From an uncultured Clostridia bacterium (GTDB lineage Bacteria; Bacillota; Clostridia; Lachnospirales; Anaerotignaceae), in NCBI GenBank assembly GCA_944384265.1, contig CALWSR010000010.1, positions 1-64,000 of the forward strand: a stretch of DNA of 64,000 nt, in the 5' to 3' direction. Position 1 is the first letter of the stretch. Each line of letters begins with the position of its first letter. Both the position numbers and the translations under genes were made by a program. The notes beneath the pieces were generated by a model. The model saw only the letters and a program-made list of their open reading frames with translations, ran no database searches and was not told where the DNA came from. Of the stretch, positions 1 to 64,000 are shown piece by piece.

Positions 1-331
1 AAAAATAAAAAAGAAGAAGTAGGGAAAATACTAAGGAAATTATGTGAATGGAAGGGGGTAAATATCATAGAAGCACAGTGTGTCCCGATCATATCCATAT
101 GTTATTAGAGATACCACCAAAATTAAGTGAATCAAGTTTTATGGGATACTTAAAAGGCAAAAGTGCAACGATGCTGTATGAGCAATTCGGCGAATTAAAA
201 TATGAAATAGAGAATTCTGGTGCAGGGGATATTATGTAGATACGGTAGGAAAAAATGAGAGCCGAATTGCGGAATATATCAGGAAACAACTAGAGGAAGA
301 TATATTAGGAGAACAATTAACATTAAAATAA
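1..331 (+). pseudogene. tnpA: IS200/IS605-type Y1 transposase relic (TnpA), 5' end outside window
   Basis: Three frames together read as the C-terminal two thirds of an IS200/IS605 TnpA, the small HUH single-strand transposase. Frame 1 enters from the left edge to about base 75. A one-base loss then moves the match to the frame holding VCPDHIHMLLEIPPKLS (HxH metal motif, bases about 80-200). A second shift near 210 leads to EFWCRGYYVDTVG and AEYIRKQ, with the catalytic-tyrosine helix, ending at a stop at 329-331. Catalytic His and Tyr positions survive, but the two frameshifts make the gene dead unless they are sequencing errors. No accessory TnpB is visible in the window. Confidence 0.85.
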
Positions 332-458
332 CCCGTTGAACGGGTAGCAGGTAGAGGTTTTATGCAGTTGGCAGGCAGTTGTTATGCGTTTTACGCATTA
401 CGCTAGGAACAGAGGGCTATGCCCGCATAGGAAAAACCACCAGATTGTCTGGTGGTTG
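332..458. mobile_element. Probable non-coding right end of the IS200-like relic, with hairpins
   Basis: Just after the transposase stop there is a series of small hairpins typical of the subterminal structures recognised by Y1 transposases: ACCCG/CGGGT (331-345), ATGCGT/ACGCAT (384-398) and a perfect 10-bp stem with 3-nt loop at 435-457 (arms around ACCACCAGA and TCTGGTGGT). The last hairpin probably marks the element end. That assignment is inferred, because the left end lies outside the window. Confidence 0.5.
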
Positions 459-743
459 CTTACTTCTATTAAAATCAATAGCGTGATTCAAACATAAAAA
501 ATAGATACTATATCTCATTCAAAAAATAGCCAGTGCGCTGCAAAATCATTTTATATGCAAATCAGATTACTGATAGACAGCCATTTTTACAAAGTACTGA
601 ATATAAAATATCATTTATACTATATCAATAAATTCATGGAAGTATCATCATATGAAACAGCTAAAAAATAATAAAAACAGCATAAGCAGCAATAAATAAA
701 GTATATCTAAAATCATTTTTCCGGTGTCATAATATGATATCAC
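459..743. other. Intergenic, AT-rich, no gene seen
   Basis: No ORF with a ribosome site or recognisable protein similarity was found on either strand between the IS relic and the terminator of the following minus-strand gene. Confidence 0.5.
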
Positions 744-789
744 CACAAAAAAACAGCGATTCTCTATTTTATATAGATTGTCGCTGTTT
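744..789 (-). terminator. Intrinsic terminator of the SLH-deacetylase gene
   Basis: Arms AAACAGCGA (751-759) and TCGCTGTTT (781-789) form a 9-bp stem. Read on the minus strand the stem is followed by a run of T, directly after the gene ending at 822. Confidence 0.8.
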
Positions 790-821
790 CATTTGTATTT
801 TACAGATAGTATAAATCTAAA

Positions 822-2102
822 TTATTTTATAAATCTTGGCATATAAGAATTTGCTGTCATGGGGCGAATTTCATATCCCTGGGCCTGAAGGCCTTCTATG
901 ATTTGGGGCAATGCTTCTACTGTTGTTGTTTTTGGTTTTGTTTGGTGCATCAATATGACTGCTTGATTTTTACCGGCCACACCACTTAATACATTATATA
1001 CAATGGTATCCTTTGAAACACCATTGCCCTTTGCATCCCCTGAATCCACATTCCAATCCACATAAATATAACCATTTTCATTTGCCTGTTCTGTAATTTC
1101 TTTCATAACACCATTGCGCATCCCCACACTATTATTAGAGCCGCCAGGAAAACGCATAAATACAGAAGCAGTACCCAAAACATTTTCCAAATACTCCTGC
1201 TGTCGGTTAAAATCCTCCCAAAAGGCGTCAGAAGAAGCATATAAAACATCATATTTATGACTATTGGTATGATTGCCTACAACATGACCTTCTTGCTGCA
1301 TTCTTTTTAAAAGTGTTTCATCACAATCTCCTGTCACAAAAAAAGTGGCTTTGACATCATATTGTTTTAGTATATCCAAAATTTTTTCTGTATTTTGAGA
1401 TGTTCCATCATCAAATGTTAAAAATGCCCTTTTACAGGTATATTGAGGATATTTTACAGTGAAATCAGGAGCAGTTTTTATCACAGTATTGAGTATGTTT
1501 ACAGCTTCTGACAATGAAATGGTATCATCTGCGCCAATCATACCATTGCTTTGAATATCCATCAATCCTCTGGAATAGGCAAACTGTAATGGAACAAGGG
1601 CAGTATTTGCAATATGCTCTTCAAAAACAATATTTTCCCCTCCGGACAAATCGGCTTCGGGATATACTGTTTGTATTAAACCATATAACATAATTGCAAA
1701 ATCCCCTCTGGAAAGTCCTTCTGAAGGAGAAAAGGAGCCATCCTCTTTTCCGCTTACAATGCCCAAAGAATATGCCTGCAATACAAATTGCTGGCTGTTG
1801 GTGTCTATATCAGAAAAGGGGTTGTCTGTGATAAAATCAATCTGTTTTTCTGTAAGTATTTCATAGGTATCCATAATATAACGGCAGGCCTCTGCTCTGT
1901 CTAAATGATATTCCTGTCGTTTTGCAAAATCTTGTACCTCCAATACGGATTTTTTTGGCATTTGTTTTGTTTCCTCTTCTATCAATACAACATTTTCATG
2001 ATACGAAGAGGAGCTGTCATTTCCTGCTTGGGCAGAAAAAATAGGCTGTGCCGCCACAGAGAAAAGCAATGATGAAATCATCACTGCCAATGAAAGCCTC
2101 AT
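822..2102 (-). CDS. Secreted SLH-domain polysaccharide deacetylase
   Basis: A 426-residue exported protein. The start at 2102 is preferred because AAAGGAG lies just upstream and the product then begins with a clean signal peptide (MRLSLAVMISSLLFSVAA). Residues about 40-205 carry two to three S-layer-homology-like repeats for cell-wall anchoring. The C-terminal half is a NodB/CE4 domain: TFDDG (about residue 230; catalytic base and metal Asp), the metal-binding HTNSH (about 279), RFPGG, DWNVDSGD and LMH close to the end. Family knowledge says these enzymes remove N-acetyl groups from peptidoglycan or another wall glycan. It is a single-gene unit divergent from the amidase gene. The exact substrate cannot be told. 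Confidence 0.88.
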   Translation of the reverse strand: MRLSLAVMISSLLFSVAAQPIFSAQAGNDSSSSYHENVVLIEEETKQMPKKSVLEVQDFAKRQEYHLDRAEACRYIMDTYEILTEKQIDFITDNPFSDIDTNSQQFVLQAYSLGIVSGKEDGSFSPSEGLSRGDFAIMLYGLIQTVYPEADLSGGENIVFEEHIANTALVPLQFAYSRGLMDIQSNGMIGADDTISLSEAVNILNTVIKTAPDFTVKYPQYTCKRAFLTFDDGTSQNTEKILDILKQYDVKATFFVTGDCDETLLKRMQQEGHVVGNHTNSHKYDVLYASSDAFWEDFNRQQEYLENVLGTASVFMRFPGGSNNSVGMRNGVMKEITEQANENGYIYVDWNVDSGDAKGNGVSKDTIVYNVLSGVAGKNQAVILMHQTKPKTTTVEALPQIIEGLQAQGYEIRPMTANSYMPRFIK

Positions 2103-2274
2103 AAAATCACTCCTTTCACAATTGGATATGGCTGCCATGGAATCAGTATACATTTTTCGACATAAAAACTCAATGAAAAATATCTTAAAATTATGGAAAG
2201 AATATCCTAAACAGGTTCCTTTTTTATTGCTTTGGCATAATATAAAAAAAAGAGCTTTTAAAGGAGTAAAAAAT

Positions 2275-2823
2275 ATGCCAAGAATTTATTTGAGTCCTTC
2301 TTTGCAGGAATATAATCTTTTTGTAAATGGCGGCACCGAAGAAGAGTATATGAACTTGATTGCAGATGCCATGGAGCCATACCTCATTGCCAGCGGCATT
2401 GAATTTACAAGAAATGACCCAAGCCAAACATTGACAGAGGTGATAAACGAATCCAATGCTGGTGGATATGATTTTCATTTGGCATTGCATTCCAATGCTG
2501 CTCCGCCCTCTTTAGCAGGACAGCTGCGTGGAACGGATGTATATTATTGGTATGACAGCAAATGGGGTAAAGCCGCTGCAGAAATTATAGCAGAAAACTT
2601 CAAAGATATTTATCCTGACAGCAGTAAGGTCAGAACTGTACCCACATCTACCCTTCGAGAGCTGAGAAGAACTTATGCACCTTCTGCCTTGGTAGAGGTT
2701 GCATATCATGATAATCCCAGTGATGCCCAATGGATTAAAGAAAATATAGACCAAATTGCAAGAAATTTAGTGCTTTCTTTAACAGAATATTTTGGTATTC
2801 CCTTTGTAGAGCCAGAGGATTAA
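2275..2823 (+). CDS. N-acetylmuramoyl-L-alanine amidase-like protein (Amidase_3 family)
   Basis: A 182-residue protein with start chosen at 2275, where AAAGGAG sits 8 bases upstream; the longer reading has no ribosome site. It matches the Amidase_3 fold: LALHSNAAP (about residues 69-77) aligns with the usual SIHANA zinc-His motif, and ALVEVAYHDN (about 138) supplies the catalytic Glu region. The usual N-terminal GHG zinc motif is replaced by SPSLQEYN, a variant I recall from clostridial and phage-type amidases. No signal peptide or wall-binding repeat is present, so it may act in the cytoplasm, in the spore, or leave by lysis. It is followed by a strong terminator and is probably monocistronic. 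Confidence 0.75.
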   Translation: MPRIYLSPSLQEYNLFVNGGTEEEYMNLIADAMEPYLIASGIEFTRNDPSQTLTEVINESNAGGYDFHLALHSNAAPPSLAGQLRGTDVYYWYDSKWGKAAAEIIAENFKDIYPDSSKVRTVPTSTLRELRRTYAPSALVEVAYHDNPSDAQWIKENIDQIARNLVLSLTEYFGIPFVEPED

Positions 2824-2856
2824 AAAGAACCTTTAAGAGGTTCTTTTTTATTTTTT
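2823..2856 (+). terminator. Intrinsic terminator after the amidase gene
   Basis: A 10-bp stem AAAAGAACCT (2823-2832) / AGGTTCTTTT (2838-2847) with a 5-base loop, running into a T-rich stretch. Confidence 0.9.
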
Positions 2857-3006
2857 ATAAAAAAGTTTCAAAAAAAGAAGGATATTTATAATATCTGTCG
2901 AATTAGTATAATAATATCTCTATAAAAATGTTAAAATAATGGGATATTGCACCCGAAATATTGGGCGATATGCTTGCTGATAAAACAACAAGAGGAGGTT
3001 AGTAGT

Positions 3007-5088
3007 ATGAAAAATTATGCTGCAAATGAAGTGCGAGATATTGTTATATTGGGTCATAGCGGTTGTGGTAAAACCACATTGTCTGAATCATTATTATATT
3101 ACTCAGGCGCAACAAAACGCTTTGGAAAGGTATCTGAAGGAAATACCGTAAGCGACTATGACCCTGAAGAAATTCGCAGACAGGTTTCCATTAGCACATC
3201 TATACTGCCTGTTGAATGGAAAGATACAAAAATCAATTTTTTGGATACTCCCGGATATTTTGATTTTGTTGGAGAAGTGAAGCTGGCAATGAGTGTTGCA
3301 GATACTGCTTTGATTGTTGTTTCAGCAAAATCGGGACTGGAGGTAGGCACAGAAAAAGCATGGGAATATGCAGAAGAAATTGGTATTCCAAAAATGATTT
3401 TTATCAACCAAATGGATGATGAAAGTGCTGATTTTCAAAATACAATCAATCAATTAAGAGAAAAATACGGAAAAATTGTAGCACCCTTGCAGGTGCCTTT
3501 TAGAGATGCCAATGGTGTATTAGGATTTATCAATGTATTAAAAAGAGATGCCAGAATGCTGGATAAGGATGGAAAATTGGCAAAATGCGACATTCCGGAG
3601 GATAAAAAAGAAGAGGTAGAAACACTGCGTGCTTGGGTTGTGGAGGTTGCGGCAGAAAGTGATGACGATTTGCTTGAAAAATATTTTAATGATGAAGAAT
3701 TAACATTAGAAGAAATTTATTTGGGATTAAAAAAGGGCATTCGCAGTCATTCCATTGCTCCGGTTATATTTGGCTCTGCCACAATGGGATATGGTGTTAG
3801 ACTTTTGATGAGCACCATTGTAAAATTTATGCCTCCTTCCATAGAATGCCGTCCTTCCTTCCTGTGCAAGGATTTACGCAATGAAGGCGAAGGAATGAAA
3901 CGCTATAACTCTGAAAAGGACCATTTGGCTTGCTTTGTATTTAAGACAATATCTGACCCTTATGTTGGACGTTTAAATATATTCCGTGTGCTTTCCGGTG
4001 TAATCAACACAACAAAAACAGTGTATAATCCGGAAAAGGATACATATGAAAAAGTAGCCCATCTTTATGTTGTAAGAGGAAAGGAACAAATTGAAGTGGA
4101 TGAACTGCAGGCAGGAGATATTGGTGCATTGGCTAAGCTTTCCAACACATCCACACAGGATACGCTTTGCTCAAAATATTTCCCGGTAGAGCTTCCCAAA
4201 ATTGATTTGCCAAAGCCCGGTCTTTCCATGTGTATTGCTCCAAAGGGAAAAGGTGATGAAGACAAAATTTCTGCGGCATTGAATAAAATATTGGAAGAAG
4301 ACCCAACACTTCGTTTGGAAATCAATGCCGAAACAAAACAAAATATTATTTATGGACAGGGTGAGCAACAGCTTGAAGTGGTTGTCAATAAATTAAAAAC
4401 AAAATATAAAATTGATGTAGAGCTGACCGACCCTATTATACCTTACAGAGAAACCATCAAATCCAAAGTCAAAGTACAAGGAAAGTACAAAAAACAATCC
4501 GGAGGACATGGACAGTATGGCGATGTTTGGATGGAATTTGAGCCCTCTGGCGACCAGTCACAGCCTTATATTTTTGAAGAAAAAATATTTGGAGGTTCTG
4601 TACCAAAGCAATATTTCCCAGCAGTAGAAAAGGGACTTCAAGAATGTGTCAATACCGGTGTGCTGGCAGGCTATCCTGTTGTGGGATTGAAAGCAACATT
4701 AGTAGATGGCTCCTATCATCCAGTGGATTCCTCTGAAATGGCATTTAAAATGGCCACCTCTGTGGCATTTAAGGATGGTCTGCCACAGGCAAAACCAACT
4801 ATATTGGAGCCAATTGCCCATGTAGAAGTCACAATACCCGAAAAATATATGGGTGATATTATGGGAGATATCAATAAAAGAAGAGGCCGTATTCTCAGCA
4901 TGAATCCGGAAAATGAAAAGAAAGTGATTGTTGCAGAGGTACCCCTTGCAGAGCTGCACAAATATGCTACGGATTTACGCTCCATGACACAGGGTAGAGG
5001 CTCATTTGAATATTACTTTGAACGCTATGAAGAAGCACCTATGGAAATGCAGAAAAAAATCATAGAAAAAAAAGCAAATGCAAAATAA
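3007..5088 (+). CDS. Elongation factor G-like translational GTPase
   Basis: A 693-residue EF-G homologue; start at 3007 with AGGAGG 8 bases upstream. G motifs are visible: P-loop GHSGCGKTT (about residue 16), DTPG (about 80), and NQMDD in place of the canonical NKxD (about 134). Domain II, the GGHGQYGDVWMEFEP region of domain IV and a C-terminal EF-G fold (RRGRILSM) follow in order at near full EF-G length. It stands alone, away from the str operon (rpsL-rpsG-fusA-tuf), so it is likely the second EF-G paralogue found in many clostridia rather than the housekeeping fusA. Whether it serves translocation, ribosome recycling or a resistance-type role cannot be decided here. Confidence 0.85.
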   Translation: MKNYAANEVRDIVILGHSGCGKTTLSESLLYYSGATKRFGKVSEGNTVSDYDPEEIRRQVSISTSILPVEWKDTKINFLDTPGYFDFVGEVKLAMSVADTALIVVSAKSGLEVGTEKAWEYAEEIGIPKMIFINQMDDESADFQNTINQLREKYGKIVAPLQVPFRDANGVLGFINVLKRDARMLDKDGKLAKCDIPEDKKEEVETLRAWVVEVAAESDDDLLEKYFNDEELTLEEIYLGLKKGIRSHSIAPVIFGSATMGYGVRLLMSTIVKFMPPSIECRPSFLCKDLRNEGEGMKRYNSEKDHLACFVFKTISDPYVGRLNIFRVLSGVINTTKTVYNPEKDTYEKVAHLYVVRGKEQIEVDELQAGDIGALAKLSNTSTQDTLCSKYFPVELPKIDLPKPGLSMCIAPKGKGDEDKISAALNKILEEDPTLRLEINAETKQNIIYGQGEQQLEVVVNKLKTKYKIDVELTDPIIPYRETIKSKVKVQGKYKKQSGGHGQYGDVWMEFEPSGDQSQPYIFEEKIFGGSVPKQYFPAVEKGLQECVNTGVLAGYPVVGLKATLVDGSYHPVDSSEMAFKMATSVAFKDGLPQAKPTILEPIAHVEVTIPEKYMGDIMGDINKRRGRILSMNPENEKKVIVAEVPLAELHKYATDLRSMTQGRGSFEYYFERYEEAPMEMQKKIIEKKANAK

Positions 5089-5141
5089 CATGATATCAAA
5101 AGTATATAAAGAGCTGATTTTTAAAATCAGTTGATACTGTC

Positions 5142-5175
5142 AAAAAGGCACCGGCTTTTGTCGGCTGCCTTTTTT
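5142..5175 (+). terminator. Intrinsic terminator after the EF-G-like gene
   Basis: AAAAGGCA pairs with TGCCTTTT, with an inner CCG/CGG extension and a bulged C, ending in six or more T. Confidence 0.85.
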
Positions 5176-5321
5176 AAATGATTACTTTTTTCATTAAGAA
5201 AATACTTTGTTTATCAACTGTTTTGCGGCTATAAAAATAGTTTTTTACAGTATGTGCTTTTTTTTGCATAATTATGTTATACTAATAAAAAGAAAATTTT
5301 TATTTTTTAGGAGGTTATGGT

Positions 5322-6185
5322 ATGTTAGATATAGCAATCATAGGAAGCGGTCCGGCAGCGTTATCAGCAGCATTAAATTGTATCCAAAGAAATAAAACGG
5401 TAAAGATTTTTGGAAGAAGTCTTAACAGTTCACTGCTTTTTACAGCAGAGAAGGTGGACAATTATTTAGGTATGCCGGATATGAATGGAGAAGAAATGTT
5501 AAACCAATTTTATCAGCACGCCGTAAAATTAGGTGTACCCTTTCAAGAATGCAGAATTACACAGATACTTGCCATGGGCGACCATTATGTACTCAATGCA
5601 GAAAATGAATTTATTGAAACAAAAGCAATTATATTAGCAAGTGGTATCATCAAAAGCAAAGCATTGCCCGGAGAAATGGAATATTTGGGAAAAGGCGTCA
5701 GCTATTGTGCTACCTGTGACGGTATGCTGTACAAAAATAAAACGGTCGTGTTGGTGGCTGAAAACAGTGAAGGAGAAGCAGATGTAAATTTTTTAAGCGA
5801 TATTTGTAAAAAAGTGATTTATGTGCCTTTATATCAACCTGTTTATTATGTCAAAGACAATGTGGAAATCAAAGAAGGCAATGTAGAAGAAATTGTGGGA
5901 GATATTCGTGTCAATGGCATTATAATCAATGGAGAAAAAATAGAATGTGATGGTGTGTTTCTGATTAAAAATACAGTTCCTCCCGAAAGTCTCCTTTTTG
6001 GTTTGGAAACAGAGGGAAACAGCATTAAAGTAAACAGACAAATGCAAACCAATTTAAAAAATGTATATGCTGCCGGCGACTGCACAGGTGCGCCTTATCA
6101 AATTGCAAAAGCAGTGGGAGAAGGATTGGTTGCTGCTCTTTCTGCTGCAACTGCTTTGGACCAACAAAAAAAGACATCTAAGTGA
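5322..6185 (+). CDS. Thioredoxin reductase-like flavoprotein, NADPH motif not evident
   Basis: A 287-residue protein with TAGGAGG upstream of the ATG. It has the FAD-binding GSGPAALSAA (residues 8-17), the redox-active CATC (C129 and C132) and the C-terminal FAD motif AAGDCTGAPYQIAKAVGEG (about 250). This is low-molecular-weight thioredoxin reductase architecture. In the pyridine-nucleotide domain the expected GGGDSA is replaced by VAENSEGEA, and the HRRxxxR phosphate-binding motif is absent (VPLYQPVYY stands there). I recall that ferredoxin- or donor-independent clostridial homologues (FFTR/DTR type) show these losses, so NADPH may not be its electron donor. No thioredoxin gene is adjacent. 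It precedes a two-component system with its own ribosome sites. Confidence 0.8.
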   Translation: MLDIAIIGSGPAALSAALNCIQRNKTVKIFGRSLNSSLLFTAEKVDNYLGMPDMNGEEMLNQFYQHAVKLGVPFQECRITQILAMGDHYVLNAENEFIETKAIILASGIIKSKALPGEMEYLGKGVSYCATCDGMLYKNKTVVLVAENSEGEADVNFLSDICKKVIYVPLYQPVYYVKDNVEIKEGNVEEIVGDIRVNGIIINGEKIECDGVFLIKNTVPPESLLFGLETEGNSIKVNRQMQTNLKNVYAAGDCTGAPYQIAKAVGEGLVAALSAATALDQQKKTSK

Positions 6186-6263
6186 TTATTTTTCTGTTTG
6201 ATTGTACTGCCAAAAATAATTTGTATAATATTGGTGTAGTAAATGTAGATAAGGAGTACAGCC

Positions 6264-6974
6264 ATGAAAAAGAAAAACATATTAGCTGTTGATGATGAAA
6301 TCCATATACTAGAGCTTTTAAAATATAATTTGGAACTAAATGGATATCATGTTACAACAGTGGAAACAGGAGAACAAGCCCTTGAAATATTACAAAATGA
6401 AAAAATAGATGCTGTTTTATTAGATTTGATGCTGCCTCAAATAGATGGCTTAGAAGTGCTGCGACAAATTCGTACAACAGAAAAAATTAAAAAAATGCCT
6501 GTGATTATGCTGACAGCAAAGGGAGATGAATTTGACAGGGTATTAGGATTGGAAATGGGAGCCGATGATTATATTTCAAAACCTTTTAGTATCCGAGAGC
6601 TGCAAGCAAGGGTAAAGGCATTGCTTCGCCGGGTGGAAGAGGACAAAAAAGAATCTGAAAAGGAAGACAAAAAAGTAATTTCTACTCATGGTCTTGTGAT
6701 TGGATTGGAAACAAGAAGTGTTACCAAAAACGGTATTCCCGTTGAAATGTCACTGAAGGAATTTGAGCTTTTAAAATTATTGGCAGAAAATCCCGGAAGA
6801 GTCTATTCTAGAGATGTTCTTTTGGAAAAAATTTGGAGCTATGAATATATTGGTGAAACCAGAACAGTAGATGTGCATATTCGCCATATTCGCAAAAAAA
6901 TAGAAGAGGATGACAGCAATCCTATGTTTATTAAAACAGTTCGAGGCTTTGGATATAAATTTAGAGAGGATTGA
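6264..6974 (+). CDS. OmpR/PhoB-family response regulator
   Basis: A 236-residue regulator with AAGGAG upstream. The receiver domain has acidic residues D10-D12, phosphoacceptor D54 (LLDLMLP), the switch Thr in MLTAKG and Lys in SKPF. Residues about 135-235 are a winged-helix Trans_reg_C domain (ELLKLLAENPGRVYSR, TVDVHIRHIRKKI, VRGFGYKF). The stop overlaps the leader of the downstream sensor kinase gene, so the two form a coupled pair. Similarity is to PhoB/PhoP regulators. No phosphate transport genes are near, so its stimulus is open. Confidence 0.9.
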   Translation: MKKKNILAVDDEIHILELLKYNLELNGYHVTTVETGEQALEILQNEKIDAVLLDLMLPQIDGLEVLRQIRTTEKIKKMPVIMLTAKGDEFDRVLGLEMGADDYISKPFSIRELQARVKALLRRVEEDKKESEKEDKKVISTHGLVIGLETRSVTKNGIPVEMSLKEFELLKLLAENPGRVYSRDVLLEKIWSYEYIGETRTVDVHIRHIRKKIEEDDSNPMFIKTVRGFGYKFRED

Positions 6975-6976
6975 GT

Positions 6977-8734
6977 ATGCAAAAGAAATTGTTTTTATCC
7001 TATGTGGCAATGATATTATTTGTTGCATTTTTAATTGGTTTTTATTCCATTAAAATGAATCAAGATTATTATACAGAGCAATATCAAACACATCTTTTAA
7101 AGGAAGGATATATTGCTGCCAAAAACTTAAAGGATACTTATGAGCAACATAATTTTATGGGATTGGATGCTTTTGGAAAGGAGCTGTCCAAATATCTTCA
7201 ATTACGGGTAACGATTATTGATGCTGAAGGAAATGTTTTGAGTGACTCCGAAGGAAAGGCATATGGCATCAATCATAAAGACAGAGAAGAAGTGCAGGCA
7301 GCTATGGAAGGAAAAAGTATTATTGTCAATCGAAAAAGTGAAACGGTTGGAATCGAATATATGTATACAGCCATTCCTGTTACATTAGATACGCAAACAA
7401 TTCTATTACGTTTTTCTGTTCCTTTGACCCAATTAAAAAACATTCGTAAAGAAATGGTGATGTATGTTTCATTTAGTGCCAGCATAAGCATAATTGTTGC
7501 TTTTTTCTGCGCTTATTATCTTTCCAAAAAAATATCAGAGCCTTTAGATGATTTAACAAATGCTGCTGTGGAGGTTTCGCAAGGTAAATATGACAAAAAA
7601 ATACCTGTGGCCACAAACGACCAAATCGGTTCGTTGACAAAAACATTCAACAAAATGAGTGTCAAATTAAACACCACCATCCATGCGCTGGAAACAGAAA
7701 ATAAAAAAATGGAAGCCATTGTAAACAGTATGATAAACGGTGTAGTGGCCATAGATAAAAAAAATAAAATTTTGATGATGAATGACCAATGTTATAAGTT
7801 TTTTGATATTAAATTTCATTATTGTACTGGTTTAGATTTTTATGATATTTTTAGAAATGAAGATATTTATACCCTTTTGGAAACATCTATTTCAGAAAAA
7901 AGAAATGTAGTAGATATTGTAACATTAAAATCTCATTTTAATGGTGATAAAATACTGCGGGTTTATGTAACACAAATTTCCTGTTCCAATGAAAAAAATG
8001 ACAGTCTTGGTACATTATTGGTTTTTCAAGATGTAACGCAAATTAAAAAATTAGAAAAAATGAGAAGTGATTTTATATCAAATGTAACCCATGAATTGAA
8101 AACACCTCTCACTTCTATCATGGGCTTTACAGACACATTGCGTTCCGGTGCCATTGATGATGCTGATGCAGCAAAGCATTTTCTTGAAATCATTGATATT
8201 GAAACCCATAGACTTTATCGTTTGATACAGGATATATTATCTCTTTCAGAAATTGAAACCAGAAAAGAAGATACAAACAGACAATATGAATCCATAGAAA
8301 GTATATTGCAGTATGTAGATGGGCTTTTGCGTTCGCAGGCAGAGGAAAAGGGATTGGAGCTAAATATGCAAATAGAACAGATTCCCCCTTATTTTTGCAA
8401 TCGGGACAAAATTGCTCAAATGTTTATCAATTTGATTGAAAATGCCATTAAATATACAGAAAAAGGCAGTGTCACTGTTTGCTGCCAAAATAAAGGAGAT
8501 TGTTTTTTGTTTCAAGTAAAGGATACAGGCATTGGTATTCCGCAAGAAAGCATAGAACGTATTTTTGAAAGATTTTACAGAGTAGACAAAGGACGTTCCA
8601 GAAAAGCAGGCGGCACAGGATTGGGACTTTCTATTGTAAAACATATTATGCTGTTGTATGGCGGAAAGGTATCTGTACAAAGCAAAGAGGGAGAAGGAAC
8701 AACATTTACCATTACAATGCCCTATGAAACATAA
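6977..8734 (+). CDS. PhoR-type sensor histidine kinase with HAMP and PAS
   Basis: A 585-residue membrane kinase. An ATG at 6977 follows AGAGAGGA by 6 bases and is preferred over a TTG two codons earlier. Order: TM1 (about 6-24), an extracytoplasmic sensor of about 130 residues, TM2 near 160-180, HAMP, a PAS-like domain (about 245-350), HisKA with the phosphorylated His in SNVTHELKTPLTS, then HATPase_c with NLIENAIKYTEKG (N box), DTGIGIP (G1) and GTGLGLSIVKH (G2). It is cotranscribed with the preceding regulator. The TM-sensor-TM-HAMP-PAS layout is that of PhoR/PnpS and WalK-like kinases; phosphate sensing is only a possibility. Confidence 0.88.
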   Translation: MQKKLFLSYVAMILFVAFLIGFYSIKMNQDYYTEQYQTHLLKEGYIAAKNLKDTYEQHNFMGLDAFGKELSKYLQLRVTIIDAEGNVLSDSEGKAYGINHKDREEVQAAMEGKSIIVNRKSETVGIEYMYTAIPVTLDTQTILLRFSVPLTQLKNIRKEMVMYVSFSASISIIVAFFCAYYLSKKISEPLDDLTNAAVEVSQGKYDKKIPVATNDQIGSLTKTFNKMSVKLNTTIHALETENKKMEAIVNSMINGVVAIDKKNKILMMNDQCYKFFDIKFHYCTGLDFYDIFRNEDIYTLLETSISEKRNVVDIVTLKSHFNGDKILRVYVTQISCSNEKNDSLGTLLVFQDVTQIKKLEKMRSDFISNVTHELKTPLTSIMGFTDTLRSGAIDDADAAKHFLEIIDIETHRLYRLIQDILSLSEIETRKEDTNRQYESIESILQYVDGLLRSQAEEKGLELNMQIEQIPPYFCNRDKIAQMFINLIENAIKYTEKGSVTVCCQNKGDCFLFQVKDTGIGIPQESIERIFERFYRVDKGRSRKAGGTGLGLSIVKHIMLLYGGKVSVQSKEGEGTTFTITMPYET

Positions 8735-8777
8735 AATAAAAAAGAATAGTTCTATCATTTTGAGAAACACTATTTTT

Positions 8778-8794
8778 AACAGTAATATACTGTT
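8778..8794. promoter_or_regulatory. Dyad AACAGTA-3-TACTGTT ahead of the superoxide reductase gene
   Basis: A perfect 7-bp inverted repeat with a 3-base centre, located 20 bases before the desulfoferrodoxin start codon and next to its ribosome site. It could be an operator for a redox regulator. It does not match the PerR or Rex consensus as I know them. Confidence 0.35.
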
Positions 8795-8813
8795 AGAAAG
8801 GTGTGGCTATATC

Positions 8814-9224
8814 ATGAAAGCAAGAGCAAAATTTTATGAATGTGAAAAATGTCATAATGTTATGGAATTGGTATTAGATGGAAATGGCAGAAAAATAACC
8901 TGCTGTAACCAAGATATGAAGGAATTGGAAGCAAACACAGCAGAAGGGGCTTTGGAAAAGCATATTCCCGATGTGACGGTGGAAGGGGATAAAGTAACAG
9001 TATTCGTAGGCAACGGAGAGCATCCCATTGAAAAAAATCATAGTATTATGTGGCTTGCATTGGAAACCACAGAAGGAATACAAAAAAAATACATCCATCA
9101 AGAATATGTCAGTACTTCAGATAAGCCCAGAGGCATTTTTGTAACAGTAGATGATGAACCGGTGGCGGCTTATTCCTATTGTAATTTACATGGATTATGG
9201 AGAAAAGATATTAAAATGAAATAA
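8814..9224 (+). CDS. dfx: Desulfoferrodoxin (superoxide reductase, two-iron type)
   Basis: A 136-residue protein; start at 8814 after a GAAAGGTG ribosome site, since upstream in-frame sequence overlaps the kinase gene. The N-terminal desulforedoxin-like centre I has C10, C13, C30 and C31. The catalytic centre II ligands are visible as EKH, GEHPI, KNHSI and the C-terminal CNLHGLW motif. The enzyme reduces superoxide to hydrogen peroxide in the cytoplasm using rubredoxin-type electrons without forming oxygen, as in strict anaerobes. It goes with the reverse rubrerythrin at 52.6 kb, which can remove the peroxide. An 80-base gap with a dyad separates it from the kinase gene, so it probably has its own promoter. 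Confidence 0.93.
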   Translation: MKARAKFYECEKCHNVMELVLDGNGRKITCCNQDMKELEANTAEGALEKHIPDVTVEGDKVTVFVGNGEHPIEKNHSIMWLALETTEGIQKKYIHQEYVSTSDKPRGIFVTVDDEPVAAYSYCNLHGLWRKDIKMK

Positions 9225-9230
9225 AAAAAT

Positions 9231-9269
9231 ATTCAAAAAAAGAAAGCAATATGCTTTCTTTTTTTGAAT
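9231..9269. terminator. Bidirectional terminator between dfx and the carboxypeptidase gene
   Basis: A perfect 18-bp stem (9231-9248 with 9252-9269) around a 3-base loop, with A-rich and T-rich outer arms that serve both converging genes. Confidence 0.92.
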
Positions 9270-9271
9270 GT

Positions 9272-10639
9272 TTAGCGATAGCTTCTTCTTTGCCTGCTCA
9301 ATCTTTTTTGTCTTGCCAGACGCCGTCTTTTTCTTCTGTACCATCCAATGCTGCGACAAATCACAAATGATATGAAAAAGGCACCAATTCCGCAGCTTAC
9401 AGAAAAAAGTATCATATTTTTTATATTTCCAAAATATGGAATGCCTTCCATAGAAGTAAAATTACCAATGGCATTATCTGTTTGTACCAATGCGGCAACT
9501 GTGTCCTCAACAGTATGGTCCGCAAGCAATGGAACACTTTCTAAAATTTGTCCATCATAATAAAATGTTGCATTGCCAACAGCATCATTTTTGTTGACCG
9601 GCATTGTTAATTGCTCAGGTAAATTGATTTCTTTTGTCATTTGACTGCTGTCAAAATCAACGGCAACTGTTTTATAAACATCTGTTTGGGGCTTTGCTGT
9701 GACAGAATCTATTTCTATTGTTTTTTTGCCATCTTCTTTGACAACAGGTATTGTTTTTGCAATATCATTGACAGAAGCAATTTTTTCTGTTTTATAATTT
9801 GCAAAGCCATAATCAAACAATTTGATTGTGTCTTCATAATGTCCGGCTCCTTGACAGTGAAGCACCACAGCAATTAGCTCTGTATCATCTCTTTTTGCAT
9901 AAGTAACAAGTGTATTTTGTGCTTCATCTGTAAAACCGGTTTTACCGCCCTCACAGCCCTCATAGGTATAAATAGAGGGAGGCTTTATCATTTGGTGCTG
10001 GCCGTATAAATACCGTGTTTCCTGTTGTTTATTGGTAGGAGGAATTTCATAATACATTGTTTGTATGATTTTTCTAAATTCATCAAATTTCAGTGCTTCT
10101 TTGGCAATCAGTGCCATGTCATATGCAGTGGTATAGTGGTTTTCATCATGCAAACCATTTGGATTGACAAAATTGGTGTTTTCACATCCCAATTCCTTTG
10201 CCCTTTGGGTCATATGCTGTGCAAATTTTTCTACACTGCCATCTATCTGCTCTGCAATACCCAATGCAGCTTCATTTGCCGAACGCATCAATAAAGCATA
10301 AAGAGCTTGCTCCATTGTAATGGTTTCTCCCTCCTGCAATGCAATATGGCTGCTGCCCGGTTCTATGCCAAAAATCGCATCATGAGAAAATGTAATATTT
10401 TCATCCATTTTTCCGGATTCCAATGCCAAAAGGGCAGTCATAATTTTTGTGATGCTGGCTGGATATTCTTTTTTGGTACTATTTTTTTCATACAATATTT
10501 CTCCTGTTGCAGCATCCATCAATATGGCCGCATCTGCTCCCAATTCCATAGATTGGGGGGTATTTTCCGCCCATGCCCTATGAAAGGAAGAAAATAAAAA
10601 TATGGCTGTTAAAAAAATCATTAAAATATTTTTTTTCAT
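9272..10639 (-). CDS. D-alanyl-D-alanine carboxypeptidase (DacA/PBP5 family)
   Basis: A 455-residue exported penicillin-binding protein with AAAGGAG upstream. A signal peptide ends near residue 25 (AWA). The three active-site motifs are present: S62-x-x-K65 (SITK), S120-A-N122 and KTG (about 231). A C-terminal PBP5_C-like beta domain precedes a transmembrane segment (about 405-425) and a very basic tail (RRKRRRLARQKR), so it is anchored by a hydrophobic helix, not the amphipathic tail of E. coli PBP5. It trims the terminal D-Ala of peptidoglycan stem peptides. Sporulation homologues (DacB/DacF) cannot be excluded. It is convergent with dfx and divergent from comEA. Confidence 0.9.
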   Translation of the reverse strand: MKKNILMIFLTAIFLFSSFHRAWAENTPQSMELGADAAILMDAATGEILYEKNSTKKEYPASITKIMTALLALESGKMDENITFSHDAIFGIEPGSSHIALQEGETITMEQALYALLMRSANEAALGIAEQIDGSVEKFAQHMTQRAKELGCENTNFVNPNGLHDENHYTTAYDMALIAKEALKFDEFRKIIQTMYYEIPPTNKQQETRYLYGQHQMIKPPSIYTYEGCEGGKTGFTDEAQNTLVTYAKRDDTELIAVVLHCQGAGHYEDTIKLFDYGFANYKTEKIASVNDIAKTIPVVKEDGKKTIEIDSVTAKPQTDVYKTVAVDFDSSQMTKEINLPEQLTMPVNKNDAVGNATFYYDGQILESVPLLADHTVEDTVAALVQTDNAIGNFTSMEGIPYFGNIKNMILFSVSCGIGAFFISFVICRSIGWYRRKRRRLARQKRLSRQRRSYR

Positions 10640-10736
10640 TATATACTCCTTTACAAAAATATGTGATACAATAGTATAGATTATAACAGAAATGAGTGTA
10701 ATCTAAAACAGTTTTCTTTTTTAAAGGTGTGAGGAT

Positions 10737-11384
10737 ATGAAAAAAAAGAAAAAAGAAATAGATAACAGGTGGGGAATTTTTCTGCTATTATTTATCATAA
10801 CCATTTGTGGCATATCTTATAGCAAAATACGAAAAAAAACAATTCTGCAAATGGGTACACAAAAAGAAGATGTTCTTGAACAGGATGTCAATTTAGAGCA
10901 GTTAGATACGATTACAGTGGAAATTGACGGTGCTGTAAATTATTCTGGTATTTATACTCTTTCTGAAGGATATACTTTAAAAGATGTTATTGAACAAGCA
11001 GGAGGATTGACCCCACAAGCAGATATAGAAGCCATTTCATTGGATTGGAATGTTTTTGATGGGCAAAAAATCATTATTCCTCAAACGCAGCAGGATATGA
11101 AAATACAATACAGCACATTCTTTTTAGAGCAAAAAGAACAAACCGTACCACCTCAACAACAATCTATATTAGAAGAGGATACAGTTGCCCTCTGCATCAA
11201 TATCAACACAGCTGGTGCAGAAGAACTGGATTTGCTGCCAGGAATTGGTGAAAAGCTGGCAGAAAACATCATTGCTTACAGAACTGAAAACGGTTCTTTT
11301 CAGACAATAGAAGAAATCAAAAATGTACCTAAAATTGGGGACAGCATTTTTGAAAATATAAAAAATTATATTACTACCCAATAA
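10737..11384 (+). CDS. comEA: ComEA-like DNA-binding competence protein
   Basis: A 215-residue protein. A basic N-terminus and one TM helix (about 12-29) anchor it outside the membrane. An SLBB-like domain lies at about 58-115 (VEIDGAVNYSGIYTL), then a linker and a tandem helix-hairpin-helix DNA-binding region at about 150-213 (ININTAGAEELDLLPGIGEK, VPKIGDSIFENI). ComEA binds incoming double-stranded DNA at the cell surface and hands it to ComEC. comEC is only 3 kb downstream, but here two regulator genes and a GerMN gene lie between them. A divergent promoter region of about 97 bases is shared with the carboxypeptidase gene. Confidence 0.88.
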   Translation: MKKKKKEIDNRWGIFLLLFIITICGISYSKIRKKTILQMGTQKEDVLEQDVNLEQLDTITVEIDGAVNYSGIYTLSEGYTLKDVIEQAGGLTPQADIEAISLDWNVFDGQKIIIPQTQQDMKIQYSTFFLEQKEQTVPPQQQSILEEDTVALCININTAGAEELDLLPGIGEKLAENIIAYRTENGSFQTIEEIKNVPKIGDSIFENIKNYITTQ

Positions 11385-11404
11385 AGATACAGGAGGAAAG
11401 AGAG

Positions 11405-12094
11405 ATGGCATACCATATTTTGGTTGTAGACGATGAAAAATTAATTGTAAAAGGAATCAAATTTTCTTTAGAACAAGATGGAATGAAGGTTACAACAGCT
11501 TATGACGGAGAAGAAGCACTTCATTATATCAAAGAAGAAAAATTTGATTTGATTGTATTAGATGTAATGTTGCCAAAAATGGATGGTTTGGAGGTTTGCC
11601 AGCAAACAAGGGAATTTTCACAGGTGCCAATTATTATGGTAACAGCAAAGGGAGAGGATATGGATAAAATCATGGGATTGGAGTATGGAGCAGATGATTA
11701 TATTACAAAGCCTTTTAATATACTGGAATTAAAAGCAAGAATCAAAGCCATTTTAAGAAGAAGCTCCAATCATAAGGGGATTCGCAAGGATTCTCAAAAT
11801 ACATTACAAGTGCGTAATTTGGAGCTGGAATTTGAAAGCAGACGTGTATTTATTGATGGAAAAGAAACCAACTTAACAGCAAAGGAGTTTGATTTATTAG
11901 AATTATTTATGGAAAATCCAGGAAAAGTTTATAGCCGTGAAAAGCTTTTGGATACTGTTTGGGGGTATGATTATCCCGGAGATGTTAGAACAGTGGATGT
12001 CCATGTTCGTCGTTTGAGAGAAAAAATAGAAGAAAATCCAAGTGACCCTAAATATATATTCACTAAATGGGGAGTTGGTTATTATTTTAACTAA
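11405..12094 (+). CDS. OmpR/PhoB-family response regulator
   Basis: A 229-residue regulator beginning 20 bases after comEA with AGGAGG upstream. The receiver has D9-D10-E11, phosphoacceptor D53 (VLDVMLP), MVTAKG and TKPF. The winged helix follows from about residue 130 (NLTAKEFDLLELF, TVDVHVRRLREKI, WGVGYYF). Its end overlaps the kinase reading frame, so the pair is translationally coupled. The sequence is close to WalR/YycF-like and ResD-like regulators. The regulon is unknown. Confidence 0.9.
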   Translation: MAYHILVVDDEKLIVKGIKFSLEQDGMKVTTAYDGEEALHYIKEEKFDLIVLDVMLPKMDGLEVCQQTREFSQVPIIMVTAKGEDMDKIMGLEYGADDYITKPFNILELKARIKAILRRSSNHKGIRKDSQNTLQVRNLELEFESRRVFIDGKETNLTAKEFDLLELFMENPGKVYSREKLLDTVWGYDYPGDVRTVDVHVRRLREKIEENPSDPKYIFTKWGVGYYFN

Positions 12095-13514
12095 ATTACG
12101 AAAAAAATGGAACAGTCTGCAATGGCTGCTGCTGTTGACATATATATTGGTAGGCGTTGTGCCTCTTGTTCTTTTTACAAATACAATATTTCGTACAATG
12201 GACGGATATTTTGTAGAGGAAAGAAAAAAAGAGCTATTGAGCCAAGCCAATATACTGGCTGGAAAAATTTCGTCTTCTCATTATTTGTATGATGAAACAA
12301 AATGGAAACAATTTAATGAAGAAATCAGTGCAACCAGCAATCAAGGCAATTTTCGTGTTTTGGTAATAGATGTTTCGGGTATTGTCATCAATGATTCCAG
12401 CAGGCAGGATGTGGGAAAGACCTATTTGGTACCAGAAGTCATTGAAGCATTAGATAATAAAGATATAGCCAATCAACAAGAAAATGGAAACATTTATGCA
12501 GCAGTTTCTATATTGGATGAGCATTCCAATAAAATTGGTGTGGTGCTGATTTCTGCCCGCAGTGATGATGTAAGCAATACAGTGGGTGAAATACGCAGGC
12601 AATCCAATCTTCTTTTTGTCATTATCGCCCTAATTGTAGGGATATTAATGTATTTTATGGCAAAGTTTTTTACAGAGCCTTTAAAAAAAGTGTTAAATAT
12701 TATCATCAAAATGTCAGAAGGGCATTTTGACCAAAGAATTGATATCAAAGGGCTGCGCCACAATGAGATTTCTGATTTGGCATTGGCTTGTAATCATATG
12801 GCGGAAAAGCTGGAGCAAGTGGAAACCAGCCGTCAAAACTTTGTATCAAATGTATCCCATGAATTGAAAACACCTCTTAGCTCTATGAAGGTATTAAGCG
12901 AGTCTATATTACTGCAAAATGATGTACCAAAAGAAACTTATATTGAATTTTTAGAAGATATTAATTCCGAAATTGACCGTATGACAGAAATTATAAATGA
13001 TTTATTAACATTAGTAAAATTAGACCAAAAAGAAATTCCTTTGATATTTGTAGAAACGGAGCTAAACCAAATGATGAAGGATATGATGAAAAGAATGAAG
13101 CCTTTGGCTGATGTAAAAAAAATTACACTGGCATTTATTCCTTTAAAAGAAGAGGTATTTGCGGACATAGATAAAACAAAATTTATATTGGCCATTTCAA
13201 ATCTGATAGAAAATGCCATTAAATATACACCACAGTCTGGTTCTATTACTGTAACAGTAGACTGTGATCATCAAAATGCTTTTGTTTCGGTTTCTGATAC
13301 AGGCATTGGCATTGCAGAGGAAGAAATCGGAAAAATATTTGAGCGTTTTTACAGAGTGGATAAAACAAGAGACAGAGAAACAGGGGGAACAGGATTAGGG
13401 CTTTCTATTACGCATTCTACCATTTTGATGCATAACGGAAGTATAAAGGTCAACAGTAAAGAACAGGAAGGAACTACATTTTTAGTAAGAATTCCTTTGC
13501 ATCAAAATGCGTAA
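12042..13514 (+). CDS. Sensor histidine kinase, start uncertain
   Basis: A kinase of up to 490 residues: TM1 (LLLLTYILVGVVPLVLF), an extracytoplasmic sensor, TM2 (LLFVIIALIVGILMYF), HAMP, HisKA (SNVSHELKTPLSS) and HATPase_c (NLIENAIKYTP, DTGIGIA, GGTGLGLSI). There is no ATG before TM1. The frame offers GTG at 12042 (given here), TTG at 12075, or an unusual ATT at 12081/12084, which alone is well spaced from the GGGGAG at 12069-12074. In all cases it overlaps or abuts the regulator gene. It is followed 27 bases later by the GerMN gene, which is probably a functional partner. Confidence 0.85.
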   Translation: MTLNIYSLNGELVIILTKLRKKWNSLQWLLLLTYILVGVVPLVLFTNTIFRTMDGYFVEERKKELLSQANILAGKISSSHYLYDETKWKQFNEEISATSNQGNFRVLVIDVSGIVINDSSRQDVGKTYLVPEVIEALDNKDIANQQENGNIYAAVSILDEHSNKIGVVLISARSDDVSNTVGEIRRQSNLLFVIIALIVGILMYFMAKFFTEPLKKVLNIIIKMSEGHFDQRIDIKGLRHNEISDLALACNHMAEKLEQVETSRQNFVSNVSHELKTPLSSMKVLSESILLQNDVPKETYIEFLEDINSEIDRMTEIINDLLTLVKLDQKEIPLIFVETELNQMMKDMMKRMKPLADVKKITLAFIPLKEEVFADIDKTKFILAISNLIENAIKYTPQSGSITVTVDCDHQNAFVSVSDTGIGIAEEEIGKIFERFYRVDKTRDRETGGTGLGLSITHSTILMHNGSIKVNSKEQEGTTFLVRIPLHQNA

Positions 13515-13541
13515 TATTGTAATCAAAAAGGAGGCTTTCCT

Positions 13542-14498
13542 TTGTCAGATAAAAAAAATTATACCAAAATAGTATGGTGTATTGTTCTTTTTTTGATGAT
13601 TATCAGCATCATATTTCTTTCCGTTTTTCAAAGAAAGGATTATGCTTCAGAAAACAATCATCAAAAAACAGTAGAACTATATTTTAATAACACAACAACA
13701 TCCAAAATGAGAGCAGAAGAAAGAACCATTTATGGAGATACACGCAAGGAACTGATTGAAGCTGTAATAAAGGAATTAAAAAATGGCTCCAAGAAGGAAG
13801 GCAATGTATCTGTCATACCACAGGATTTAGCAGTATTGCATATTGACATAGAAGATGACATTGCCATAATTGATTTATCAGAAACGTATTACAATTTAAC
13901 TGCCGGCTCAGAGATTATGTGTCGTTGTTCTATTGTATGGTCTGTTACAAGCTTGGATTTTATTGACTATGTTCACATCACAGTAGATGGGCAAGCATTG
14001 AAAAAAACATCCGGTGACCCCATTGGATTGATGAGCCGTGAAAATGTCATGTTAAATCCCATTGTTTCTCCAGAATCCAAACGATATGAAATTGTCACAC
14101 TCTATTTTACAAATGAATCCGGTACAAAGCTTGTAGCAGAAGAAAGGGAAATTGAAGTAAGCCAAAATCAGCCAAGAGAAAAATCTGTAATCGAACAGCT
14201 CATTGCAGGACCAAAAGAAAAGGGGAATTTTATTACCATTCCGGCTGATGCTAAAATAAGAGATGCTACAACCACAGAAGACGGCATTTGTTATGTAAAT
14301 GTAAGCAATGATTTTATGACAAAAATTACAAATGGAAGCGTAAATGAACAAATTGCGGTTTACTCTATTGTAAACTCTCTTGTATCATTATATAATGTAG
14401 AAAAAGTACAATTTTTAATTGAAGGAGAAAAAATGGAAGATGCAGGCGGTCATTTGGATTATAGCAAACCATTTGTCGCTATGGAGATTGGGGTATAG
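13542..14498 (+). CDS. Membrane-anchored protein with two GerMN domains
   Basis: A 318-residue protein starting at a TTG placed 7 bases after AAGGAGG. An N-terminal TM or uncleaved signal (about residues 10-27, no lipobox Cys) is followed by two GerMN-type repeats: about 42-155 (VELYFNN, IDLSETYYNL) and about 178-315 (VTLYFTN, VNVSNDFM). GerMN domains occur in B. subtilis GerM (sporulation and germination) and in actinobacterial LpqB next to the MtrAB two-component system. Position directly after a histidine kinase gene recalls the LpqB case, so a role as an extracytoplasmic modulator of the kinase is a reasonable inference, not shown. Confidence 0.85.
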   Translation: MSDKKNYTKIVWCIVLFLMIISIIFLSVFQRKDYASENNHQKTVELYFNNTTTSKMRAEERTIYGDTRKELIEAVIKELKNGSKKEGNVSVIPQDLAVLHIDIEDDIAIIDLSETYYNLTAGSEIMCRCSIVWSVTSLDFIDYVHITVDGQALKKTSGDPIGLMSRENVMLNPIVSPESKRYEIVTLYFTNESGTKLVAEEREIEVSQNQPREKSVIEQLIAGPKEKGNFITIPADAKIRDATTTEDGICYVNVSNDFMTKITNGSVNEQIAVYSIVNSLVSLYNVEKVQFLIEGEKMEDAGGHLDYSKPFVAMEIGV

Positions 14499-14501
14499 TA
14501 T

Positions 14502-16829
14502 ATGATTAGACCTTTTGTATGGACAGTATGTTTTTTCATCATTGGTATTATCGTTGGGCAAAACGCATCTTATATGTGTTTTGCTCTTTTTACTGTTATA
14601 ATCGGTGTAATATCTATTTTAATAGGCTATTATTATAAAAGTAAATTTCCTATTATTTATTTTTTGTTCTTTATTTTAGGAAATATACTGATTACAATAC
14701 AATTACAGCCTGCTTCTATGGTATTGGATGAACTGGCAAAACAAAAACAATCAGTTGTGATAGAAGGTACAGTAACCAATATTTCTTATACCACATCCCA
14801 AAGGCAAAAAATAACAGTTCAAACAAGTGCTGTTATTTGGGAGGATGGAAAAGAAACAGACTCTTTTAAAATTTTAGCTATATTAGAAAAGTATGAAACA
14901 GTAAATATATGGGATAGCGTAAAACTGGAAGGGCCACTTTTGCATTTAGAAAAAAATACCACAGAGGGTGGCTATGATGAAAAATTATATTTAGGTACAA
15001 GAGGATATGATTACAAAATATATCCCGAGAAAAAAACAGTAACAGGACAACACAAAATACCTATTTTAAGCAATATCTATCAATTAAAAGAAGACATAAA
15101 AACAGTTTATGACACAGTTTTGCCTCAGCAAAAAAGCAGTATTTTAAAAGCTATGATAACAGGAGATAAAGATGATATTGATGCTATTACAGAGCAACGA
15201 TATACAACAGCAGGTATTACACATATTTTAGCCATTTCAGGCCTTCATGTTTCTATCATTAGTATGTATCTTTTCTATGGATTGGAAAAACTATTAAAAT
15301 GGAATAAACGAAAAAGCTCTATTGTAGTATTATTTTGTTTAATATTTTATTTGTTTTTTTCCGGATTTTCTCCGTCGTCTGTCAGAGCAGTGATTATGAT
15401 TGGCATTGGACTGATAGGAAATTTGATTTATTATGAAGCAGACAGTTTAAACAATGTTGCCCTTGCAGCAATTTGTATTTTATTGGTACAGCCGTTATAT
15501 CTATGGGATATTGGCTTTCAGCTTTCTTTTATCACAATTACAGGCATTTTACTCGGTGCAAATATGCTAAAAAATAATCCTTTGCCAACATATATTAAAA
15601 ATTCTTTTGGTATTTGTACCATTGCTTCCGCTGTTAGTTTTCCTATTACAGCCTATCATTTTTATTCTGTTTCTTTAGTAGGCATTTTTGTCAATGTTGT
15701 AGTACTGCCATTGACAGGTTTTTTGTTGGCAATGGGTATGGCAGTAGGTATAGTAGGTCTATTTTCTATACCCATTGCTGCTTTTTTCAGTGGCACTATA
15801 TTTTATATATTAGAATTTTATGAAAAGGTTTGTATTTTGGCAGAATCTATTCCATATGGATATGTTCTTTGGGGGCGTCCTTCTATTGCCATTATTTTGT
15901 TATGCTATGCAATTTTTATTGCTGTTTATTTTTATAATAGAAATAATAGATATTGTAAATATACTTTAATTACATTAGAAATCATATTGTTATGCAGTAT
16001 TTTTGCAAACAAATATTTTTTTCAAAAAGATAAAGTAACCTTTTTGGATGTAGGACAGGGTGACAGCACAATTGTTCAAACCCATGATGGCTATACATAT
16101 GTGATAGATACAGGAGGCGCATTTTATACCCCTTTAGGCAGAAATACAGGAACTTATACCATATTGCCATATTTACAAAAGGAAGGTATTTCAAAAATAG
16201 ATGGCCTTTTTATTACTCATATGGATGCAGACCACTGCTTGGGAGCTATTGAACTATTTCAGCAAATTGAAATAGGGGGTATTTATATTTCAAAGTATGC
16301 ATTTGAAAAAACACCATTATATGAAACATTTTTGAAAAATGCTGATAAATACCATATTCCCATTTATACCATTCAGGCAGGTGAAAAAGCGCAGCTAGGT
16401 GAAGGTACTGCTTTAGAAGTTATATATCCCTATGAAAAAATGGCATTTTTTGATGCAGATGACAACCATGGTTCTCTTGTATTACGTATCACTTGTCAAA
16501 ACACTTCTTTTTTACTTACAGCAGATGCAGGAGCAGTGGATGAACAAATCATATTGCAACAGCAATCTGAAGCTATAAAAAGCACTATATTAAAAGCAGG
16601 GCATCATGGCTCAAAATATTCTACTACAAAATCCTTTTTAGAAGCAGTGCAGCCGGAAGCTGCCATACTTTCCTATGGTGCAGAAAACAGATACGGACAT
16701 CCTCATATGGAAACAATACAGCGTTTGCAGGAGCAAAACATAATATTATATGAAACAGCAAAGCAAGGGACCATTACCGTTTTGGTTGAAAAAGATGGTT
16801 ATAGCATAGAAGGGACGATACAGCAATGA
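14502..16829 (+). CDS. comEC: ComEC/Rec2 DNA internalisation channel
   Basis: A 775-residue polytopic membrane protein starting 4 bases after the previous stop. It has an N-terminal TM pair and an OB-like DUF4131 segment (about 1-190). A competence domain of eight or more helices follows (ITHILAISGLHVSI, SPSSVRAVIM). The C-terminal metallo-beta-lactamase domain (about 515-770) has VGQGDS, THMDADH and GHHGSK metal motifs. It carries single-stranded DNA into the cytoplasm and may degrade the other strand. All motifs look intact, so natural transformation is possible. It overlaps holA by 4 bases (ATGA), the usual clostridial order. Confidence 0.93.
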   Translation: MIRPFVWTVCFFIIGIIVGQNASYMCFALFTVIIGVISILIGYYYKSKFPIIYFLFFILGNILITIQLQPASMVLDELAKQKQSVVIEGTVTNISYTTSQRQKITVQTSAVIWEDGKETDSFKILAILEKYETVNIWDSVKLEGPLLHLEKNTTEGGYDEKLYLGTRGYDYKIYPEKKTVTGQHKIPILSNIYQLKEDIKTVYDTVLPQQKSSILKAMITGDKDDIDAITEQRYTTAGITHILAISGLHVSIISMYLFYGLEKLLKWNKRKSSIVVLFCLIFYLFFSGFSPSSVRAVIMIGIGLIGNLIYYEADSLNNVALAAICILLVQPLYLWDIGFQLSFITITGILLGANMLKNNPLPTYIKNSFGICTIASAVSFPITAYHFYSVSLVGIFVNVVVLPLTGFLLAMGMAVGIVGLFSIPIAAFFSGTIFYILEFYEKVCILAESIPYGYVLWGRPSIAIILLCYAIFIAVYFYNRNNRYCKYTLITLEIILLCSIFANKYFFQKDKVTFLDVGQGDSTIVQTHDGYTYVIDTGGAFYTPLGRNTGTYTILPYLQKEGISKIDGLFITHMDADHCLGAIELFQQIEIGGIYISKYAFEKTPLYETFLKNADKYHIPIYTIQAGEKAQLGEGTALEVIYPYEKMAFFDADDNHGSLVLRITCQNTSFLLTADAGAVDEQIILQQQSEAIKSTILKAGHHGSKYSTTKSFLEAVQPEAAILSYGAENRYGHPHMETIQRLQEQNIILYETAKQGTITVLVEKDGYSIEGTIQQ

Positions 16830-17821
16830 AAGAATTGAAAAAACAATTAAAACAAAACAATATTGTACATTGTTATTTATTTTATGGCACAGAACAATAT
16901 TTAAAAAAATATTATACAGATTTATTAAAAAATACTATATTGGATGCTTCTGAGCAAACCATGAATTTGGATATATTTGAAGGAAAAAAATATACGGCCT
17001 CTGATATTTTAGACAGTGCAGATACATTGCCTTTTTTAAGCCAAAAAAGAGTGTTAATCATCAAAGAAAGCGGTTTGCTTCAATCAGGAAGGAAAGAAGA
17101 TAGTGAAAAAATGGCAGAGTATATAAAAAATATTCCTGATACCACCTGCATTGTTTTTGTAGAAAATGAAATTGATAAAAGAACAAAGCTGTACAAGTCT
17201 ATTTTAAAACATGGCTATGTGGCAGAAATGAATCATCTTTCCGAAAATGAAATGCTTTTATGGATTCAAAAAAAATGCAAAGAAAATCATATGCAAATAG
17301 AAAACGCTGTGGCTGTGTATTTGCTTCGTACTGTTGGAGGAGAAATGACACAGCTAGAGGAAGAAATAAAAAAATTACGTTATTTTTTAACAGAAGAGGC
17401 TTTTATTACAGTAAAAGATATTGATGCTATTTGTACCAAATCATTAGAAACAAGAATATTTGATTTGGTGGACGCTGTTGCAAACGGCCGCTCCAAAGAA
17501 GCTGTTACCATTTATCGCAATTTGATTTTGATGAAGGAATCTCCCCTTATGGTGCTTGCAATGGTCATACGACAATTTCGCATGATATTACAATGCAAAA
17601 TATTATTAGAACAAGGACAAACACAATCTGAAATTGCTCAAAAAATAGGTGTAAGAGATTTTGTTGTAAGACAATGCCTTCAGCAATCAAAGCATTTTAC
17701 AAAAGAGGAATTACAAAACGCATTGGAAAATTGTCTGAATATAGATACCAATATTAAAACAGGCAAAGAAAATCCGGATTTGGCTGTGGAATTGCTTTTA
17801 TTACAATACAGTAAAAAATAA
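16826..17821 (+). CDS. holA: DNA polymerase III delta subunit
   Basis: A 331-residue clamp-loader subunit, full length for HolA. N-terminal degenerate AAA+ module (YLFYGTEQYLKKYYT), middle lid domain and the C-terminal helical collar (LEQGQTQSEIAQKIGVRDF). It opens the beta sliding clamp during loading. Its start overlaps the comEC stop, and the transcript ends at a strong terminator right at its stop. comEC-holA adjacency is conserved in Firmicutes and supports both calls. Confidence 0.92.
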   Translation: MKELKKQLKQNNIVHCYLFYGTEQYLKKYYTDLLKNTILDASEQTMNLDIFEGKKYTASDILDSADTLPFLSQKRVLIIKESGLLQSGRKEDSEKMAEYIKNIPDTTCIVFVENEIDKRTKLYKSILKHGYVAEMNHLSENEMLLWIQKKCKENHMQIENAVAVYLLRTVGGEMTQLEEEIKKLRYFLTEEAFITVKDIDAICTKSLETRIFDLVDAVANGRSKEAVTIYRNLILMKESPLMVLAMVIRQFRMILQCKILLEQGQTQSEIAQKIGVRDFVVRQCLQQSKHFTKEELQNALENCLNIDTNIKTGKENPDLAVELLLLQYSKK

Positions 17822-17840
17822 AACAGGATTCGCCTGTTTT
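17820..17840. terminator. Bidirectional terminator between holA and the exonuclease gene
   Basis: 8-bp stem AAAACAGG / CCTGTTTT with a 5-base loop, flanked by A-rich and T-rich runs so that it can serve both converging genes. Confidence 0.9.
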
Positions 17841-17843
17841 ATT

Positions 17844-18611
17844 TTATGGTATTGATTTTTTCTTTTTTGGAATATCAAAGGCATGGGCTTTGCCAAATTT
17901 ATATGCCTTTTTAATGAGTGCTTTTTCTTCTAGTGTCAATTCCCTGTTTAATGTTTTTTCAAAATATTCTACTAACCCCTTTACATGAAAACGGGTTGTT
18001 TTTTTATTTTTATGCAGCAGCTCTGCAATTTGGCATATTTCAGGTTTGTTTTCTTTTTGGTGTACAATCTGAAATATTTTTGCTGTGTATAAAGCATCAT
18101 ACAATGCATCATGAAAAGGTTCTTCTGCCTTTATGTGCAGCTCTGTTACTGCATTTTTTAATCCAATGGATTTTCCTGATTCATATTTTAAATAGGATGA
18201 GGCAAGCTTTTGCACATTGATAAATCTATTACAAATTTTTGTAGTATCTAAATGATAAAATAATATATTTTTAAAAAGAGATTTGATGTCATCACTTCCC
18301 CATGTGCAAAGAAGCGTTTCTTGATTGCCTATAAAATGGATAAGTGCTTTATAGGCCTCTTCAAATGTAGGACAATCTTTTAATTGGTCATAGGTTAGAT
18401 TTGTAATTTTTTCCACATAGGGATGGATTCTTGGATAAATAACCGGTTTAATCAAAAAATTAAATTGCTCTAAAATGGAAAAATTTTCATCTAATTTTAC
18501 AGCACCAATTTGTATGATTTCAAAAGGGCAGTCCGGATGTACTGTTGTTTGAAAACCTGTTTTAAAAGCAAAGGATTGATTAAATTCCAAATCTAACACA
18601 ATATAATTCAT
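17844..18611 (-). CDS. DEDDh 3'-5' exonuclease (RNase T / KapD-like)
   Basis: A 255-residue exonuclease with AAAGGAG before the ATG. DEDDh motifs: D7 and E9 in VLDLEF, a middle Asp region near CTWGSDDIKSLF (about 103-114), and FHDALYDA with the catalytic His and last Asp (about 175-182). The C-terminal 60 residues form a basic helical tail. The family trims RNA or DNA 3' ends (RNase T, ERI-1, KapD). No polymerase domain is fused. It is a single-gene unit; the substrate is unknown. Confidence 0.85.
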   Translation of the reverse strand: MNYIVLDLEFNQSFAFKTGFQTTVHPDCPFEIIQIGAVKLDENFSILEQFNFLIKPVIYPRIHPYVEKITNLTYDQLKDCPTFEEAYKALIHFIGNQETLLCTWGSDDIKSLFKNILFYHLDTTKICNRFINVQKLASSYLKYESGKSIGLKNAVTELHIKAEEPFHDALYDALYTAKIFQIVHQKENKPEICQIAELLHKNKKTTRFHVKGLVEYFEKTLNRELTLEEKALIKKAYKFGKAHAFDIPKKKKSIP

Positions 18612-18743
18612 GACAAATAGCTCCTTTAACTGTAATTATTTTTAGTATACCATTTTTCTAAAATAGATACAACTTGAAATGGTATTGAATAAATAAAAAT
18701 TGCATGATAGAATAATATAGAAATAGTATAAGGGGGGTTTTTT

Positions 18744-18998
18744 TTGAAGGAATACTTTACACCGGAGCAAATACAACAGCAATTAAATAAAATATATATT
18801 GAAGAAGATGATTTGTGGCTGGAAGGAGAATTTGTAGAAGGCCAAGAAAAGCATTATGTTATAACAGGGACTGCCATTATTGACGGAGAGCGTTATCATG
18901 AATTTGAAATAGAGTTTGAGCTAGTAGATTTACCAAAACAAGAAGTACTTTCTGAAATCATGAATATAGATTGGGATTGGTATGATTATCTATGTTAA
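18744..18998 (+). CDS. Small acidic conserved-type protein of unknown function
   Basis: An 84-residue protein with a TTG start preceded by an AAGGGGGG ribosome site. Very acidic, Trp/Tyr-rich, ending IDWDWYDYLC, with no TM segment or signal. I do not recognise the family. It lies 19 bases before the carbonic anhydrase start and is probably cotranscribed with it. Translation looks real, because the ribosome site is strong and the frame ends just before the next ribosome site. Confidence 0.65.
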   Translation: MKEYFTPEQIQQQLNKIYIEEDDLWLEGEFVEGQEKHYVITGTAIIDGERYHEFEIEFELVDLPKQEVLSEIMNIDWDWYDYLC

Positions 18999-19017
18999 TA
19001 ATAAAGGGGGATTTCAA

Positions 19018-19569
19018 ATGAAGGATAATTTAAAAAAAATGTTGGAGTATAACCGTATTTTTGTGGAACATGGAATGTATCAAAGATATGAAACAACAAA
19101 ATATCCTGACAAAAAAATTGCCATACTCTCTTGTATGGATACTAGACTTACTGAATTGCTGCCTGCCGCTCTTGGGCTGAAAAATGGAGATGTAAAATTG
19201 ATAAAAAATGCTGGTGCCAGAATTATGGAGCCTTATGACAGTGCTATGTTTAGTTTGATTGTGGCAATATATGAATTGGATGTTGACACCATTATGGTAG
19301 TAGGCCATGATGAATGCGGCGGACAGCATTTAAATGGCAAAGAAATGGTTGAAAAAATGATTTCTCATGGTATTTCAGAGCAAACCATAGAAGAGGTTAA
19401 TCATAACCACAAAAATATAGAGCAATGGCTGACAGGCTTTTGTGATTTGGAAAAATCTGTACTTTCCACAGTAAAAATGATTCAAAACCACCCTTTAGTA
19501 CATAAAAATGTAGAGGTATATGGCTTTGCTATGCATCCAAAAACAGGTGCATTAAGAGTCATTGAATAA
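19018..19569 (+). CDS. Beta-class carbonic anhydrase
   Basis: A 183-residue protein; start at 19018 with AAAGGGGGA 6 bases upstream. The zinc and catalytic residues of the beta class are present: C39-x-D41-x-R43 (CMDTR) and H98-x-x-C101 (HDEC). It interconverts CO2 and bicarbonate in the cytoplasm, useful for carboxylations such as the carbamoyl phosphate feeding the pyr pathway. Length fits the short prokaryotic beta-CA form. It ends in a strong terminator and is probably the second gene of a two-gene unit. Confidence 0.92.
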   Translation: MKDNLKKMLEYNRIFVEHGMYQRYETTKYPDKKIAILSCMDTRLTELLPAALGLKNGDVKLIKNAGARIMEPYDSAMFSLIVAIYELDVDTIMVVGHDECGGQHLNGKEMVEKMISHGISEQTIEEVNHNHKNIEQWLTGFCDLEKSVLSTVKMIQNHPLVHKNVEVYGFAMHPKTGALRVIE

Positions 19570-19580
19570 TATTTCAAATA

Positions 19581-19609
19581 AAAAAGAATCTATATAGATT
19601 CTTTTTTAT
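19581..19609 (+). terminator. Intrinsic terminator after the carbonic anhydrase gene
   Basis: Continuous palindrome AAAAAGAATCTA / TATAGATTCTTTTT with a T-run. Confidence 0.88.
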
Positions 19610-19685
19610 TTTTGTGAAAAAATAGTTTATGTTGCTGTAAAAAAGTACTATAATAAAAATGTCAATATGTTAAAATTATGGAGAA

Positions 19686-22600
19686 ATGGGTGTTTTTATG
19701 CAAAAAAAAGCGATACAGGAAATCTATCGAAATTTAAACGAAAAATTGACAGACCGCCGTTTTTTAAGAAAAATGAATACCACTAAAAAAGCCATGCAGT
19801 TTTTGTTGAAACATGAGGATTGGAAGGCACATATCAAATTTGTGATACAATCAAATGATATAAGCTGTAAGGATGTATTATCTGTTTGTTCTGGTACAAT
19901 GGGATATCTTGCAGCAAAAAAACCGCCCCAAGGATGGCTGGAATATATATACAGCTATATTAGAAAGGGACTATTTCATGACAGTGTAAGTATCAAAATA
20001 GAGCCGATATATGAAAGGGCTGTTTTGTTTTATTTGGAAGTGCTTGGCGTTTTCTTTTTTTATGAAAAAAATGCCACACCATTTCAAAGAACAAGAGATT
20101 TTGATTTTGCTAAAGAAGAAGAAATTGCACACAGCCATTATGCCCAAGAATACAGAAGGTTTCGCAGTTGTATCAAAAACCAATATTTTTATGAGTTGAT
20201 GCGTATCGGAAAAGAATTGATGCCTTTTGATTCTCTTGCCCATATTGCCGGAGTGCATTATATTGCCATGCACATAGCCAGACAGCTTGTCAAGGCAGGT
20301 ATCCCCATTGATTTGGGATTGATTTCCGGTGCAGCAGCAGGGCATGATATTGGAAAATATGGCTGCAAGGAAGAAGAAGTAAAAAGAATTCCTTATCTAC
20401 ACTATTACTATACAGATTTGTGGTGCAAAATGAATCTTTTGCCTTCTATCGGACATATTGCAGCAAACCATTCCACATGGGATTTAGAGTTAGAAAATTT
20501 ACCCATAGAGTCTCTTGTTTTAATTTATTCTGATTTTAGAGTAAAAACAAAATGCTGGGAAAAGGGCAAAGAGGTGATGGGATTTTTTAGTCTGGAGGAT
20601 TCCTTTCAAGTAATATTGGATAAATTAGATAATGTGGATGCTGCAAAAGAAAATAGATATCGTCATGTTTATGCAAAGCTAAAGGATTTTGAAGATTATA
20701 TGATTAGTCTTGGTGTAAATGTAGATTTTCAGACAGACCAATTGACGCCAAAACCAAAAAAAGATAAAGCCATTTTAAATATGACAGAAACAGTGCAGGC
20801 ATTAAAATATATGGCCATAGAACATAATATTTTGTTGATGCACAGATTAAGCCATGAAATATCGTTTGGAAATATTTTAGAAACCGCAAGAAGTTCAAAA
20901 AACTGGAAAAACAGCAGAGCTTATTTAAACATTTTTGAAGAATATTTTACATATATGACACAAAAACAAAAGGCCATGACGCTTTCATTTTTGTATGAGC
21001 TTTTAATGCACAGAGAAGGGGATATCCGAAGACAGGCAGCGGATTTGATGGGTAATATCATCATCAATTATGATGAAGATTATAGAAAAGAAATTCCAAA
21101 GGATGCAACCATATCATTAGGAGAATATACCAGTCAACAGCTGTGGCAGCACTATTTGGAAATGATTATAGAGCCAGACCATAAAGTGACTGACAGACAT
21201 AAAAGATGGATTGGATATACATTAAAAATACTCATTGGTTCTGTGCTAAGCAGATGTCCTAAGGGCAAACGAGGTAAATATTTAGGGGATTTATTAAAAT
21301 TTTATGAAAATACAAACAGAGAAGAAGCCACCATGTTCATCATGCTGGACTCTCTTTTGTTAGTTCCTTTGGAATTGCTTCGAGAGGAAGAAATGCATAC
21401 ACTGCTTCGATTTTCAAAAGAGGCAGTCAAAACAAGCTCCGTAGAAGTGTGGGCAGCTGTGTTATGCTTTATGAAATATATTACAGAACAAATTCCAAAA
21501 AGACAGGATATCGCAAAGCAAATGCAACAAATGATAGAAGAGATACCAAAAGAAAATAATTTTACACTGCAATTTTTAATTTATAAAACAGCAAAAAACT
21601 GGAAGCTTCAAAATTGTTTTAAATATTGTGATTTAAAAACAATATATGAAGACAGAGCTGTCATTTCAGAAATATTTTTAGAAAATACAAAGGTGGCAAC
21701 TCCTTGGATTATCAAATCTGTTAATATTGAACTGCTTTTAGACAGAGTAAAATATGACAACAAAATATCTGTACTGCAAATTGCAACACACTTTTCTAAT
21801 ATTGTAAAGGTCAGCGAAAGAGTGACAGTACGTCACAGTGCAGGCAATGCCATTGTCAGCATTGCACCTCTTTTGACATTGGCACAACGAAATGAAATTG
21901 CCATTGAATTGACAAAAGGATTGGAAATAGGAGAATATGAATTTTCAAAATATATCCCTCAATATTTAGGAGAATTTGCCCTTTATCTCCATCCTGATGA
22001 ATTGGATGAATTTATAGGGGATTTGAAAAGACTTTTAATTAGCACAAATGCCAGAGTGGTATGTGTTACATTAGACACATTGGGCATCATATTACAGCAT
22101 TATGGTGTTTATCAAAACCGTTTTCAAGAAAGCAGCAAAACCTATTTGGAACGCAAAAAAGTAATGCTTGGAATGCTATTGGGAGGATTGGCAAATTATA
22201 ATGAAACGGTAAATCAAGAGTCTATGCTTATCATTGGACAATCTCTTTTTGGAAGCCAAATGCTTTCTTTAAAAGAAAAAAGAGAAATTTTTCATATGAT
22301 GGGCAAAAAGATTACAACATTGCTGGAAAATAAAGAAACCTCCGAATTATCCTTTTTTTATAATGCAGCCTCTTTAAATTATATTTATCGTTTTATAGGG
22401 GATTATCTTTTTTCATATAAAGCATTTGACTTTGCAGAGCCGGATAAAGTTGCCTTTTTTCCCGGCACATTTGACCCCTTTTCATTGGGGCACAAAGAAA
22501 TTGCAAAAGAAATCAGAGACATGGGATTTATTGTATATCTGGCATTAGACGAATTTTCATGGTCAAAAAAAACACAGCCTCATATGATACGCCGTGAGAT

Positions 22601-24557
22601 TGTAACAATGTCTATTGCAAATGAAGAAAACATATATCTTTTTCCGAATGATATTCCTGTTAACATTGCAAACCCTGAGGATTTAAAAGGCTTGAAGGAA
22701 TTATTTTATGGAAAAGAAGTGTATATGGTTGCAGGAAGCGATGTGGTACAAAATGCCTCTTCCTACAAGGTGCCTTCTGTGGAGCATTCTATACAAACAT
22801 TTAACCACATCTTATTTTTGAGAGAGAGCCAAAGGCATAAAAAGGAGGGAGAAGATGACCATTTGGAAGGTAAAATTTCAGGAAGTGTATTAAAATTAAA
22901 ATTACCTGTCCATTTAGAGGATATCAGCTCTACTCGAATACGAGAAAATATAGACGACAACAGAGATATTTCCAATTTGATTGACCCAATTGCACAAAAT
23001 TATATCTATGAAAACAGCCTGTATTTGAGAGAAGCACAGTATAAGCAAATTCTGATTGCCAAAACAATACAAACACAGCTGTTAAAGCAGTTAAATACAT
23101 CATTGCAAAATGAATTGATTTCATTTTCTCATAAGCATGAAAATCAGGAGCAAATTCGTTTTGCCATGAACAGAAAAGAGGCCTCCTTTACCATTTTGAG
23201 AGATGGGGAACAAAATGGGGCAATCGTTGGGGTATCTATATTTTGTTCCTTATCAACATTAAAGCTGTATCAAGAATTTAAAAGTACAGAAATTGCAAAT
23301 ATCATTCGTGAAAATACATCCGGAAAAATACTGCTTGTAACAGGCCTATATGTTTCTAAAAATACAAGTATCAGAAATCCGGAGCAGCTTTTGTTGACAG
23401 AAACATTGGCAAGTGCATTGGCAGAAGACTATACCTATTGTGTTTTCAGTCCGGAAATGAAAATCAATAATAAAAAAATAGATACTGTACTGCAACAGCA
23501 GGGATTTTTTAAATTGCAGGAAAGCTCGGCCGAAAGACCTGTTTGGGTAGTGGATATGAAAAATCCCATTGCTTTTATAAAAAATATGGAAACTGTCATC
23601 AAAGAACCCTTTAACAGAAATGAAAGAGTACTGGATATATTAGACAAAACCCATTATAAATTACAAAAGGCTATGACAAAATTATATCCGGGCAACTTAG
23701 TGCTTTCTTTTCATTCCAGTATTATGCACCATCGCTTGGTAGAGCTGATTACAAAAGCAAATGGTGTGCCAAGCGAGCCTTTGGCTGTAAGAAAGCTTGG
23801 TCCGGCCATGTGTGTACCTTTTGGCAAAATTTTAAGAGGCATGGTGATTCCAAATACAGTAACAAAAGTGCTGCATACAGAAAAAACATATGAATCTGAA
23901 TTAAAAAATTTTAAGATTACAGAATATCCAAATTATGCTCCTTTAAAAAATCAAACCAAAACCATTAAGTCTTTTCATAGACCTGTTATATTGGTAGATG
24001 ATTTACTTCATAAGGGATATCGTATCAAAGAATTAGACCCTCTTTTTAAATCAGAAGGTATTGAAATTGAAAGAATCATTGTAGGAATTCTTTCCGGAAG
24101 AGGAAAGGATTTGATGGATATTCAAAACAGGAACGTAGAGAGCTTATATTTTATTCCTTCTTTACGCTCTTGGTTTGTAGAATCAAGTATTTATCCCTTT
24201 ATTGGAGGAGATACTGTGGAAAGAAAGGATAAGCTCAAGGCAAACCTATTAAATTCCATTAATTTAATTCTTCCCTATGTTATGCCTGCCTTTTTAAAGG
24301 GGGCTTCAAAAGAAGCAATCTATCATCTATCTATGGTAAGCCTTGAAAATGCGGAGGAAATTATGCAGGTGCTGGAAGAAGAATATCAAAAAGAATATGA
24401 AAGAAATTTGACATTAAATCGCCTGGCAGAAGTTATCATTCGTCCCAGCTGTCCGGATAAGGGAGGATGCCTAAGCTATGATTATCATTTAGCTCCTTCT
24501 GTATATATTGCAAATGATATAGAAAAGCTGGTACGTTTAAGAGGGTTAATAGAATAA
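19686..24557 (+). CDS. 1,623-residue HD / NadD-like / GNAT-like / PRTase-like multidomain protein
   Basis: Largest gene of the window; a second ATG at 19698 is an equally possible start. Residues about 180-300 form an HD phosphohydrolase (SLAHIAGVH, AGHDIGKYG near 218, AANHSTWDLE). About 390-900 is helical and HEAT-like with no catalytic motif I recognise. About 920-1110 is an adenylyltransferase-like domain: FFPGTFDPFSLGH (TxGH class), GSDVV, and ISSTRIRENI, the ISSTxIR motif of NadD/CoaD enzymes. About 1120-1290 resembles a degenerate GNAT fold. About 1300-1600 is phosphoribosyltransferase-like with PRPP motif RPVILVDDLLHKGYR (about 1433). HD plus NadD recalls the nadD-yqeK pairing. It leads a three-gene operon; function unproven. 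Confidence 0.8.
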   Translation: MGVFMQKKAIQEIYRNLNEKLTDRRFLRKMNTTKKAMQFLLKHEDWKAHIKFVIQSNDISCKDVLSVCSGTMGYLAAKKPPQGWLEYIYSYIRKGLFHDSVSIKIEPIYERAVLFYLEVLGVFFFYEKNATPFQRTRDFDFAKEEEIAHSHYAQEYRRFRSCIKNQYFYELMRIGKELMPFDSLAHIAGVHYIAMHIARQLVKAGIPIDLGLISGAAAGHDIGKYGCKEEEVKRIPYLHYYYTDLWCKMNLLPSIGHIAANHSTWDLELENLPIESLVLIYSDFRVKTKCWEKGKEVMGFFSLEDSFQVILDKLDNVDAAKENRYRHVYAKLKDFEDYMISLGVNVDFQTDQLTPKPKKDKAILNMTETVQALKYMAIEHNILLMHRLSHEISFGNILETARSSKNWKNSRAYLNIFEEYFTYMTQKQKAMTLSFLYELLMHREGDIRRQAADLMGNIIINYDEDYRKEIPKDATISLGEYTSQQLWQHYLEMIIEPDHKVTDRHKRWIGYTLKILIGSVLSRCPKGKRGKYLGDLLKFYENTNREEATMFIMLDSLLLVPLELLREEEMHTLLRFSKEAVKTSSVEVWAAVLCFMKYITEQIPKRQDIAKQMQQMIEEIPKENNFTLQFLIYKTAKNWKLQNCFKYCDLKTIYEDRAVISEIFLENTKVATPWIIKSVNIELLLDRVKYDNKISVLQIATHFSNIVKVSERVTVRHSAGNAIVSIAPLLTLAQRNEIAIELTKGLEIGEYEFSKYIPQYLGEFALYLHPDELDEFIGDLKRLLISTNARVVCVTLDTLGIILQHYGVYQNRFQESSKTYLERKKVMLGMLLGGLANYNETVNQESMLIIGQSLFGSQMLSLKEKREIFHMMGKKITTLLENKETSELSFFYNAASLNYIYRFIGDYLFSYKAFDFAEPDKVAFFPGTFDPFSLGHKEIAKEIRDMGFIVYLALDEFSWSKKTQPHMIRREIVTMSIANEENIYLFPNDIPVNIANPEDLKGLKELFYGKEVYMVAGSDVVQNASSYKVPSVEHSIQTFNHILFLRESQRHKKEGEDDHLEGKISGSVLKLKLPVHLEDISSTRIRENIDDNRDISNLIDPIAQNYIYENSLYLREAQYKQILIAKTIQTQLLKQLNTSLQNELISFSHKHENQEQIRFAMNRKEASFTILRDGEQNGAIVGVSIFCSLSTLKLYQEFKSTEIANIIRENTSGKILLVTGLYVSKNTSIRNPEQLLLTETLASALAEDYTYCVFSPEMKINNKKIDTVLQQQGFFKLQESSAERPVWVVDMKNPIAFIKNMETVIKEPFNRNERVLDILDKTHYKLQKAMTKLYPGNLVLSFHSSIMHHRLVELITKANGVPSEPLAVRKLGPAMCVPFGKILRGMVIPNTVTKVLHTEKTYESELKNFKITEYPNYAPLKNQTKTIKSFHRPVILVDDLLHKGYRIKELDPLFKSEGIEIERIIVGILSGRGKDLMDIQNRNVESLYFIPSLRSWFVESSIYPFIGGDTVERKDKLKANLLNSINLILPYVMPAFLKGASKEAIYHLSMVSLENAEEIMQVLEEEYQKEYERNLTLNRLAEVIIRPSCPDKGGCLSYDYHLAPSVYIANDIEKLVRLRGLIE

Positions 24558-24581
24558 TAAAAAAAGAGAGGGTTATATTTT

Positions 24582-25775
24582 ATGCAATGGTTTGAAGGAA
24601 AAAATGGTATTGTTGTTTCTGTACAAAGAGATGTAAAAAAAGCAAAGGGACGTTTTTTGGCAACCCATCCGGCTATGCTTTTACAGCCGGAGGGGACTGA
24701 TTGGTTAAATACCAATTTATTAAAATCAGAAGCGGAAGCATTGCCTAAAAGAATACAAAAAGCATTTGAAAAAAAAGAAACCGTTACCTGTATTAACACC
24801 GCTTATGGAACAATAGAACAATGGAAGCAAAGAGAACTGGAAATTGTTAAAAATTTTTCAAAAAAGAAAAGAGTTCATTTATTGGCATTGGGAGATGTAG
24901 GCAGTACCATTTTAATTGGATTAAAATTATTGGGAGGAAATTGTATTGATGAAATTGGTATTTATGACATCAATGCAGCTGTCTGCAAAAGATGGGAATG
25001 TGAATTAAACCAAACTGCATTTCCTTGGGAATATGACAAACTCCCGGAAGTAAAAATTGTTTCAGAAGAAAACTTATTTAATTGTGATGTATTTATATTT
25101 TGTGCCTCTAAAGGCATTCCCCCTGTTGGAGCAAATGTCAATGATGTTCGTATGGCACAGTTTGAGGCAAACAAATCTATTATAGAAATATTTGCCAAAA
25201 AAGCAAGGCAAAATCATTTTTCCGGTTTATTTGCCGTGGTTTCTGACCCTGTGGACCCTCTTTGCAAGGCTGCTTTTTTAAAAAGCAATCAAAATGATAA
25301 TAATGAATTTGATGCAAAAGGGCTTTTGCCAGAACAAATACAAGGCTATGGATTGGGTGTGATGAATGCAAGGGCAGCCTATTTTGCCAAAAAAGAAAAA
25401 AGGTTTGATTCCTTTTTGACAGAGGGCAGAGCCTATGGACCCCATGGACAGGATTTAGTGATTGCAAACAGTATTATAAATTATGATGATACTATTTCAA
25501 GAGAATTGACAAAACGAACCGTAGAAGCCAATTTAAAAACAAGAGAGCTTGGTTTTAAGCCATATATTGCTCCTGCACTTTCTTCTGCCGCCATATCCAT
25601 TTTATTAACATTGGAAGGGAAATGGCATTATAGCTCCAACTTTTTGGGCGGTATTTACATGGGCTGTAAAAACAGAACCACAAAAGCCGGTTTAGAAATA
25701 GAAAGTCTTCCTTTGGATGAATCATTATATGGTCGTATTCAAAAAGCATTTCAAAATTTGGAGGAGATACTATGA
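24582..25775 (+). CDS. Lactate/malate dehydrogenase-superfamily protein with N-terminal extension
   Basis: A 397-residue protein starting 24 bases after the giant gene. The first 95 residues are an extension of unknown fold. A Rossmann domain follows (LLALGDVGSTILIGLKLLG, Asp in IGIYDIN favouring NAD). Further LDH/MDH hallmarks are VVSDPVDPL, GLGVMNARAAYF (substrate Arg) and the catalytic-His motif in YGPHGQD. The usual LDH specificity loop is not recognisable, so the substrate may be another hydroxy acid. It overlaps the next gene by 4 bases. Gene context suggests a shared pathway with the NadD/PRTase protein rather than fermentation. Confidence 0.78.
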   Translation: MQWFEGKNGIVVSVQRDVKKAKGRFLATHPAMLLQPEGTDWLNTNLLKSEAEALPKRIQKAFEKKETVTCINTAYGTIEQWKQRELEIVKNFSKKKRVHLLALGDVGSTILIGLKLLGGNCIDEIGIYDINAAVCKRWECELNQTAFPWEYDKLPEVKIVSEENLFNCDVFIFCASKGIPPVGANVNDVRMAQFEANKSIIEIFAKKARQNHFSGLFAVVSDPVDPLCKAAFLKSNQNDNNEFDAKGLLPEQIQGYGLGVMNARAAYFAKKEKRFDSFLTEGRAYGPHGQDLVIANSIINYDDTISRELTKRTVEANLKTRELGFKPYIAPALSSAAISILLTLEGKWHYSSNFLGGIYMGCKNRTTKAGLEIESLPLDESLYGRIQKAFQNLEEIL

Positions 25776-26836
25776 ATAAAGAACTGATTCTGGTACAGCC
25801 TTATTGTGAGGACAAACAAAAGACAAAGAGGTTGGAGCAGGTTTTGGCGACGGCTTTGGAGGGTATTTCCTATAAAAAAATTATAGAAGAAAGGGAATTA
25901 AAAAATTTACAGCACAAAAAAATTCTTTTTGCAATTTCTCAAGGTGTTTCCGGCATCAATCTGGAATATTTTCGCTTTTTAAAAAAAATAAGAATGGACA
26001 GAAATTTATTGCATGGTTGTGTAGCAGGTATCATTGTAGATGGTGAAAGTGAACTGTTTACAAAATCTATTGCAAGAGAGTTTGCTTTTACTGCCAATAT
26101 GGCAGGCTGTACCTTTCCCGGCAGGCCTCTTGTAGAAGCAACTGCCTCTTTGCAGAACTTTAATATACAGGCAAAAAATTTTGATACAGACAATATGGGA
26201 GCTTATGAAAAATCTGCTAAAATATTGACAGAGCAAATATTAGATTTTAAACCTATCAAAAAAAAACAGCCAAATATATTAGTATTGCATACCAGTAATT
26301 TTAAAACCTCCAATACAATGCAGCTTTGGAATATGGTAAAATCACATTTAAAAAATTGCAATATCAAAGAAATCTCATTACGAAACGGCTCTATACAGGA
26401 CTGCGGCGGCTGTCCCTATACAATGTGTATGCATTTTAGCAAAAGCTCTAATTGTTATTATGGAGGTGTGATTGTCAATGAGGTCTATCCGGCCATATTA
26501 GACTGTGATGCATTGGTATTGCTTTGTCCCAATTACAATGATGCTGTCAGTGCTAATTTATGTGCTTTTATCAATCGTCTGACAGCACTGTTTCGCAAAA
26601 CAAGGTTTTATGAAAAATATATTTTTGCTGTCATTGTTTCCGGATACAGCGGGGGAGATTTGGTGGCAGAGCAGCTCATCAGTGCTTTAAATATGAATAA
26701 AACATTTATATTGCCTGCTCGCTTTGCCATGCTGGAAACAGCAAATGACCCAAACAGCATACACAAAATCACAGATATTGCACAAAAAGCACAAATATTT
26801 GCAAACCACATTTCTCAAACCATACAACAAAAATAA
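25772..26836 (+). CDS. Flavodoxin-fold (FMN reductase-like) protein with Cys cluster
   Basis: A 354-residue protein starting in an ATGA overlap. The N-terminal 160 residues form an alpha/beta domain I do not recognise. About 168-330 resembles NAD(P)H-dependent FMN reductase / iron-sulfur flavoprotein folds (ILVLHTSNFKTSNT as phosphate loop, DALVLLCPNYNDAVSANL). A cysteine group DCGGCPYTMC with a further Cys nine residues on could hold an iron-sulfur cluster, but its spacing differs from the Isf CX2CX2C type. Probably a redox partner in the cluster. No electron acceptor is evident. Confidence 0.75.
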   Translation: MNKELILVQPYCEDKQKTKRLEQVLATALEGISYKKIIEERELKNLQHKKILFAISQGVSGINLEYFRFLKKIRMDRNLLHGCVAGIIVDGESELFTKSIAREFAFTANMAGCTFPGRPLVEATASLQNFNIQAKNFDTDNMGAYEKSAKILTEQILDFKPIKKKQPNILVLHTSNFKTSNTMQLWNMVKSHLKNCNIKEISLRNGSIQDCGGCPYTMCMHFSKSSNCYYGGVIVNEVYPAILDCDALVLLCPNYNDAVSANLCAFINRLTALFRKTRFYEKYIFAVIVSGYSGGDLVAEQLISALNMNKTFILPARFAMLETANDPNSIHKITDIAQKAQIFANHISQTIQQK

Positions 26837-26901
26837 AACCTATTGTAATTATCAAAAATAAGGAGTATAATAAACGACAAAAATTGACAAAGGAGAATGC
26901 T

Positions 26902-27594
26902 ATGAAAGGAACATTATATGGTGTAGGAATTGGTTCTGGAAATCCTGAGCTTTTGACATATCAGGCAGTAAAGTGCATCAAAAGCTGTGATGTGATTGCC
27001 ATACCCAATAGCGGAAGAGGCGCTTCTGTGGCCTATGATATTGTAATACAGGCTTTACCAGAGCTGTCAGAAAAGCAAATGCTTCAAATTGATATGCCCA
27101 TGACAAAAGAAAAGGAAATACTAAAAAGGTGTCATGAAAATGGGGGAAATCTTCTTCTGCAATATTTAAAACAAGGGGATGTGGCTTTTTTAACATTGGG
27201 AGACCCTTCTATTTATGCAACTTATATGTATTTACATGATTTTGTATTAAAAAAAGGTGGACAAGCACATATGATTTGTGGTATTCCCTCTTTTTGCTCA
27301 GTTGCTTCTGCATTAAATATCAGTTTGGCAAAGGGAGATGAGATGCTTCATATTATACCTGCTTCTTATCCTATGGAACACGCTTTATCTTTGCCTGGTA
27401 CAAAAATATTGATGAAAGCAGGAAAATCCTTTTCAAAAATAAAAAAAATGCTTTTGATACAAAGGGAATCTATTGATTGCTATATGGTGGAAAACTGTGG
27501 CATGAAAACAGAAAAAAAATACTTTTCACCAGAAGAAATGCCGGAAGAAGCAGGATATTTTACTACCATTGTTGTAAAAGAGAAAAGGAACTGA
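26902..27594 (+). CDS. cbiL: Precorrin-2 / cobalt-factor II C20-methyltransferase
   Basis: A 230-residue SAM-dependent tetrapyrrole methylase; start at 26902 with AAAGGAG 6 bases upstream. Signature features: N-terminal GTLYGVGIGSGNPELLT, AIPNS, LTLGDPSIYATYMYL, and GIPSFCSVASALN. It adds the C20 methyl group in cobalamin synthesis. No other cob/cbi gene is in the window, so it is either split off from the main cluster or works on a related tetrapyrrole. It abuts the osmoprotectant permease gene (4-base gap). Confidence 0.83.
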   Translation: MKGTLYGVGIGSGNPELLTYQAVKCIKSCDVIAIPNSGRGASVAYDIVIQALPELSEKQMLQIDMPMTKEKEILKRCHENGGNLLLQYLKQGDVAFLTLGDPSIYATYMYLHDFVLKKGGQAHMICGIPSFCSVASALNISLAKGDEMLHIIPASYPMEHALSLPGTKILMKAGKSFSKIKKMLLIQRESIDCYMVENCGMKTEKKYFSPEEMPEEAGYFTTIVVKEKRN

Positions 27595-27598
27595 CAAT

Positions 27599-28243
27599 AT
27601 GATAACAGAGCTTTTTGAATTATATGCACTGCGAAAAGATTTTTTTTTAGAATTATTGTTACAGCATATTCGCATTTCTTTGATTGTGGGCATCATTGCC
27701 GGAACAATCGGTCTTTTGATTGGTATTTTTATCAGTCAAAAAAAGAAGCTTGCACCGTTGGTTATTGGTATCATCAATGTAATTTATACCATTCCCTCTA
27801 TTTCCATGCTTGGGTTTTTGATACCATTTACAGGAATAGGTGATAAAACAGCTATCATTGCATTGATTATATATGGTTTATTGCCTATGGTCAGAAACAC
27901 ATATACAGGCATTATCGGAATTGACAGCTCTATTTTAGAAGCAGCAAGGGCTATGGGCAGCACGCCATTTCAAGTTTTATATAAAATAAAGCTGCCTCTG
28001 GCGGCTCCTGTAATACTGTCTGGCTTTCGTAATATGATTGTAATGACAATTTCCATTAGCAGTATTTCTTCTTTTATTGGCGCCGGAGGACTTGGTGTAG
28101 CAGTATATAGAGGCATTACAACAAACAATGCCAAAATGACCATGGCAGGCAGTCTTTTAATTGCGCTGTTGGCATTGATATGTGATACAATCATTGGAAA
28201 ATATGAAAAAAGAATATCAAAAAAAAGGAGAATAAAATCATGA
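27599..28243 (+). CDS. Osmoprotectant ABC transporter permease (OpuBB/OpuCB-like)
   Basis: A 214-residue polytopic permease of the ProW/OpuB family, with five to six TM helices and the EAA-loop region EAARAMGSTPFQVLYKIKLPLA that contacts the ATPase. Only one permease gene is present, as in OpuB/OpuC-like systems with a single split permease plus binding protein. It overlaps the binding-protein gene (ATGA). The family imports glycine betaine, choline or carnitine. Confidence 0.87.
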   Translation: MITELFELYALRKDFFLELLLQHIRISLIVGIIAGTIGLLIGIFISQKKKLAPLVIGIINVIYTIPSISMLGFLIPFTGIGDKTAIIALIIYGLLPMVRNTYTGIIGIDSSILEAARAMGSTPFQVLYKIKLPLAAPVILSGFRNMIVMTISISSISSFIGAGGLGVAVYRGITTNNAKMTMAGSLLIALLALICDTIIGKYEKRISKKRRIKS

Positions 28244-29178
28244 AATTTAAAAAGTTAACAAAAATCATTGCAGCTATAACAACAGCAGGTGTTTTTCTAG
28301 CAGGCTGTACCAGCAGCACAAATACTCCAACGCAGCAGACAGAGGCTGAAGCTTCTGAAGGCGGTACCATTAAAATTGCTTCAAAGCCTATGACAGAGCA
28401 ATTTATACTTTCTGAAATGCTGGGTATTTTAATTGAACAGGATACAAATTTAGATGTGGAAATTACAAAAGGCATTGGCGGCGGTACAACCAATATTCAC
28501 CCTGCGCTGTTAAACGGTGAGTTTGACTTATATCCAGAATACACTGCTACAAGCTGGTTTACAGTATTGAAAAAAACAGAAACGCCTGAAAGCGAAGATG
28601 CATTATATGATGAATTGGTAAAAGAATATGAGGCATTGGGATTAACATGGACAGGACTGTATGGTTTTAATAATACCTATACACTGGCTATGAATCGTCA
28701 AAAAGCAGAACAATTACAGATAAATACCATTTCTGAGCTGGCCAATGTTTCAAATCAAGTCATATTTGGAGGAAATTATGATTATATTGAAAGAGAAGAT
28801 GGTTATCCTGCGCTGTGTCAAGCATATGGTTTAAACTTTAAACAAACAAAGGATATGGATATTGGTTTAAAATATACTGCATTGGAAGAACAGGAAATTG
28901 ATGTGACAAACGCTTTTACAACAGATGCGCAGTTATCTTCCGAAAACATAAAAGTATTGGAGGATGATAAGCACTTTTTTACAAATTATTATTGCGGTAC
29001 AGTTGTTAGAATGGATACATTGGAAAAATATCCTCAATTAAAAACCGTTTTGGAAAAAATGAATGGTATTTTGACAGATACAGAAATGGCAAAAATGAAT
29101 TATGCTGTGGAAGTGGAAGAGCAGGATGAACATTTGGTGGCAGAAAATTTTTTAAAAGAAAAAGGGCTGATAGATTAA
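28240..29178 (+). CDS. Osmoprotectant-binding lipoprotein (OpuAC/OpuBC family)
   Basis: A 312-residue lipoprotein: signal peptide with lipobox LAGC (Cys23), then a Ser/Thr/Glu-rich linker and a substrate-binding domain starting IKIASKPMTEQFIL. ITKGIGGGTTNIHPALLNGEFDLYPEY is the family-typical segment forming the quaternary-amine site (only key parts cited: GIGGGT, DLYPEY). It is held on the outer face of the membrane and delivers solute to the adjacent permease. Confidence 0.88.
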   Translation: MKFKKLTKIIAAITTAGVFLAGCTSSTNTPTQQTEAEASEGGTIKIASKPMTEQFILSEMLGILIEQDTNLDVEITKGIGGGTTNIHPALLNGEFDLYPEYTATSWFTVLKKTETPESEDALYDELVKEYEALGLTWTGLYGFNNTYTLAMNRQKAEQLQINTISELANVSNQVIFGGNYDYIEREDGYPALCQAYGLNFKQTKDMDIGLKYTALEEQEIDVTNAFTTDAQLSSENIKVLEDDKHFFTNYYCGTVVRMDTLEKYPQLKTVLEKMNGILTDTEMAKMNYAVEVEEQDEHLVAENFLKEKGLID

Positions 29179-29190
29179 GGAGTGTTTTAT

Positions 29191-29922
29191 GTGGAATCTA
29201 ACGCCATCATTCGTTTTGAAGATGTTTGTTTTTCTTATGAGCAAAATTCACTGATAGAGCATTTTTATCTATCTATTCCAAATGGCACATTTTTAACTGT
29301 TATTGGCAGCTCGGGATGCGGTAAAACAACCATATTAAAAATGATAAATGGACTTTTGCAACCAAAATCCGGTACGGTTTTTGTAGAAGGAAAGGACATT
29401 TCAAAAGTAAACTTAATTGCATTAAGAAGAAAAATCGGATATGTCATACAAGATATTGGACTTTTTCCTCACATGACAGTTGCAAAAAATATTTCTTATG
29501 TATTAGATTTGGAAAGGAAAAAACAAAAAGAGCAAATACAAAATACAACACAGTACTATGCACATTTAGTAGGGCTGTCTGAAGAAATGCTATGCCGTTA
29601 TCCTTCGGAATTATCGGGAGGACAAAAGCAAAGGGTGGGTATTGCAAGGGCATTGGCTGCTCAGCCTCATATCCTTCTTATGGATGAGCCTTTTGGGGCT
29701 GTTGATGAAATTACCAGAAAAAAACTGCAGTATGAAATCAAAAAAATTTATGAAGAATTGCACTTAACTGTTGTTTTTATTACCCATGATATTAAAGAAG
29801 CTCTAAAGCTGGGCACAAAAGTGCTTGTTATGAATTGCGGCAAAATACATCAATATGATACACCGGAAAAAATACAAAAGCATCCGGCAACAGAATTTGT
29901 AAAACAGCTTATTTCTATGTAA
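29191..29922 (+). CDS. Osmoprotectant ABC transporter ATP-binding protein
   Basis: A 243-residue ATPase. GTG at 29191 is chosen, with AGGAG 8 bases upstream; the nearby ATG at 29189 is out of frame and an earlier GTG overlaps the ribosome site. Walker A GSSGCGKTT, Q-loop GYVIQDIG, signature LSGGQKQR, Walker B ILLMDEPFGAVD and switch His in FITHDIKEA. It lacks the C-terminal CBS domains that sense ionic strength in OpuA/OpuCA, so osmotic gating by that route is absent. Confidence 0.9.
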   Translation: MESNAIIRFEDVCFSYEQNSLIEHFYLSIPNGTFLTVIGSSGCGKTTILKMINGLLQPKSGTVFVEGKDISKVNLIALRRKIGYVIQDIGLFPHMTVAKNISYVLDLERKKQKEQIQNTTQYYAHLVGLSEEMLCRYPSELSGGQKQRVGIARALAAQPHILLMDEPFGAVDEITRKKLQYEIKKIYEELHLTVVFITHDIKEALKLGTKVLVMNCGKIHQYDTPEKIQKHPATEFVKQLISM

Positions 29923-29935
29923 AGAAGGAAACATT

Positions 29936-31291
29936 ATGTCAGAAACACTTACTGTAAAACAAAATATGATGTTTAGCAACAAAGCAATTTATCAGTTAAT
30001 CATCCCTCTTATTATAGAGCAAATATTATCTGTTACTGTCGGCATGGCAGATGTGATGATGATTTCTGTGGCAGGAGAAGCTGCTGTTTCAGGTGTTTCT
30101 CTTGTAGATATGATTAATGTTTTAATCATCAATATTTTTGCTGCATTGGCCACTGGAGGAGCAGTTGTTTCAGCACAATTTATAGGAAAAAAAGACTGTA
30201 AGCAGGCCTGTGATTCCGCCTATCAGCTTTTGATTATTACAGCAGTAATTTCTATTGTTGTAATGGCATTGATATTACTTTTCAAAAGACCCCTTTTACA
30301 ATTATTGTTTGGGGAAATTGAATGGGATGTTATGGAAAATGCTGTAATATACTTAAATATTACTGCATTTTCTTATCCCTTTTTGGCTATATACAGCTCC
30401 TGCTCTGCATTATTTCGTTCTATGGGAAATTCCAGAGTGTCAATGATGTTATCATTGCTGATGAATGTTATAAACATTGGCGGAAACGCCTTTTTTGTAT
30501 TTTTATTACATTTTGGCATTGCCGGCGTTGCAATTCCATCTCTTATTTCTCGTTTTTTAGCATCTGTTATTATATTATATCTTATTTGTAATCCGAAAAG
30601 TCAAATATATATTAACAGAAAACAAAAATTTCAAATAAATGGTATTATGATTAAAAAGATATTACACATTGGTATTCCCAATGGATTGGAAAATGGATTG
30701 TTTCAGCTAGGAAGAGTATTGGTTGTCAGTATCATTGCAGGCTTTGGTACGGTGCAAATTGCTGCAAATGCTGTTGCAAACAATATAGATTCTATTGGAT
30801 GTATTCCGGGGCAAGCCATCAATTTGGCGATGATAACGATTGTTGGACAATGTGTGGGAGCAGGAGATTATAAACAAGCAGAATATTATACAAAAAAATT
30901 ATTAAAAATTGCATATGCTTTCACTTCCACCATCAACGCCATTATACTTTGTGTCCTTCCGTTTATATTATTGGTATACCATCTATCCGATGAAACATTG
31001 CATTTAGCCAAAATATTGATATGGATTCATTGTGGCTGTGCCATTGTGTTATGGCCGGCATCTTTTACACTTCCAAATGCTTTGCGGGCAGCAAATGATG
31101 TAAAGTTTACAATGATTGCAGCAATTCTATCCATGTGGATATTCCGTATTGGTATCAGCTATATATTAGGCAAAGAAATGGGAATGGGGGCCATTGGTGT
31201 ATGGATTGGCATGATTATGGATTGGATATTCCGCATTATTTGCTTTGTATGGAGATATGCCTGCGGTAAATGGAAATTACACAACATATAA
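29936..31291 (+). CDS. MATE-family multidrug/sodium antiporter
   Basis: A 451-residue protein with about 12 TM helices in two homologous halves (IPLIIEQILSVTVGMADVMM and GIPNGLENGLFQLGRVLVVS), typical of NorM/DinF-type MATE exporters. It begins 13 bases after the ATPase gene with AGAAGGAAA upstream, so it may be cotranscribed. It exports cationic compounds by Na+ or H+ exchange; the substrate is unknown. Confidence 0.9.
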   Translation: MSETLTVKQNMMFSNKAIYQLIIPLIIEQILSVTVGMADVMMISVAGEAAVSGVSLVDMINVLIINIFAALATGGAVVSAQFIGKKDCKQACDSAYQLLIITAVISIVVMALILLFKRPLLQLLFGEIEWDVMENAVIYLNITAFSYPFLAIYSSCSALFRSMGNSRVSMMLSLLMNVINIGGNAFFVFLLHFGIAGVAIPSLISRFLASVIILYLICNPKSQIYINRKQKFQINGIMIKKILHIGIPNGLENGLFQLGRVLVVSIIAGFGTVQIAANAVANNIDSIGCIPGQAINLAMITIVGQCVGAGDYKQAEYYTKKLLKIAYAFTSTINAIILCVLPFILLVYHLSDETLHLAKILIWIHCGCAIVLWPASFTLPNALRAANDVKFTMIAAILSMWIFRIGISYILGKEMGMGAIGVWIGMIMDWIFRIICFVWRYACGKWKLHNI

Positions 31292-31404
31292 AGAAATCGT
31301 TAAGATAAATAAAACAGAATATTGCTTTTGCTATTTTTATGTTATACTAATTAAGAGTAGTAAAATCTATTATTTATACTATTTCAAATATTTATTATCA
31401 ATGC

Positions 31405-31452
31405 CTCTAAATTGGCAAAAATATTTATAATATGCCAATTTAGAGTTTTTTT
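31405..31452 (+). terminator. Terminator-type hairpin just ahead of the DUF1538 gene
   Basis: 13-bp perfect stem CTCTAAATTGGCA (31405-31417) / TGCCAATTTAGAG (31433-31445), 15-base loop, then seven T. It lies only about 12 bases before the ribosome site of the DUF1538 gene and about 115 bases after the MATE stop. A promoter-like TATACT near 31344 precedes it, so it may act as an attenuator rather than the end of the MATE transcript. Confidence 0.75.
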
Positions 31453-31477
31453 ATCATATCAAAAAGGAGGCGCAAAA

Positions 31478-32986
31478 TTGTATAAAAATTTAAAAGCAAA
31501 AGTAAAAGAATCTTTTTTTTCGGTGATTCCTATTGTAATTATTGTATTATTATTAAGCTGTACCATCGTACCCATATCATATTATACCATAGGCTTATTT
31601 TTAGTAGGAGCTGTTTTGTTGATATGTGGCATGGGACTGTTTACATTGGGGGCTGACATTGCCATGATGCCTATGGGAGAGAAAGTAGGAGCACAGCTTA
31701 CAAAATCAAGAAACATTGTTTTTTTGATATTGATTTCGTTATTATTTGGTATTATGATTACTGTTGCAGAGCCTGATTTACAAGTGCTGGCAACACAGGT
31801 GCCGTCTGTACCAAATATGACATTGATATTATCGGTAGCCATTGGTGTTGGCATTTTTCTTGTATTAGCATTACTTCGTATTTTATTTCAAATCAGCTTG
31901 GTAAAATTGATTGTATTTTTTTATGTAATTGTATTTCTGCTGGCATACTTTTCACCAACTCGATTTTTGGCTGTTTCATTCGATTCAGGCGGTGTTACAA
32001 CAGGCCCCATTACCGTACCGTTTATTATGGCATTAGGCCTTGGAGTGGCCTCTGTGCGTGGAGATAAAAATGCACAAGAAGATAGCTTTGGTTTAATTGC
32101 ATTATGCTCCATTGGACCTATTATGGCAGTATTATTGTTAGGTCTTTTTTTTGGAGTATCTTCTGATGATTATGCAGTTGAAATGGAAAGCTCTGTAAAT
32201 AGTATCAAAGAAATTTTTTATTTATTTTTTCATGGATTCCCGCATTATTTTAAAGAAGTGGCTGTGGCACTTTCTCCTATTGTAATATTCTTTTTTATAT
32301 TCCAAAGAGCTGCTTTAAAGCTGCCAAAAAATTATATTAGAAAAATATATGTAGGTATTATATATACATATTTAGGTCTTGTACTTTTTTTAACCGGAGT
32401 AAATGTTGGTTTTATGCCTGTTGGAAATCATATTGGAAAAAGCATTGCTGAGTTATCATTTAATTGGATATTAGTACCTCTTGGCATTATCATTGGTATG
32501 TTTGTTGTCATTGCTGAACCTGCTGTACACGTATTAAATAAACAGGTGGAAGAAATTACAAGCGGCGTAATTACCAAAAAATCCATGCTGATTAGTTTAT
32601 CCTGTGGTGTTGGTATTTCTGTGGGGCTTGCAATGATTCGGGTATTAACCGGCATACCTGTTTGGTATTTTTTAATTCCCGGATATAGCATTGCACTGAT
32701 ACTTTCTCATTTTGTACCCAAAATTTTTACAGCCATAGCATTTGACTCTGGAGGAGTGGCATCCGGTCCTATGACAGCAACTTTTTTGTTGCCCTTGGCC
32801 ATGGGAGCCTGCCAAACATTAGGAGGAGAAATTATGACAGATGCCTTTGGCATTGTAGCAATGGTGGCTATGACTCCACTTGTTACCATTCAAATATTAG
32901 GTTTGATTTATACCCTAAATCAAAACAAAAATATCTCTAAAGCGCATATCAGTGAAGAAGAAAATGAGGATATTATTGAATTTTAA
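31478..32986 (+). CDS. DUF1538 polytopic membrane protein
   Basis: A 502-residue membrane protein; TTG start chosen with AAAGGAGG 7 bases upstream. The sequence is an internal duplication: repeat one has TVAEPDLQVLATQV and FDSGGVTTGPITVPF, repeat two VIAEPAVHVLNKQV and FDSGGVASGPMTATF, each within about six TM helices. The conserved FDSGGV-GP signature inside the membrane suggests an ion or solute pore with inverted-repeat symmetry. DUF1538 proteins have no settled function that I know of. The two P-II-like genes directly downstream suggest a transporter gated by P-II, like AmtB-GlnK. Confidence 0.82.
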   Translation: MYKNLKAKVKESFFSVIPIVIIVLLLSCTIVPISYYTIGLFLVGAVLLICGMGLFTLGADIAMMPMGEKVGAQLTKSRNIVFLILISLLFGIMITVAEPDLQVLATQVPSVPNMTLILSVAIGVGIFLVLALLRILFQISLVKLIVFFYVIVFLLAYFSPTRFLAVSFDSGGVTTGPITVPFIMALGLGVASVRGDKNAQEDSFGLIALCSIGPIMAVLLLGLFFGVSSDDYAVEMESSVNSIKEIFYLFFHGFPHYFKEVAVALSPIVIFFFIFQRAALKLPKNYIRKIYVGIIYTYLGLVLFLTGVNVGFMPVGNHIGKSIAELSFNWILVPLGIIIGMFVVIAEPAVHVLNKQVEEITSGVITKKSMLISLSCGVGISVGLAMIRVLTGIPVWYFLIPGYSIALILSHFVPKIFTAIAFDSGGVASGPMTATFLLPLAMGACQTLGGEIMTDAFGIVAMVAMTPLVTIQILGLIYTLNQNKNISKAHISEEENEDIIEF

Positions 32987-32998
32987 AGGAGGTATTAT

Positions 32999-33364
32999 AT
33001 GGCAGTCATAAAGGAAGTGAAACCATTAAAATTGATGGTAACTATTATTGACAGAGGAAAGGGAAAAAAACTGGCATCCTATTATAACAGTCAAAATATT
33101 AATTTCAGTATTTTATGCTTTGGAAAAGGTACTGCCAGTTCTGAAATACTGGATTATCTTGGATTGGATGAAACAGAAAAGGATGTTTTTCTTTCTGCTG
33201 TATATGCAGAAGATGTATCAAAAATATTTTCTCAATTAGATGAAATATTAGAACTGCATAAAGCCGGAAAAGGCATTGCTTTTACCATTCCTTTAGACAG
33301 TATTGGGGGCATGGCATCATTTCGTGCTTTAACAGGGCAAAAGGAGGAGGAAACAAAAAAATGA
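32999..33364 (+). CDS. P-II-like signalling protein (first of pair)
   Basis: A 121-residue protein with AAAGGAGG upstream. The ferredoxin-like alpha/beta pattern of P-II proteins is visible (KLMVTIIDRGKGKKLASYY, GIAFTIPLDSIGGM at the C-terminus). The T-loop uridylylation Tyr of GlnB is not recognisable. It overlaps the next gene by 4 bases. It probably binds a nucleotide or small ligand and controls the DUF1538 membrane protein. Confidence 0.75.
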   Translation: MAVIKEVKPLKLMVTIIDRGKGKKLASYYNSQNINFSILCFGKGTASSEILDYLGLDETEKDVFLSAVYAEDVSKIFSQLDEILELHKAGKGIAFTIPLDSIGGMASFRALTGQKEEETKK

Positions 33365-33696
33365 GTATGGATAAAACATATGCTCTAGTCATTGCTATTG
33401 TCAATCATGGATATTCTGCTGATGCTATGAAAGCAGCCAAAAAAGCAGGTGCAACAGGAGGAACGATTTTACATGGGCATGGTGTCAGTGGAAAGGAAGC
33501 AGCCAAATTTTTTGGAATTACAATCAATGAAGAAAAAGAAATTTTAATGATTGTTGCAAGAAAAGAAATTAAACAAAAAATTATGATGAGTATTTCATCT
33601 GAAATGGGCATGAGTTCTCCTGCACAAGGTATTGTATTTACATTGCCTGTTGATGATGTGTATGGATTGTTTCCAGGACATATTGAAAAAGCATAA
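33361..33696 (+). CDS. P-II-like signalling protein (second of pair)
   Basis: A 111-residue P-II family protein. ALVIAIVNHGYSADAMKAAKKAGATGGTIL matches the first beta-alpha-beta unit of GlnB (parts cited: VNHGYS, AKKAGATGGT). GIVFTLPVDDVYGL matches the C-terminal beta strand and loop. GATGGT aligns with the GlnB segment leading into the T-loop, which is short here. Likely a homo- or hetero-trimer with the preceding protein. Confidence 0.8.
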   Translation: MSMDKTYALVIAIVNHGYSADAMKAAKKAGATGGTILHGHGVSGKEAAKFFGITINEEKEILMIVARKEIKQKIMMSISSEMGMSSPAQGIVFTLPVDDVYGLFPGHIEKA

Positions 33697-34026
33697 TTTT
33701 ATTTTTTGTGATATTGTTTTAGCATAGCACCATTAAAACATAGCGTAGACAGATATAAAAGCTTGAATATATCTAAAATAGGGCTTATTGATAAAGGCCT
33801 ATTGTATGACATTTTTCCTAGATACAGGAAATTACCAGTGTTTGCATCATTTTGGATATCAACAAGAAATTATATTATTTAAAGCTTATTAGATTACAAA
33901 GAGAGTTTGTCATATCTATACAAATGTTCATAAAAATTTTACTATTATTGCGTTAAGTAATTAATTTGTTGTATATAAGCCTTTATATTATAAAAACCCC
34001 TTTTTTGTAACAGAAGGGGTTTTTAC
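33697..34026. other. Intergenic, no gene; convergent terminator at 33991-34024
   Basis: No supported gene lies between the P-II pair and the DUF1836 gene. AAAAACCCCTT (33992-34002) pairs with AAGGGGTTTTT (34014-34024) and can stop transcription from both sides. A weaker dyad AATAGG/CCTATT sits near 33779-33807. Confidence 0.7.
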
Positions 34027-34593
34027 TTATTGAAAGGAAGTATCCAATATTTTTTCAGCAATTCTTTTTTCAGTATTAGCTTTGATTACAAGCTGTAATA
34101 CAAGCATAATATTTCCAATTATTTCATTTTCATAATGTTGCATTTGTTCAATAGCAGAAGTATAATTTCCCTCTAATATCATAGAGGCATTTTTTTGCTG
34201 CAATGCTACAAAGTCTTGATAAATTTTTTCTAATAATGTGGAATTTTCATTTTTTGTCAGTTCTTCTGTAACAGGCTTTAATAATCTGCTGATATCAGAA
34301 ATGGATAAAATAGATTTTAGATGATAAATAATAATCAAAAGCATAATATGGTTTTTGGTATATTTCTTTTTTTGGGGTGGCGGAAAAATTTTGGCCTTTG
34401 CATAGTTGTTAATCATTGTTTTTGTTAATATTTTATCTTCTTTATTTCTTTTATATCCAAAAAGGGAGGTCTCTATAAATGTAGTCACCTGATCCATATA
34501 TAAATCTATATTTGGTATAGATTCTATTGCAATGGTAGAAGAATTGTTCAAGCAATTTGTAATTTCTTGTATCAAGTCTTTTTGTTGTTCCAT
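34027..34593 (-). CDS. DUF1836 protein (putative MerR-like regulator)
   Basis: A 188-residue protein with AGGTGAAATT before the ATG. Residues about 55-105 match DUF1836: ILTKTMINNYAKAKIFPPP and YTKNHIMLLIIIYHLKSILS, which look like a MerR-like helix-turn-helix with the arginine or lysine-rich wing. Members are small clostridial proteins thought to bind DNA; I know of no defined regulon. It is divergent from the hemolysin III gene, which could be a target. Confidence 0.82.
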   Translation of the reverse strand: MEQQKDLIQEITNCLNNSSTIAIESIPNIDLYMDQVTTFIETSLFGYKRNKEDKILTKTMINNYAKAKIFPPPQKKKYTKNHIMLLIIIYHLKSILSISDISRLLKPVTEELTKNENSTLLEKIYQDFVALQQKNASMILEGNYTSAIEQMQHYENEIIGNIMLVLQLVIKANTEKRIAEKILDTSFQ

Positions 34594-34782
34594 AATTTCA
34601 CCTAAACCTTTTTATTGAAAAATGAATTTATTTTTTATTATATAGTATTATAAACTATGTATCAACAAAAATTATAAATTTTTGTTGTAAAATTTAGAAT
34701 AAAAAGTTATAATATAAATATAATATAAAGTAGTTTTTAAAACTATATATTACGGTGTTATTATTAGAATGGAGATGAATCT

Positions 34783-35451
34783 ATGGAATATGTATTGAAA
34801 AAAAGAAAATTCATTAAAATAAAAGAGCCTGTCAATGCGCTCACTCATTTTATTGCTTTTGTGGCTGCAATTCCTTTATTATGTATTTTTTTAATCAAAG
34901 CTAACGAGAAAATATCATTGCTTTATTTTATTTCTTTTCTAATTTTTGGGTCTTCTTTGTTGCTTTTATATGGAGCAAGCACAATTTATCATGCTTTAGA
35001 CATTTCAGAAAAAACAACTGCATTGTTGCGCCGTATTGACCATATGATGATATTTATATTGATTGCCGGAACTTATACGCCAGTGTGTTTAATTCCCCTT
35101 TATGGAAGAGGGGGCGTCCTGTTATTGAGTAGTGTATGGATATTTGCCCTTGCAGGCATAGTATTGAAAATTTTTTGGTTGTCTGTGCCTCGGTGGTTTT
35201 CTACATTACTTTATGTTATTATGGGATGGTTGGTTGTTGTTGCATTTGTGCCTTTGAAAAATGCAATTTCCTTATCAGGTATATTTGTTTTGACAGCAGG
35301 TGGTATTGCATATACCATTGGAGCTATGATATATGCATTAAAGCCATCAAAATTGAATTTTAAGCTATTTGGTTTTCATGAAATTTTTCATGTATTTGTT
35401 ATCATAGGAAGTACTTTTCATATTATTTTTATGTTTTTGTATATATTATAA
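34783..35451 (+). CDS. Hemolysin III / PAQR-family membrane protein
   Basis: A 222-residue protein with seven TM helices and GGAGATG upstream. The metal-site residues of the family are visible: Ser and His in GASTIYHAL (about 65-74), Asp-His in RRIDHMM (about 84) and the paired His of GFHEIFHVF (about 203). These integral membrane proteins (TrhA/YqfA) affect membrane energetics and lipid homeostasis; the haemolysin name is historical. Monocistronic. Confidence 0.88.
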   Translation: MEYVLKKRKFIKIKEPVNALTHFIAFVAAIPLLCIFLIKANEKISLLYFISFLIFGSSLLLLYGASTIYHALDISEKTTALLRRIDHMMIFILIAGTYTPVCLIPLYGRGGVLLLSSVWIFALAGIVLKIFWLSVPRWFSTLLYVIMGWLVVVAFVPLKNAISLSGIFVLTAGGIAYTIGAMIYALKPSKLNFKLFGFHEIFHVFVIIGSTFHIIFMFLYIL

Positions 35452-35488
35452 AATTAGATATAAAATTGAAAAAAATACAGTAAAAGTA

Positions 35489-35517
35489 TTGCAATTTTTA
35501 TAAACTTATGATATAAA
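35489..35517 (+). promoter_or_regulatory. Sigma-A promoter of the leuS transcript
   Basis: TTGCAA (35489-35494), 17-base spacer, TATAAA (35512-35517). Transcription would begin near 35524, just before the T-box leader. Confidence 0.75.
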
Positions 35518-35523
35518 TTTATT

Positions 35524-35770
35524 CAGAATATGCTAATACGTAGAGAAGGAATAGTACAATGTATGGCTTTTTCAGAGAGCTTTCGTTTGGTGAAAGGAAG
35601 TATTGCTATATTTTGGAACTCACCTTTGAGTATCCCATTGAACAATGCAGTAGATGGTGACGGTATCCTCCGTTATAGGATTTGAGTGTGCCTTGTTTTG
35701 GCAAAATAGAGTGGTAACACGGAGTAGCCCTTCGTCTCTAATGGGAGATGTGGGGCTTGTATTTTTTTGT
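35524..35770 (+). ncRNA. T-box leader for leucine (specifier CUC) controlling leuS
   Basis: The leader contains the AGAGAGC stem I element (35574-35580), a specifier CTC at 35619-35621 in GGAACTCACC, and the T-box AGAGTGGTAACACGG (about 35709-35722). The TGGT bulge is complementary to the A discriminator plus CCA of tRNA-Leu. A terminator follows: AGCCC (35726-35730) pairs with GGGCT (35753-35757), then TTTTTTT. Uncharged tRNA-Leu(GAG) should stabilise the antiterminator and allow leuS transcription. The CUC specifier agrees with the downstream enzyme. Confidence 0.93.
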
Positions 35771-35812
35771 AAATGCATGATGTAATGTAAAAACAAAGGA
35801 GGAATTAGAATC

Positions 35813-38224
35813 ATGAACAGTCGTTATGAATTCAAACAAATTGAAAAAAAATGGCGTGAACATTGGCAAAAAAATCCCATCAATCAAGAAGATGATGTAA
35901 AACCCAGATTTTATTGTCTGGATATGTTTCCTTATCCATCGGGTACAGGGCTTCATGTGGGACACTGGAGAGGTTATGTATTAAGCGATGTTGTCAGCAG
36001 ATATAAAGTACTGCAAGGTTATCAGGTGCTGCATCCAATGGGTTGGGATGCCTTTGGACTGCCTGCTGAAAATTTTGCAATTAAAAATAATATACATCCT
36101 CGTATTGCTACTGCAAACAACATTGCTAATGTAAAAAGACAGCTTCACGAAATCAGTGCCATTTATGACTGGGATAAAGAAGTCAATACCACAGACCCTG
36201 CTTATTACAAATGGACACAATGGATATTTGTGCAGATGTTTAAAAAAGGATTGGCATATGAAAAAGAAATGCCATTGAACTGGTGCCCAAGCTGTAAATG
36301 TGTGCTGGCCAATGAAGAAGCTACAAATGGTGTTTGTGAGCGTTGTGGTACTGTTGTTACAAAGAAAAATTTAAGACAATGGATGTTAAAAATCACTGCT
36401 TATGCAGATAGACTGCTTGCAGACTTATCCAAATTGGATTGGCCTGAAAAGGTGAAAAAAATGCAGTCTGATTGGATTGGAAAAAGCTATGGTGCAGAAG
36501 TGACATTTAACGTAAAAGATTCTGATAAAGAAATTGTTGTTTATACAACACGTCCTGATACACTGTATGGTGCCACATTTATGGTGCTTTCACCGGAATA
36601 TAAAGATGTCAAAGCATTGACAACACCAGAACAGAAGGAAGAAATGGAAAAATATTGTTTTGCCGCTTCTACAAAATCTTCTGTGGACCGTATTACAAAT
36701 AAAGAAAAAACAGGTGTGTTTACAGGAAGCTATGGCATCAATCCTTTGAATGGTGCTTTGGTTCCTATTTGGGTTTCTGATTATGTATTGGCAGATTATG
36801 GTACAGGTGCCATTATGTGTGTACCTGCTCATGACGAACGTGACTTTGAGTTTGCAAAAAAATTCAATTTACCTATCATTCAGGTTATATTGAAAGAGGG
36901 GGAAGAAGAAAAGGAATTGCAGGAGGCCTATACCGGTGACGGTATTATGATAAATTCCGGTGACTGGAATGGTATGAGAGCTTTTGATGCCAAAGAAAAA
37001 GCACCTCATTATTTAGAAGAAAAGGGATATGGCAAAAAGACAATCAATTATAAATTACGTGACTGGGTATTTTCCAGACAAAGATATTGGGGAGAGCCTA
37101 TTCCTATTGTGCATTGTCCACACTGTGGTGCAGTTGCTGTACCAGAAGAACAGCTTCCTATTGAATTGCCAGAGGTAGAATCCTATAAACCAACAGACAC
37201 AGGAGAATCTCCACTGGCACATATTGATGAATGGGTGAATACAACCTGTCCTCAATGTGGCGGACCTGCCAAGAGAGAAACAAATACTATGCCACAATGG
37301 GCTGGTTCTTCTTGGTACTTCTTACGTTATGTAGATAATCACAATGATAAAGAGCTGGCAAGTAAAGAAGCACTTAAAAAATGGATGCCTGTGGATTTAT
37401 ATGTAGGCGGTATTGAACACGCTGTATTACATTTGCTTTATGCAAGATTTTATACAAAATTTTTGTATGACATTGGTGCAGTGGATTTTGATGAACCATT
37501 TACAAGATTGTTTAATCAAGGTATGATTACCAAAAATGGTGCAAAAATGAGTAAATCTGTTGGAAATGTAGTTTCCCCTGATGATTTGGTAGAAAAATAC
37601 GGCTGTGACTCTTTGAGAATGTATGAACTTTTTGTAGGTCCTCCTGAGTTAGATTCAGACTGGGATGACAGTGGTATTGATGGTGTATTTCGTTTCTTAA
37701 ATAAAGTTTGGAAGCTGGTTTGCAATTATAAAGACAGCAATGTAACAGAAACAAAAGAAATGGAATTTATCAGAAACAAATTGATATTTGAAATTACACA
37801 TCGTTTAGAAGCATTGACCATGAACACAGTTGTCAGTGGTTTTATGGAATATACAAATAAAATGATGGATATTGCAAAAAAAGAAAACGGCATTGATAAA
37901 GCAACACTGGAAGCTTTAATTATGTTATTAGCACCATTTGCACCACATATTGCAGAAGAACTGTGGCAAGAAATGGGACATACAACATCTGTATTTTCTG
38001 AAAAATGGCCGGAATGTGATGAATCTAAATTAAAAACAGATACCATTGAAATTGCATTGCAAGTAAATGGAAAATTTAGAGATAATATGACAATCGGTAC
38101 AGCAGATAGCAAAGAAAGTGTTTTGGCACAGGCAAAAGGAGTGCTTTCTGCAAGATTAGAAGGAAAAACGATTGTAAAAGAGATTTATGTACCAAATAAA
38201 ATTGTAAATATCGTTATAAAATAA
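35813..38224 (+). CDS. leuS: Leucyl-tRNA synthetase
   Basis: A full-length 803-residue class I synthetase with AAAGGAGG upstream. HIGH motif as H48-V-G-H51, KMSKS motif (AKMSKS, about residue 578), the zinc-binding region WCPSCKCVLANEE, an editing domain with TTRPDTLYGATF and the DYGTGAIMCVPAHDERD loop, and the tail anticodon/VNGKFR region. It charges tRNA-Leu and edits misactivated amino acids. A leucine T-box leader and a strong terminator bracket it, so it is a single-gene transcript. Confidence 0.97.
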   Translation: MNSRYEFKQIEKKWREHWQKNPINQEDDVKPRFYCLDMFPYPSGTGLHVGHWRGYVLSDVVSRYKVLQGYQVLHPMGWDAFGLPAENFAIKNNIHPRIATANNIANVKRQLHEISAIYDWDKEVNTTDPAYYKWTQWIFVQMFKKGLAYEKEMPLNWCPSCKCVLANEEATNGVCERCGTVVTKKNLRQWMLKITAYADRLLADLSKLDWPEKVKKMQSDWIGKSYGAEVTFNVKDSDKEIVVYTTRPDTLYGATFMVLSPEYKDVKALTTPEQKEEMEKYCFAASTKSSVDRITNKEKTGVFTGSYGINPLNGALVPIWVSDYVLADYGTGAIMCVPAHDERDFEFAKKFNLPIIQVILKEGEEEKELQEAYTGDGIMINSGDWNGMRAFDAKEKAPHYLEEKGYGKKTINYKLRDWVFSRQRYWGEPIPIVHCPHCGAVAVPEEQLPIELPEVESYKPTDTGESPLAHIDEWVNTTCPQCGGPAKRETNTMPQWAGSSWYFLRYVDNHNDKELASKEALKKWMPVDLYVGGIEHAVLHLLYARFYTKFLYDIGAVDFDEPFTRLFNQGMITKNGAKMSKSVGNVVSPDDLVEKYGCDSLRMYELFVGPPELDSDWDDSGIDGVFRFLNKVWKLVCNYKDSNVTETKEMEFIRNKLIFEITHRLEALTMNTVVSGFMEYTNKMMDIAKKENGIDKATLEALIMLLAPFAPHIAEELWQEMGHTTSVFSEKWPECDESKLKTDTIEIALQVNGKFRDNMTIGTADSKESVLAQAKGVLSARLEGKTIVKEIYVPNKIVNIVIK

Positions 38225-38230
38225 TATAGT

Positions 38231-38262
38231 AAAAAAGCGTAGATAATCTACGCTTTTTTTAC
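38231..38262 (+). terminator. Intrinsic terminator after leuS
   Basis: Perfect 13-bp stem AAAAAAGCGTAGA (38231-38243) / TCTACGCTTTTTT (38247-38259) with a 3-base loop. Confidence 0.93.
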
Positions 38263-38392
38263 TGTCTGAGTATAAAAATTTCAGTAATATAAAATAGTAC
38301 AGTCTTCTTTTTACATCTAACAAAATAAAATAATTTACATTTTCAGAAATAAAAATTATAGAAAGCTTTCAGATTTCAGTATAGTTCTGATT

Positions 38393-39421
38393 TTACCAAA
38401 GCCCTAAAATACGCTGTGCAATTAAACTTGCTCCTGCAATGGCTATCCAACAGCACATTCCCATAAAAATTGGTTTTCCTCCGGTTTTAATCAATTTTAC
38501 AATGTTAGTATTTAAACCAATGGCGGCCATTGCCATAATGATAAAAAATTTTGACAATTCTTTAAAAAATGAAAATACAGAAACATCAATGCCGGCAGAA
38601 GCTGCAATGGTTGTAATAATAGATGCTAAAACAAAAAACAATATAAATGAAGGAAATATATTTTTAATATGAAATTGTTCTGTTTTTTTATTTTTTTGCT
38701 TTTTTGATTGAGCTGTTTGTAAAAATGCTAATATTAATGTAATGGGGATGATTGCCAATGTACGAGTCAACTTGACAATGGTGGCAAATTCCAGCGTATT
38801 GGCCCCGGTGTGCATACCATCCCAAGCAGTTGCCGTTGCCGTCACAGAAGAGGTATCGTTCACCGCTGTGCCTGCAAACAGCGCAAATCCATCATTTGTC
38901 AATCCTAAAATACTGCCCAATGTGGGAAAAATCAATGCGGCAATGACATTAAACAAAAATATAACAGAAATGGCTTGGGCAATTTCTTCATCATCTGCAC
39001 CAATCACTGGGGCAGTTGCTGCAATGGCAGAGCCGCCGCATATGGAAGAGCCTACACCTACCAAAATAGAAATATTTTTTGGTATTGTCATTATTTTATA
39101 GAGTATCCATGCAACAATCAAAGAAGTAAAAATAGTACATAATATAATAGGCAAAGAAGTTGTTCCTACATAAGCAATTTCATATAAATTTAAGCCAAAG
39201 CCTAACAATATGACAGCATATTGTAATATTTTTTTAGATGTATAAGTAATTCCAGATTGTGTGGTTAATTTTTTTTGATAAAATAATGTGATTATCATTC
39301 CAAATAATATAGCAAAAACGGGTCCTCCAATGATGGGAAGTGTTTTTCCCAATAACCAGCAAGGGATGGCAATGATAAGGCATAATAATATTCCGGGAAG
39401 TAATTCTTTCATTTTTTTCAT
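38393..39421 (-). CDS. YeiH-family putative sulfate exporter
   Basis: A 342-residue protein with about ten TM helices, AGGAGG 8 bases before the ATG. Family signatures: [16 protein letters not shown] start, [12 protein letters not shown], the [14 protein letters not shown] segment and [14 protein letters not shown]. Members (PF03601, YeiH/PSE) are annotated as putative sulfate exporters on thin evidence. In many genomes a LysR gene lies divergent to it; here that neighbour is present but broken (39.5-40.4 kb), so control of this gene may have changed. Confidence 0.87.
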
Positions 39422-39545
39422 AATTTTTTTCCTCCTACTTCAGTTTTATCCATTTTTTACAGTTTATATACTATCCTTTTATTTCCATAATGTAAAATTA
39501 TATATGTTTATTTTATCATAATGTTATAATCCAGAGGTGATGTTT

Positions 39546-40381
39546 TTGTATAGAAACCTTTTTAACTGTTTGTCACGCCATGAATTTTATAAAAGCCACA
39601 TATCACACCACCTGCTGTATCGAAACACATTGAAATATTAGAAAAATATTTTGGTGCAAAGCTGTTTCAATATCATTGCAAACAATGATATTTTACAGAA
39701 GCAGGAAAGCTTCTTCTACGCACAATCATGATATTTTTCATTTGAGAGCTGATATGCAGCAAATTTCTGCTTCCTACTGCCTTTATTTTGGTGTTAACCA
39801 TAGGGGAGTATACTATGAAGCTGTTGCTTGGCTTATTAAAAATGCAGCCAAATATATAGCTTCATATGATTATATCTAATACAGAAAATTGATTACAACA
39901 GTTAGAGAATGGAGAAATTGATTTTGCTATTGCGGAGTTTTTTTTGACAAACAGTCTTATGATAGCTTTATTTATCGTACAAAAAAAATTGATACCGGTT
40001 TGCTCCATGGATTATTGTTTTTGCAATAAAATAGATAAATTGAAAGATATTTTGAAAGAAAGACTGATAGTAATGGAAAAAGACTCTGGCACAAGAGAAG
40101 TATTGGAAAGAGAATGAAAAGAACATAATTTAAATATTAAGGAGTTTAAATATTTAATAGAAATTGGAAATTTGAATACTATAAAAGCTATGGTATGTGG
40201 AGGAGCAGGAATAGCATTTTTTTATAAGCCTGTTGTACAAAAGAACTGGATTGTAAATAGGATTAGAGGATTATTCTGTATCTCATGATTTTATATTTTG
40301 TGGCGAAAGGGCAGTATTTTTTCAAAAGATTATAAACAGATATTTCAATTACTAAAAGAATCTAAAACAGAAGAGCAATAA
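39546..40381 (+). pseudogene. Decayed LysR-family transcriptional regulator
   Basis: Pieces in several frames line up as one LysR protein. An N-terminal start LYRNLFNCLSRHEF is followed by HTH-like KSHISHHLLYRNTLKY, then stop. FGAKLFQYH and FTEAGKLLL give the end of the wing. The effector domain is in parts: LTIGEYTMKLLLG, LENGEIDFAIAE, LKERLIVMEKDSGTREVLE, then after a TGA EIGNLNTIKAMVCGGAGIAF and FYKPVVQKNW, and last WRKGSIFSKDYKQIFQLLK. At least four stops or shifts. Divergent placement from the yeiH-type gene fits the usual LysR-YeiH pair (YeiE/CysL-like). No intact ribosome-start-ORF remains. Confidence 0.83.
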
Positions 40382-40434
40382 ATATTTATTCATTGTATTT
40401 CAAAAAATATTATGCCTATTTTCTAAATTATCTA

Positions 40435-40485
40435 TTGACAAATATTGTTAGCTCATATAAACTAATTTATAGTTAGTAATAACTA
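40435..40485 (+). promoter_or_regulatory. feo promoter with overlapping dyads
   Basis: TTGACA (40435-40440) with a 17-base spacer to TAAACT (40458-40463), or a 15-base spacer to TATAAA (40456-40461). Directly downstream lie ACTAA/TTAGT (40461-40477) and TAGTTA-4-TAACTA (40470-40485) dyads that could hold a metal-dependent repressor. The regulator is not identified. Confidence 0.55.
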
Positions 40486-40554
40486 ATATTAATTATGTGG
40501 TGCTTATTGCTATTTTTATAATTTATGCTGATACAACAATGGAGGGAGGTATTT

Positions 40555-40767
40555 ATGATGCCTTTAATTATGGCACAAACGGGTGTGGTACAATCCATCA
40601 AAAGAATCAACGGAAAGGACGATACAAAGCGATTTTTAGAAAATTTAGGCTTTGTAGTAGGGAGTGAAGTAACTGTTATATCTCAAATGGAAGGGGATGT
40701 AATTGTAAAGATAAAAGAGGCCCGTGTGGCAATCAGTAAGTCTATGGCCAGCAGAATTATGGTTTAA
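40555..40767 (+). CDS. feoA: FeoA-family protein (first)
   Basis: A 70-residue SH3-like FeoA domain: GVVQSIKRINGKDDTKRFLENLGF, then VGSEVTVI and VKIKEARVAISKSMASRI (parts cited: FLENLGF, VGSEVTVI). The ribosome site GGAGGGAGG precedes two adjacent ATGs at 40555 and 40558. FeoA is a cytoplasmic partner of FeoB for ferrous iron uptake. It heads the feo operon and is followed by a second feoA copy, a common clostridial arrangement. Confidence 0.9.
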   Translation: MMPLIMAQTGVVQSIKRINGKDDTKRFLENLGFVVGSEVTVISQMEGDVIVKIKEARVAISKSMASRIMV

Positions 40768-40783
40768 TGGGGAGGAAAGTAGT

Positions 40784-41005
40784 TTGAGAACATTAAAAGA
40801 AGCAAAAATAGGGGAAACTGTTATTGTATCAAAATTGATAGGAGAGGGAGCCGTAAAAAGAAGAATTATGGATATGGGTATTACAAAGGGTACAGAAATT
40901 TTTGTAAGAAAAGTAGCACCTTTGGGTGACCCTGTGGAAGTAAAAGTGAGAGGTTATGAGCTTTCTTTACGAAAAGCTGATGCAGAAATGATTTTGATTG
41001 GTTAA
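40784..41005 (+). CDS. feoA: FeoA-family protein (second)
   Basis: A 73-residue FeoA with TTG start 8 bases after GGGGAGG. It carries the more typical FeoA pattern: LKEAKIGETVIVSKL, RRIMDMGITKGTEIFV and GDPVEVKVRGYELSLRK. The two FeoA proteins are diverged (few identities), so they probably have separate roles with FeoB. Spacing to feoB is 16 bases. Confidence 0.92.
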   Translation: MRTLKEAKIGETVIVSKLIGEGAVKRRIMDMGITKGTEIFVRKVAPLGDPVEVKVRGYELSLRKADAEMILIG

Positions 41006-41021
41006 TTGAGGAGGGGATAAA

Positions 41022-43160
41022 ATGGCTATCAAAATAGCTCTTGCAGGAAATCCAAACTGCGGTAAAACAACTATGTTTAACGATTTGACAGGAAGTTCTC
41101 AATATGTAGGAAACTGGCCTGGTGTTACAGTAGAAAAAAAAGAAGGTAAATTAAGAGGCAACAAAGATGTCCATATCATAGATTTGCCGGGAATTTACTC
41201 TCTTTCTCCCTATACATTGGAAGAGGTTGTAACCAGAAACTATATTATAAATGACCATCCCGATGTAATATTAAATTTGGTAGATGGTTCCAATATTGAA
41301 AGAAATCTTTATTTAACAACACAGCTTATGGAAATGGGTATTCCTGTTGTCATCGCCATGAATATGATGGATATTGTTCATAAAAGAGGCGATTTTATTG
41401 ACATAAAAGGGTTAAGCAATGCAATGGGCTGCAAAATAGTAGAAACCTCTGCATTAAAAGGCCGGGGAACCATGGAAGCGGCAAAAATGGCATTGGAATC
41501 AGCTCAAAATACGGCAAAGCCTATTGGAGAGGTATTTCAGGGAGATGTAGAAAAGGCATTGCAAGATATTTCATCCCTCATTGAAAATATGGTGGACCCA
41601 AATCAATTAAGATGGTTTGCCATCAAATTATTTGAAAGAGATGAAAAAGCAGCAGCAAACTTACAGCTAGGAACAGACATTGCAGATAAATTAGAAAAAA
41701 TCATTTCTAATTGTGAAGAAAAATTAGATGATGACAGTGAAAGCATCATCACAAATGAACGATATGAATACATAAGCAGTTTAATTCAAAAATTTGCTAA
41801 AAAGAAAAACACAACCAATATGTCAACTTCTGATAAAATTGACCAAATTGTTACAAACAGATTTTTAGCATTACCCATTTTTGCAGCAGTTATGTGGTTG
41901 GTTTATTATGTTTCTGTTTCCACAGTGGGAAGCATTGCAACAGACTGGACAAATGATGTGTTTGTTGGAGAATGGATTCAAGGAAATGTATCTGCTTTAT
42001 TAGAAGGAGCAGGTGCAGCTGATTGGCTGCAAGGATTGATTGTAGATGGTATTATTGGCGGTGTTGGTGCTGTAATTGGCTTCTTGCCACAGATGCTTGT
42101 ATTATTCTTCTTTCTTTCTATATTGGAAGATTGTGGATATATGGCACGTATTGCATTTATTATGGATAGAATTTTCAGAAAATTCGGTCTTTCCGGAAAA
42201 TCTTTCATTCCAATGTTAATTGGCACAGGCTGCGGTGTTCCTGGTGTTATGGCTTCCAGAACAATCGAAAACGAAAAAGACAGAAGAATGACTATCATGA
42301 CCACCACATTTATTCCTTGTGGTGCAAAATTGCCTATTATCGCATTAATTGCAGGTGCCTTATTTCCAAATAGTTCATGGGTAGGTCCATCAGCTTATTT
42401 TGTTGGTATTGCAGCAATTATTTTCTCTGGTATTCTTTTAAAGAAAACAACATTGTTTGCCGGTGACCCTGCACCATTTGTTATGGAATTGCCACCATAC
42501 CATGTTCCTGCACCAAAGGGTGTCTTAATCCATATGTGGGATAGAGGAAAATCATTTGTTAAAAAAGCTGGTACAATTATATTTGTTGCCTGCGGTGTTA
42601 TTTGGTTTTTACAATCCTTCAACTGGTCCTTCCAAATGGTGGATGCCAGTGAGTCTATATTGGCATCTCTGGGAAATGTAATTGCTCCTATTTTTGCACC
42701 TTTAGGATGGGGTGACTGGAAAGCGGCAGTAGCGGCTGTAACAGGTCTTGTTGCAAAAGAAAATGTTGTTGGTACATTTGGTGTGCTCTATGGTATGAGC
42801 GAGGTTGCAGAGGATGGTATAGAGATTTGGGCAAATTTGCAGGTATCCTTTACCCAAGTATCAGCATATTCTTTCTTGGTATTCAATCTTTTATGTGCTC
42901 CTTGCTTTGCAGCCATTGGTGCTATCAAAAGAGAAATGGGTAACTGGAAATGGACATTGATTGCTGTTGGATATCAGACAGGCTTGGCTTATGTTGTATC
43001 ATTATTAATCAATTTAGTAGGAAATGCTTTATTTTATGGTGCAAATCCAGCACCTGCAGCCATTGCAGTCATTGTTGTAATAGCAGTGATTGTAATGATT
43101 TGCATGAATGCCAAAAAAAGAGAAAGAATTGTACACAAAGGATTAGCAGCAGTAAAATAA
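41022..43160 (+). CDS. feoB: Ferrous iron transport GTPase FeoB
   Basis: A 712-residue protein. N-terminal G domain: GNPNCGKTT (residues 9-17), WPGVTVEKKEG switch I, DLPG G3, NMMD G4, then a GDI helical region to about 265. Membrane part: two Gate repeats with about nine TM helices, FLPQMLVLFFFLSILEDCGYMAR, and GTGCGVPGVMASR with conserved Cys. It imports Fe(II) across the cytoplasmic membrane, expected in anaerobic habitats. AGGAGG lies upstream, and it forms an operon with two feoA genes and a Cys-rich 46-residue gene. Confidence 0.96.
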   Translation: MAIKIALAGNPNCGKTTMFNDLTGSSQYVGNWPGVTVEKKEGKLRGNKDVHIIDLPGIYSLSPYTLEEVVTRNYIINDHPDVILNLVDGSNIERNLYLTTQLMEMGIPVVIAMNMMDIVHKRGDFIDIKGLSNAMGCKIVETSALKGRGTMEAAKMALESAQNTAKPIGEVFQGDVEKALQDISSLIENMVDPNQLRWFAIKLFERDEKAAANLQLGTDIADKLEKIISNCEEKLDDDSESIITNERYEYISSLIQKFAKKKNTTNMSTSDKIDQIVTNRFLALPIFAAVMWLVYYVSVSTVGSIATDWTNDVFVGEWIQGNVSALLEGAGAADWLQGLIVDGIIGGVGAVIGFLPQMLVLFFFLSILEDCGYMARIAFIMDRIFRKFGLSGKSFIPMLIGTGCGVPGVMASRTIENEKDRRMTIMTTTFIPCGAKLPIIALIAGALFPNSSWVGPSAYFVGIAAIIFSGILLKKTTLFAGDPAPFVMELPPYHVPAPKGVLIHMWDRGKSFVKKAGTIIFVACGVIWFLQSFNWSFQMVDASESILASLGNVIAPIFAPLGWGDWKAAVAAVTGLVAKENVVGTFGVLYGMSEVAEDGIEIWANLQVSFTQVSAYSFLVFNLLCAPCFAAIGAIKREMGNWKWTLIAVGYQTGLAYVVSLLINLVGNALFYGANPAPAAIAVIVVIAVIVMICMNAKKRERIVHKGLAAVK

Positions 43161-43184
43161 TAGATATAAAGGAGGGCATACCAT

Positions 43185-43325
43185 ATGATAAATTTTGTGA
43201 TAGGTGGTATTGTTTTAGTTCTCTTTGTAGCTGCAATTAGAAGTATTATTAAAAATAAAGGAACTTGTGATTGTGGCAATGGTGGTTGTAATTGTTGCCA
43301 ACATCATTGTCATGAAAAAAAATAA
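43185..43325 (+). CDS. FeoB-associated Cys-rich membrane protein
   Basis: A 46-residue protein directly after feoB, with AAAGGAGGG 7 bases before the ATG. One TM helix (FVIGGIVLVLFVAAI) is followed by a cytoplasmic-type tail with CDCGNGGCNCCQHHCH. It matches the small FeoB_associated family (PF12669 as I recall), which may take the place of FeoC or shuttle iron at the pore exit. The terminator follows at once, closing the feo operon. Confidence 0.88.
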   Translation: MINFVIGGIVLVLFVAAIRSIIKNKGTCDCGNGGCNCCQHHCHEKK

Positions 43326-43335
43326 AATATATTTT

Positions 43336-43379
43336 TTCAAAAAACGGTGTGGCTTTATGGAGCTATGCCGTTTTTTGAA
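43336..43379 (+). terminator. Intrinsic terminator of the feo operon
   Basis: 12-bp stem TTCAAAAAACGG / CCGTTTTTTGAA with an inner GCT/AGC pairing. Confidence 0.88.
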
Positions 43380-43389
43380 TTTATCCGTT

Positions 43390-43950
43390 TATAAACTAAA
43401 TTCCATTATTGCTTAGATAGACTTGAGAATTCTTATATAGGCTATTGATAAAAATATGATATTTTGAATCCACAATCAATGGAAAGTAGCTTTTATATTT
43501 TATATATAGTAAAATAAACTGATTCAAGATATAAATTTCATTTACATTAGATAATCAAATAAAAATAATTTTTTATTCACACTCAAATCGTATGAAAAAC
43601 TATACAACACATTACAAATCATTTTGATTTCTCATTTATCAAAGAGTAAAGAGAGTATATAAAAATGATAGATTCATATATTTCAAATCACTATACTGTT
43701 TCATAATATAACTTCTGCTATAAAAACAAAAGAAAGTATGCCAATCAATAACAACAAGCCATTCAAAAAAATTCCTTTTTATGAATAAAGAAAAATCAGC
43801 AGAATGAAAAAAGGGTGGAGTACTTTTTTTTAATTTTGAGAAATTTTTAGAAGTGGAAAGAAAAAGAGAGATTAGCTTAGCAAATATAATGTATTTTACT
43901 TTAAAATGTATATATAATTTTTTCATAAAGCAACCACATTTAAAATATGT
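43390..43950. other. Long intergenic stretch, no gene seen
   Basis: About 560 bases of very AT-rich sequence with many short frames, none with a ribosome site or recognisable similarity on either strand. It could be a decayed gene, but I cannot name one. Confidence 0.5.
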
Positions 43951-43957
43951 ATCATAT

Positions 43958-43990
43958 AAAAAGCCAGCACCCAAACAGCACTGGCTTTAT
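43958..43990 (-). terminator. Terminator of the CAP-domain gene
   Basis: Stem AAAGCCAG (43960-43967) / CTGGCTTT (43981-43988), with T-rich sequence beyond it on the minus strand. Confidence 0.8.
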
Positions 43991-43993
43991 CAT

Positions 43994-45262
43994 TTAAAAA
44001 TAAAATGTTATTGTATTTTTTTTGCCATCTTCTTCCGGTACTTTTTTTTCAACAAAATTTTGACCAGAATAATAATCATATACAGAACCTTCTTTATAAA
44101 TAGAAGCAATGCCTACATGAGTGAAATTATCCCTTAGCATATTGACACGATGTCCCTCCGAATTAATCCATAAATGAAAGGTGTCTACTGCTAATTCTCG
44201 TCCTGCGACAATATTTTCTCCCCATGCAATCGTATTTCGTATTCCAGTTGCCAATATTCTGTCTTTATGTGTATCCCCATTTAAAGAATCGTGTGCAAAG
44301 TATCCATTTTCTGCCATATCAATACAATGCTTTTTCGCAGACTCTGCTAATAATTCTTCCCATTCTAATACAGATTTTCCATGATTTACACGAAATGTAT
44401 TTAATATATCAAAATTTTCTCTTGCTTGTATATCTAAAAATTCTTGTGAATGGTTTACTTCTTCATTTTGATAGGAGGATAAAACAACTAAAACAGCATA
44501 AATTTTATCATCATTGTTAGAATCTGTATAAACTGTAATTTGTTCATCGCTCATTGTTTCTGGCTTCAAACCATCATATTTTATTTCGTCATTTAATGCA
44601 AACCCTTTGGCATTTGTATAATATCCTACAACAATATTATTTTTTACAGCAATCATAATAAACTCTTTATAATCCTGATTATATATATACCAATCTAAAT
44701 TATAAATACTTTTTTCAATACGGCTTGGCTCTCCAAAATCTTGTTTTAGTTCTGTTACAGTTTCTCCGGTGTAAACGGATTTTGTACCCAATGTAATTTG
44801 TATTTTGTCTGTAACAGCAGAAGTGCTTTCTGTCACAATAGCAACAGTTTTTGTATTACCATTCCATGTCACTGTTGCTCCAGTGCTTTCTGCAATAAAA
44901 CGGACTGGTACAAATGCTTTTCCATCTATGATAGTAGGGGGAGAAGGGAGAATGATCGTTTTATTTTTGACGGATGCAACAGATGTTTTACCGATTTCTA
45001 ATGTATATATATCATTATTTGTATTTATTGTAATGGCTTTTGTATCTCCATTCCATATCACAGGAATTTCTAAAGCATTACAAATATCTCTTAAAGGAAC
45101 CAATGTACTATTTTCAATCAGAACTGGGGGTTGCTCTGTTTCTAGCAATACATTATTAACTGTTATATGAATTGTGTCATCGGTTACAATGCTGCCGTGA
45201 ACAGGTATTAAAAATGAAAATATGGTACAAAAAATAATAAAAAATTGTTTTAATGGATTCAA
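43994..45262 (-). CDS. Exported protein with copper-amine-oxidase-N repeats and CAP domain
   Basis: A 422-residue exported protein, probable TTG start 11 bases after AAGGAGG. Signal peptide to about residue 23. Two copper_amine_oxidase_N-like beta units (about 30-145: LVPLRDICNALEIPVIWNGD and FVPVRFIAESTGATVTWNGN) probably bind wall material. A linker domain (about 150-270) precedes a CAP/SCP domain as in YkwD and SafA-linked proteins (about 285-415: ESAKKHCIDMAENGYFAHDS, GENI, NSEGHRVNML). Function is unknown; CAP proteins in spore-formers are often surface or spore-coat associated. Single-gene unit. Confidence 0.85.
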   Translation of the reverse strand: MNPLKQFFIIFCTIFSFLIPVHGSIVTDDTIHITVNNVLLETEQPPVLIENSTLVPLRDICNALEIPVIWNGDTKAITINTNNDIYTLEIGKTSVASVKNKTIILPSPPTIIDGKAFVPVRFIAESTGATVTWNGNTKTVAIVTESTSAVTDKIQITLGTKSVYTGETVTELKQDFGEPSRIEKSIYNLDWYIYNQDYKEFIMIAVKNNIVVGYYTNAKGFALNDEIKYDGLKPETMSDEQITVYTDSNNDDKIYAVLVVLSSYQNEEVNHSQEFLDIQARENFDILNTFRVNHGKSVLEWEELLAESAKKHCIDMAENGYFAHDSLNGDTHKDRILATGIRNTIAWGENIVAGRELAVDTFHLWINSEGHRVNMLRDNFTHVGIASIYKEGSVYDYYSGQNFVEKKVPEEDGKKNTITFYF

Positions 45263-45370
45263 TATGACAAAAACCTCCTTGTATTATTTTTATAAGACTA
45301 TTATAATTATAATATAGTTTTATACATTTATCAATAGAGGGGTTTATTTCTCAAGAAAGGAAAAATAAGC

Positions 45371-45964
45371 ATGAATTATCACACAGAAAGATTACAAAAA
45401 CAAATGGCTTTTTTGCTGGAAGTGGATAAAATGAAAAATATTATAAGACAAACATATCTATCAGATGGCAGCAGAAAAGAAAATGATGCAGAACACTCTT
45501 GGCATTTAGCACTTATGGCAATTATTTTATCAGAATATTTTGATAAAGATATTGATTTGCTAAAGGTAGTCAAAATGCTGCTAATCCATGATATTGTGGA
45601 AATTGATGCCGGTGATACTTTTTGTCATGACCAAAAAGCCAATGAGGATAAAAAGGAAAGAGAGGAAAAAGCCGCAAAACGTATTTATCAAATTTTACCA
45701 GATGACCAAGCACAGGAATATAAATCATTATGGCATGAATTTGAAAATGTTTCTACAAAGGAATCTGTTTTTGCAAATATATTAGATAGACTGCAGCCAA
45801 GTATATTAAATTTGTCATCTAATGGAAAATCTTGGCTAGAACATGAGGTTTCTAAAAAGCAAGTTTTAGAAAGAAATGAAATGGTATTTTCCGGTCCGGA
45901 AGAAATTGCAGAATATATGAAAATGCTTTTGGATACTGCTGTAAAATCGGGATATCTAAAATAA
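45371..45964 (+). CDS. HD-domain hydrolase (YfbR-like 5'-deoxynucleotidase family)
   Basis: A 197-residue HD_3 protein with GAAAGGAAA upstream. Metal motifs: AEHSWHLALMA (about 39-49), IHDIVEIDAGDTF (HD pair near 75) and a distal Asp in ANILDRLQPS. YfbR-like members release nucleosides from deoxynucleoside monophosphates; others of this fold have different phosphate substrates. Monocistronic, followed by two strong hairpins. Confidence 0.83.
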   Translation: MNYHTERLQKQMAFLLEVDKMKNIIRQTYLSDGSRKENDAEHSWHLALMAIILSEYFDKDIDLLKVVKMLLIHDIVEIDAGDTFCHDQKANEDKKEREEKAAKRIYQILPDDQAQEYKSLWHEFENVSTKESVFANILDRLQPSILNLSSNGKSWLEHEVSKKQVLERNEMVFSGPEEIAEYMKMLLDTAVKSGYLK

Positions 45965-45995
45965 AAACAGGGGATAGCGAATTTGATAATAATGG

Positions 45996-46041
45996 TTATA
46001 TATTTATTCGTAAAACAAAACTTTTGCGAATAAATATATAA
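45996..46041 (+). repeat. Long A+T hairpin after the HD gene
   Basis: Perfect 15-bp inverted repeat (45996-46010 with 46027-46041) with a 16-base loop and no T-run. It sits between the HD gene and the true terminator. Confidence 0.6.
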
Positions 46042-46046
46042 TAATG

Positions 46047-46084
46047 AAAAAGACATATCTATTTTTAAGATATGTCTTTTTATC
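46047..46084 (+). terminator. Intrinsic terminator after the HD gene
   Basis: 14-bp stem AAAAAGACATATCT / AGATATGTCTTTTT with a 7-base loop. The arms also allow minus-strand use. Confidence 0.88.
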
Positions 46085-46337
46085 TATTTACTTGCTAAAA
46101 TATATACTGATATATAAGATTGTAATATCTTTCATACATTCAATTCCAATAATATAGTATAGTTTCTATTTTATAATTTTGTGTTATATCAAATAAGTGA
46201 CACAATACAACATTTTATTTCTAAAATATAGAAATAGTTTTTTTAATCATGTAATCCTGCAAAAATTTTAATCATTACTTTTTGTATTTTGTTATATTGA
46301 TATCTAATTGTCAAATATATTTTCTCTTATTTCATCA

Positions 46338-47606
46338 TTATTTATATTCTTTTTTGCCAATATCTGTTCTAAAATGCTTCTTTTCAAAATCCACAATTTC
46401 TACTCCTTCATAAGCAGTTTGAATTGCTTCATCCATATTTTTTCCAATTCCGGTAATGCCCAGCACACGGCCGCCTGCTGTTACAAATTTTCCATTTTTT
46501 TTGTCTGTTCCTGCATGGAATACGATTATATTTTCTTTTTTTGCAATTTTATCCAGTCCTGTAATTTCATATCCCTTGTCATAAGCCACAGGATAGCCTC
46601 CGCTTGCCAATACAACACAAACAGCAGCATTATCATACCATTGAATATCTATTTTGTCCAATGTGCCATTTGTGCAGGCTAACATAATTTCCAATAGGTC
46701 TGTTTTCAGTCTTGGTAAAACAACTTGTGCTTCTGGGTCACCAAAACGTGCATTATATTCAATGACTTTCATACCATTTTTGGTATACATCAATCCAAAG
46801 TAAATAATGCCTACAAATGGTCTGCCTTCTTTTTTCATAGCATCTAAGGTTGGCTGAAATATGGTTTTCATACACTCTTCTGCCATTTCTTTTGTATAAA
46901 ACTTGCTGGGTGAAAATGTTCCCATACCACCGGTATTCAGCCCTTTATCATGATCCAATGCTCTTTTATGGTCTTGTGCGCTGACCATAGGAACAATGTG
47001 CTTTCCATCGCAAAAAGATAATACAGACACTTCAGGGCCTTCTAAAAACTCTTCTATGACAACTGTATTTCCTGCTGTGCCAAATTTATGTTCCTGCATT
47101 ATCTCTTTTAATCCTGTTTCCGCTTCTTCTAGTGTATTACAAATCAAAACACCCTTTCCCAAAGCAAGGCCATCTGCTTTTAATACAATAGGCATTGTTT
47201 GTGTTTGTAAATAAGCTTTTGCTTTTTCATAATCATCAAATGTTTCATAGGAAGCCGTGGGAATACCATACTTTTTCATTAAATTTTTAGAAAATGCCTT
47301 ACTGCTTTCCAATATAGCCGCATTTTGCTTGGGGCCAAACACCTGCAACCCCTCTTTTTCAAAAGCATCTACAATACCTTCTGCTAAAGGGTCATCCATG
47401 CCAATCACAGTATAATCAACGGTATTTTCTTTTGCAAAAGCAATCAATTTATCAAATTCCATGGCGGCAATGGGTACACATTCTGCCAGTTCCCCAATAC
47501 CTGCATTTCCTGGTGCGCAATAAATTTTATCTACAAGAGGACTTTGTTTTAATTTCCAAATAATGGCGTGTTCCCTGCCACCTCCGCCTACAACCAATAC
47601 CTTCAT
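46338..47606 (-). CDS. purD: Phosphoribosylamine-glycine ligase
   Basis: A 422-residue ATP-grasp enzyme; start at 47606 after AGGAGG. N-terminal MKVLVVGGGGREHAI, the ATP-grasp core with VLKADGLALGKGV and VIEEFLEGPEVS, and YNARFGDPEAQVVLPRL near the metal site. It makes glycinamide ribonucleotide (GAR) in de novo purine synthesis. Last gene of a purM-purN-purD unit; product passes to PurN encoded just upstream. Other pur genes lie outside the window. Confidence 0.96.
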   Translation of the reverse strand: MKVLVVGGGGREHAIIWKLKQSPLVDKIYCAPGNAGIGELAECVPIAAMEFDKLIAFAKENTVDYTVIGMDDPLAEGIVDAFEKEGLQVFGPKQNAAILESSKAFSKNLMKKYGIPTASYETFDDYEKAKAYLQTQTMPIVLKADGLALGKGVLICNTLEEAETGLKEIMQEHKFGTAGNTVVIEEFLEGPEVSVLSFCDGKHIVPMVSAQDHKRALDHDKGLNTGGMGTFSPSKFYTKEMAEECMKTIFQPTLDAMKKEGRPFVGIIYFGLMYTKNGMKVIEYNARFGDPEAQVVLPRLKTDLLEIMLACTNGTLDKIDIQWYDNAAVCVVLASGGYPVAYDKGYEITGLDKIAKKENIIVFHAGTDKKNGKFVTAGGRVLGITGIGKNMDEAIQTAYEGVEIVDFEKKHFRTDIGKKEYK

Positions 47607-47623
47607 TTGTTTTCCTCCTAAAA

Positions 47624-48247
47624 TCAAAGTATTTTTACATGATTTCCAATTACTTTTAATTTGTTATGAGCAAATAACTGTATAGAAGCAGGCAATATTT
47701 TCCACTCTGCTTCTTCCATCACACGTCTTTGCAGTTGTTCCGGCGTATCTCCTTCTAATACAGAAACCGGTTTTTGCATAATAATAGGTCCTGCATCTGT
47801 TTCTTCTGTTACAAAATGAACCGTTGCACCTGTCACCTTTACCCCTTTTTCCAATGCAGCTTCATGTACCTTCAATCCATAATATCCATTGCCGCAAAAA
47901 GCTGGTATCAATGATGGGTGTATATTTATAATTTTGTTTTCAAAAGCATTTATAAACAAAGAACCTATCACTACCATAAAACCGGCCATTACCACAAGCT
48001 CTACACCTTTTTTTTGCATATGTTCTATCAAAGCCATTTGATATAGCTCATCTGTTTCATATTCTTTTTTTCGGATACAAACTGCATCAATACCATGCTT
48101 TTTTGCTCTTTCTAAAGCATAGGCATTGGGATTAGAGCTAACAAGTGTTACAATTTCTGTATCCTTTAAATCTCCTGCGCTAATTGCATCAATAATTGCT
48201 TGAAAGTTTGTTCCGCCTCCTGAAACCAAAACCCCTATTTTAAGCAT
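47624..48247 (-). CDS. purN: Phosphoribosylglycinamide formyltransferase
   Basis: A 207-residue folate-dependent GAR transformylase. [10 protein letters not shown] near the start, HPSLIPAF with the catalytic His-x-Ser of the family, and [21 protein letters not shown] precedes the ATG, which overlaps the purM stop by 13 bases. It formylates GAR with 10-formyl-THF. Confidence 0.96.
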
Positions 48248-49272
48248 ATTTCTACCTCTTTTTCACTGGATATTATTTTTCCAATCACATAAGCCTCTTC
48301 GCCCATTTCATGTATTGCTGCCAATGCCTTATCTGCATTTTCCTTTGCAACCACACAAACCATACCAATTCCCATATTAAATGTATTATACATATGCATT
48401 CTGTCAATATCTCCAGTTTTTTGCATCAAATCAAATATTGGAAGCACAGGCCATGTCCCTTCCTCAATATAAGCACAAAGATGCTTTCCTTTTGGAATAC
48501 ATCTTGGAATATTTTCAATAAATCCTCCTCCGGTAATATTACTGATTCCCTTTATCTCTACTTTTTCAATCAATCCTAAAATTTCTTTTACATAAATTTT
48601 AGTCGGTTTTAAAAGAGCTTCTCCCAATGTTTCATTCAATGCAGTGACAAATTCTTTACAATTTGTTTCAGATGGACGAAAAATCTTTCTGACAAGAGAA
48701 TATCCATTGCTGTGAATACCGCTGGAAGGCAGTCCTATTATCACATCCCCTTCTACAATGTTTTCTCCATTGATTATTTTTTCTCTGTCCACTACACCAA
48801 CTGCAAATCCTGCCATATCATATTCATTTTCGAGATAAAAACCGGGCATTTCTGCAGTTTCTCCTCCAATCAATGCACAGCCAGCCTGACGACAGCCTTC
48901 TGCCACGCCGCTGACAATTTCGGCAATGCGTTGTGGCACATTTTTTCCACAAGCAATGTAATCTAAAAAAAATAAAGGCTGTGCTCCATTGCAAATGATA
49001 TCATTGACACACATGGCCACACAATCAATACCAACCGTAGTATGCTTATCTTGTATAAAAGCTAATTTTAACTTTGTTCCCACTCCATCTGTTCCTGAAA
49101 TAAGTACAGGTTCTTTCATTTGAAGACCGCCAAGGGAAAACATACCTCCAAAGCCTCCAATATCAGCCAATACTTCTTTACGAAAAGTACTTTTTACGTG
49201 TTCTCTCATAAGCTTTACAGATTGATACCCCGCTTCTACATCTACACCTGCATCCTTATAATCAAGCCCCAT
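48235..49272 (-). CDS. purM: Phosphoribosylformylglycinamidine cyclo-ligase
   Basis: A 345-residue AIR synthetase with AAGGAGG before the ATG. Signature [35 protein letters not shown] and [10 protein letters not shown]. It closes the imidazole ring of AIR. First gene of the minus-strand purMND operon. No purine riboswitch or PurR box was recognised in the 140 bases upstream, where a hairpin ends the incoming M16C peptidase transcript. Confidence 0.96.
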
Positions 49273-49302
49273 CTTCTTTCCTCCTTATGTATAAACCATT
49301 TT

Positions 49303-49341
49303 GAAAAAGCAAAACAGATTTCAGCTTTGAAACCTGTTTTA
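49303..49341 (-). terminator. Imperfect terminator hairpin upstream of purM
   Basis: AAAACAG (49311-49317) pairs with CTGTTTT (49334-49340), with inner TTTC/GAAA pairing. On the minus strand it is followed by GCTTTTTC. It probably ends the M16C transcript; a purM attenuator role is possible. Confidence 0.6.
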
Positions 49342-49414
49342 CAAAATAAACCATATCTCTACTTTTATTTATATCATAATTTATCTTAAAAAGCAATAAA
49401 AACAACATTGAATA

Positions 49415-52333
49415 TTATAAGTAAGAGGTGATGGAAGAAAATGTATCCTCTTGTGCTCTAATCATATCTTCATTTCCTATGGTGCAAATATTTTGTGATT
49501 TTGTTGCTTTCTCCAAAAGCACAACATATTTTTGCAGTTCTTTGACAGAGGTGCTTAAAATTTCATCTCGTTCCCTTTGCAGCATTTCAGGCTTTACATT
49601 TGTAAAATATCTTGCTACTGCCACATCAAACTTTTCTCCATTACTCAAAGGCCTATCCAGTGTATTGATTGTTCCTAAAATATATTTTGTCAAATCAGTA
49701 TTTGTTTTACAAAATTCTTCTAAAAAAGAAAAGGCCTTTTGATATATATCATATGTTTTTTGTATATTAGGATCCCGATAAGAATAAAAATAAATACCGC
49801 CATTTCTTAAAAACCTGCTTCCACATCCATAGGCTCCTCCCTGTACACGTACTGTATTCCACAAATATTCCAAATCCAATATGGTTTTTAACACAGACAA
49901 TGTACCGGAATACTCATATCCATACTCTTTTAAAAAATCAGATTGTATATTGTATTGTATCTTAGAAGAGCTTGTCATGGCTTCCTTTGTTTTGGAAAAA
50001 GAAAAGGAATATACTTGTTTTTGAAATACTGTATCAGAAAGCTTGTCATATATATATTCTATTTCCCTTTGATAAGCTGAGAGACTTTTTTCCTCACAGC
50101 TTACAGCAGCAAAGAAATTTTGCTTTGTAAAAATATAAGAGGCAGTTTGCTGTATTTTTGAAACCACATCATCTATATTTTCTTCTAAATTCTTTTCTAT
50201 TTCTGCTAAAAAATGATAATAGGAAGCTCCTTCCACTTCCTCTTTTATTTTGGAGCCTAGTCCAATATGGCTCATACTTCTTACTACACCAACCAAATGA
50301 GGCGCATTTTGCATATAGCTTTCAAAATTAATTTTAGCCGTTTTGATAATTTTCTTTAAGTTTTCTTTTTGACTAAAGTCTGTTTCAAATAATATAGATT
50401 GAATCAATTCAAATAATTTAGGAATATTTTTTTCCAATACCTTTGCATTGACTGATACAAATGAAACAGCATCCTTATCCGATTCGGAATAAATATCATT
50501 GCTAAAATGAATTCCTCCTGTATAAAAATTGATTTCCAATGGTAATGTATCAAAAGCATATTTTTTGGTGTCCAGTTTTGAAAATACAGAAGTAATCAAA
50601 CCCGCATAAGGAAGCAGATTTTGTGGTACACAAGCTGTGTCAAAAAGTAACTGTGCATAAACAATACCATTTGTATCCAAAGGTGTAAAAATCATATTGT
50701 ATTTTGATTGCACTTCATTAATTTTTAATATGTCTGCTTTTTTCTCAATATCCTCTATTTTTAAAAATGGAATTTGATTTAATATCTCTGCTGAATCTAA
50801 TTGCTGCTGGTATTGTTCCAGCATTTGATTTTCTTCAATCAGTTTTTGTATTTCACTTTCAGAAAGACCTTGTTTCATTTGTATCATTTTTTGTTTAAAT
50901 GCTTGCTCTATTTTTGATTGCTTTCCTTTTTCCGGAGAAACAACTACAATACTTTTATTGGTATTGTTGAGCAGCAATGCTTCAATCAAATGTTCAAAAT
51001 AATTTGTAGTAAGAGCAGATTTTACTGTTTCAAAATGCTTCCAATGGCGAAGTGCCTCTATGGGACTTTTCTCATGAAGCCAGCTTTTCATCAGCTTCAT
51101 ACCATATGTTAATCCCTTTGGACGATTGCCAAAATATTCCTCTTTTAAATAAAATTCCCAACGGTTTAATGTAGCTTCAATCAGTTTTTTATCCAAACCA
51201 TTTTTCACAATATCCTGCAATGTTTTTTCAATCACTTCCTGAAAAACAGCGGCATTTTCTTTTTCAGATTTTTTGGCTATAATGCTCAATACCATATCAT
51301 AGCTGGAAGAATCAAACCACCCTTCGGTATCATCGGCAATTCCTGCATCCACCAATGCTTTTTTTAAGGGAGAAGCATTGGTTTGCAATAAAATATAATT
51401 TAATATATCAAAAGAAAGTATCAATGCAGGGTCAGTAGACTTGCCAATGCGTACATTATAAGAAAGAAATGTATTTTTTTTGCTATCTTCTTCTGAAGAA
51501 ACAGAAAAAGTATCCTCTAGCTTCATTGGATTTGAAAAATCTTTTTCCAAAGAAATTTTTATAGATTTTTCTGATTTATTAAATTTACTGAGGTATTCCT
51601 TATCAATCCATTTTAATTTTTTTTCAATATCCATGTCACCATATAAATAAATATAGCTGTTGGATGGATGATAATATTTTTTATGAAATGCTAAAAAATT
51701 TTCATAAGTCAGTTCTGGAATGGCCTCCGGATTTCCTCCTGATTCAAATCCATATGCTGTGGTTGGAAAAAGGCTTCTGGAAATGGCATTGCTCAGCACA
51801 CTTTCCGGGTCCGATAAGGCTCCCTTCATTTCATTGTATACCACACCCTTTATAGATAAATCTGAAGCCTCATCCTCTAAAACATAATGCCATCCCTCCT
51901 GCATAAATATTTCCTTTTTTTCATAAATACGAGGAAAAAATACAGCATCTAAATAAACATCCATCATATTTGAAAAGTCCTTTTCGTTTCTACTGGCAAC
52001 AGGATACATTGTTTTATCCCCATAAGTCAAAGCGTTCAAATAGGTATTTAAAGAGCCTTTTGCCAATTCATTAAAGGGGTCTTTTGCCTGATATTTTTTT
52101 GAACCACATAAAACAGAATGCTCCAGTATGTGAGGAGTACCACAATCATCACTTGGAGGTGTTTTAAAAGATATAAAAAATACCTTGTTATCATCTTTAT
52201 TTGAAACATAGAATAATTTGGCTCCACTTTGGATATGCTCAAATAAATAGCCGGTAGAGTGAATATCCTCTATCACAGCAGATTCTTTTAACAAAAAACC
52301 ATAATATTGTTTTCCAACTGCAAATGCATCCAT
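49415..52333 (-). CDS. M16C insulinase-family zinc metallopeptidase (presequence protease-like)
   Basis: A 972-residue peptidase; start at 52333 with AAAGGAGT upstream. The inverted zinc motif H68-x-x-E71-H72 (PHILEHSVLCGS) and distal Glu in YNEMKGALSDPES are intact. Four M16 half-domains fit the length, with the R/Y motif of the C-terminal domain at VRVQGGAYGCGSRF. No signal peptide, so it acts in the cytoplasm on peptides. Single-gene unit divergent from the rubrerythrin gene, with a long palindrome in its leader. Confidence 0.92.
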   Translation of the reverse strand: MDAFAVGKQYYGFLLKESAVIEDIHSTGYLFEHIQSGAKLFYVSNKDDNKVFFISFKTPPSDDCGTPHILEHSVLCGSKKYQAKDPFNELAKGSLNTYLNALTYGDKTMYPVASRNEKDFSNMMDVYLDAVFFPRIYEKKEIFMQEGWHYVLEDEASDLSIKGVVYNEMKGALSDPESVLSNAISRSLFPTTAYGFESGGNPEAIPELTYENFLAFHKKYYHPSNSYIYLYGDMDIEKKLKWIDKEYLSKFNKSEKSIKISLEKDFSNPMKLEDTFSVSSEEDSKKNTFLSYNVRIGKSTDPALILSFDILNYILLQTNASPLKKALVDAGIADDTEGWFDSSSYDMVLSIIAKKSEKENAAVFQEVIEKTLQDIVKNGLDKKLIEATLNRWEFYLKEEYFGNRPKGLTYGMKLMKSWLHEKSPIEALRHWKHFETVKSALTTNYFEHLIEALLLNNTNKSIVVVSPEKGKQSKIEQAFKQKMIQMKQGLSESEIQKLIEENQMLEQYQQQLDSAEILNQIPFLKIEDIEKKADILKINEVQSKYNMIFTPLDTNGIVYAQLLFDTACVPQNLLPYAGLITSVFSKLDTKKYAFDTLPLEINFYTGGIHFSNDIYSESDKDAVSFVSVNAKVLEKNIPKLFELIQSILFETDFSQKENLKKIIKTAKINFESYMQNAPHLVGVVRSMSHIGLGSKIKEEVEGASYYHFLAEIEKNLEENIDDVVSKIQQTASYIFTKQNFFAAVSCEEKSLSAYQREIEYIYDKLSDTVFQKQVYSFSFSKTKEAMTSSSKIQYNIQSDFLKEYGYEYSGTLSVLKTILDLEYLWNTVRVQGGAYGCGSRFLRNGGIYFYSYRDPNIQKTYDIYQKAFSFLEEFCKTNTDLTKYILGTINTLDRPLSNGEKFDVAVARYFTNVKPEMLQRERDEILSTSVKELQKYVVLLEKATKSQNICTIGNEDMIRAQEDTFSSITSYL

Positions 52334-52356
52334 AAAATACTCCTTTCTTTCCGAGA

Positions 52357-52396
52357 AATAAATGGTTTGAAACACTAAGCCTTCAAACCATTTATT
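52357..52396 (-). repeat. 15-bp perfect hairpin in the M16C peptidase leader
   Basis: Arms AATAAATGGTTTGAA (52357-52371) and TTCAAACCATTTATT (52382-52396), loop of 10. It lies about ten bases upstream of the peptidase ribosome site, with no T-run, so it is not a terminator. It could be an operator or an mRNA structure that affects stability. Confidence 0.65.
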
Positions 52397-52447
52397 ATAG
52401 TTTAACATATTTTAAAAAAATTTGGAAATAATTTTATTGAAAAAAGG

Positions 52448-52507
52448 TTGACAACGCATCAATTCTAATTTATAATAGTTATCAGTTAATAATAGTTAAA
52501 ATTAACT
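52448..52507 (+). promoter_or_regulatory. Consensus sigma-A promoter and operator-like block of rubrerythrin
   Basis: TTGACA (52448-52453), 17-base spacer, TATAAT (52471-52476), a perfect match to consensus. Right after the -10 there is a block of AGTTA/TAACT elements, including AGTTAA-2-TTAACT (52494-52507) and two copies of AATAGTTA. Strong basal expression with possible repression is inferred. Confidence 0.8.
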
Positions 52508-52562
52508 GTTGCTTTAAAAACTATTAACATTATTGTTTTTTATTCAAAGGAGGATATAAAAT

Positions 52563-53105
52563 ATGAAAAAATTTGTTTGTTCAGTATGTGGTTATGTTCA
52601 TGAAGGCGATTCCGCACCAGAGGTTTGTCCAATCTGTAAAGCAGGTGCTGATAAATTCACAGAACAGGTTGGCGAAATGACATGGGCTGCTGAACACGTA
52701 ATTGGTGTTGCACAAGGCTCCAGTGAAGATATCATGGCTGATTTAAGAGCAAACTTTGAAGGTGAATGTACAGAAGTTGGTATGTATTTAGCTATGGCTC
52801 GTGTTGCTCATAGAGAAGGTTATCCAGAAGTTGGTTTATACTATGAAAAAGCTGCTTGGGAAGAAGCAGAACACGCTTGCAAATTTGCTGAGCTTTTAGG
52901 CGAAGTTGTAACAGATTCTACAAAGAAAAATCTGGAACTTCGTATTGCTGCTGAAAACGGCGCAACAGCTGGTAAAGTAGACTTGGCAAAACGTGCAAAA
53001 GCTGCAAACTTAGATGCAATCCATGACACAGTACATGAAATGGCTAGAGATGAAGCTAGACATGGTAAAGCATTCCAAGGTCTTTACAACAGATACTTCA
53101 AATAA
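52563..53105 (+). CDS. Reverse rubrerythrin
   Basis: A 180-residue protein with AAAGGAGG upstream. The rubredoxin-like Fe(SCys)4 site is at the N-terminus (C6, C9, C22, C25), the reverse of classical rubrerythrin order. The ferritin-like di-iron domain follows with Glu/His ligands in [20 protein letters not shown], and [12 protein letters not shown]. Such proteins reduce hydrogen peroxide and oxygen with NADH-rubredoxin-derived electrons. Its codons are more GC-rich and uniform than those of neighbours, in line with high expression, and the promoter is consensus. Monocistronic. Confidence 0.95.
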
Positions 53106-53117
53106 TTTAAATTATAA

Positions 53118-53155
53118 AATAGAGTGCATCAAAATGATGCACTCTATTATTATAC
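53118..53155 (+). terminator. Intrinsic terminator after the rubrerythrin gene
   Basis: 14-bp perfect stem AATAGAGTGCATCA (53118-53131) / TGATGCACTCTATT (53135-53148) with a 3-base loop. Confidence 0.88.
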
Positions 53156-53342
53156 CATCATTTACGACCTTTTAAAAGAATTTTTGATTTCTATACTGAT
53201 ATTTCTATTTCCTAAATATCATCAGTATTCTATTTTGCTCTGCTTTATTTTATTTCTAAACATACATATTTTACATTCATTCATAAAGATTTAAAAAATT
53301 TTATTCATATAATGCTTTCAGCATTGCTACTAAGCTTTTAAT

Positions 53343-54008
53343 TTAATGCAAAATACAATATTGTTCCATATACATTTCCATAGCTTTCAAAACAGTTTCA
53401 TAATTCCCCTGCTCCTTTAGATATTCATAAATATCCTGTACAGATAAAATAGAATGTACTTCTATGCCAAACTCCTCACTTACCTCCATAATTGCTGTTT
53501 TTCCTGGAATCTGCCCTACTTCGCAGCGATTTACAGAAATAAACATATGCTTTACTGTCACATCAGCCGCATTTTTTAATACAGGCATAGTTTCCCGAAT
53601 TGCTGTTCCTGCTGTAATCACATCTTCTATGATGACAACTCTGTCACCGTCTTTTGGCTGGTATCCTACCAGATTTCCGCCCTCTCCATGGTCTTTGACC
53701 TCTTTCCTATTAAAAAAATAAGGCTTATCCATATCATGTACTGTTGCCAAAGAAGCGGCTGTTGCTGTCACAAGAGGAATTCCCTTATAGGCTGGTCCAA
53801 ACATACAATCAAAATCATTGCCGCAGGTTTTTTTTATCAAATCTCCGTAAAATTTTCCAAGTGTGGCAATCTGCTTTCCTGTTTTATAATTTCCTGTATT
53901 GACAAAATAAGGCGTTAATCTCCCACTTTTTGTTTTAAACTCTCCAAAACGCAAAACGTCTGCTGACATCATAAATTCAATAAATTCTTTTTTTGATTTT
54001 GTTAACAT
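53343..54008 (-). CDS. pyrE: Orotate phosphoribosyltransferase
   Basis: A 221-residue type I PRTase with GGGGATT before the ATG. PRPP-binding motif VVIIEDVITAGTA (about 120-132), FGPAYKGIPL, FNRKEVKDHGEGG flexible loop. It converts orotate and PRPP to OMP. Last gene of the pyrBCFKDE operon, 13 bases after pyrD. No clear terminator follows at once; a T-rich gap runs to the convergent rubrerythrin terminator. Confidence 0.96.
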   Translation of the reverse strand: MLTKSKKEFIEFMMSADVLRFGEFKTKSGRLTPYFVNTGNYKTGKQIATLGKFYGDLIKKTCGNDFDCMFGPAYKGIPLVTATAASLATVHDMDKPYFFNRKEVKDHGEGGNLVGYQPKDGDRVVIIEDVITAGTAIRETMPVLKNAADVTVKHMFISVNRCEVGQIPGKTAIMEVSEEFGIEVHSILSVQDIYEYLKEQGNYETVLKAMEMYMEQYCILH

Positions 54009-54021
54009 AATAATCCCCTTT

Positions 54022-54933
54022 TTATTCTATGATTCCTCTAATATCACTGATATGTGAAATATGATATTGTTCCATATATTTTTCAATTCCCTCTATGGTT
54101 TCTATGGTTACCATAGGATTTGAAAAATTGGCTGTTCCAACTGCCACCGCTGTTGCACCTGCCATAATAAACTCAATGGCATCTTCTCCATTGGAAATAC
54201 CGCCCATACCAATAATCGGCACATCAACTGCCTTTGCTGTTTGATATACCATACGCAATGCAACCGGTTTGATAGCAGGACCGGAAAAACCACCTATTTT
54301 ATTGGCCAATACTGGCTTTTTACCATGAATATCAATTCTCATCCCCTGCAATGTATTGATTAAAGACAGGGCATCTGCTCCGCCGCAAACAGCAGCATTG
54401 GCAATCTCTGTGATATCTGTCACATTAGGCGTCAATTTTACAATCAAAGGCTGTTTTGCATATTTTTTGACCTCAGAGACCACTTTTTCCGCCATTTTAG
54501 GCTCTGTGCCAAATGTGATACCGCCTGCTGTCACATTGGGACAAGAAATATTTAATTCCAGCAAATCAATGTCTGCATCTGACAGCTTTTCTGCCACTTG
54601 GCAATATTCCTCAATGGTATGCCCACAAATATTGACAATGATTTTTGTATCATACTGTCGCAGAAATGGAATATCGTTTTCAATAAAATAATCTGCACCA
54701 GGATTTTGTAATCCTACGGAGTTTAACATACCGCCATAGGTTTCTGCAATACGAGGGGCATCATTGCCTTTCCAAGGCACACTGGCAACGCCTTTGACAG
54801 TGACAGCACCCAATTTATTTAAATCTACAAACTCTCCAAATTCTCTGCCAGAGCCAAATGTGCCGGAAGCAGTGGTCACAGGATTTTTCATTTCTACACC
54901 GGCAATGGTGACAGTCATATTTTGATTACTCAT
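54022..54933 (-). CDS. pyrD: Dihydroorotate dehydrogenase B, catalytic subunit
   Basis: A 303-residue FMN enzyme; start at 54933 with GAGGTGG 6 bases upstream, overlapping pyrK by 8 bases. ASGTFGSG, KGVASVPW, the active-site Cys region NISCPNVTAGG, and GMGGISNGEDAIEF. Class 1B forms a heterotetramer with PyrK to use NAD+. It oxidises dihydroorotate to orotate in the cytoplasm. Confidence 0.95.
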   Translation of the reverse strand: MSNQNMTVTIAGVEMKNPVTTASGTFGSGREFGEFVDLNKLGAVTVKGVASVPWKGNDAPRIAETYGGMLNSVGLQNPGADYFIENDIPFLRQYDTKIIVNICGHTIEEYCQVAEKLSDADIDLLELNISCPNVTAGGITFGTEPKMAEKVVSEVKKYAKQPLIVKLTPNVTDITEIANAAVCGGADALSLINTLQGMRIDIHGKKPVLANKIGGFSGPAIKPVALRMVYQTAKAVDVPIIGMGGISNGEDAIEFIMAGATAVAVGTANFSNPMVTIETIEGIEKYMEQYHISHISDIRGIIE

Positions 54934-55699
54934 TCCAAACCACCTCATTTCCCCAAAATACAGGACCATCTTTGCAGACCTTCAAATTTTCCCAGTCTGT
55001 TTGTCCTTGTTTTTGTATTTTGACAGCACAGCCAACACAAGCACCAATCCCGCAAGCCATTCTTTCCTCCATAGATACTTGTATAGGCATTTTTTGTTGT
55101 TCTGCCCAGTCAGAAACAGCTTTTAACATGGCTTTCGGACCACAGGCATATATCATATCCCCTTTTGGAACATTCTGTTTTAAAATGTCTAGTACAGTTC
55201 CGTGTACGCCATGACTGCCGTCATCGGTTGCCACGAAAACAAAAGCACCTGTTTTTTCAAATTCTTCTATGAGTATAGGATTAGATTTTGCACCAATCAA
55301 TACAGTGATTTCTCCCTGCAATGCTTTGGCTAATTCCAATAGAGGAGGAACACCAATTCCTCCACCTATTAAAATATGTTTTTTCCACTTTTTGTCTGTC
55401 AAAAATCCATTTCCCAGAGGTCCCATTACTTTTATGACATCATTTTTCTGTAATGTGGAAAAATATTGTGTACCCTTCCCTGCTGTTTGATACAACAAAC
55501 GCAGTGTACCCTTTTTTGGATTGATTTCGCACAGACTGATAGGACGTGGCAAAAGCATTTCCCCCTTGCCTGTGTACAAATTTAAAAATTGTCCCGGCTG
55601 TGCCAGCTCTGCAATCTCCGGTGCAGAAAGCACCATGTCAAATATACCATCTATATAACATTCATTTTTTAATATCGTTGCTTGTACTAATTTTTTCAT
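54926..55699 (-). CDS. pyrK: Dihydroorotate dehydrogenase B, electron transfer subunit
   Basis: A 257-residue flavin/iron-sulfur subunit; start at 55699 with AAGGGG upstream. FAD-binding RPISLCEI, NAD domain IGGGIGVPPLLELAK, YACGPKAMLKA, and the [2Fe-2S] cysteines in MACGIGACVGCAVK with a distal Cys in VCKDGPVF. It passes electrons from PyrD FMN to NAD+. Adjacent to pyrD, which confirms class 1B. Confidence 0.95.
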   Translation of the reverse strand: MKKLVQATILKNECYIDGIFDMVLSAPEIAELAQPGQFLNLYTGKGEMLLPRPISLCEINPKKGTLRLLYQTAGKGTQYFSTLQKNDVIKVMGPLGNGFLTDKKWKKHILIGGGIGVPPLLELAKALQGEITVLIGAKSNPILIEEFEKTGAFVFVATDDGSHGVHGTVLDILKQNVPKGDMIYACGPKAMLKAVSDWAEQQKMPIQVSMEERMACGIGACVGCAVKIQKQGQTDWENLKVCKDGPVFWGNEVVWNE

Positions 55700-55712
55700 T
55701 GTATACCCCTTT

Positions 55713-56639
55713 TTATCGTACACGGTTTAAATCATCACGCATATCTATCACAGCCTGACGGGAAGCCTGTGCAAATTCTTTTTCAGAAAATGCCGTACTA
55801 TATTTTTTATTTTTGTAAGCGGCAATGATACCACGAGAAGAATTGATAACAGCCCCCAGACCATCTTTGTCAAAACATACAGATAAATCTTCTGCTGTAC
55901 CGCCTTGTGCGCCATATCCTGGCACCAAAAAGAATGTGTGAGGCATTCTTTTTCTCAAATCTTGTGCTTGTTTGGAATGGGTTGCCCCTACCACAGCACC
56001 CACAGAAGAATAGCCATATTTTCCTCTCAGGCAACTGCCCCATTCTTCTGTCAATTCTCCTACTTTTTCATATAATGTCATACCGCCTACATCTAAGTCC
56101 TGTAATTGTCCGCTGTTTGGGTTTGAAGTTTTTACCAATATAAACAATCCTTTTTCATAATTTTTGCAGTTTTCCATATAAGGCTCTATGGAGTCCCAGC
56201 CCAAATAAGGATTTAATGTGATAAAATCTTCTCTGTAAATTTCAAAGCTGTTTTCTTCTATGGATACTTTTCCGATATGTCCATCAGAATAAGCCTCTGC
56301 TGTGGAGGCAATATCGCTTCTTTTAATATCCCCAATGACAACAAGTCCCATTTCTTTGGCATATGCCACTGTTTTAATATAGCAGGCAATACCATCTGCA
56401 CCAAATTGCTCATACATAGCAATCTGTGGCTTTACAGCAGGAATCAAGTCATATGTGGCATCAATAATGGCTTTGTTAAACTGCCAAAAAGCCTCCATAG
56501 CACCAGAAGGTGTGTTTGCAAATTTTTCATAGGCTTCTTTTTTAATAAAATCGGGAATATAAGAAAGACGAGGGTCCAGGCCTACCACAGTAGGATTGTT
56601 TGTCTGTTTTATTTTTTCAATTAAAGTATCAATTATCAT
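55713..56639 (-). CDS. pyrF: Orotidine 5'-phosphate decarboxylase (type 2)
   Basis: A 308-residue enzyme, longer than the B. subtilis type and typical of the type 2 subfamily. VVGLDPRLSYIPDF at the start, the catalytic D-x-K-x-x-D motif in GDIKRSDIASTA (about 95-106), and PGYGAQGGTAED. It decarboxylates OMP to UMP. Its ATG overlaps the pyrC stop, with GGAGG in the pyrC end. Confidence 0.95.
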   Translation of the reverse strand: MIIDTLIEKIKQTNNPTVVGLDPRLSYIPDFIKKEAYEKFANTPSGAMEAFWQFNKAIIDATYDLIPAVKPQIAMYEQFGADGIACYIKTVAYAKEMGLVVIGDIKRSDIASTAEAYSDGHIGKVSIEENSFEIYREDFITLNPYLGWDSIEPYMENCKNYEKGLFILVKTSNPNSGQLQDLDVGGMTLYEKVGELTEEWGSCLRGKYGYSSVGAVVGATHSKQAQDLRKRMPHTFFLVPGYGAQGGTAEDLSVCFDKDGLGAVINSSRGIIAAYKNKKYSTAFSEKEFAQASRQAVIDMRDDLNRVR

Positions 56640-57934
56640 GCCAAATCCTCCACCAATACACCATTTTCTACTACAACATTTCCATCTACCAATGTATATA
56701 ATACCTTTCCTTTTACATCAAATCCGCCAAAAGGTGTATTTTTACTTTTGGAGGCAAATGTGGCAGGGTCTATTTGATATTCCGCATGGGGGTCAATGAT
56801 AGTAATATCTGCCGCTTTTCCCACAGATAATGTGCCTTTTTCAATACCAAGCATTTTTGCAGGATTGTATGTCATTTTTGCAATCAATTCCATAGGAGTC
56901 AGCCAGCCGCCTTCCACCAGCACTTTGATGCCAAGAGGCAAGGCAGTTTCCAGCCCCACAATACCAAACGCTGCTTTTTCATATTCACAGTTTTTTTCGT
57001 CCACACCGTGAGGCGCATGGTCTGTTGCAATGATTTCAATGGTATTGTCTTTCAAAGCCTGACAAATTGCCAAAACATCTTCTTTAGAGCGTAAAGGCGG
57101 ATTCATTTTTGTGTTTCCATCATAATCTGTAATAAAATCATCGCTTAATGTAAAGTGATGTGGAGTGGCTTCTGCTGTCACAGATTGTCCGGCAGCTTTT
57201 GCTTGTCTTAACAGCTCTACACTGCCCTTTGTACTCATATGACAAATATGCAGTTTAGAACTTGTACTTTTTGCTAATATTATATCTCTTGCCACAATCA
57301 CTTCTTCAGAATCATTTGAAATCCCCTTCAGCCCCAAAAGCTGTGCCGCAGGTCCTGCATTCATGGAGCCGCCTCCTGCCAAAGCAATATCTTCGCAGTG
57401 AGAAAGTACAGGAATATCAAACATTTTTGCATATTTCATAGCTGTTTTTAACAATCCGGAGGAAGGTACACTTTTACCGTCCTCGCTGATAGCACAAGCA
57501 CCGGCTTTTGCCATTTTTCCGATATTTGCCAATTCTTCCCCTTGTTGTCCTTTTGTAATGGCACCAATGGGCAAAACGTGTACAACACCCTCTCTTTCTG
57601 CTTTTAATTTGATATATTCCACCATAATGTCACTGTCGCACACCGGATTTGTGTTTGGCATAGGGCAAATGGTTGTAAAACCGCCCTTTGCAGCACTGCG
57701 TGTACCTGTTGCAATGGTTTCTTTGTATTCATATCCCGGTTCACGCAAATGTACATGAACATCTATAAATCCGGGCGTTACCCAACAGCCGTTGGCGTCA
57801 ATGATTTTGTCAGCATTTTCTGTAATATTTTTTTCTATTTTTACAATGCAGCCTTCTTCTACCAATATATCCTTTATTTCATTTGTTTGAGAAGCTGGGT
57901 CTATGACTTGTCCGTTTTGAATTAAAATCTTCAT
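56636..57934 (-). CDS. pyrC: Dihydroorotase
   Basis: A 432-residue class I dihydroorotase of the amidohydrolase superfamily. Metal motif DVHVHLREPG (about 59-68), GGFTTICPMPNTNP, the zinc-His positions in LHICHMST and the Asp in ATDHAPH. It closes carbamoyl aspartate to dihydroorotate. AGGAGG lies in the pyrB end, and start and stop overlap by 4 bases. Confidence 0.95.
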   Translation of the reverse strand: MKILIQNGQVIDPASQTNEIKDILVEEGCIVKIEKNITENADKIIDANGCWVTPGFIDVHVHLREPGYEYKETIATGTRSAAKGGFTTICPMPNTNPVCDSDIMVEYIKLKAEREGVVHVLPIGAITKGQQGEELANIGKMAKAGACAISEDGKSVPSSGLLKTAMKYAKMFDIPVLSHCEDIALAGGGSMNAGPAAQLLGLKGISNDSEEVIVARDIILAKSTSSKLHICHMSTKGSVELLRQAKAAGQSVTAEATPHHFTLSDDFITDYDGNTKMNPPLRSKEDVLAICQALKDNTIEIIATDHAPHGVDEKNCEYEKAAFGIVGLETALPLGIKVLVEGGWLTPMELIAKMTYNPAKMLGIEKGTLSVGKAADITIIDPHAEYQIDPATFASKSKNTPFGGFDVKGKVLYTLVDGNVVVENGVLVEDLA

Positions 57935-58851
57935 TTTTTTCCTCCTTCATATAATAGCTTTAATATAGCCATTCTTACAGCAACACCATTTTTTACCTGT
58001 ATATTGATAACAGAGTTTTCCCCGTCAATAATGTCTGTGCTTAGTTCAATGCCTCGATTGACCGGACCGGGGTGCATAATTAAAACGTCTTTTTTGGCAT
58101 ATTTTAATATTTCTTTGTTGATACCGAATAACTCACGATATTCTGCTAAATCGGGAAAAGCCGTTGTTTTTTGTCTTTCAAACTGTATTCTCAATCCCAT
58201 CACAACATCAGCATCCTTTACAGCCTCTTTGACATCAGGTGTTGTTTTCACACCCAATAGGCCGGAACCGCCCAACAGTGTGGAAGGACCTGCCAATGTT
58301 ACTTTAGCTCCCAGCTTAGATAGTCCAAAGACATTGCTTCTTGCCACACGGCTGTGAGAAATATCCCCAATGATAGCTATTTTTAAGCCTTCAAAACTTT
58401 TTTTATATTCAGATATGGTAAATAAATCCAGTAATGCTTGTGTAGGATGTTCATTAGAGCCATCTCCTGCATTGATAACATGGGCTGATACATTTTTCGC
58501 CAGTATATGAGGAGCACCTGTCATGCTGTGACGCATTACCATAATTTCTACGCCCATCTGGTCTAATGTTTTTCCGGTATCAATAAGACTTTCCCCTTTT
58601 TTGACACTGCTGGTGCCTACACCTAAATCTTGTACAGTCGCTCCTAAATATTTTCCGGCAAGAGAAAAGGAAGTTTTTGTTCTTGTACTGTTTTCATAAA
58701 ATAGGCTGACAATACTACATCCCCTAATTTCATTGACTCTTTTACTGCTGTCATCAATACGAAGCTTCATTTCTTTTGCAGTTTCCAATATTTCTAAAAT
58801 TTCTTCTCTTGTCATATCCTTTAATCCAAGAATATCTTTTTGATTCAGCAT
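57931..58851 (-). CDS. pyrB: Aspartate carbamoyltransferase catalytic subunit
   Basis: A 306-residue ATCase. Carbamoyl-phosphate motif S55-T-R-T58 (NSTRTKTSF), MRHSMTGAPH, HPTQALLDLFTI, and MHPGPVNRGIE near the end. No pyrI regulatory subunit gene is present in the operon. AAAGGAGGAG precedes the ATG. First gene of pyrBCFKDE, downstream of a leader that looks like a UTP-sensing transcription attenuator. Confidence 0.96.
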   Translation of the reverse strand: MLNQKDILGLKDMTREEILEILETAKEMKLRIDDSSKRVNEIRGCSIVSLFYENSTRTKTSFSLAGKYLGATVQDLGVGTSSVKKGESLIDTGKTLDQMGVEIMVMRHSMTGAPHILAKNVSAHVINAGDGSNEHPTQALLDLFTISEYKKSFEGLKIAIIGDISHSRVARSNVFGLSKLGAKVTLAGPSTLLGGSGLLGVKTTPDVKEAVKDADVVMGLRIQFERQKTTAFPDLAEYRELFGINKEILKYAKKDVLIMHPGPVNRGIELSTDIIDGENSVINIQVKNGVAVRMAILKLLYEGGKK

Positions 58852-58873
58852 AATACTCCTCCTTTATACAGCT

Positions 58874-58918
58874 ATAAAAAGAAAGACAATCAAAAGAAAA
58901 AATATCTTTTCATTGTCT
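58874..58918 (-). terminator. pyr attenuator terminator (T1)
   Basis: On the minus strand AGACAAT (58918-58912), a C-C-type mismatch and AAAAGA pair with TCTTTT and ATTGTCT (58890-58884), then TTTCTTTTTAT. It lies about 25 bases before the pyrB ribosome site. Its 5' arm begins at the stop codon of the leader ORF. Confidence 0.78.
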
Positions 58919-58976
58919 AATATACACAAAAAAAGAAAGGATATAAATAAAAAATCTTTTTATATTTTTTTATCAT
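58917..58976 (-). CDS. Putative pyr leader peptide (19 residues)
   Basis: ATG (58976-58974) with GGAGGG 7 bases upstream (58989-58984). Codons give MIKKYKKIFYLYPFFFCVY then TAG. The second half is read across a pyrimidine tract (CCTTTCTTTTTTT, 58940-58928) rich in U. The stop codon overlaps the first two bases of the T1 terminator arm, so a ribosome that finishes the peptide should block T1. This mirrors E. coli pyrL ahead of pyrBI. Translation is inferred, not shown. Confidence 0.6.
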   Translation of the reverse strand: MIKKYKKIFYLYPFFFCVY

Positions 58977-58980
58977 ATCC
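58926..58980 (-). promoter_or_regulatory. Pause-type hairpin and U-tract in the pyr leader
   Basis: GGATAT (58980-58975) pairs with ATATCC (58944-58939), continued by ATAAAAAA/TTTTTTAT pairing. The hairpin is followed by CTTTCTTTTTTTG. It could pause RNA polymerase when UTP is low or act as an upstream terminator. Confidence 0.6.
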
Positions 58981-59006
58981 AATCCCTCCATTCGTAAATT
59001 TTTTTT

Positions 59007-59067
59007 ATTGTAACACATATTGCTATAAAATTCCACTTATTTTAACATATACTATATTTTTACGCAA
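59007..59067 (-). promoter_or_regulatory. Candidate pyr operon promoters
   Basis: Two overlapping options on the minus strand: extended -10 TGT-TACAAT (59012-59007) with a weak -35, starting in an A-run near 59000; and TTGCGT (59067-59062), 17 bases, TAAAAT (59044-59039). Confidence 0.5.
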
Positions 59068-59076
59068 GTGATTGCA

Positions 59077-59109
59077 AAACAAAAAGACCTCTTCTTAAAA
59101 GAAGAGGCT
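59077..59109 (-). terminator. Terminator of the small basic ORF
   Basis: Minus-strand stem CCTCTTCTT (59107-59099) / AAGAAGAGG (59096-59088) with a 2-base centre, followed by TCTTTTTG. It begins five bases after the stop of the 44-residue ORF and separates it from the pyr promoter. Confidence 0.85.
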
Positions 59110-59113
59110 TTCG

Positions 59114-59248
59114 TTAAGCATTTGCCAAATAATAGGTTAAAAGCATCATGGTATTGATTTCTGCATATTTCTTTTCTGTTACTTTTTTCTCTTTTGGCAA
59201 ATGGTATTTATTTTTCACTATTTTTTGTTTCTTTTCTTGTTTTTTCAT
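59114..59248 (-). CDS. Small basic protein of unknown function (44 residues)
   Basis: ATG preceded by TTGGAGGTAATATTT, a strong ribosome site, and closed by a terminator right after the stop, so it forms a tidy small gene. The N-terminal 28 residues are mostly Lys/Glu/Gln (MKKQEKKQKIVKNKY start); the end is a hydrophobic patch (INTMMLLTYYLANA). No cysteine, signal or TM helix. I do not recognise it. It is too short for standard gene-length cut-offs. Confidence 0.7.
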   Translation of the reverse strand: MKKQEKKQKIVKNKYHLPKEKKVTEKKYAEINTMMLLTYYLANA

Positions 59249-59503
59249 AAATATTACCTCCAAATCAAACTGTTTTTTTATATGATATAAACAAATACTT
59301 TTTTCTGATTGATATGATTGTTATTATTATACCTGCATAATTTGTATAAATTATGAACGAAGAATAAAGAATTTCTAAATAAAAACTATTATTTGTATTA
59401 AAAAATAATAAAACTTATTAAAAATCAAGGCTGTACCCTTTTCACCAAAATTTTTTTATGGTACTATAATGCATGATAAGTTGATTTAAGGAGGCAATGA
59501 TAT

Positions 59504-60406
59504 ATGAAGCGAGCTTTAGCAGTATTATTTACATTTGCTTTTCTTTTTAGCACTTCTGGGTGTGCAAAGGACAGTACTGCTCAGACAAATTCTGAGTCAG
59601 AACAGACAACTCAATATAATGAGGATACCACATCAGAGCTGTCTGACTATCAAGCATTGGCACAGCAAAATATGCAAAATGTAAAAGAAATTACACTGCA
59701 TACTTCCTTTGGAGATATGGAGGGGAGCTATTCGGGAGAAATGAAAGACAACCTGCCCCATGGCCAAGGAAAATTTGTTTCTCAAAATCAAAATCAAAGA
59801 GGCTGGTTCTATGAAGGTACATTCCAAAACGGTCATTTTGAAGGAGAAGGAAAAACTGTTTTTGAAAATGGACAGGTTCAAGAAGGCACATATGTAAATG
59901 ATATTTGGCATCCTAATACCATACAATATTTTGAGTTTATGCAAACACTTCCGGGCAGTGATTTTACAATCAACCAAAAGGCAAGAAGTATTTTTACAGC
60001 AGAAAAAAATTATTTTCCTGTTTCTTCTCCTCAAGAGCTGTCCTCTATGATAGATGAAACCATCACATATGAAGATGTTTTATACAATCCAGAGCAATAC
60101 GGTGACAAATTTTTGTCTGTTTCCAACTTAACAGTAAATCTTTGTTCCACATTTTCCATTACAGAAAATCCAGAAAATCTTGCTGAATTAAGAGGTGTTT
60201 ATATGGAAACATCCAATGACCAAGGAGAAAATTATGCTCTATATTATCGTGGAAATATTGAAGGTATAAAAGAATCCAGTATAATAAATTCAGCCATAGG
60301 CATCCCTCTTGGTGTTATGCAAAAAACAGATGACTCGGGAACAGAAAAACAATATGTTGTTTTAGCTGTTGGTTATGCTGCTTTGGAACAAACAGCCACA
60401 GAATAA
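59504..60406 (+). CDS. MORN-repeat lipoprotein
   Basis: A 300-residue lipoprotein with AAGGAGG upstream. The signal peptide ends in a lipobox with Cys20 (FSTSGC), followed by a Ser/Thr/Glu-rich linker. Residues about 72-135 hold two to three MORN motifs (GSYSGEMKDNLPHGQGKF, YEGTFQNGHFEGEGKTVF). The C-terminal 140 residues are of unknown fold (YEDVLYNPEQYGDKFLSV resembles DUF-type exported tRNA-anticodon-like domains). Surface-anchored, function unknown, monocistronic. Confidence 0.85.
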   Translation: MKRALAVLFTFAFLFSTSGCAKDSTAQTNSESEQTTQYNEDTTSELSDYQALAQQNMQNVKEITLHTSFGDMEGSYSGEMKDNLPHGQGKFVSQNQNQRGWFYEGTFQNGHFEGEGKTVFENGQVQEGTYVNDIWHPNTIQYFEFMQTLPGSDFTINQKARSIFTAEKNYFPVSSPQELSSMIDETITYEDVLYNPEQYGDKFLSVSNLTVNLCSTFSITENPENLAELRGVYMETSNDQGENYALYYRGNIEGIKESSIINSAIGIPLGVMQKTDDSGTEKQYVVLAVGYAALEQTATE

Positions 60407-60454
60407 ATAAAACCACACTCATTTGGTGTACTGATTATTTAAAGTATCATAAAT

Positions 60455-60484
60455 CCGTCAGTCAATAAACTGACGGTATTTTTA
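60455..60484 (+). terminator. Terminator after the MORN lipoprotein gene
   Basis: 8-bp stem CCGTCAGT (60455-60462) / ACTGACGG (60469-60476), then TATTTTTAT. Confidence 0.85.
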
Positions 60485-61038
60485 TGCGATAAAATATCAA
60501 TTGCTGTCATAAATATGTAAATGATACTATGAATATCAATTATGATTGTAATGCATATAAAACTTTATATTTTAGAAAAAATATTTTTTTAAATGTAAAA
60601 TGATTTCTATCATATATCCATATTCCTCATAATTCTTCCAATGAACTTATTGTCAACGGCTTCGGTCACAGCTTGTTTTATATAGTGTATAAAATACCTA
60701 AAGCAGTACTGCCGGAATACACACTCAATACAACATATAAGCTGTCCGCCTCCATGCTTTGCACAAAATTCTCTGTCTCAAAAGAGATTTTTGTGCTATC
60801 TGTCATTTCTATTGTTTTAGATATCTATCTTGTTTGCTCTCTTTGTATGTTAATGCAATATGGAACATATTTTCTGTTTCAATTCTATATTTTGAAGCTC
60901 TTTTTTCATTTAAATATTATTACATTATTTTGACATTGCCCATTGTATTTGTTTTACTTTTTGGGTCATAAAATACCCCTCACCATTTTTTATATTGCAG
61001 TGTTCTGTTGAAAGATATTATAACTATTTCATAATATT
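60485..61038. other. Intergenic with possible gene remnant, no intact gene
   Basis: Mostly AT-rich. From about 60660 to 60790 base composition is less AT-rich than the flanks, and broken frames on both strands read protein-like (minus strand from an ATG at 60909 with stops in between; plus strand from 60673). No ribosome site or known family was recognised, so no gene is called. Confidence 0.4.
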
Positions 61039-61488
61039 TTACGTCGAAAATTCTTTTTTAAAATAAATCATATCTACCAGCTGTACCCCTTCTTCAATAA
61101 TAGGATGGTCATAATGTTCTATAAAAAAATTTTTCACTTTATGAGAAAAAACAAATCCACAGCTTTCATAAAATGACATGGTAGCAATGCTTTCCCCTGT
61201 TCCTACAAATAAAATATTACCAATTTTACCATAAACATCAAAAATATGTTCCAATAGCTTCTTTCCATATCCCTTTCTTTGAAAATCCACACGAGTCACC
61301 ATATTTTTGATTTCATATCCATAGCTTTCTTTTGTCACCACACAAATGCTAACTGCTATATTTTTATCATATAATACAAACATTGTTCCTCTTTGTAAAT
61401 ATTGTTCTATCATGGATAGCTGCTCATCTGCCAAAAGAAGTAAATCCAAAAACTGCTCTTTATACTGTGTCACTATTTTGATTTCCAT
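61039..61488 (-). CDS. GNAT-family N-acetyltransferase
   Basis: A 149-residue protein; start at 61488 with AAAGGG upstream. Acetyl-CoA motif A in MVTRVDFQRKGYGKKLLEHI (Q/RxxGxG/A as RKGYGK), and motif B in MSFYESCGFVFSHKV. Closest in look to small GNATs that act on amino groups of small molecules; the substrate is unknown. No partner gene is obvious. Confidence 0.85.
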   Translation of the reverse strand: MEIKIVTQYKEQFLDLLLLADEQLSMIEQYLQRGTMFVLYDKNIAVSICVVTKESYGYEIKNMVTRVDFQRKGYGKKLLEHIFDVYGKIGNILFVGTGESIATMSFYESCGFVFSHKVKNFFIEHYDHPIIEEGVQLVDMIYFKKEFST

Positions 61489-61563
61489 TTTTTTCCCTTT
61501 CCAAATAAGCACTGAAAATGTGTCAGCCTTTTACATATAAATAATATCTTTAAAATGTATTGA

Positions 61564-61600
61564 TAAAAAAAGACCTTGAATTTGCTTCAAGGCCTTTTTC
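61564..61600 (-). terminator. Terminator of the tRNA-Leu gene
   Basis: On the minus strand AAAAAGGCCTTGAA pairs with TTCAAGGTCTTTTT across a 5-base loop and ends in a T-run, two bases after the tRNA. Confidence 0.92.
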
Positions 61601-61601
61601 A

Positions 61602-61685
61602 TGCGGATGGTGGGAATCGAACCCACACTATGTCACCATAACTGGATTTTGAGTCCAGCGCGTCTGCCAGTTCCGCCACATCCGC
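61602..61685 (-). tRNA. tRNA-Leu (anticodon CAA)
   Basis: 84-base class II tRNA. Acceptor stem GCGGATG/CATCCGC with A discriminator, anticodon stem CTGGA/TCCAG with loop CTCAAAA (anticodon CAA, reads UUG), long variable arm TATG-GTGA-CATA and T-arm GTGGG-TTCGATT-CCCAC. CCA is not encoded. Single tRNA gene with its own promoter and terminator. Confidence 0.97.
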
Positions 61686-61728
61686 ATATTATGTTTTTTT
61701 GTTTTTTCCTTTTCTTTACTGCTTGATT

Positions 61729-61757
61729 ATAATACCATACCTTTTTTAAAAATGCAA
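61729..61757 (-). promoter_or_regulatory. Promoter of the tRNA-Leu gene
   Basis: Minus-strand TTGCAT (61757-61752), 17-base spacer, TATTAT (61734-61729), about 44 bases ahead of the tRNA. Confidence 0.65.
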
Positions 61758-62184
61758 GCAAAAATTTCATTTTTTTTGTATTTTTTTGAAAACAATATAA
61801 TCTATGTTTATGATAAATAAAAATAAGTTGACTGTGAACCAATGGTTGCCATACAGCTTGTTTTTTATACAAAGCTGATTATATGGAGAAAAATATTTTT
61901 ACGAAACTTTTTTATTCCTTCTTTGTTTCATAGCAAATTATTTATCATATCGTTTCAAACTGATTATATTAGTTCATAAATTAGTCTAAATCTAAAAAGA
62001 AATAGGAAAATGCTTTGTGAGAATATACATCTAATGGGCAGCAGTATTCCACTCCAAAATCAAAACATAAAATTTATTTCTTCTCACATAAGCCAAATCC
62101 TATCTCCAATAATCATATTTTTCTAACATTTACAACACTGCACAGCCTCATAATCCACTTGCTTATCCGGCGAAGTATAACACT
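61758..62184. other. Intergenic, no gene seen
   Basis: AT-rich sequence between the tRNA promoter and the cyclophilin gene stop. No ribosome-site-preceded ORF or structured RNA was recognised. Confidence 0.5.
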
Positions 62185-62715
62185 TTAAAAACCATCAAAA
62201 TGAGTTGGCTGAGGATAATCCTCTCCAAAAAGCTCTACTGTCACACTTTTCATCACCTGAGGTTGTTTTGGCATATCATTTCTGTCTGTTTTTGTTTTTG
62301 CAATGGCATTGACTGTTTCCATACCTTCAATGATTTTGCCAAACGCTGCATACTGCCCATCTAAATGAGGGGATTTTTCATGCATAATAAAAAATTGAGA
62401 GCCGGCAGAATTTGGCATCATAGACCGTGCCATAGAAATAACACCTGCATCATGCTTTAAATCGTTCTTGATACCATTGCCATCAAATTCTCCAATAATA
62501 CTATATCCAGGACCTCCCATACCAGTTCCCTCAGGGCAGCCCCCTTGTATCATAAAACCTTTTATCACTCTGTGAAATGTCAAACCATTATAAAATCCCT
62601 TTTGTACCAAGCTAATAAAATTATTTACTGTATTTGGTGCAATTTCAGGATATAATTCTAATCTCATAATACTTCCATCTTCCATTTCTATGGTAACAAT
62701 AGGATTTTTTGCCAT
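62185..62715 (-). CDS. Cyclophilin-type peptidyl-prolyl isomerase
   Basis: A 176-residue cytoplasmic cyclophilin; start at 62715 with GAAAGGAAG upstream. Core motifs: TFHRVIKGFMIQGG with catalytic Arg, MARSMMPNSAGSQFFI, and LDGQYAAFGKIIEGM. It speeds cis-trans isomerisation at proline. No signal peptide. It follows the phosphoesterase gene by 54 bases and may be cotranscribed. Confidence 0.95.
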   Translation of the reverse strand: MAKNPIVTIEMEDGSIMRLELYPEIAPNTVNNFISLVQKGFYNGLTFHRVIKGFMIQGGCPEGTGMGGPGYSIIGEFDGNGIKNDLKHDAGVISMARSMMPNSAGSQFFIMHEKSPHLDGQYAAFGKIIEGMETVNAIAKTKTDRNDMPKQPQVMKSVTVELFGEDYPQPTHFDGF

Positions 62716-62769
62716 AAATAAATCTTCCTTTCTTTTTTTACTGCTTTTCATTATACCATACATTTTTAT

Positions 62770-63588
62770 TTATTCAATAGATAATAATGTTACAACAACC
62801 AATTCCGGCCTGTTATGAATACGAAAAGGAAATGTACTGTTTCCTAAACCTCTGCTGATGACCATGGAAGTATTCTTTTGAGTATGCATACCGCTTGTAT
62901 ATTTTGGAAAAAATCCCTGATGAGGAGCAAATATGCCTCCTACAAAAGGAATGCGAATTTGTCCCCCATGAGCATGGCCTGTAAATACAATATCAATAGG
63001 ATTTTCTGCATAATCACAAAGTAGTTCCGGTCTGTGAGAAAGCAATATTTGAAATTGTGATTGCTGCTCTTGGCTTAAATCAGAAAGTATTTGTTTATAT
63101 TGAGGATTTACTGATTTATCCTTCAATCCTAATATGGAAATATATTCGGAGTCTTTTGTTATTTTTTGTTTTTCATTTTCCAATACAAAAACACCATGCT
63201 CTTTTAAAAAGGAAATCCATATATCATATGCTCCCGACTGGTGTTCATGATTTCCGGAAACATAATAAACAGGAGCAAGCTTTACAACATTGGCAATGAA
63301 CTGTATTGCTGATTTAATATTGGTTCGATTTCTATCCAGCAAATCTCCTGTAATGACAATACAGTCCGGTTTTTGCTTTTCAATAGCAGACAATATTTTT
63401 TTATGCTCTGCTCCAAATTCTTTATTTTGTAAATCAGAAATCTGCAAAATTTTATAACCAGAAAATATCTTAGGCAATTTTTTGCTGTAATAATGATATT
63501 TTGTAATCATCAATCCGTTGTCCTGCCAATATAAAAAAGCCGCCAATGCTGCAATGCCAGATAAAGCTTTTTTCCATGTTAATTTCAT
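62770..63588 (-). CDS. Membrane-anchored metallophosphoesterase (YkuE-like)
   Basis: A 272-residue protein; start at 63588 with GGGTGGTG upstream. One N-terminal TM or signal anchor (about 7-21). Calcineurin-like motifs: ISDLQNKEFG (position 54 is Gln where DxH has His), GDLLDRN, YYVSGNHEHQ, LLSHRPEL and FTGHAHGGQIR. Two-metal site likely kept apart from that change. YkuE-like members hydrolyse lipid-linked or nucleotide phosphates at the membrane. It is followed on the same strand by the cyclophilin gene. Confidence 0.87.
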   Translation of the reverse strand: MKLTWKKALSGIAALAAFLYWQDNGLMITKYHYYSKKLPKIFSGYKILQISDLQNKEFGAEHKKILSAIEKQKPDCIVITGDLLDRNRTNIKSAIQFIANVVKLAPVYYVSGNHEHQSGAYDIWISFLKEHGVFVLENEKQKITKDSEYISILGLKDKSVNPQYKQILSDLSQEQQSQFQILLSHRPELLCDYAENPIDIVFTGHAHGGQIRIPFVGGIFAPHQGFFPKYTSGMHTQKNTSMVISRGLGNSTFPFRIHNRPELVVVTLLSIE

Positions 63589-63604
63589 ATTTTTGCACCA
63601 CCCA

Positions 63605-64000
63605 TCAAATTCTTTGCCGTACTGCCTCATACAATAGTACGCCTGCCGCAACAGAAGCATTTAAAGATTCTGCTTGCCCTATCATAGGCAGCTTTACAAG
63701 CTGAGTACATTTTTTACTTATTTGTTGAGAAATTCCCCTGCCTTCATTGCCTATCAATATAGCACAGCCCTTTTTCAAATTAACTGTATAAGGATATTCC
63801 TTTGCATCCAAATGGGCAGCCAAAACAGCAATTTGATTTTGCTTCATTTGTTCAATACATTCACTCAAATCAACATTTTGCATAATGGGCAAATGAAATA
63901 TAGAACCCATGGTAGAACGCAATACCTTAGAATTATATAAATCCACACAGCCCTTTGAAAGAAAAATACCATTGACTCCACAAGCGTCTGCGGTTCTTAT
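63605..64000 (-). CDS. TrmH/SpoU-family RNA 2'-O-methyltransferase, N-terminal part outside window
   Basis: The frame runs unbroken to the right edge; about 131 C-terminal residues are seen. SpoU motifs in order: IRTADACGVNGIFLS at the edge (motif 1), AILIGNEGRGIS (motif 2) and LPMIGQAESLNASVAAGVLLYEA (motif 3, knotted SAM site; parts cited: LPMIGQAESLNAS). It methylates ribose in rRNA or tRNA. The start lies beyond 64000. It is 16 bases upstream of the phosphoesterase gene and probably cotranscribed. Confidence 0.92.
   Translation of the reverse strand: MRTADACGVNGIFLSKGCVDLYNSKVLRSTMGSIFHLPIMQNVDLSECIEQMKQNQIAVLAAHLDAKEYPYTVNLKKGCAILIGNEGRGISQQISKKCTQLVKLPMIGQAESLNASVAAGVLLYEAVRQRI

Follow-up and report, generated by a model that had tools for sequence, protein, structure and literature searches.

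What controls a clostridial pyrBCFKDE operon that is preceded by a short open reading frame (ORF) running into an intrinsic terminator? The question is raised by the window, a stretch of 64,000 nucleotides (contig CALWSR010000010.1 of assembly GCA_944384265.1) from an uncultured Clostridia bacterium of the Anaerotignaceae, whose nearest named relative is Candidatus Coprocola pullicola (PyrB identity 96%). The original prediction, made from the letters alone, had placed a UTP attenuator of the Escherichia coli pyrBI type at 58874-59067 of the minus strand. Following up on this, we compared the leader with those of related genomes. We think it likely that the leader attenuates transcription of pyrBCFKDE in a protein-free, ribosome-mediated way, most likely in response to UTP, and that the time open for ribosome loading is itself limited.

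All predicted parts were found in the proposed order, from the promoter through GGAGGG, a 19-codon ORF, the U-rich tract and the terminator T1 to the pyrB ribosome binding site (RBS), and the 5' arm of T1 indeed begins within the stop codon of the ORF (Table 1). The hairpin over the ORF start is also recovered in the predicted fold, where the RBS and start region pair with the pyrimidine tract. The leader RNA as a whole folds at -39.1 kcal/mol (z = -5.0), a value equalled by none of 200 shuffles. NCBIfam models confirm the gene order pyrB-pyrC-pyrF-pyrK-pyrD-pyrE downstream. At the promoter element, the stretch GGAATTTTATAGmAATATrTGTTAmAATAA is almost unchanged across the leaders L014-L017.

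Table 1. Features of the pyr leader and operon in the window
Feature	Position	Strand	Basis or remark
Extended -10-like promoter element TTACAAT	59007..59013	-	From sequence; -35 weak
Shine-Dalgarno GGAGGG of leader ORF	58984..58989	-	Sequence; other leaders also have an RBS
Leader ORF, 19 codons and stop TAG, peptide MIKKYKKIFYLYPFFFCVY	58917..58976	-	ATG 58976; TAG 58919-58917
RBS-sequestering hairpin, RBS/start region with pyrimidine tract of the ORF	58931..58988	-	Predicted fold
Pyrimidine/U-rich tract CCTTTCTTTTTTT, inside ORF	58928..58940	-	Proposed UTP-sensitive slow region and anti-Shine-Dalgarno
Intrinsic terminator T1 hairpin AGACAATGAAAAGA...TCTTTTGATTGTCT	58884..58918	-	First base is the A (second base) of leader stop TAG
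T1 U-tail TTCTTTTTA	58875..58883	-	Sequence
pyrB ribosome binding site AAAGGAGGAG	58856..58865	-	Sequence
pyrB, aspartate carbamoyltransferase catalytic subunit	57931..58851	-	NF002032, 373 bits; ATG 58851
pyrC, dihydroorotase	56636..57934	-	TIGR00857, 448 bits
pyrF, orotidine-5'-phosphate decarboxylase	55713..56639	-	TIGR02127
pyrK, dihydroorotate dehydrogenase electron-transfer subunit	54926..55723	-	Best match NF000798, 215 bits; cut-off of 219 narrowly missed
pyrD, dihydroorotate dehydrogenase	54022..54969	-	NF005574
pyrE, orotate phosphoribosyltransferase	53343..54008	-	TIGR00336

A covariance model of T1 (R1) has a single match in the genome of the window (60 bits). Matches outside the operon in three other genomes (G001, G003 and G056; E > 3e-4) lie beside unrelated genes or within genes and were taken as chance. 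Two leader-like sequences elsewhere in the window's genome were set aside as weak, one (L002) being a chance AT-rich match and the other (L003) adjoining it. The same genome holds a second aspartate carbamoyltransferase gene (G000:C4:29957-30853, 48% identical), which we rejected as leader-bearing: it is of another type, and its copies in relatives directly follow an RluD-like gene and have no leader. Upstream of the pyr leader, a basic 44-amino-acid ORF with its own RBS (MKKQEKKQKIVKNKYHLPKEKKVTEKKYAEINTMMLLTYYLANA; 59248-59114, minus strand) ends right before a bidirectional terminator (59108-59087), and G003 has the C-terminal part of this ORF upstream of its own leader (L016). A T-box leader lies at 35532-35742 on the plus strand (Rfam RF00230, 129.9 bits).

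The meeting of ORF and terminator was followed through about 90 related leaders, all upstream of orthologous pyrB genes in the same order. The criteria for T1 were its hairpin and its 3'-arm motif; the only one for the ORF was a Shine-Dalgarno (SD), and neither choice considered the end of the ORF. In the two families without PyrR, namely the window's own (f1) and f12, the ORF so defined extends to T1 in 52 of 55 leaders, which within a genus are kin and hence not independent, compared with 13.2 expected from dinucleotide shuffles that ignore relatedness; these leaders, read in their other two frames, give 12 and 13, that is, chance level. The stop codon falls between T1-21 and the end of T1 in 49 of the 55 (11.9 expected), and 17 genera are represented by the leaders used in the later tests. 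Covariation within T1 is confined to a single pair in which both sides have changed, too weak to be used alone. A recognisable leader is absent from a few f12 genomes (L051, L052). One f1 genome without the window-type pyrB (G016) has the leader ORF and T1 ahead of pyrC (L272), and the element thus travels with the operon.

Within the genus of the window, the peptide sequence and the reading frame both vary, with ATG-to-core distances of 60, 61, 62 and 64 nt, while the ORF enters T1 in every leader. This holds for Ca. C. pullicola (G004, L015) as well, in which a homopolymer is shorter by one A and the ORF crosses T1 to stop 12 nt before pyrB; in the remaining two congeners it stops at T1-1 and T1+7. 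Such single-base homopolymer differences may be errors, since most of the genomes are draft assemblies and several are metagenome-assembled. A variable peptide and frame combined with an ORF that always enters T1 point to selection on arrival at T1 and not on the peptide. A frameshift in close relatives, which the original prediction had named as counting against it, was seen in one congener of three (G004).

The arrangement invites comparison with the pyrBI operon of E. coli. The pyrL leader likewise has a promoter, an RBS, a short U-rich ORF and a terminator right before pyrB, and no regulator protein (Roland, Liu & Turnbough 1988, cited in PMC5021804). The two leaders have no sequence relation, they come from different phyla, and the operon in the window is pyrBCFKDE. 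Moreover, pyrL, whose U-rich tract encodes PFFF, has 44 codons, crosses the terminator and stops just before pyrB, whereas the ORF of the window stops inside T1, as is usual in its clade. In E. coli MG1655 (L260), folding predicts a duplex between the pyrL RBS, CGGGAGGA, and UCUUCCCG within the U-tract of the same leader, which is only a lead (shuffle p = 0.07).

From these parts we infer how the leader of the window could work. With plentiful UTP, RNA polymerase would pass the pyrimidine/U tract fast, the transcribed tract would fold back and close the leader SD, and no ribosome would follow; in its absence T1 would form and transcription would stop ahead of pyrB. With scarce UTP, the polymerase would slow in the tract, which would give a ribosome time to load on the still-open SD and to catch up. 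A ribosome at the end of the ORF would then stand inside the 5' arm of T1 and block it, and the operon would be transcribed.

The composition of the tract is consistent with this sequence of events. In PyrR-less leaders the T content is 0.49 over 60 nt and is highest, at 0.66, in the bin that lies 20-10 nt ahead of T1, and before T1 it is greater than in PyrR+ leaders (genus means, p = 0.003). As the latter are also U-rich before T1, though less so, U-richness lends UTP sensing partial support, and some of it may predate the loss of PyrR or serve an anti-SD role only.

Pairing between the SD and the tract sets the PyrR-less leaders apart. In f1 and f12 the mean z of this pairing against dinucleotide shuffles of the ORF is -2.0, with p < 0.05 in 29 of 53 leaders; it is weak in L024, L027, L047 and L177, and in the window the duplex reaches -15.0 kcal/mol (p = 0.03 against ORF shuffles). 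From genus to genus the hairpin differs in sequence, but the pyrimidine tract persists. Matched SD/ORF pairs are better than pairs swapped between genera by 2.95 kcal/mol (14 of 17 genera, p = 5e-4), whereas the same swap has no cost in PyrR+ leaders (+0.2, p = 0.8). Equilibrium folds, which are not co-transcriptional, predict that the openness of the SD in PyrR-less leaders goes from 0.71 at 18 nt past the ORF start to 0.13 when transcription is at T1. Shuffled ORFs leave it at 0.31, real leaders being lower in 45 of 52 (p = 6e-8), and in PyrR+ leaders it is near-constant (0.33 to 0.30). For the window, folds of the same equilibrium kind predict a fall from 0.93 to about 0.08 with transcription of the tract, the final drop (0.87 to 0.25 to about 0.1) coinciding with the U-tract.

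Because the RBS of PyrR-less leaders is predicted to be sequestered by their own pyrimidine tract, the folds suggest control at ribosome loading as well as at catching up. We tentatively propose a loading gate that closes itself, and would give this version slightly less than an even chance. The speed of the polymerase through the tract would set the time for which the SD is open, so that the UTP level would decide whether a ribosome loads before the anti-SD has been transcribed; after PyrR was lost in one clade, this gate would have taken its place at the same SD, with the ORF and the terminator kept.

The most serious competitor, if a rather doubtful one, is attenuation exactly as in E. coli, in which a pause of the polymerase in the U-tract at low UTP lets the ribosome catch up. 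The RBS hairpin would then play no part in loading and would be either a pause hairpin or the incidental result of combining a purine RBS with a pyrimidine tract. The parts are ordered as in pyrL, the long f1 leaders L021, L022 and L025 have a hairpin just before the U-tract that does not involve the RBS, and the E. coli p value quoted above would allow the pairing to be incidental. In the clade of the window, however, the RBS hairpin is significant across genera: matched RBS/tract pairs beat the between-genus swaps, composition-keeping shuffles leave the RBS more open, and neither effect appears in PyrR+ leaders that share the ORF and T1. These comparisons speak against a hairpin without function in loading.

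The proposed replacement of PyrR can be examined in the distribution of the protein, its binding loop and the antiterminator. In the window's genome no true PyrR was found, the best NF003549 score being 35 bits against a cut-off of 138. Among 295 members of the order, all 58 PyrR matches fall in families other than f1 and f12, and none of the f1 or f12 genomes searched has PyrR above the cut-off, 24 f1 genomes having also been searched separately; 'protein-free' refers here to PyrR, the only regulator tested for. The binding-loop pattern occurs in 28 of 28 leaders of PyrR+ families and in 0 of 60 from f1 and f12. This pattern, checked on the PyrR+ families, was used because the positive-control loci L076 and L085 failed in the Rfam PyrR scan, in which the lack of a match at gathering score is accordingly weak. 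An antiterminator complementary to T1 was not found in f1 and f12 (mean z +0.3; 1 of 55 leaders at p < 0.05), while the same test on the PyrR+ family f2 as positive control gave a mean z of -2.9 and 8 of 11. In f2 (L175, L183-L199), ATTGCCTTT lies upstream of the loop and is complementary to the 5' arm of T1, as in a classical antiterminator. No leader ORF reaching T1 was found in five f2 genomes (L175, L186, L195, L196, L198), which is what an antiterminator would permit; the others keep the ORF.

With these results the original reading of a pyrBI-like, translation-coupled attenuator without a PyrR loop is the best supported, through the excess of ORFs reaching T1 (17 genera), a tract that is independent of frame, and the lack of an antiterminator, PyrR and its loop; UTP would be the signal sensed.

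The PyrR+ sister families carry the same T1 and, in most leaders, the ORF. In 26 of their 28 leaders the start codon lies 4-15 nt after the PyrR loop, and the 3' strand of the loop is therefore the SD of the leader ORF. In five of these families (f24, f21, f22, f7 and f8), the test that detects the antiterminator of f2 did not find one. They resemble the pyr attenuator of Thermus strain ZO5, for which Van de Casteele and colleagues reportedly proposed in 1997 a PyrR-dependent attenuation without an antiterminator, the terminator being blocked by the translating ribosome. The clade of the window differs from Thermus ZO5 in having dropped PyrR and the loop, and a PyrR site over the leader-ORF RBS is absent from f1 and f12. 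Similarly, it shares with Bacillus-type PyrR attenuation (Rfam RF00515), which sister families in the order possess, the control of a pyr operon via premature termination, predicted in the case of the window, but the PyrR gene, the binding loop and the antiterminator are all missing.

In an RpoB tree of a quick kind, with SH-aLRT as the only support measure, f1 and f12 form one clade (support 100) nested among PyrR+ families. Given this nesting, the simplest history is probably a single loss of PyrR and its binding loop with retention of the ORF and T1, and the ancestors of f1 and f12 probably had PyrR control. The loss came later than the leader ORF and T1 themselves, since the PyrR loop of the sister families overlaps the RBS of the same ORF. 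Several Clostridia beyond this order (f30, f70) have a different pyr T1, ATAGTAAG...CTTACTATTTTT; the TAG at its start is exactly the leader stop codon in seven leaders (L202, L203, L220, L289, L291, L292, L294), whose genomes include some with and some without PyrR.

It is also conceivable, if improbable, that leader translation prevents T1 in answer to a signal other than UTP, with an RNA-binding protein or a ligand opening or closing the RBS hairpin in PyrR's stead. In the PyrR+ sister families gating acts on the RBS, and in f1 and f12 a hairpin is still predicted to gate it. However, no conserved sequence resembling the PyrR loop was seen, and what is kept between genera is the pyrimidine tract and not the hairpin sequence.

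Very unlikely is an amino-acid attenuator, in which stalling of the ribosome at Phe, Tyr or Leu codons would govern T1. Phe, Ile and Leu are abundant in the peptides, with Phe at 19% of the last 12 codons, but TTT is about equally frequent in the three frames (225/180/228), and a U-tract independent of frame speaks for a role at the RNA level and against phenylalanine sensing. In addition, the reading frame is not conserved among congeners, the product of the operon is pyrimidines, and upstream stalling would favor T1 as there is no antiterminator. Classical PyrR attenuation with a PyrR that escaped detection or a divergent loop, although Bacillota typically use PyrR control and sister families that share this T1 have it too, is hardly credible in view of the searches for protein, loop and antiterminator described above.

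The UTP-responsive reading bears on how transcription and translation are thought to relate in this phylum. Bacillota are held to have runaway transcription, with the polymerase outpacing the ribosomes (PMC13323073), which is unfavorable to transcription-translation coupling. Literature searches in open papers, with most subscription papers outside their scope, found no earlier report for Clostridia; the study of Naville & Gautheret 2010 (PMC2965389) treats leader peptides of Firmicutes for his genes and leaves pyrB and pyrimidine unmentioned in its main text. If true, the leader would represent ribosome-coupled, UTP-responsive attenuation in Clostridia, within a runaway-transcription phylum, and would offer a natural test of that view. 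The order further provides a series of three states for one operon: PyrR with an RNA antiterminator (f2), a PyrR loop over the leader RBS without an antiterminator (f24, f21, f22, f7, f8), and an RNA hairpin over the same RBS without PyrR (f1, f12). In this series a protein-controlled switch would have become protein-free with its output stage kept.
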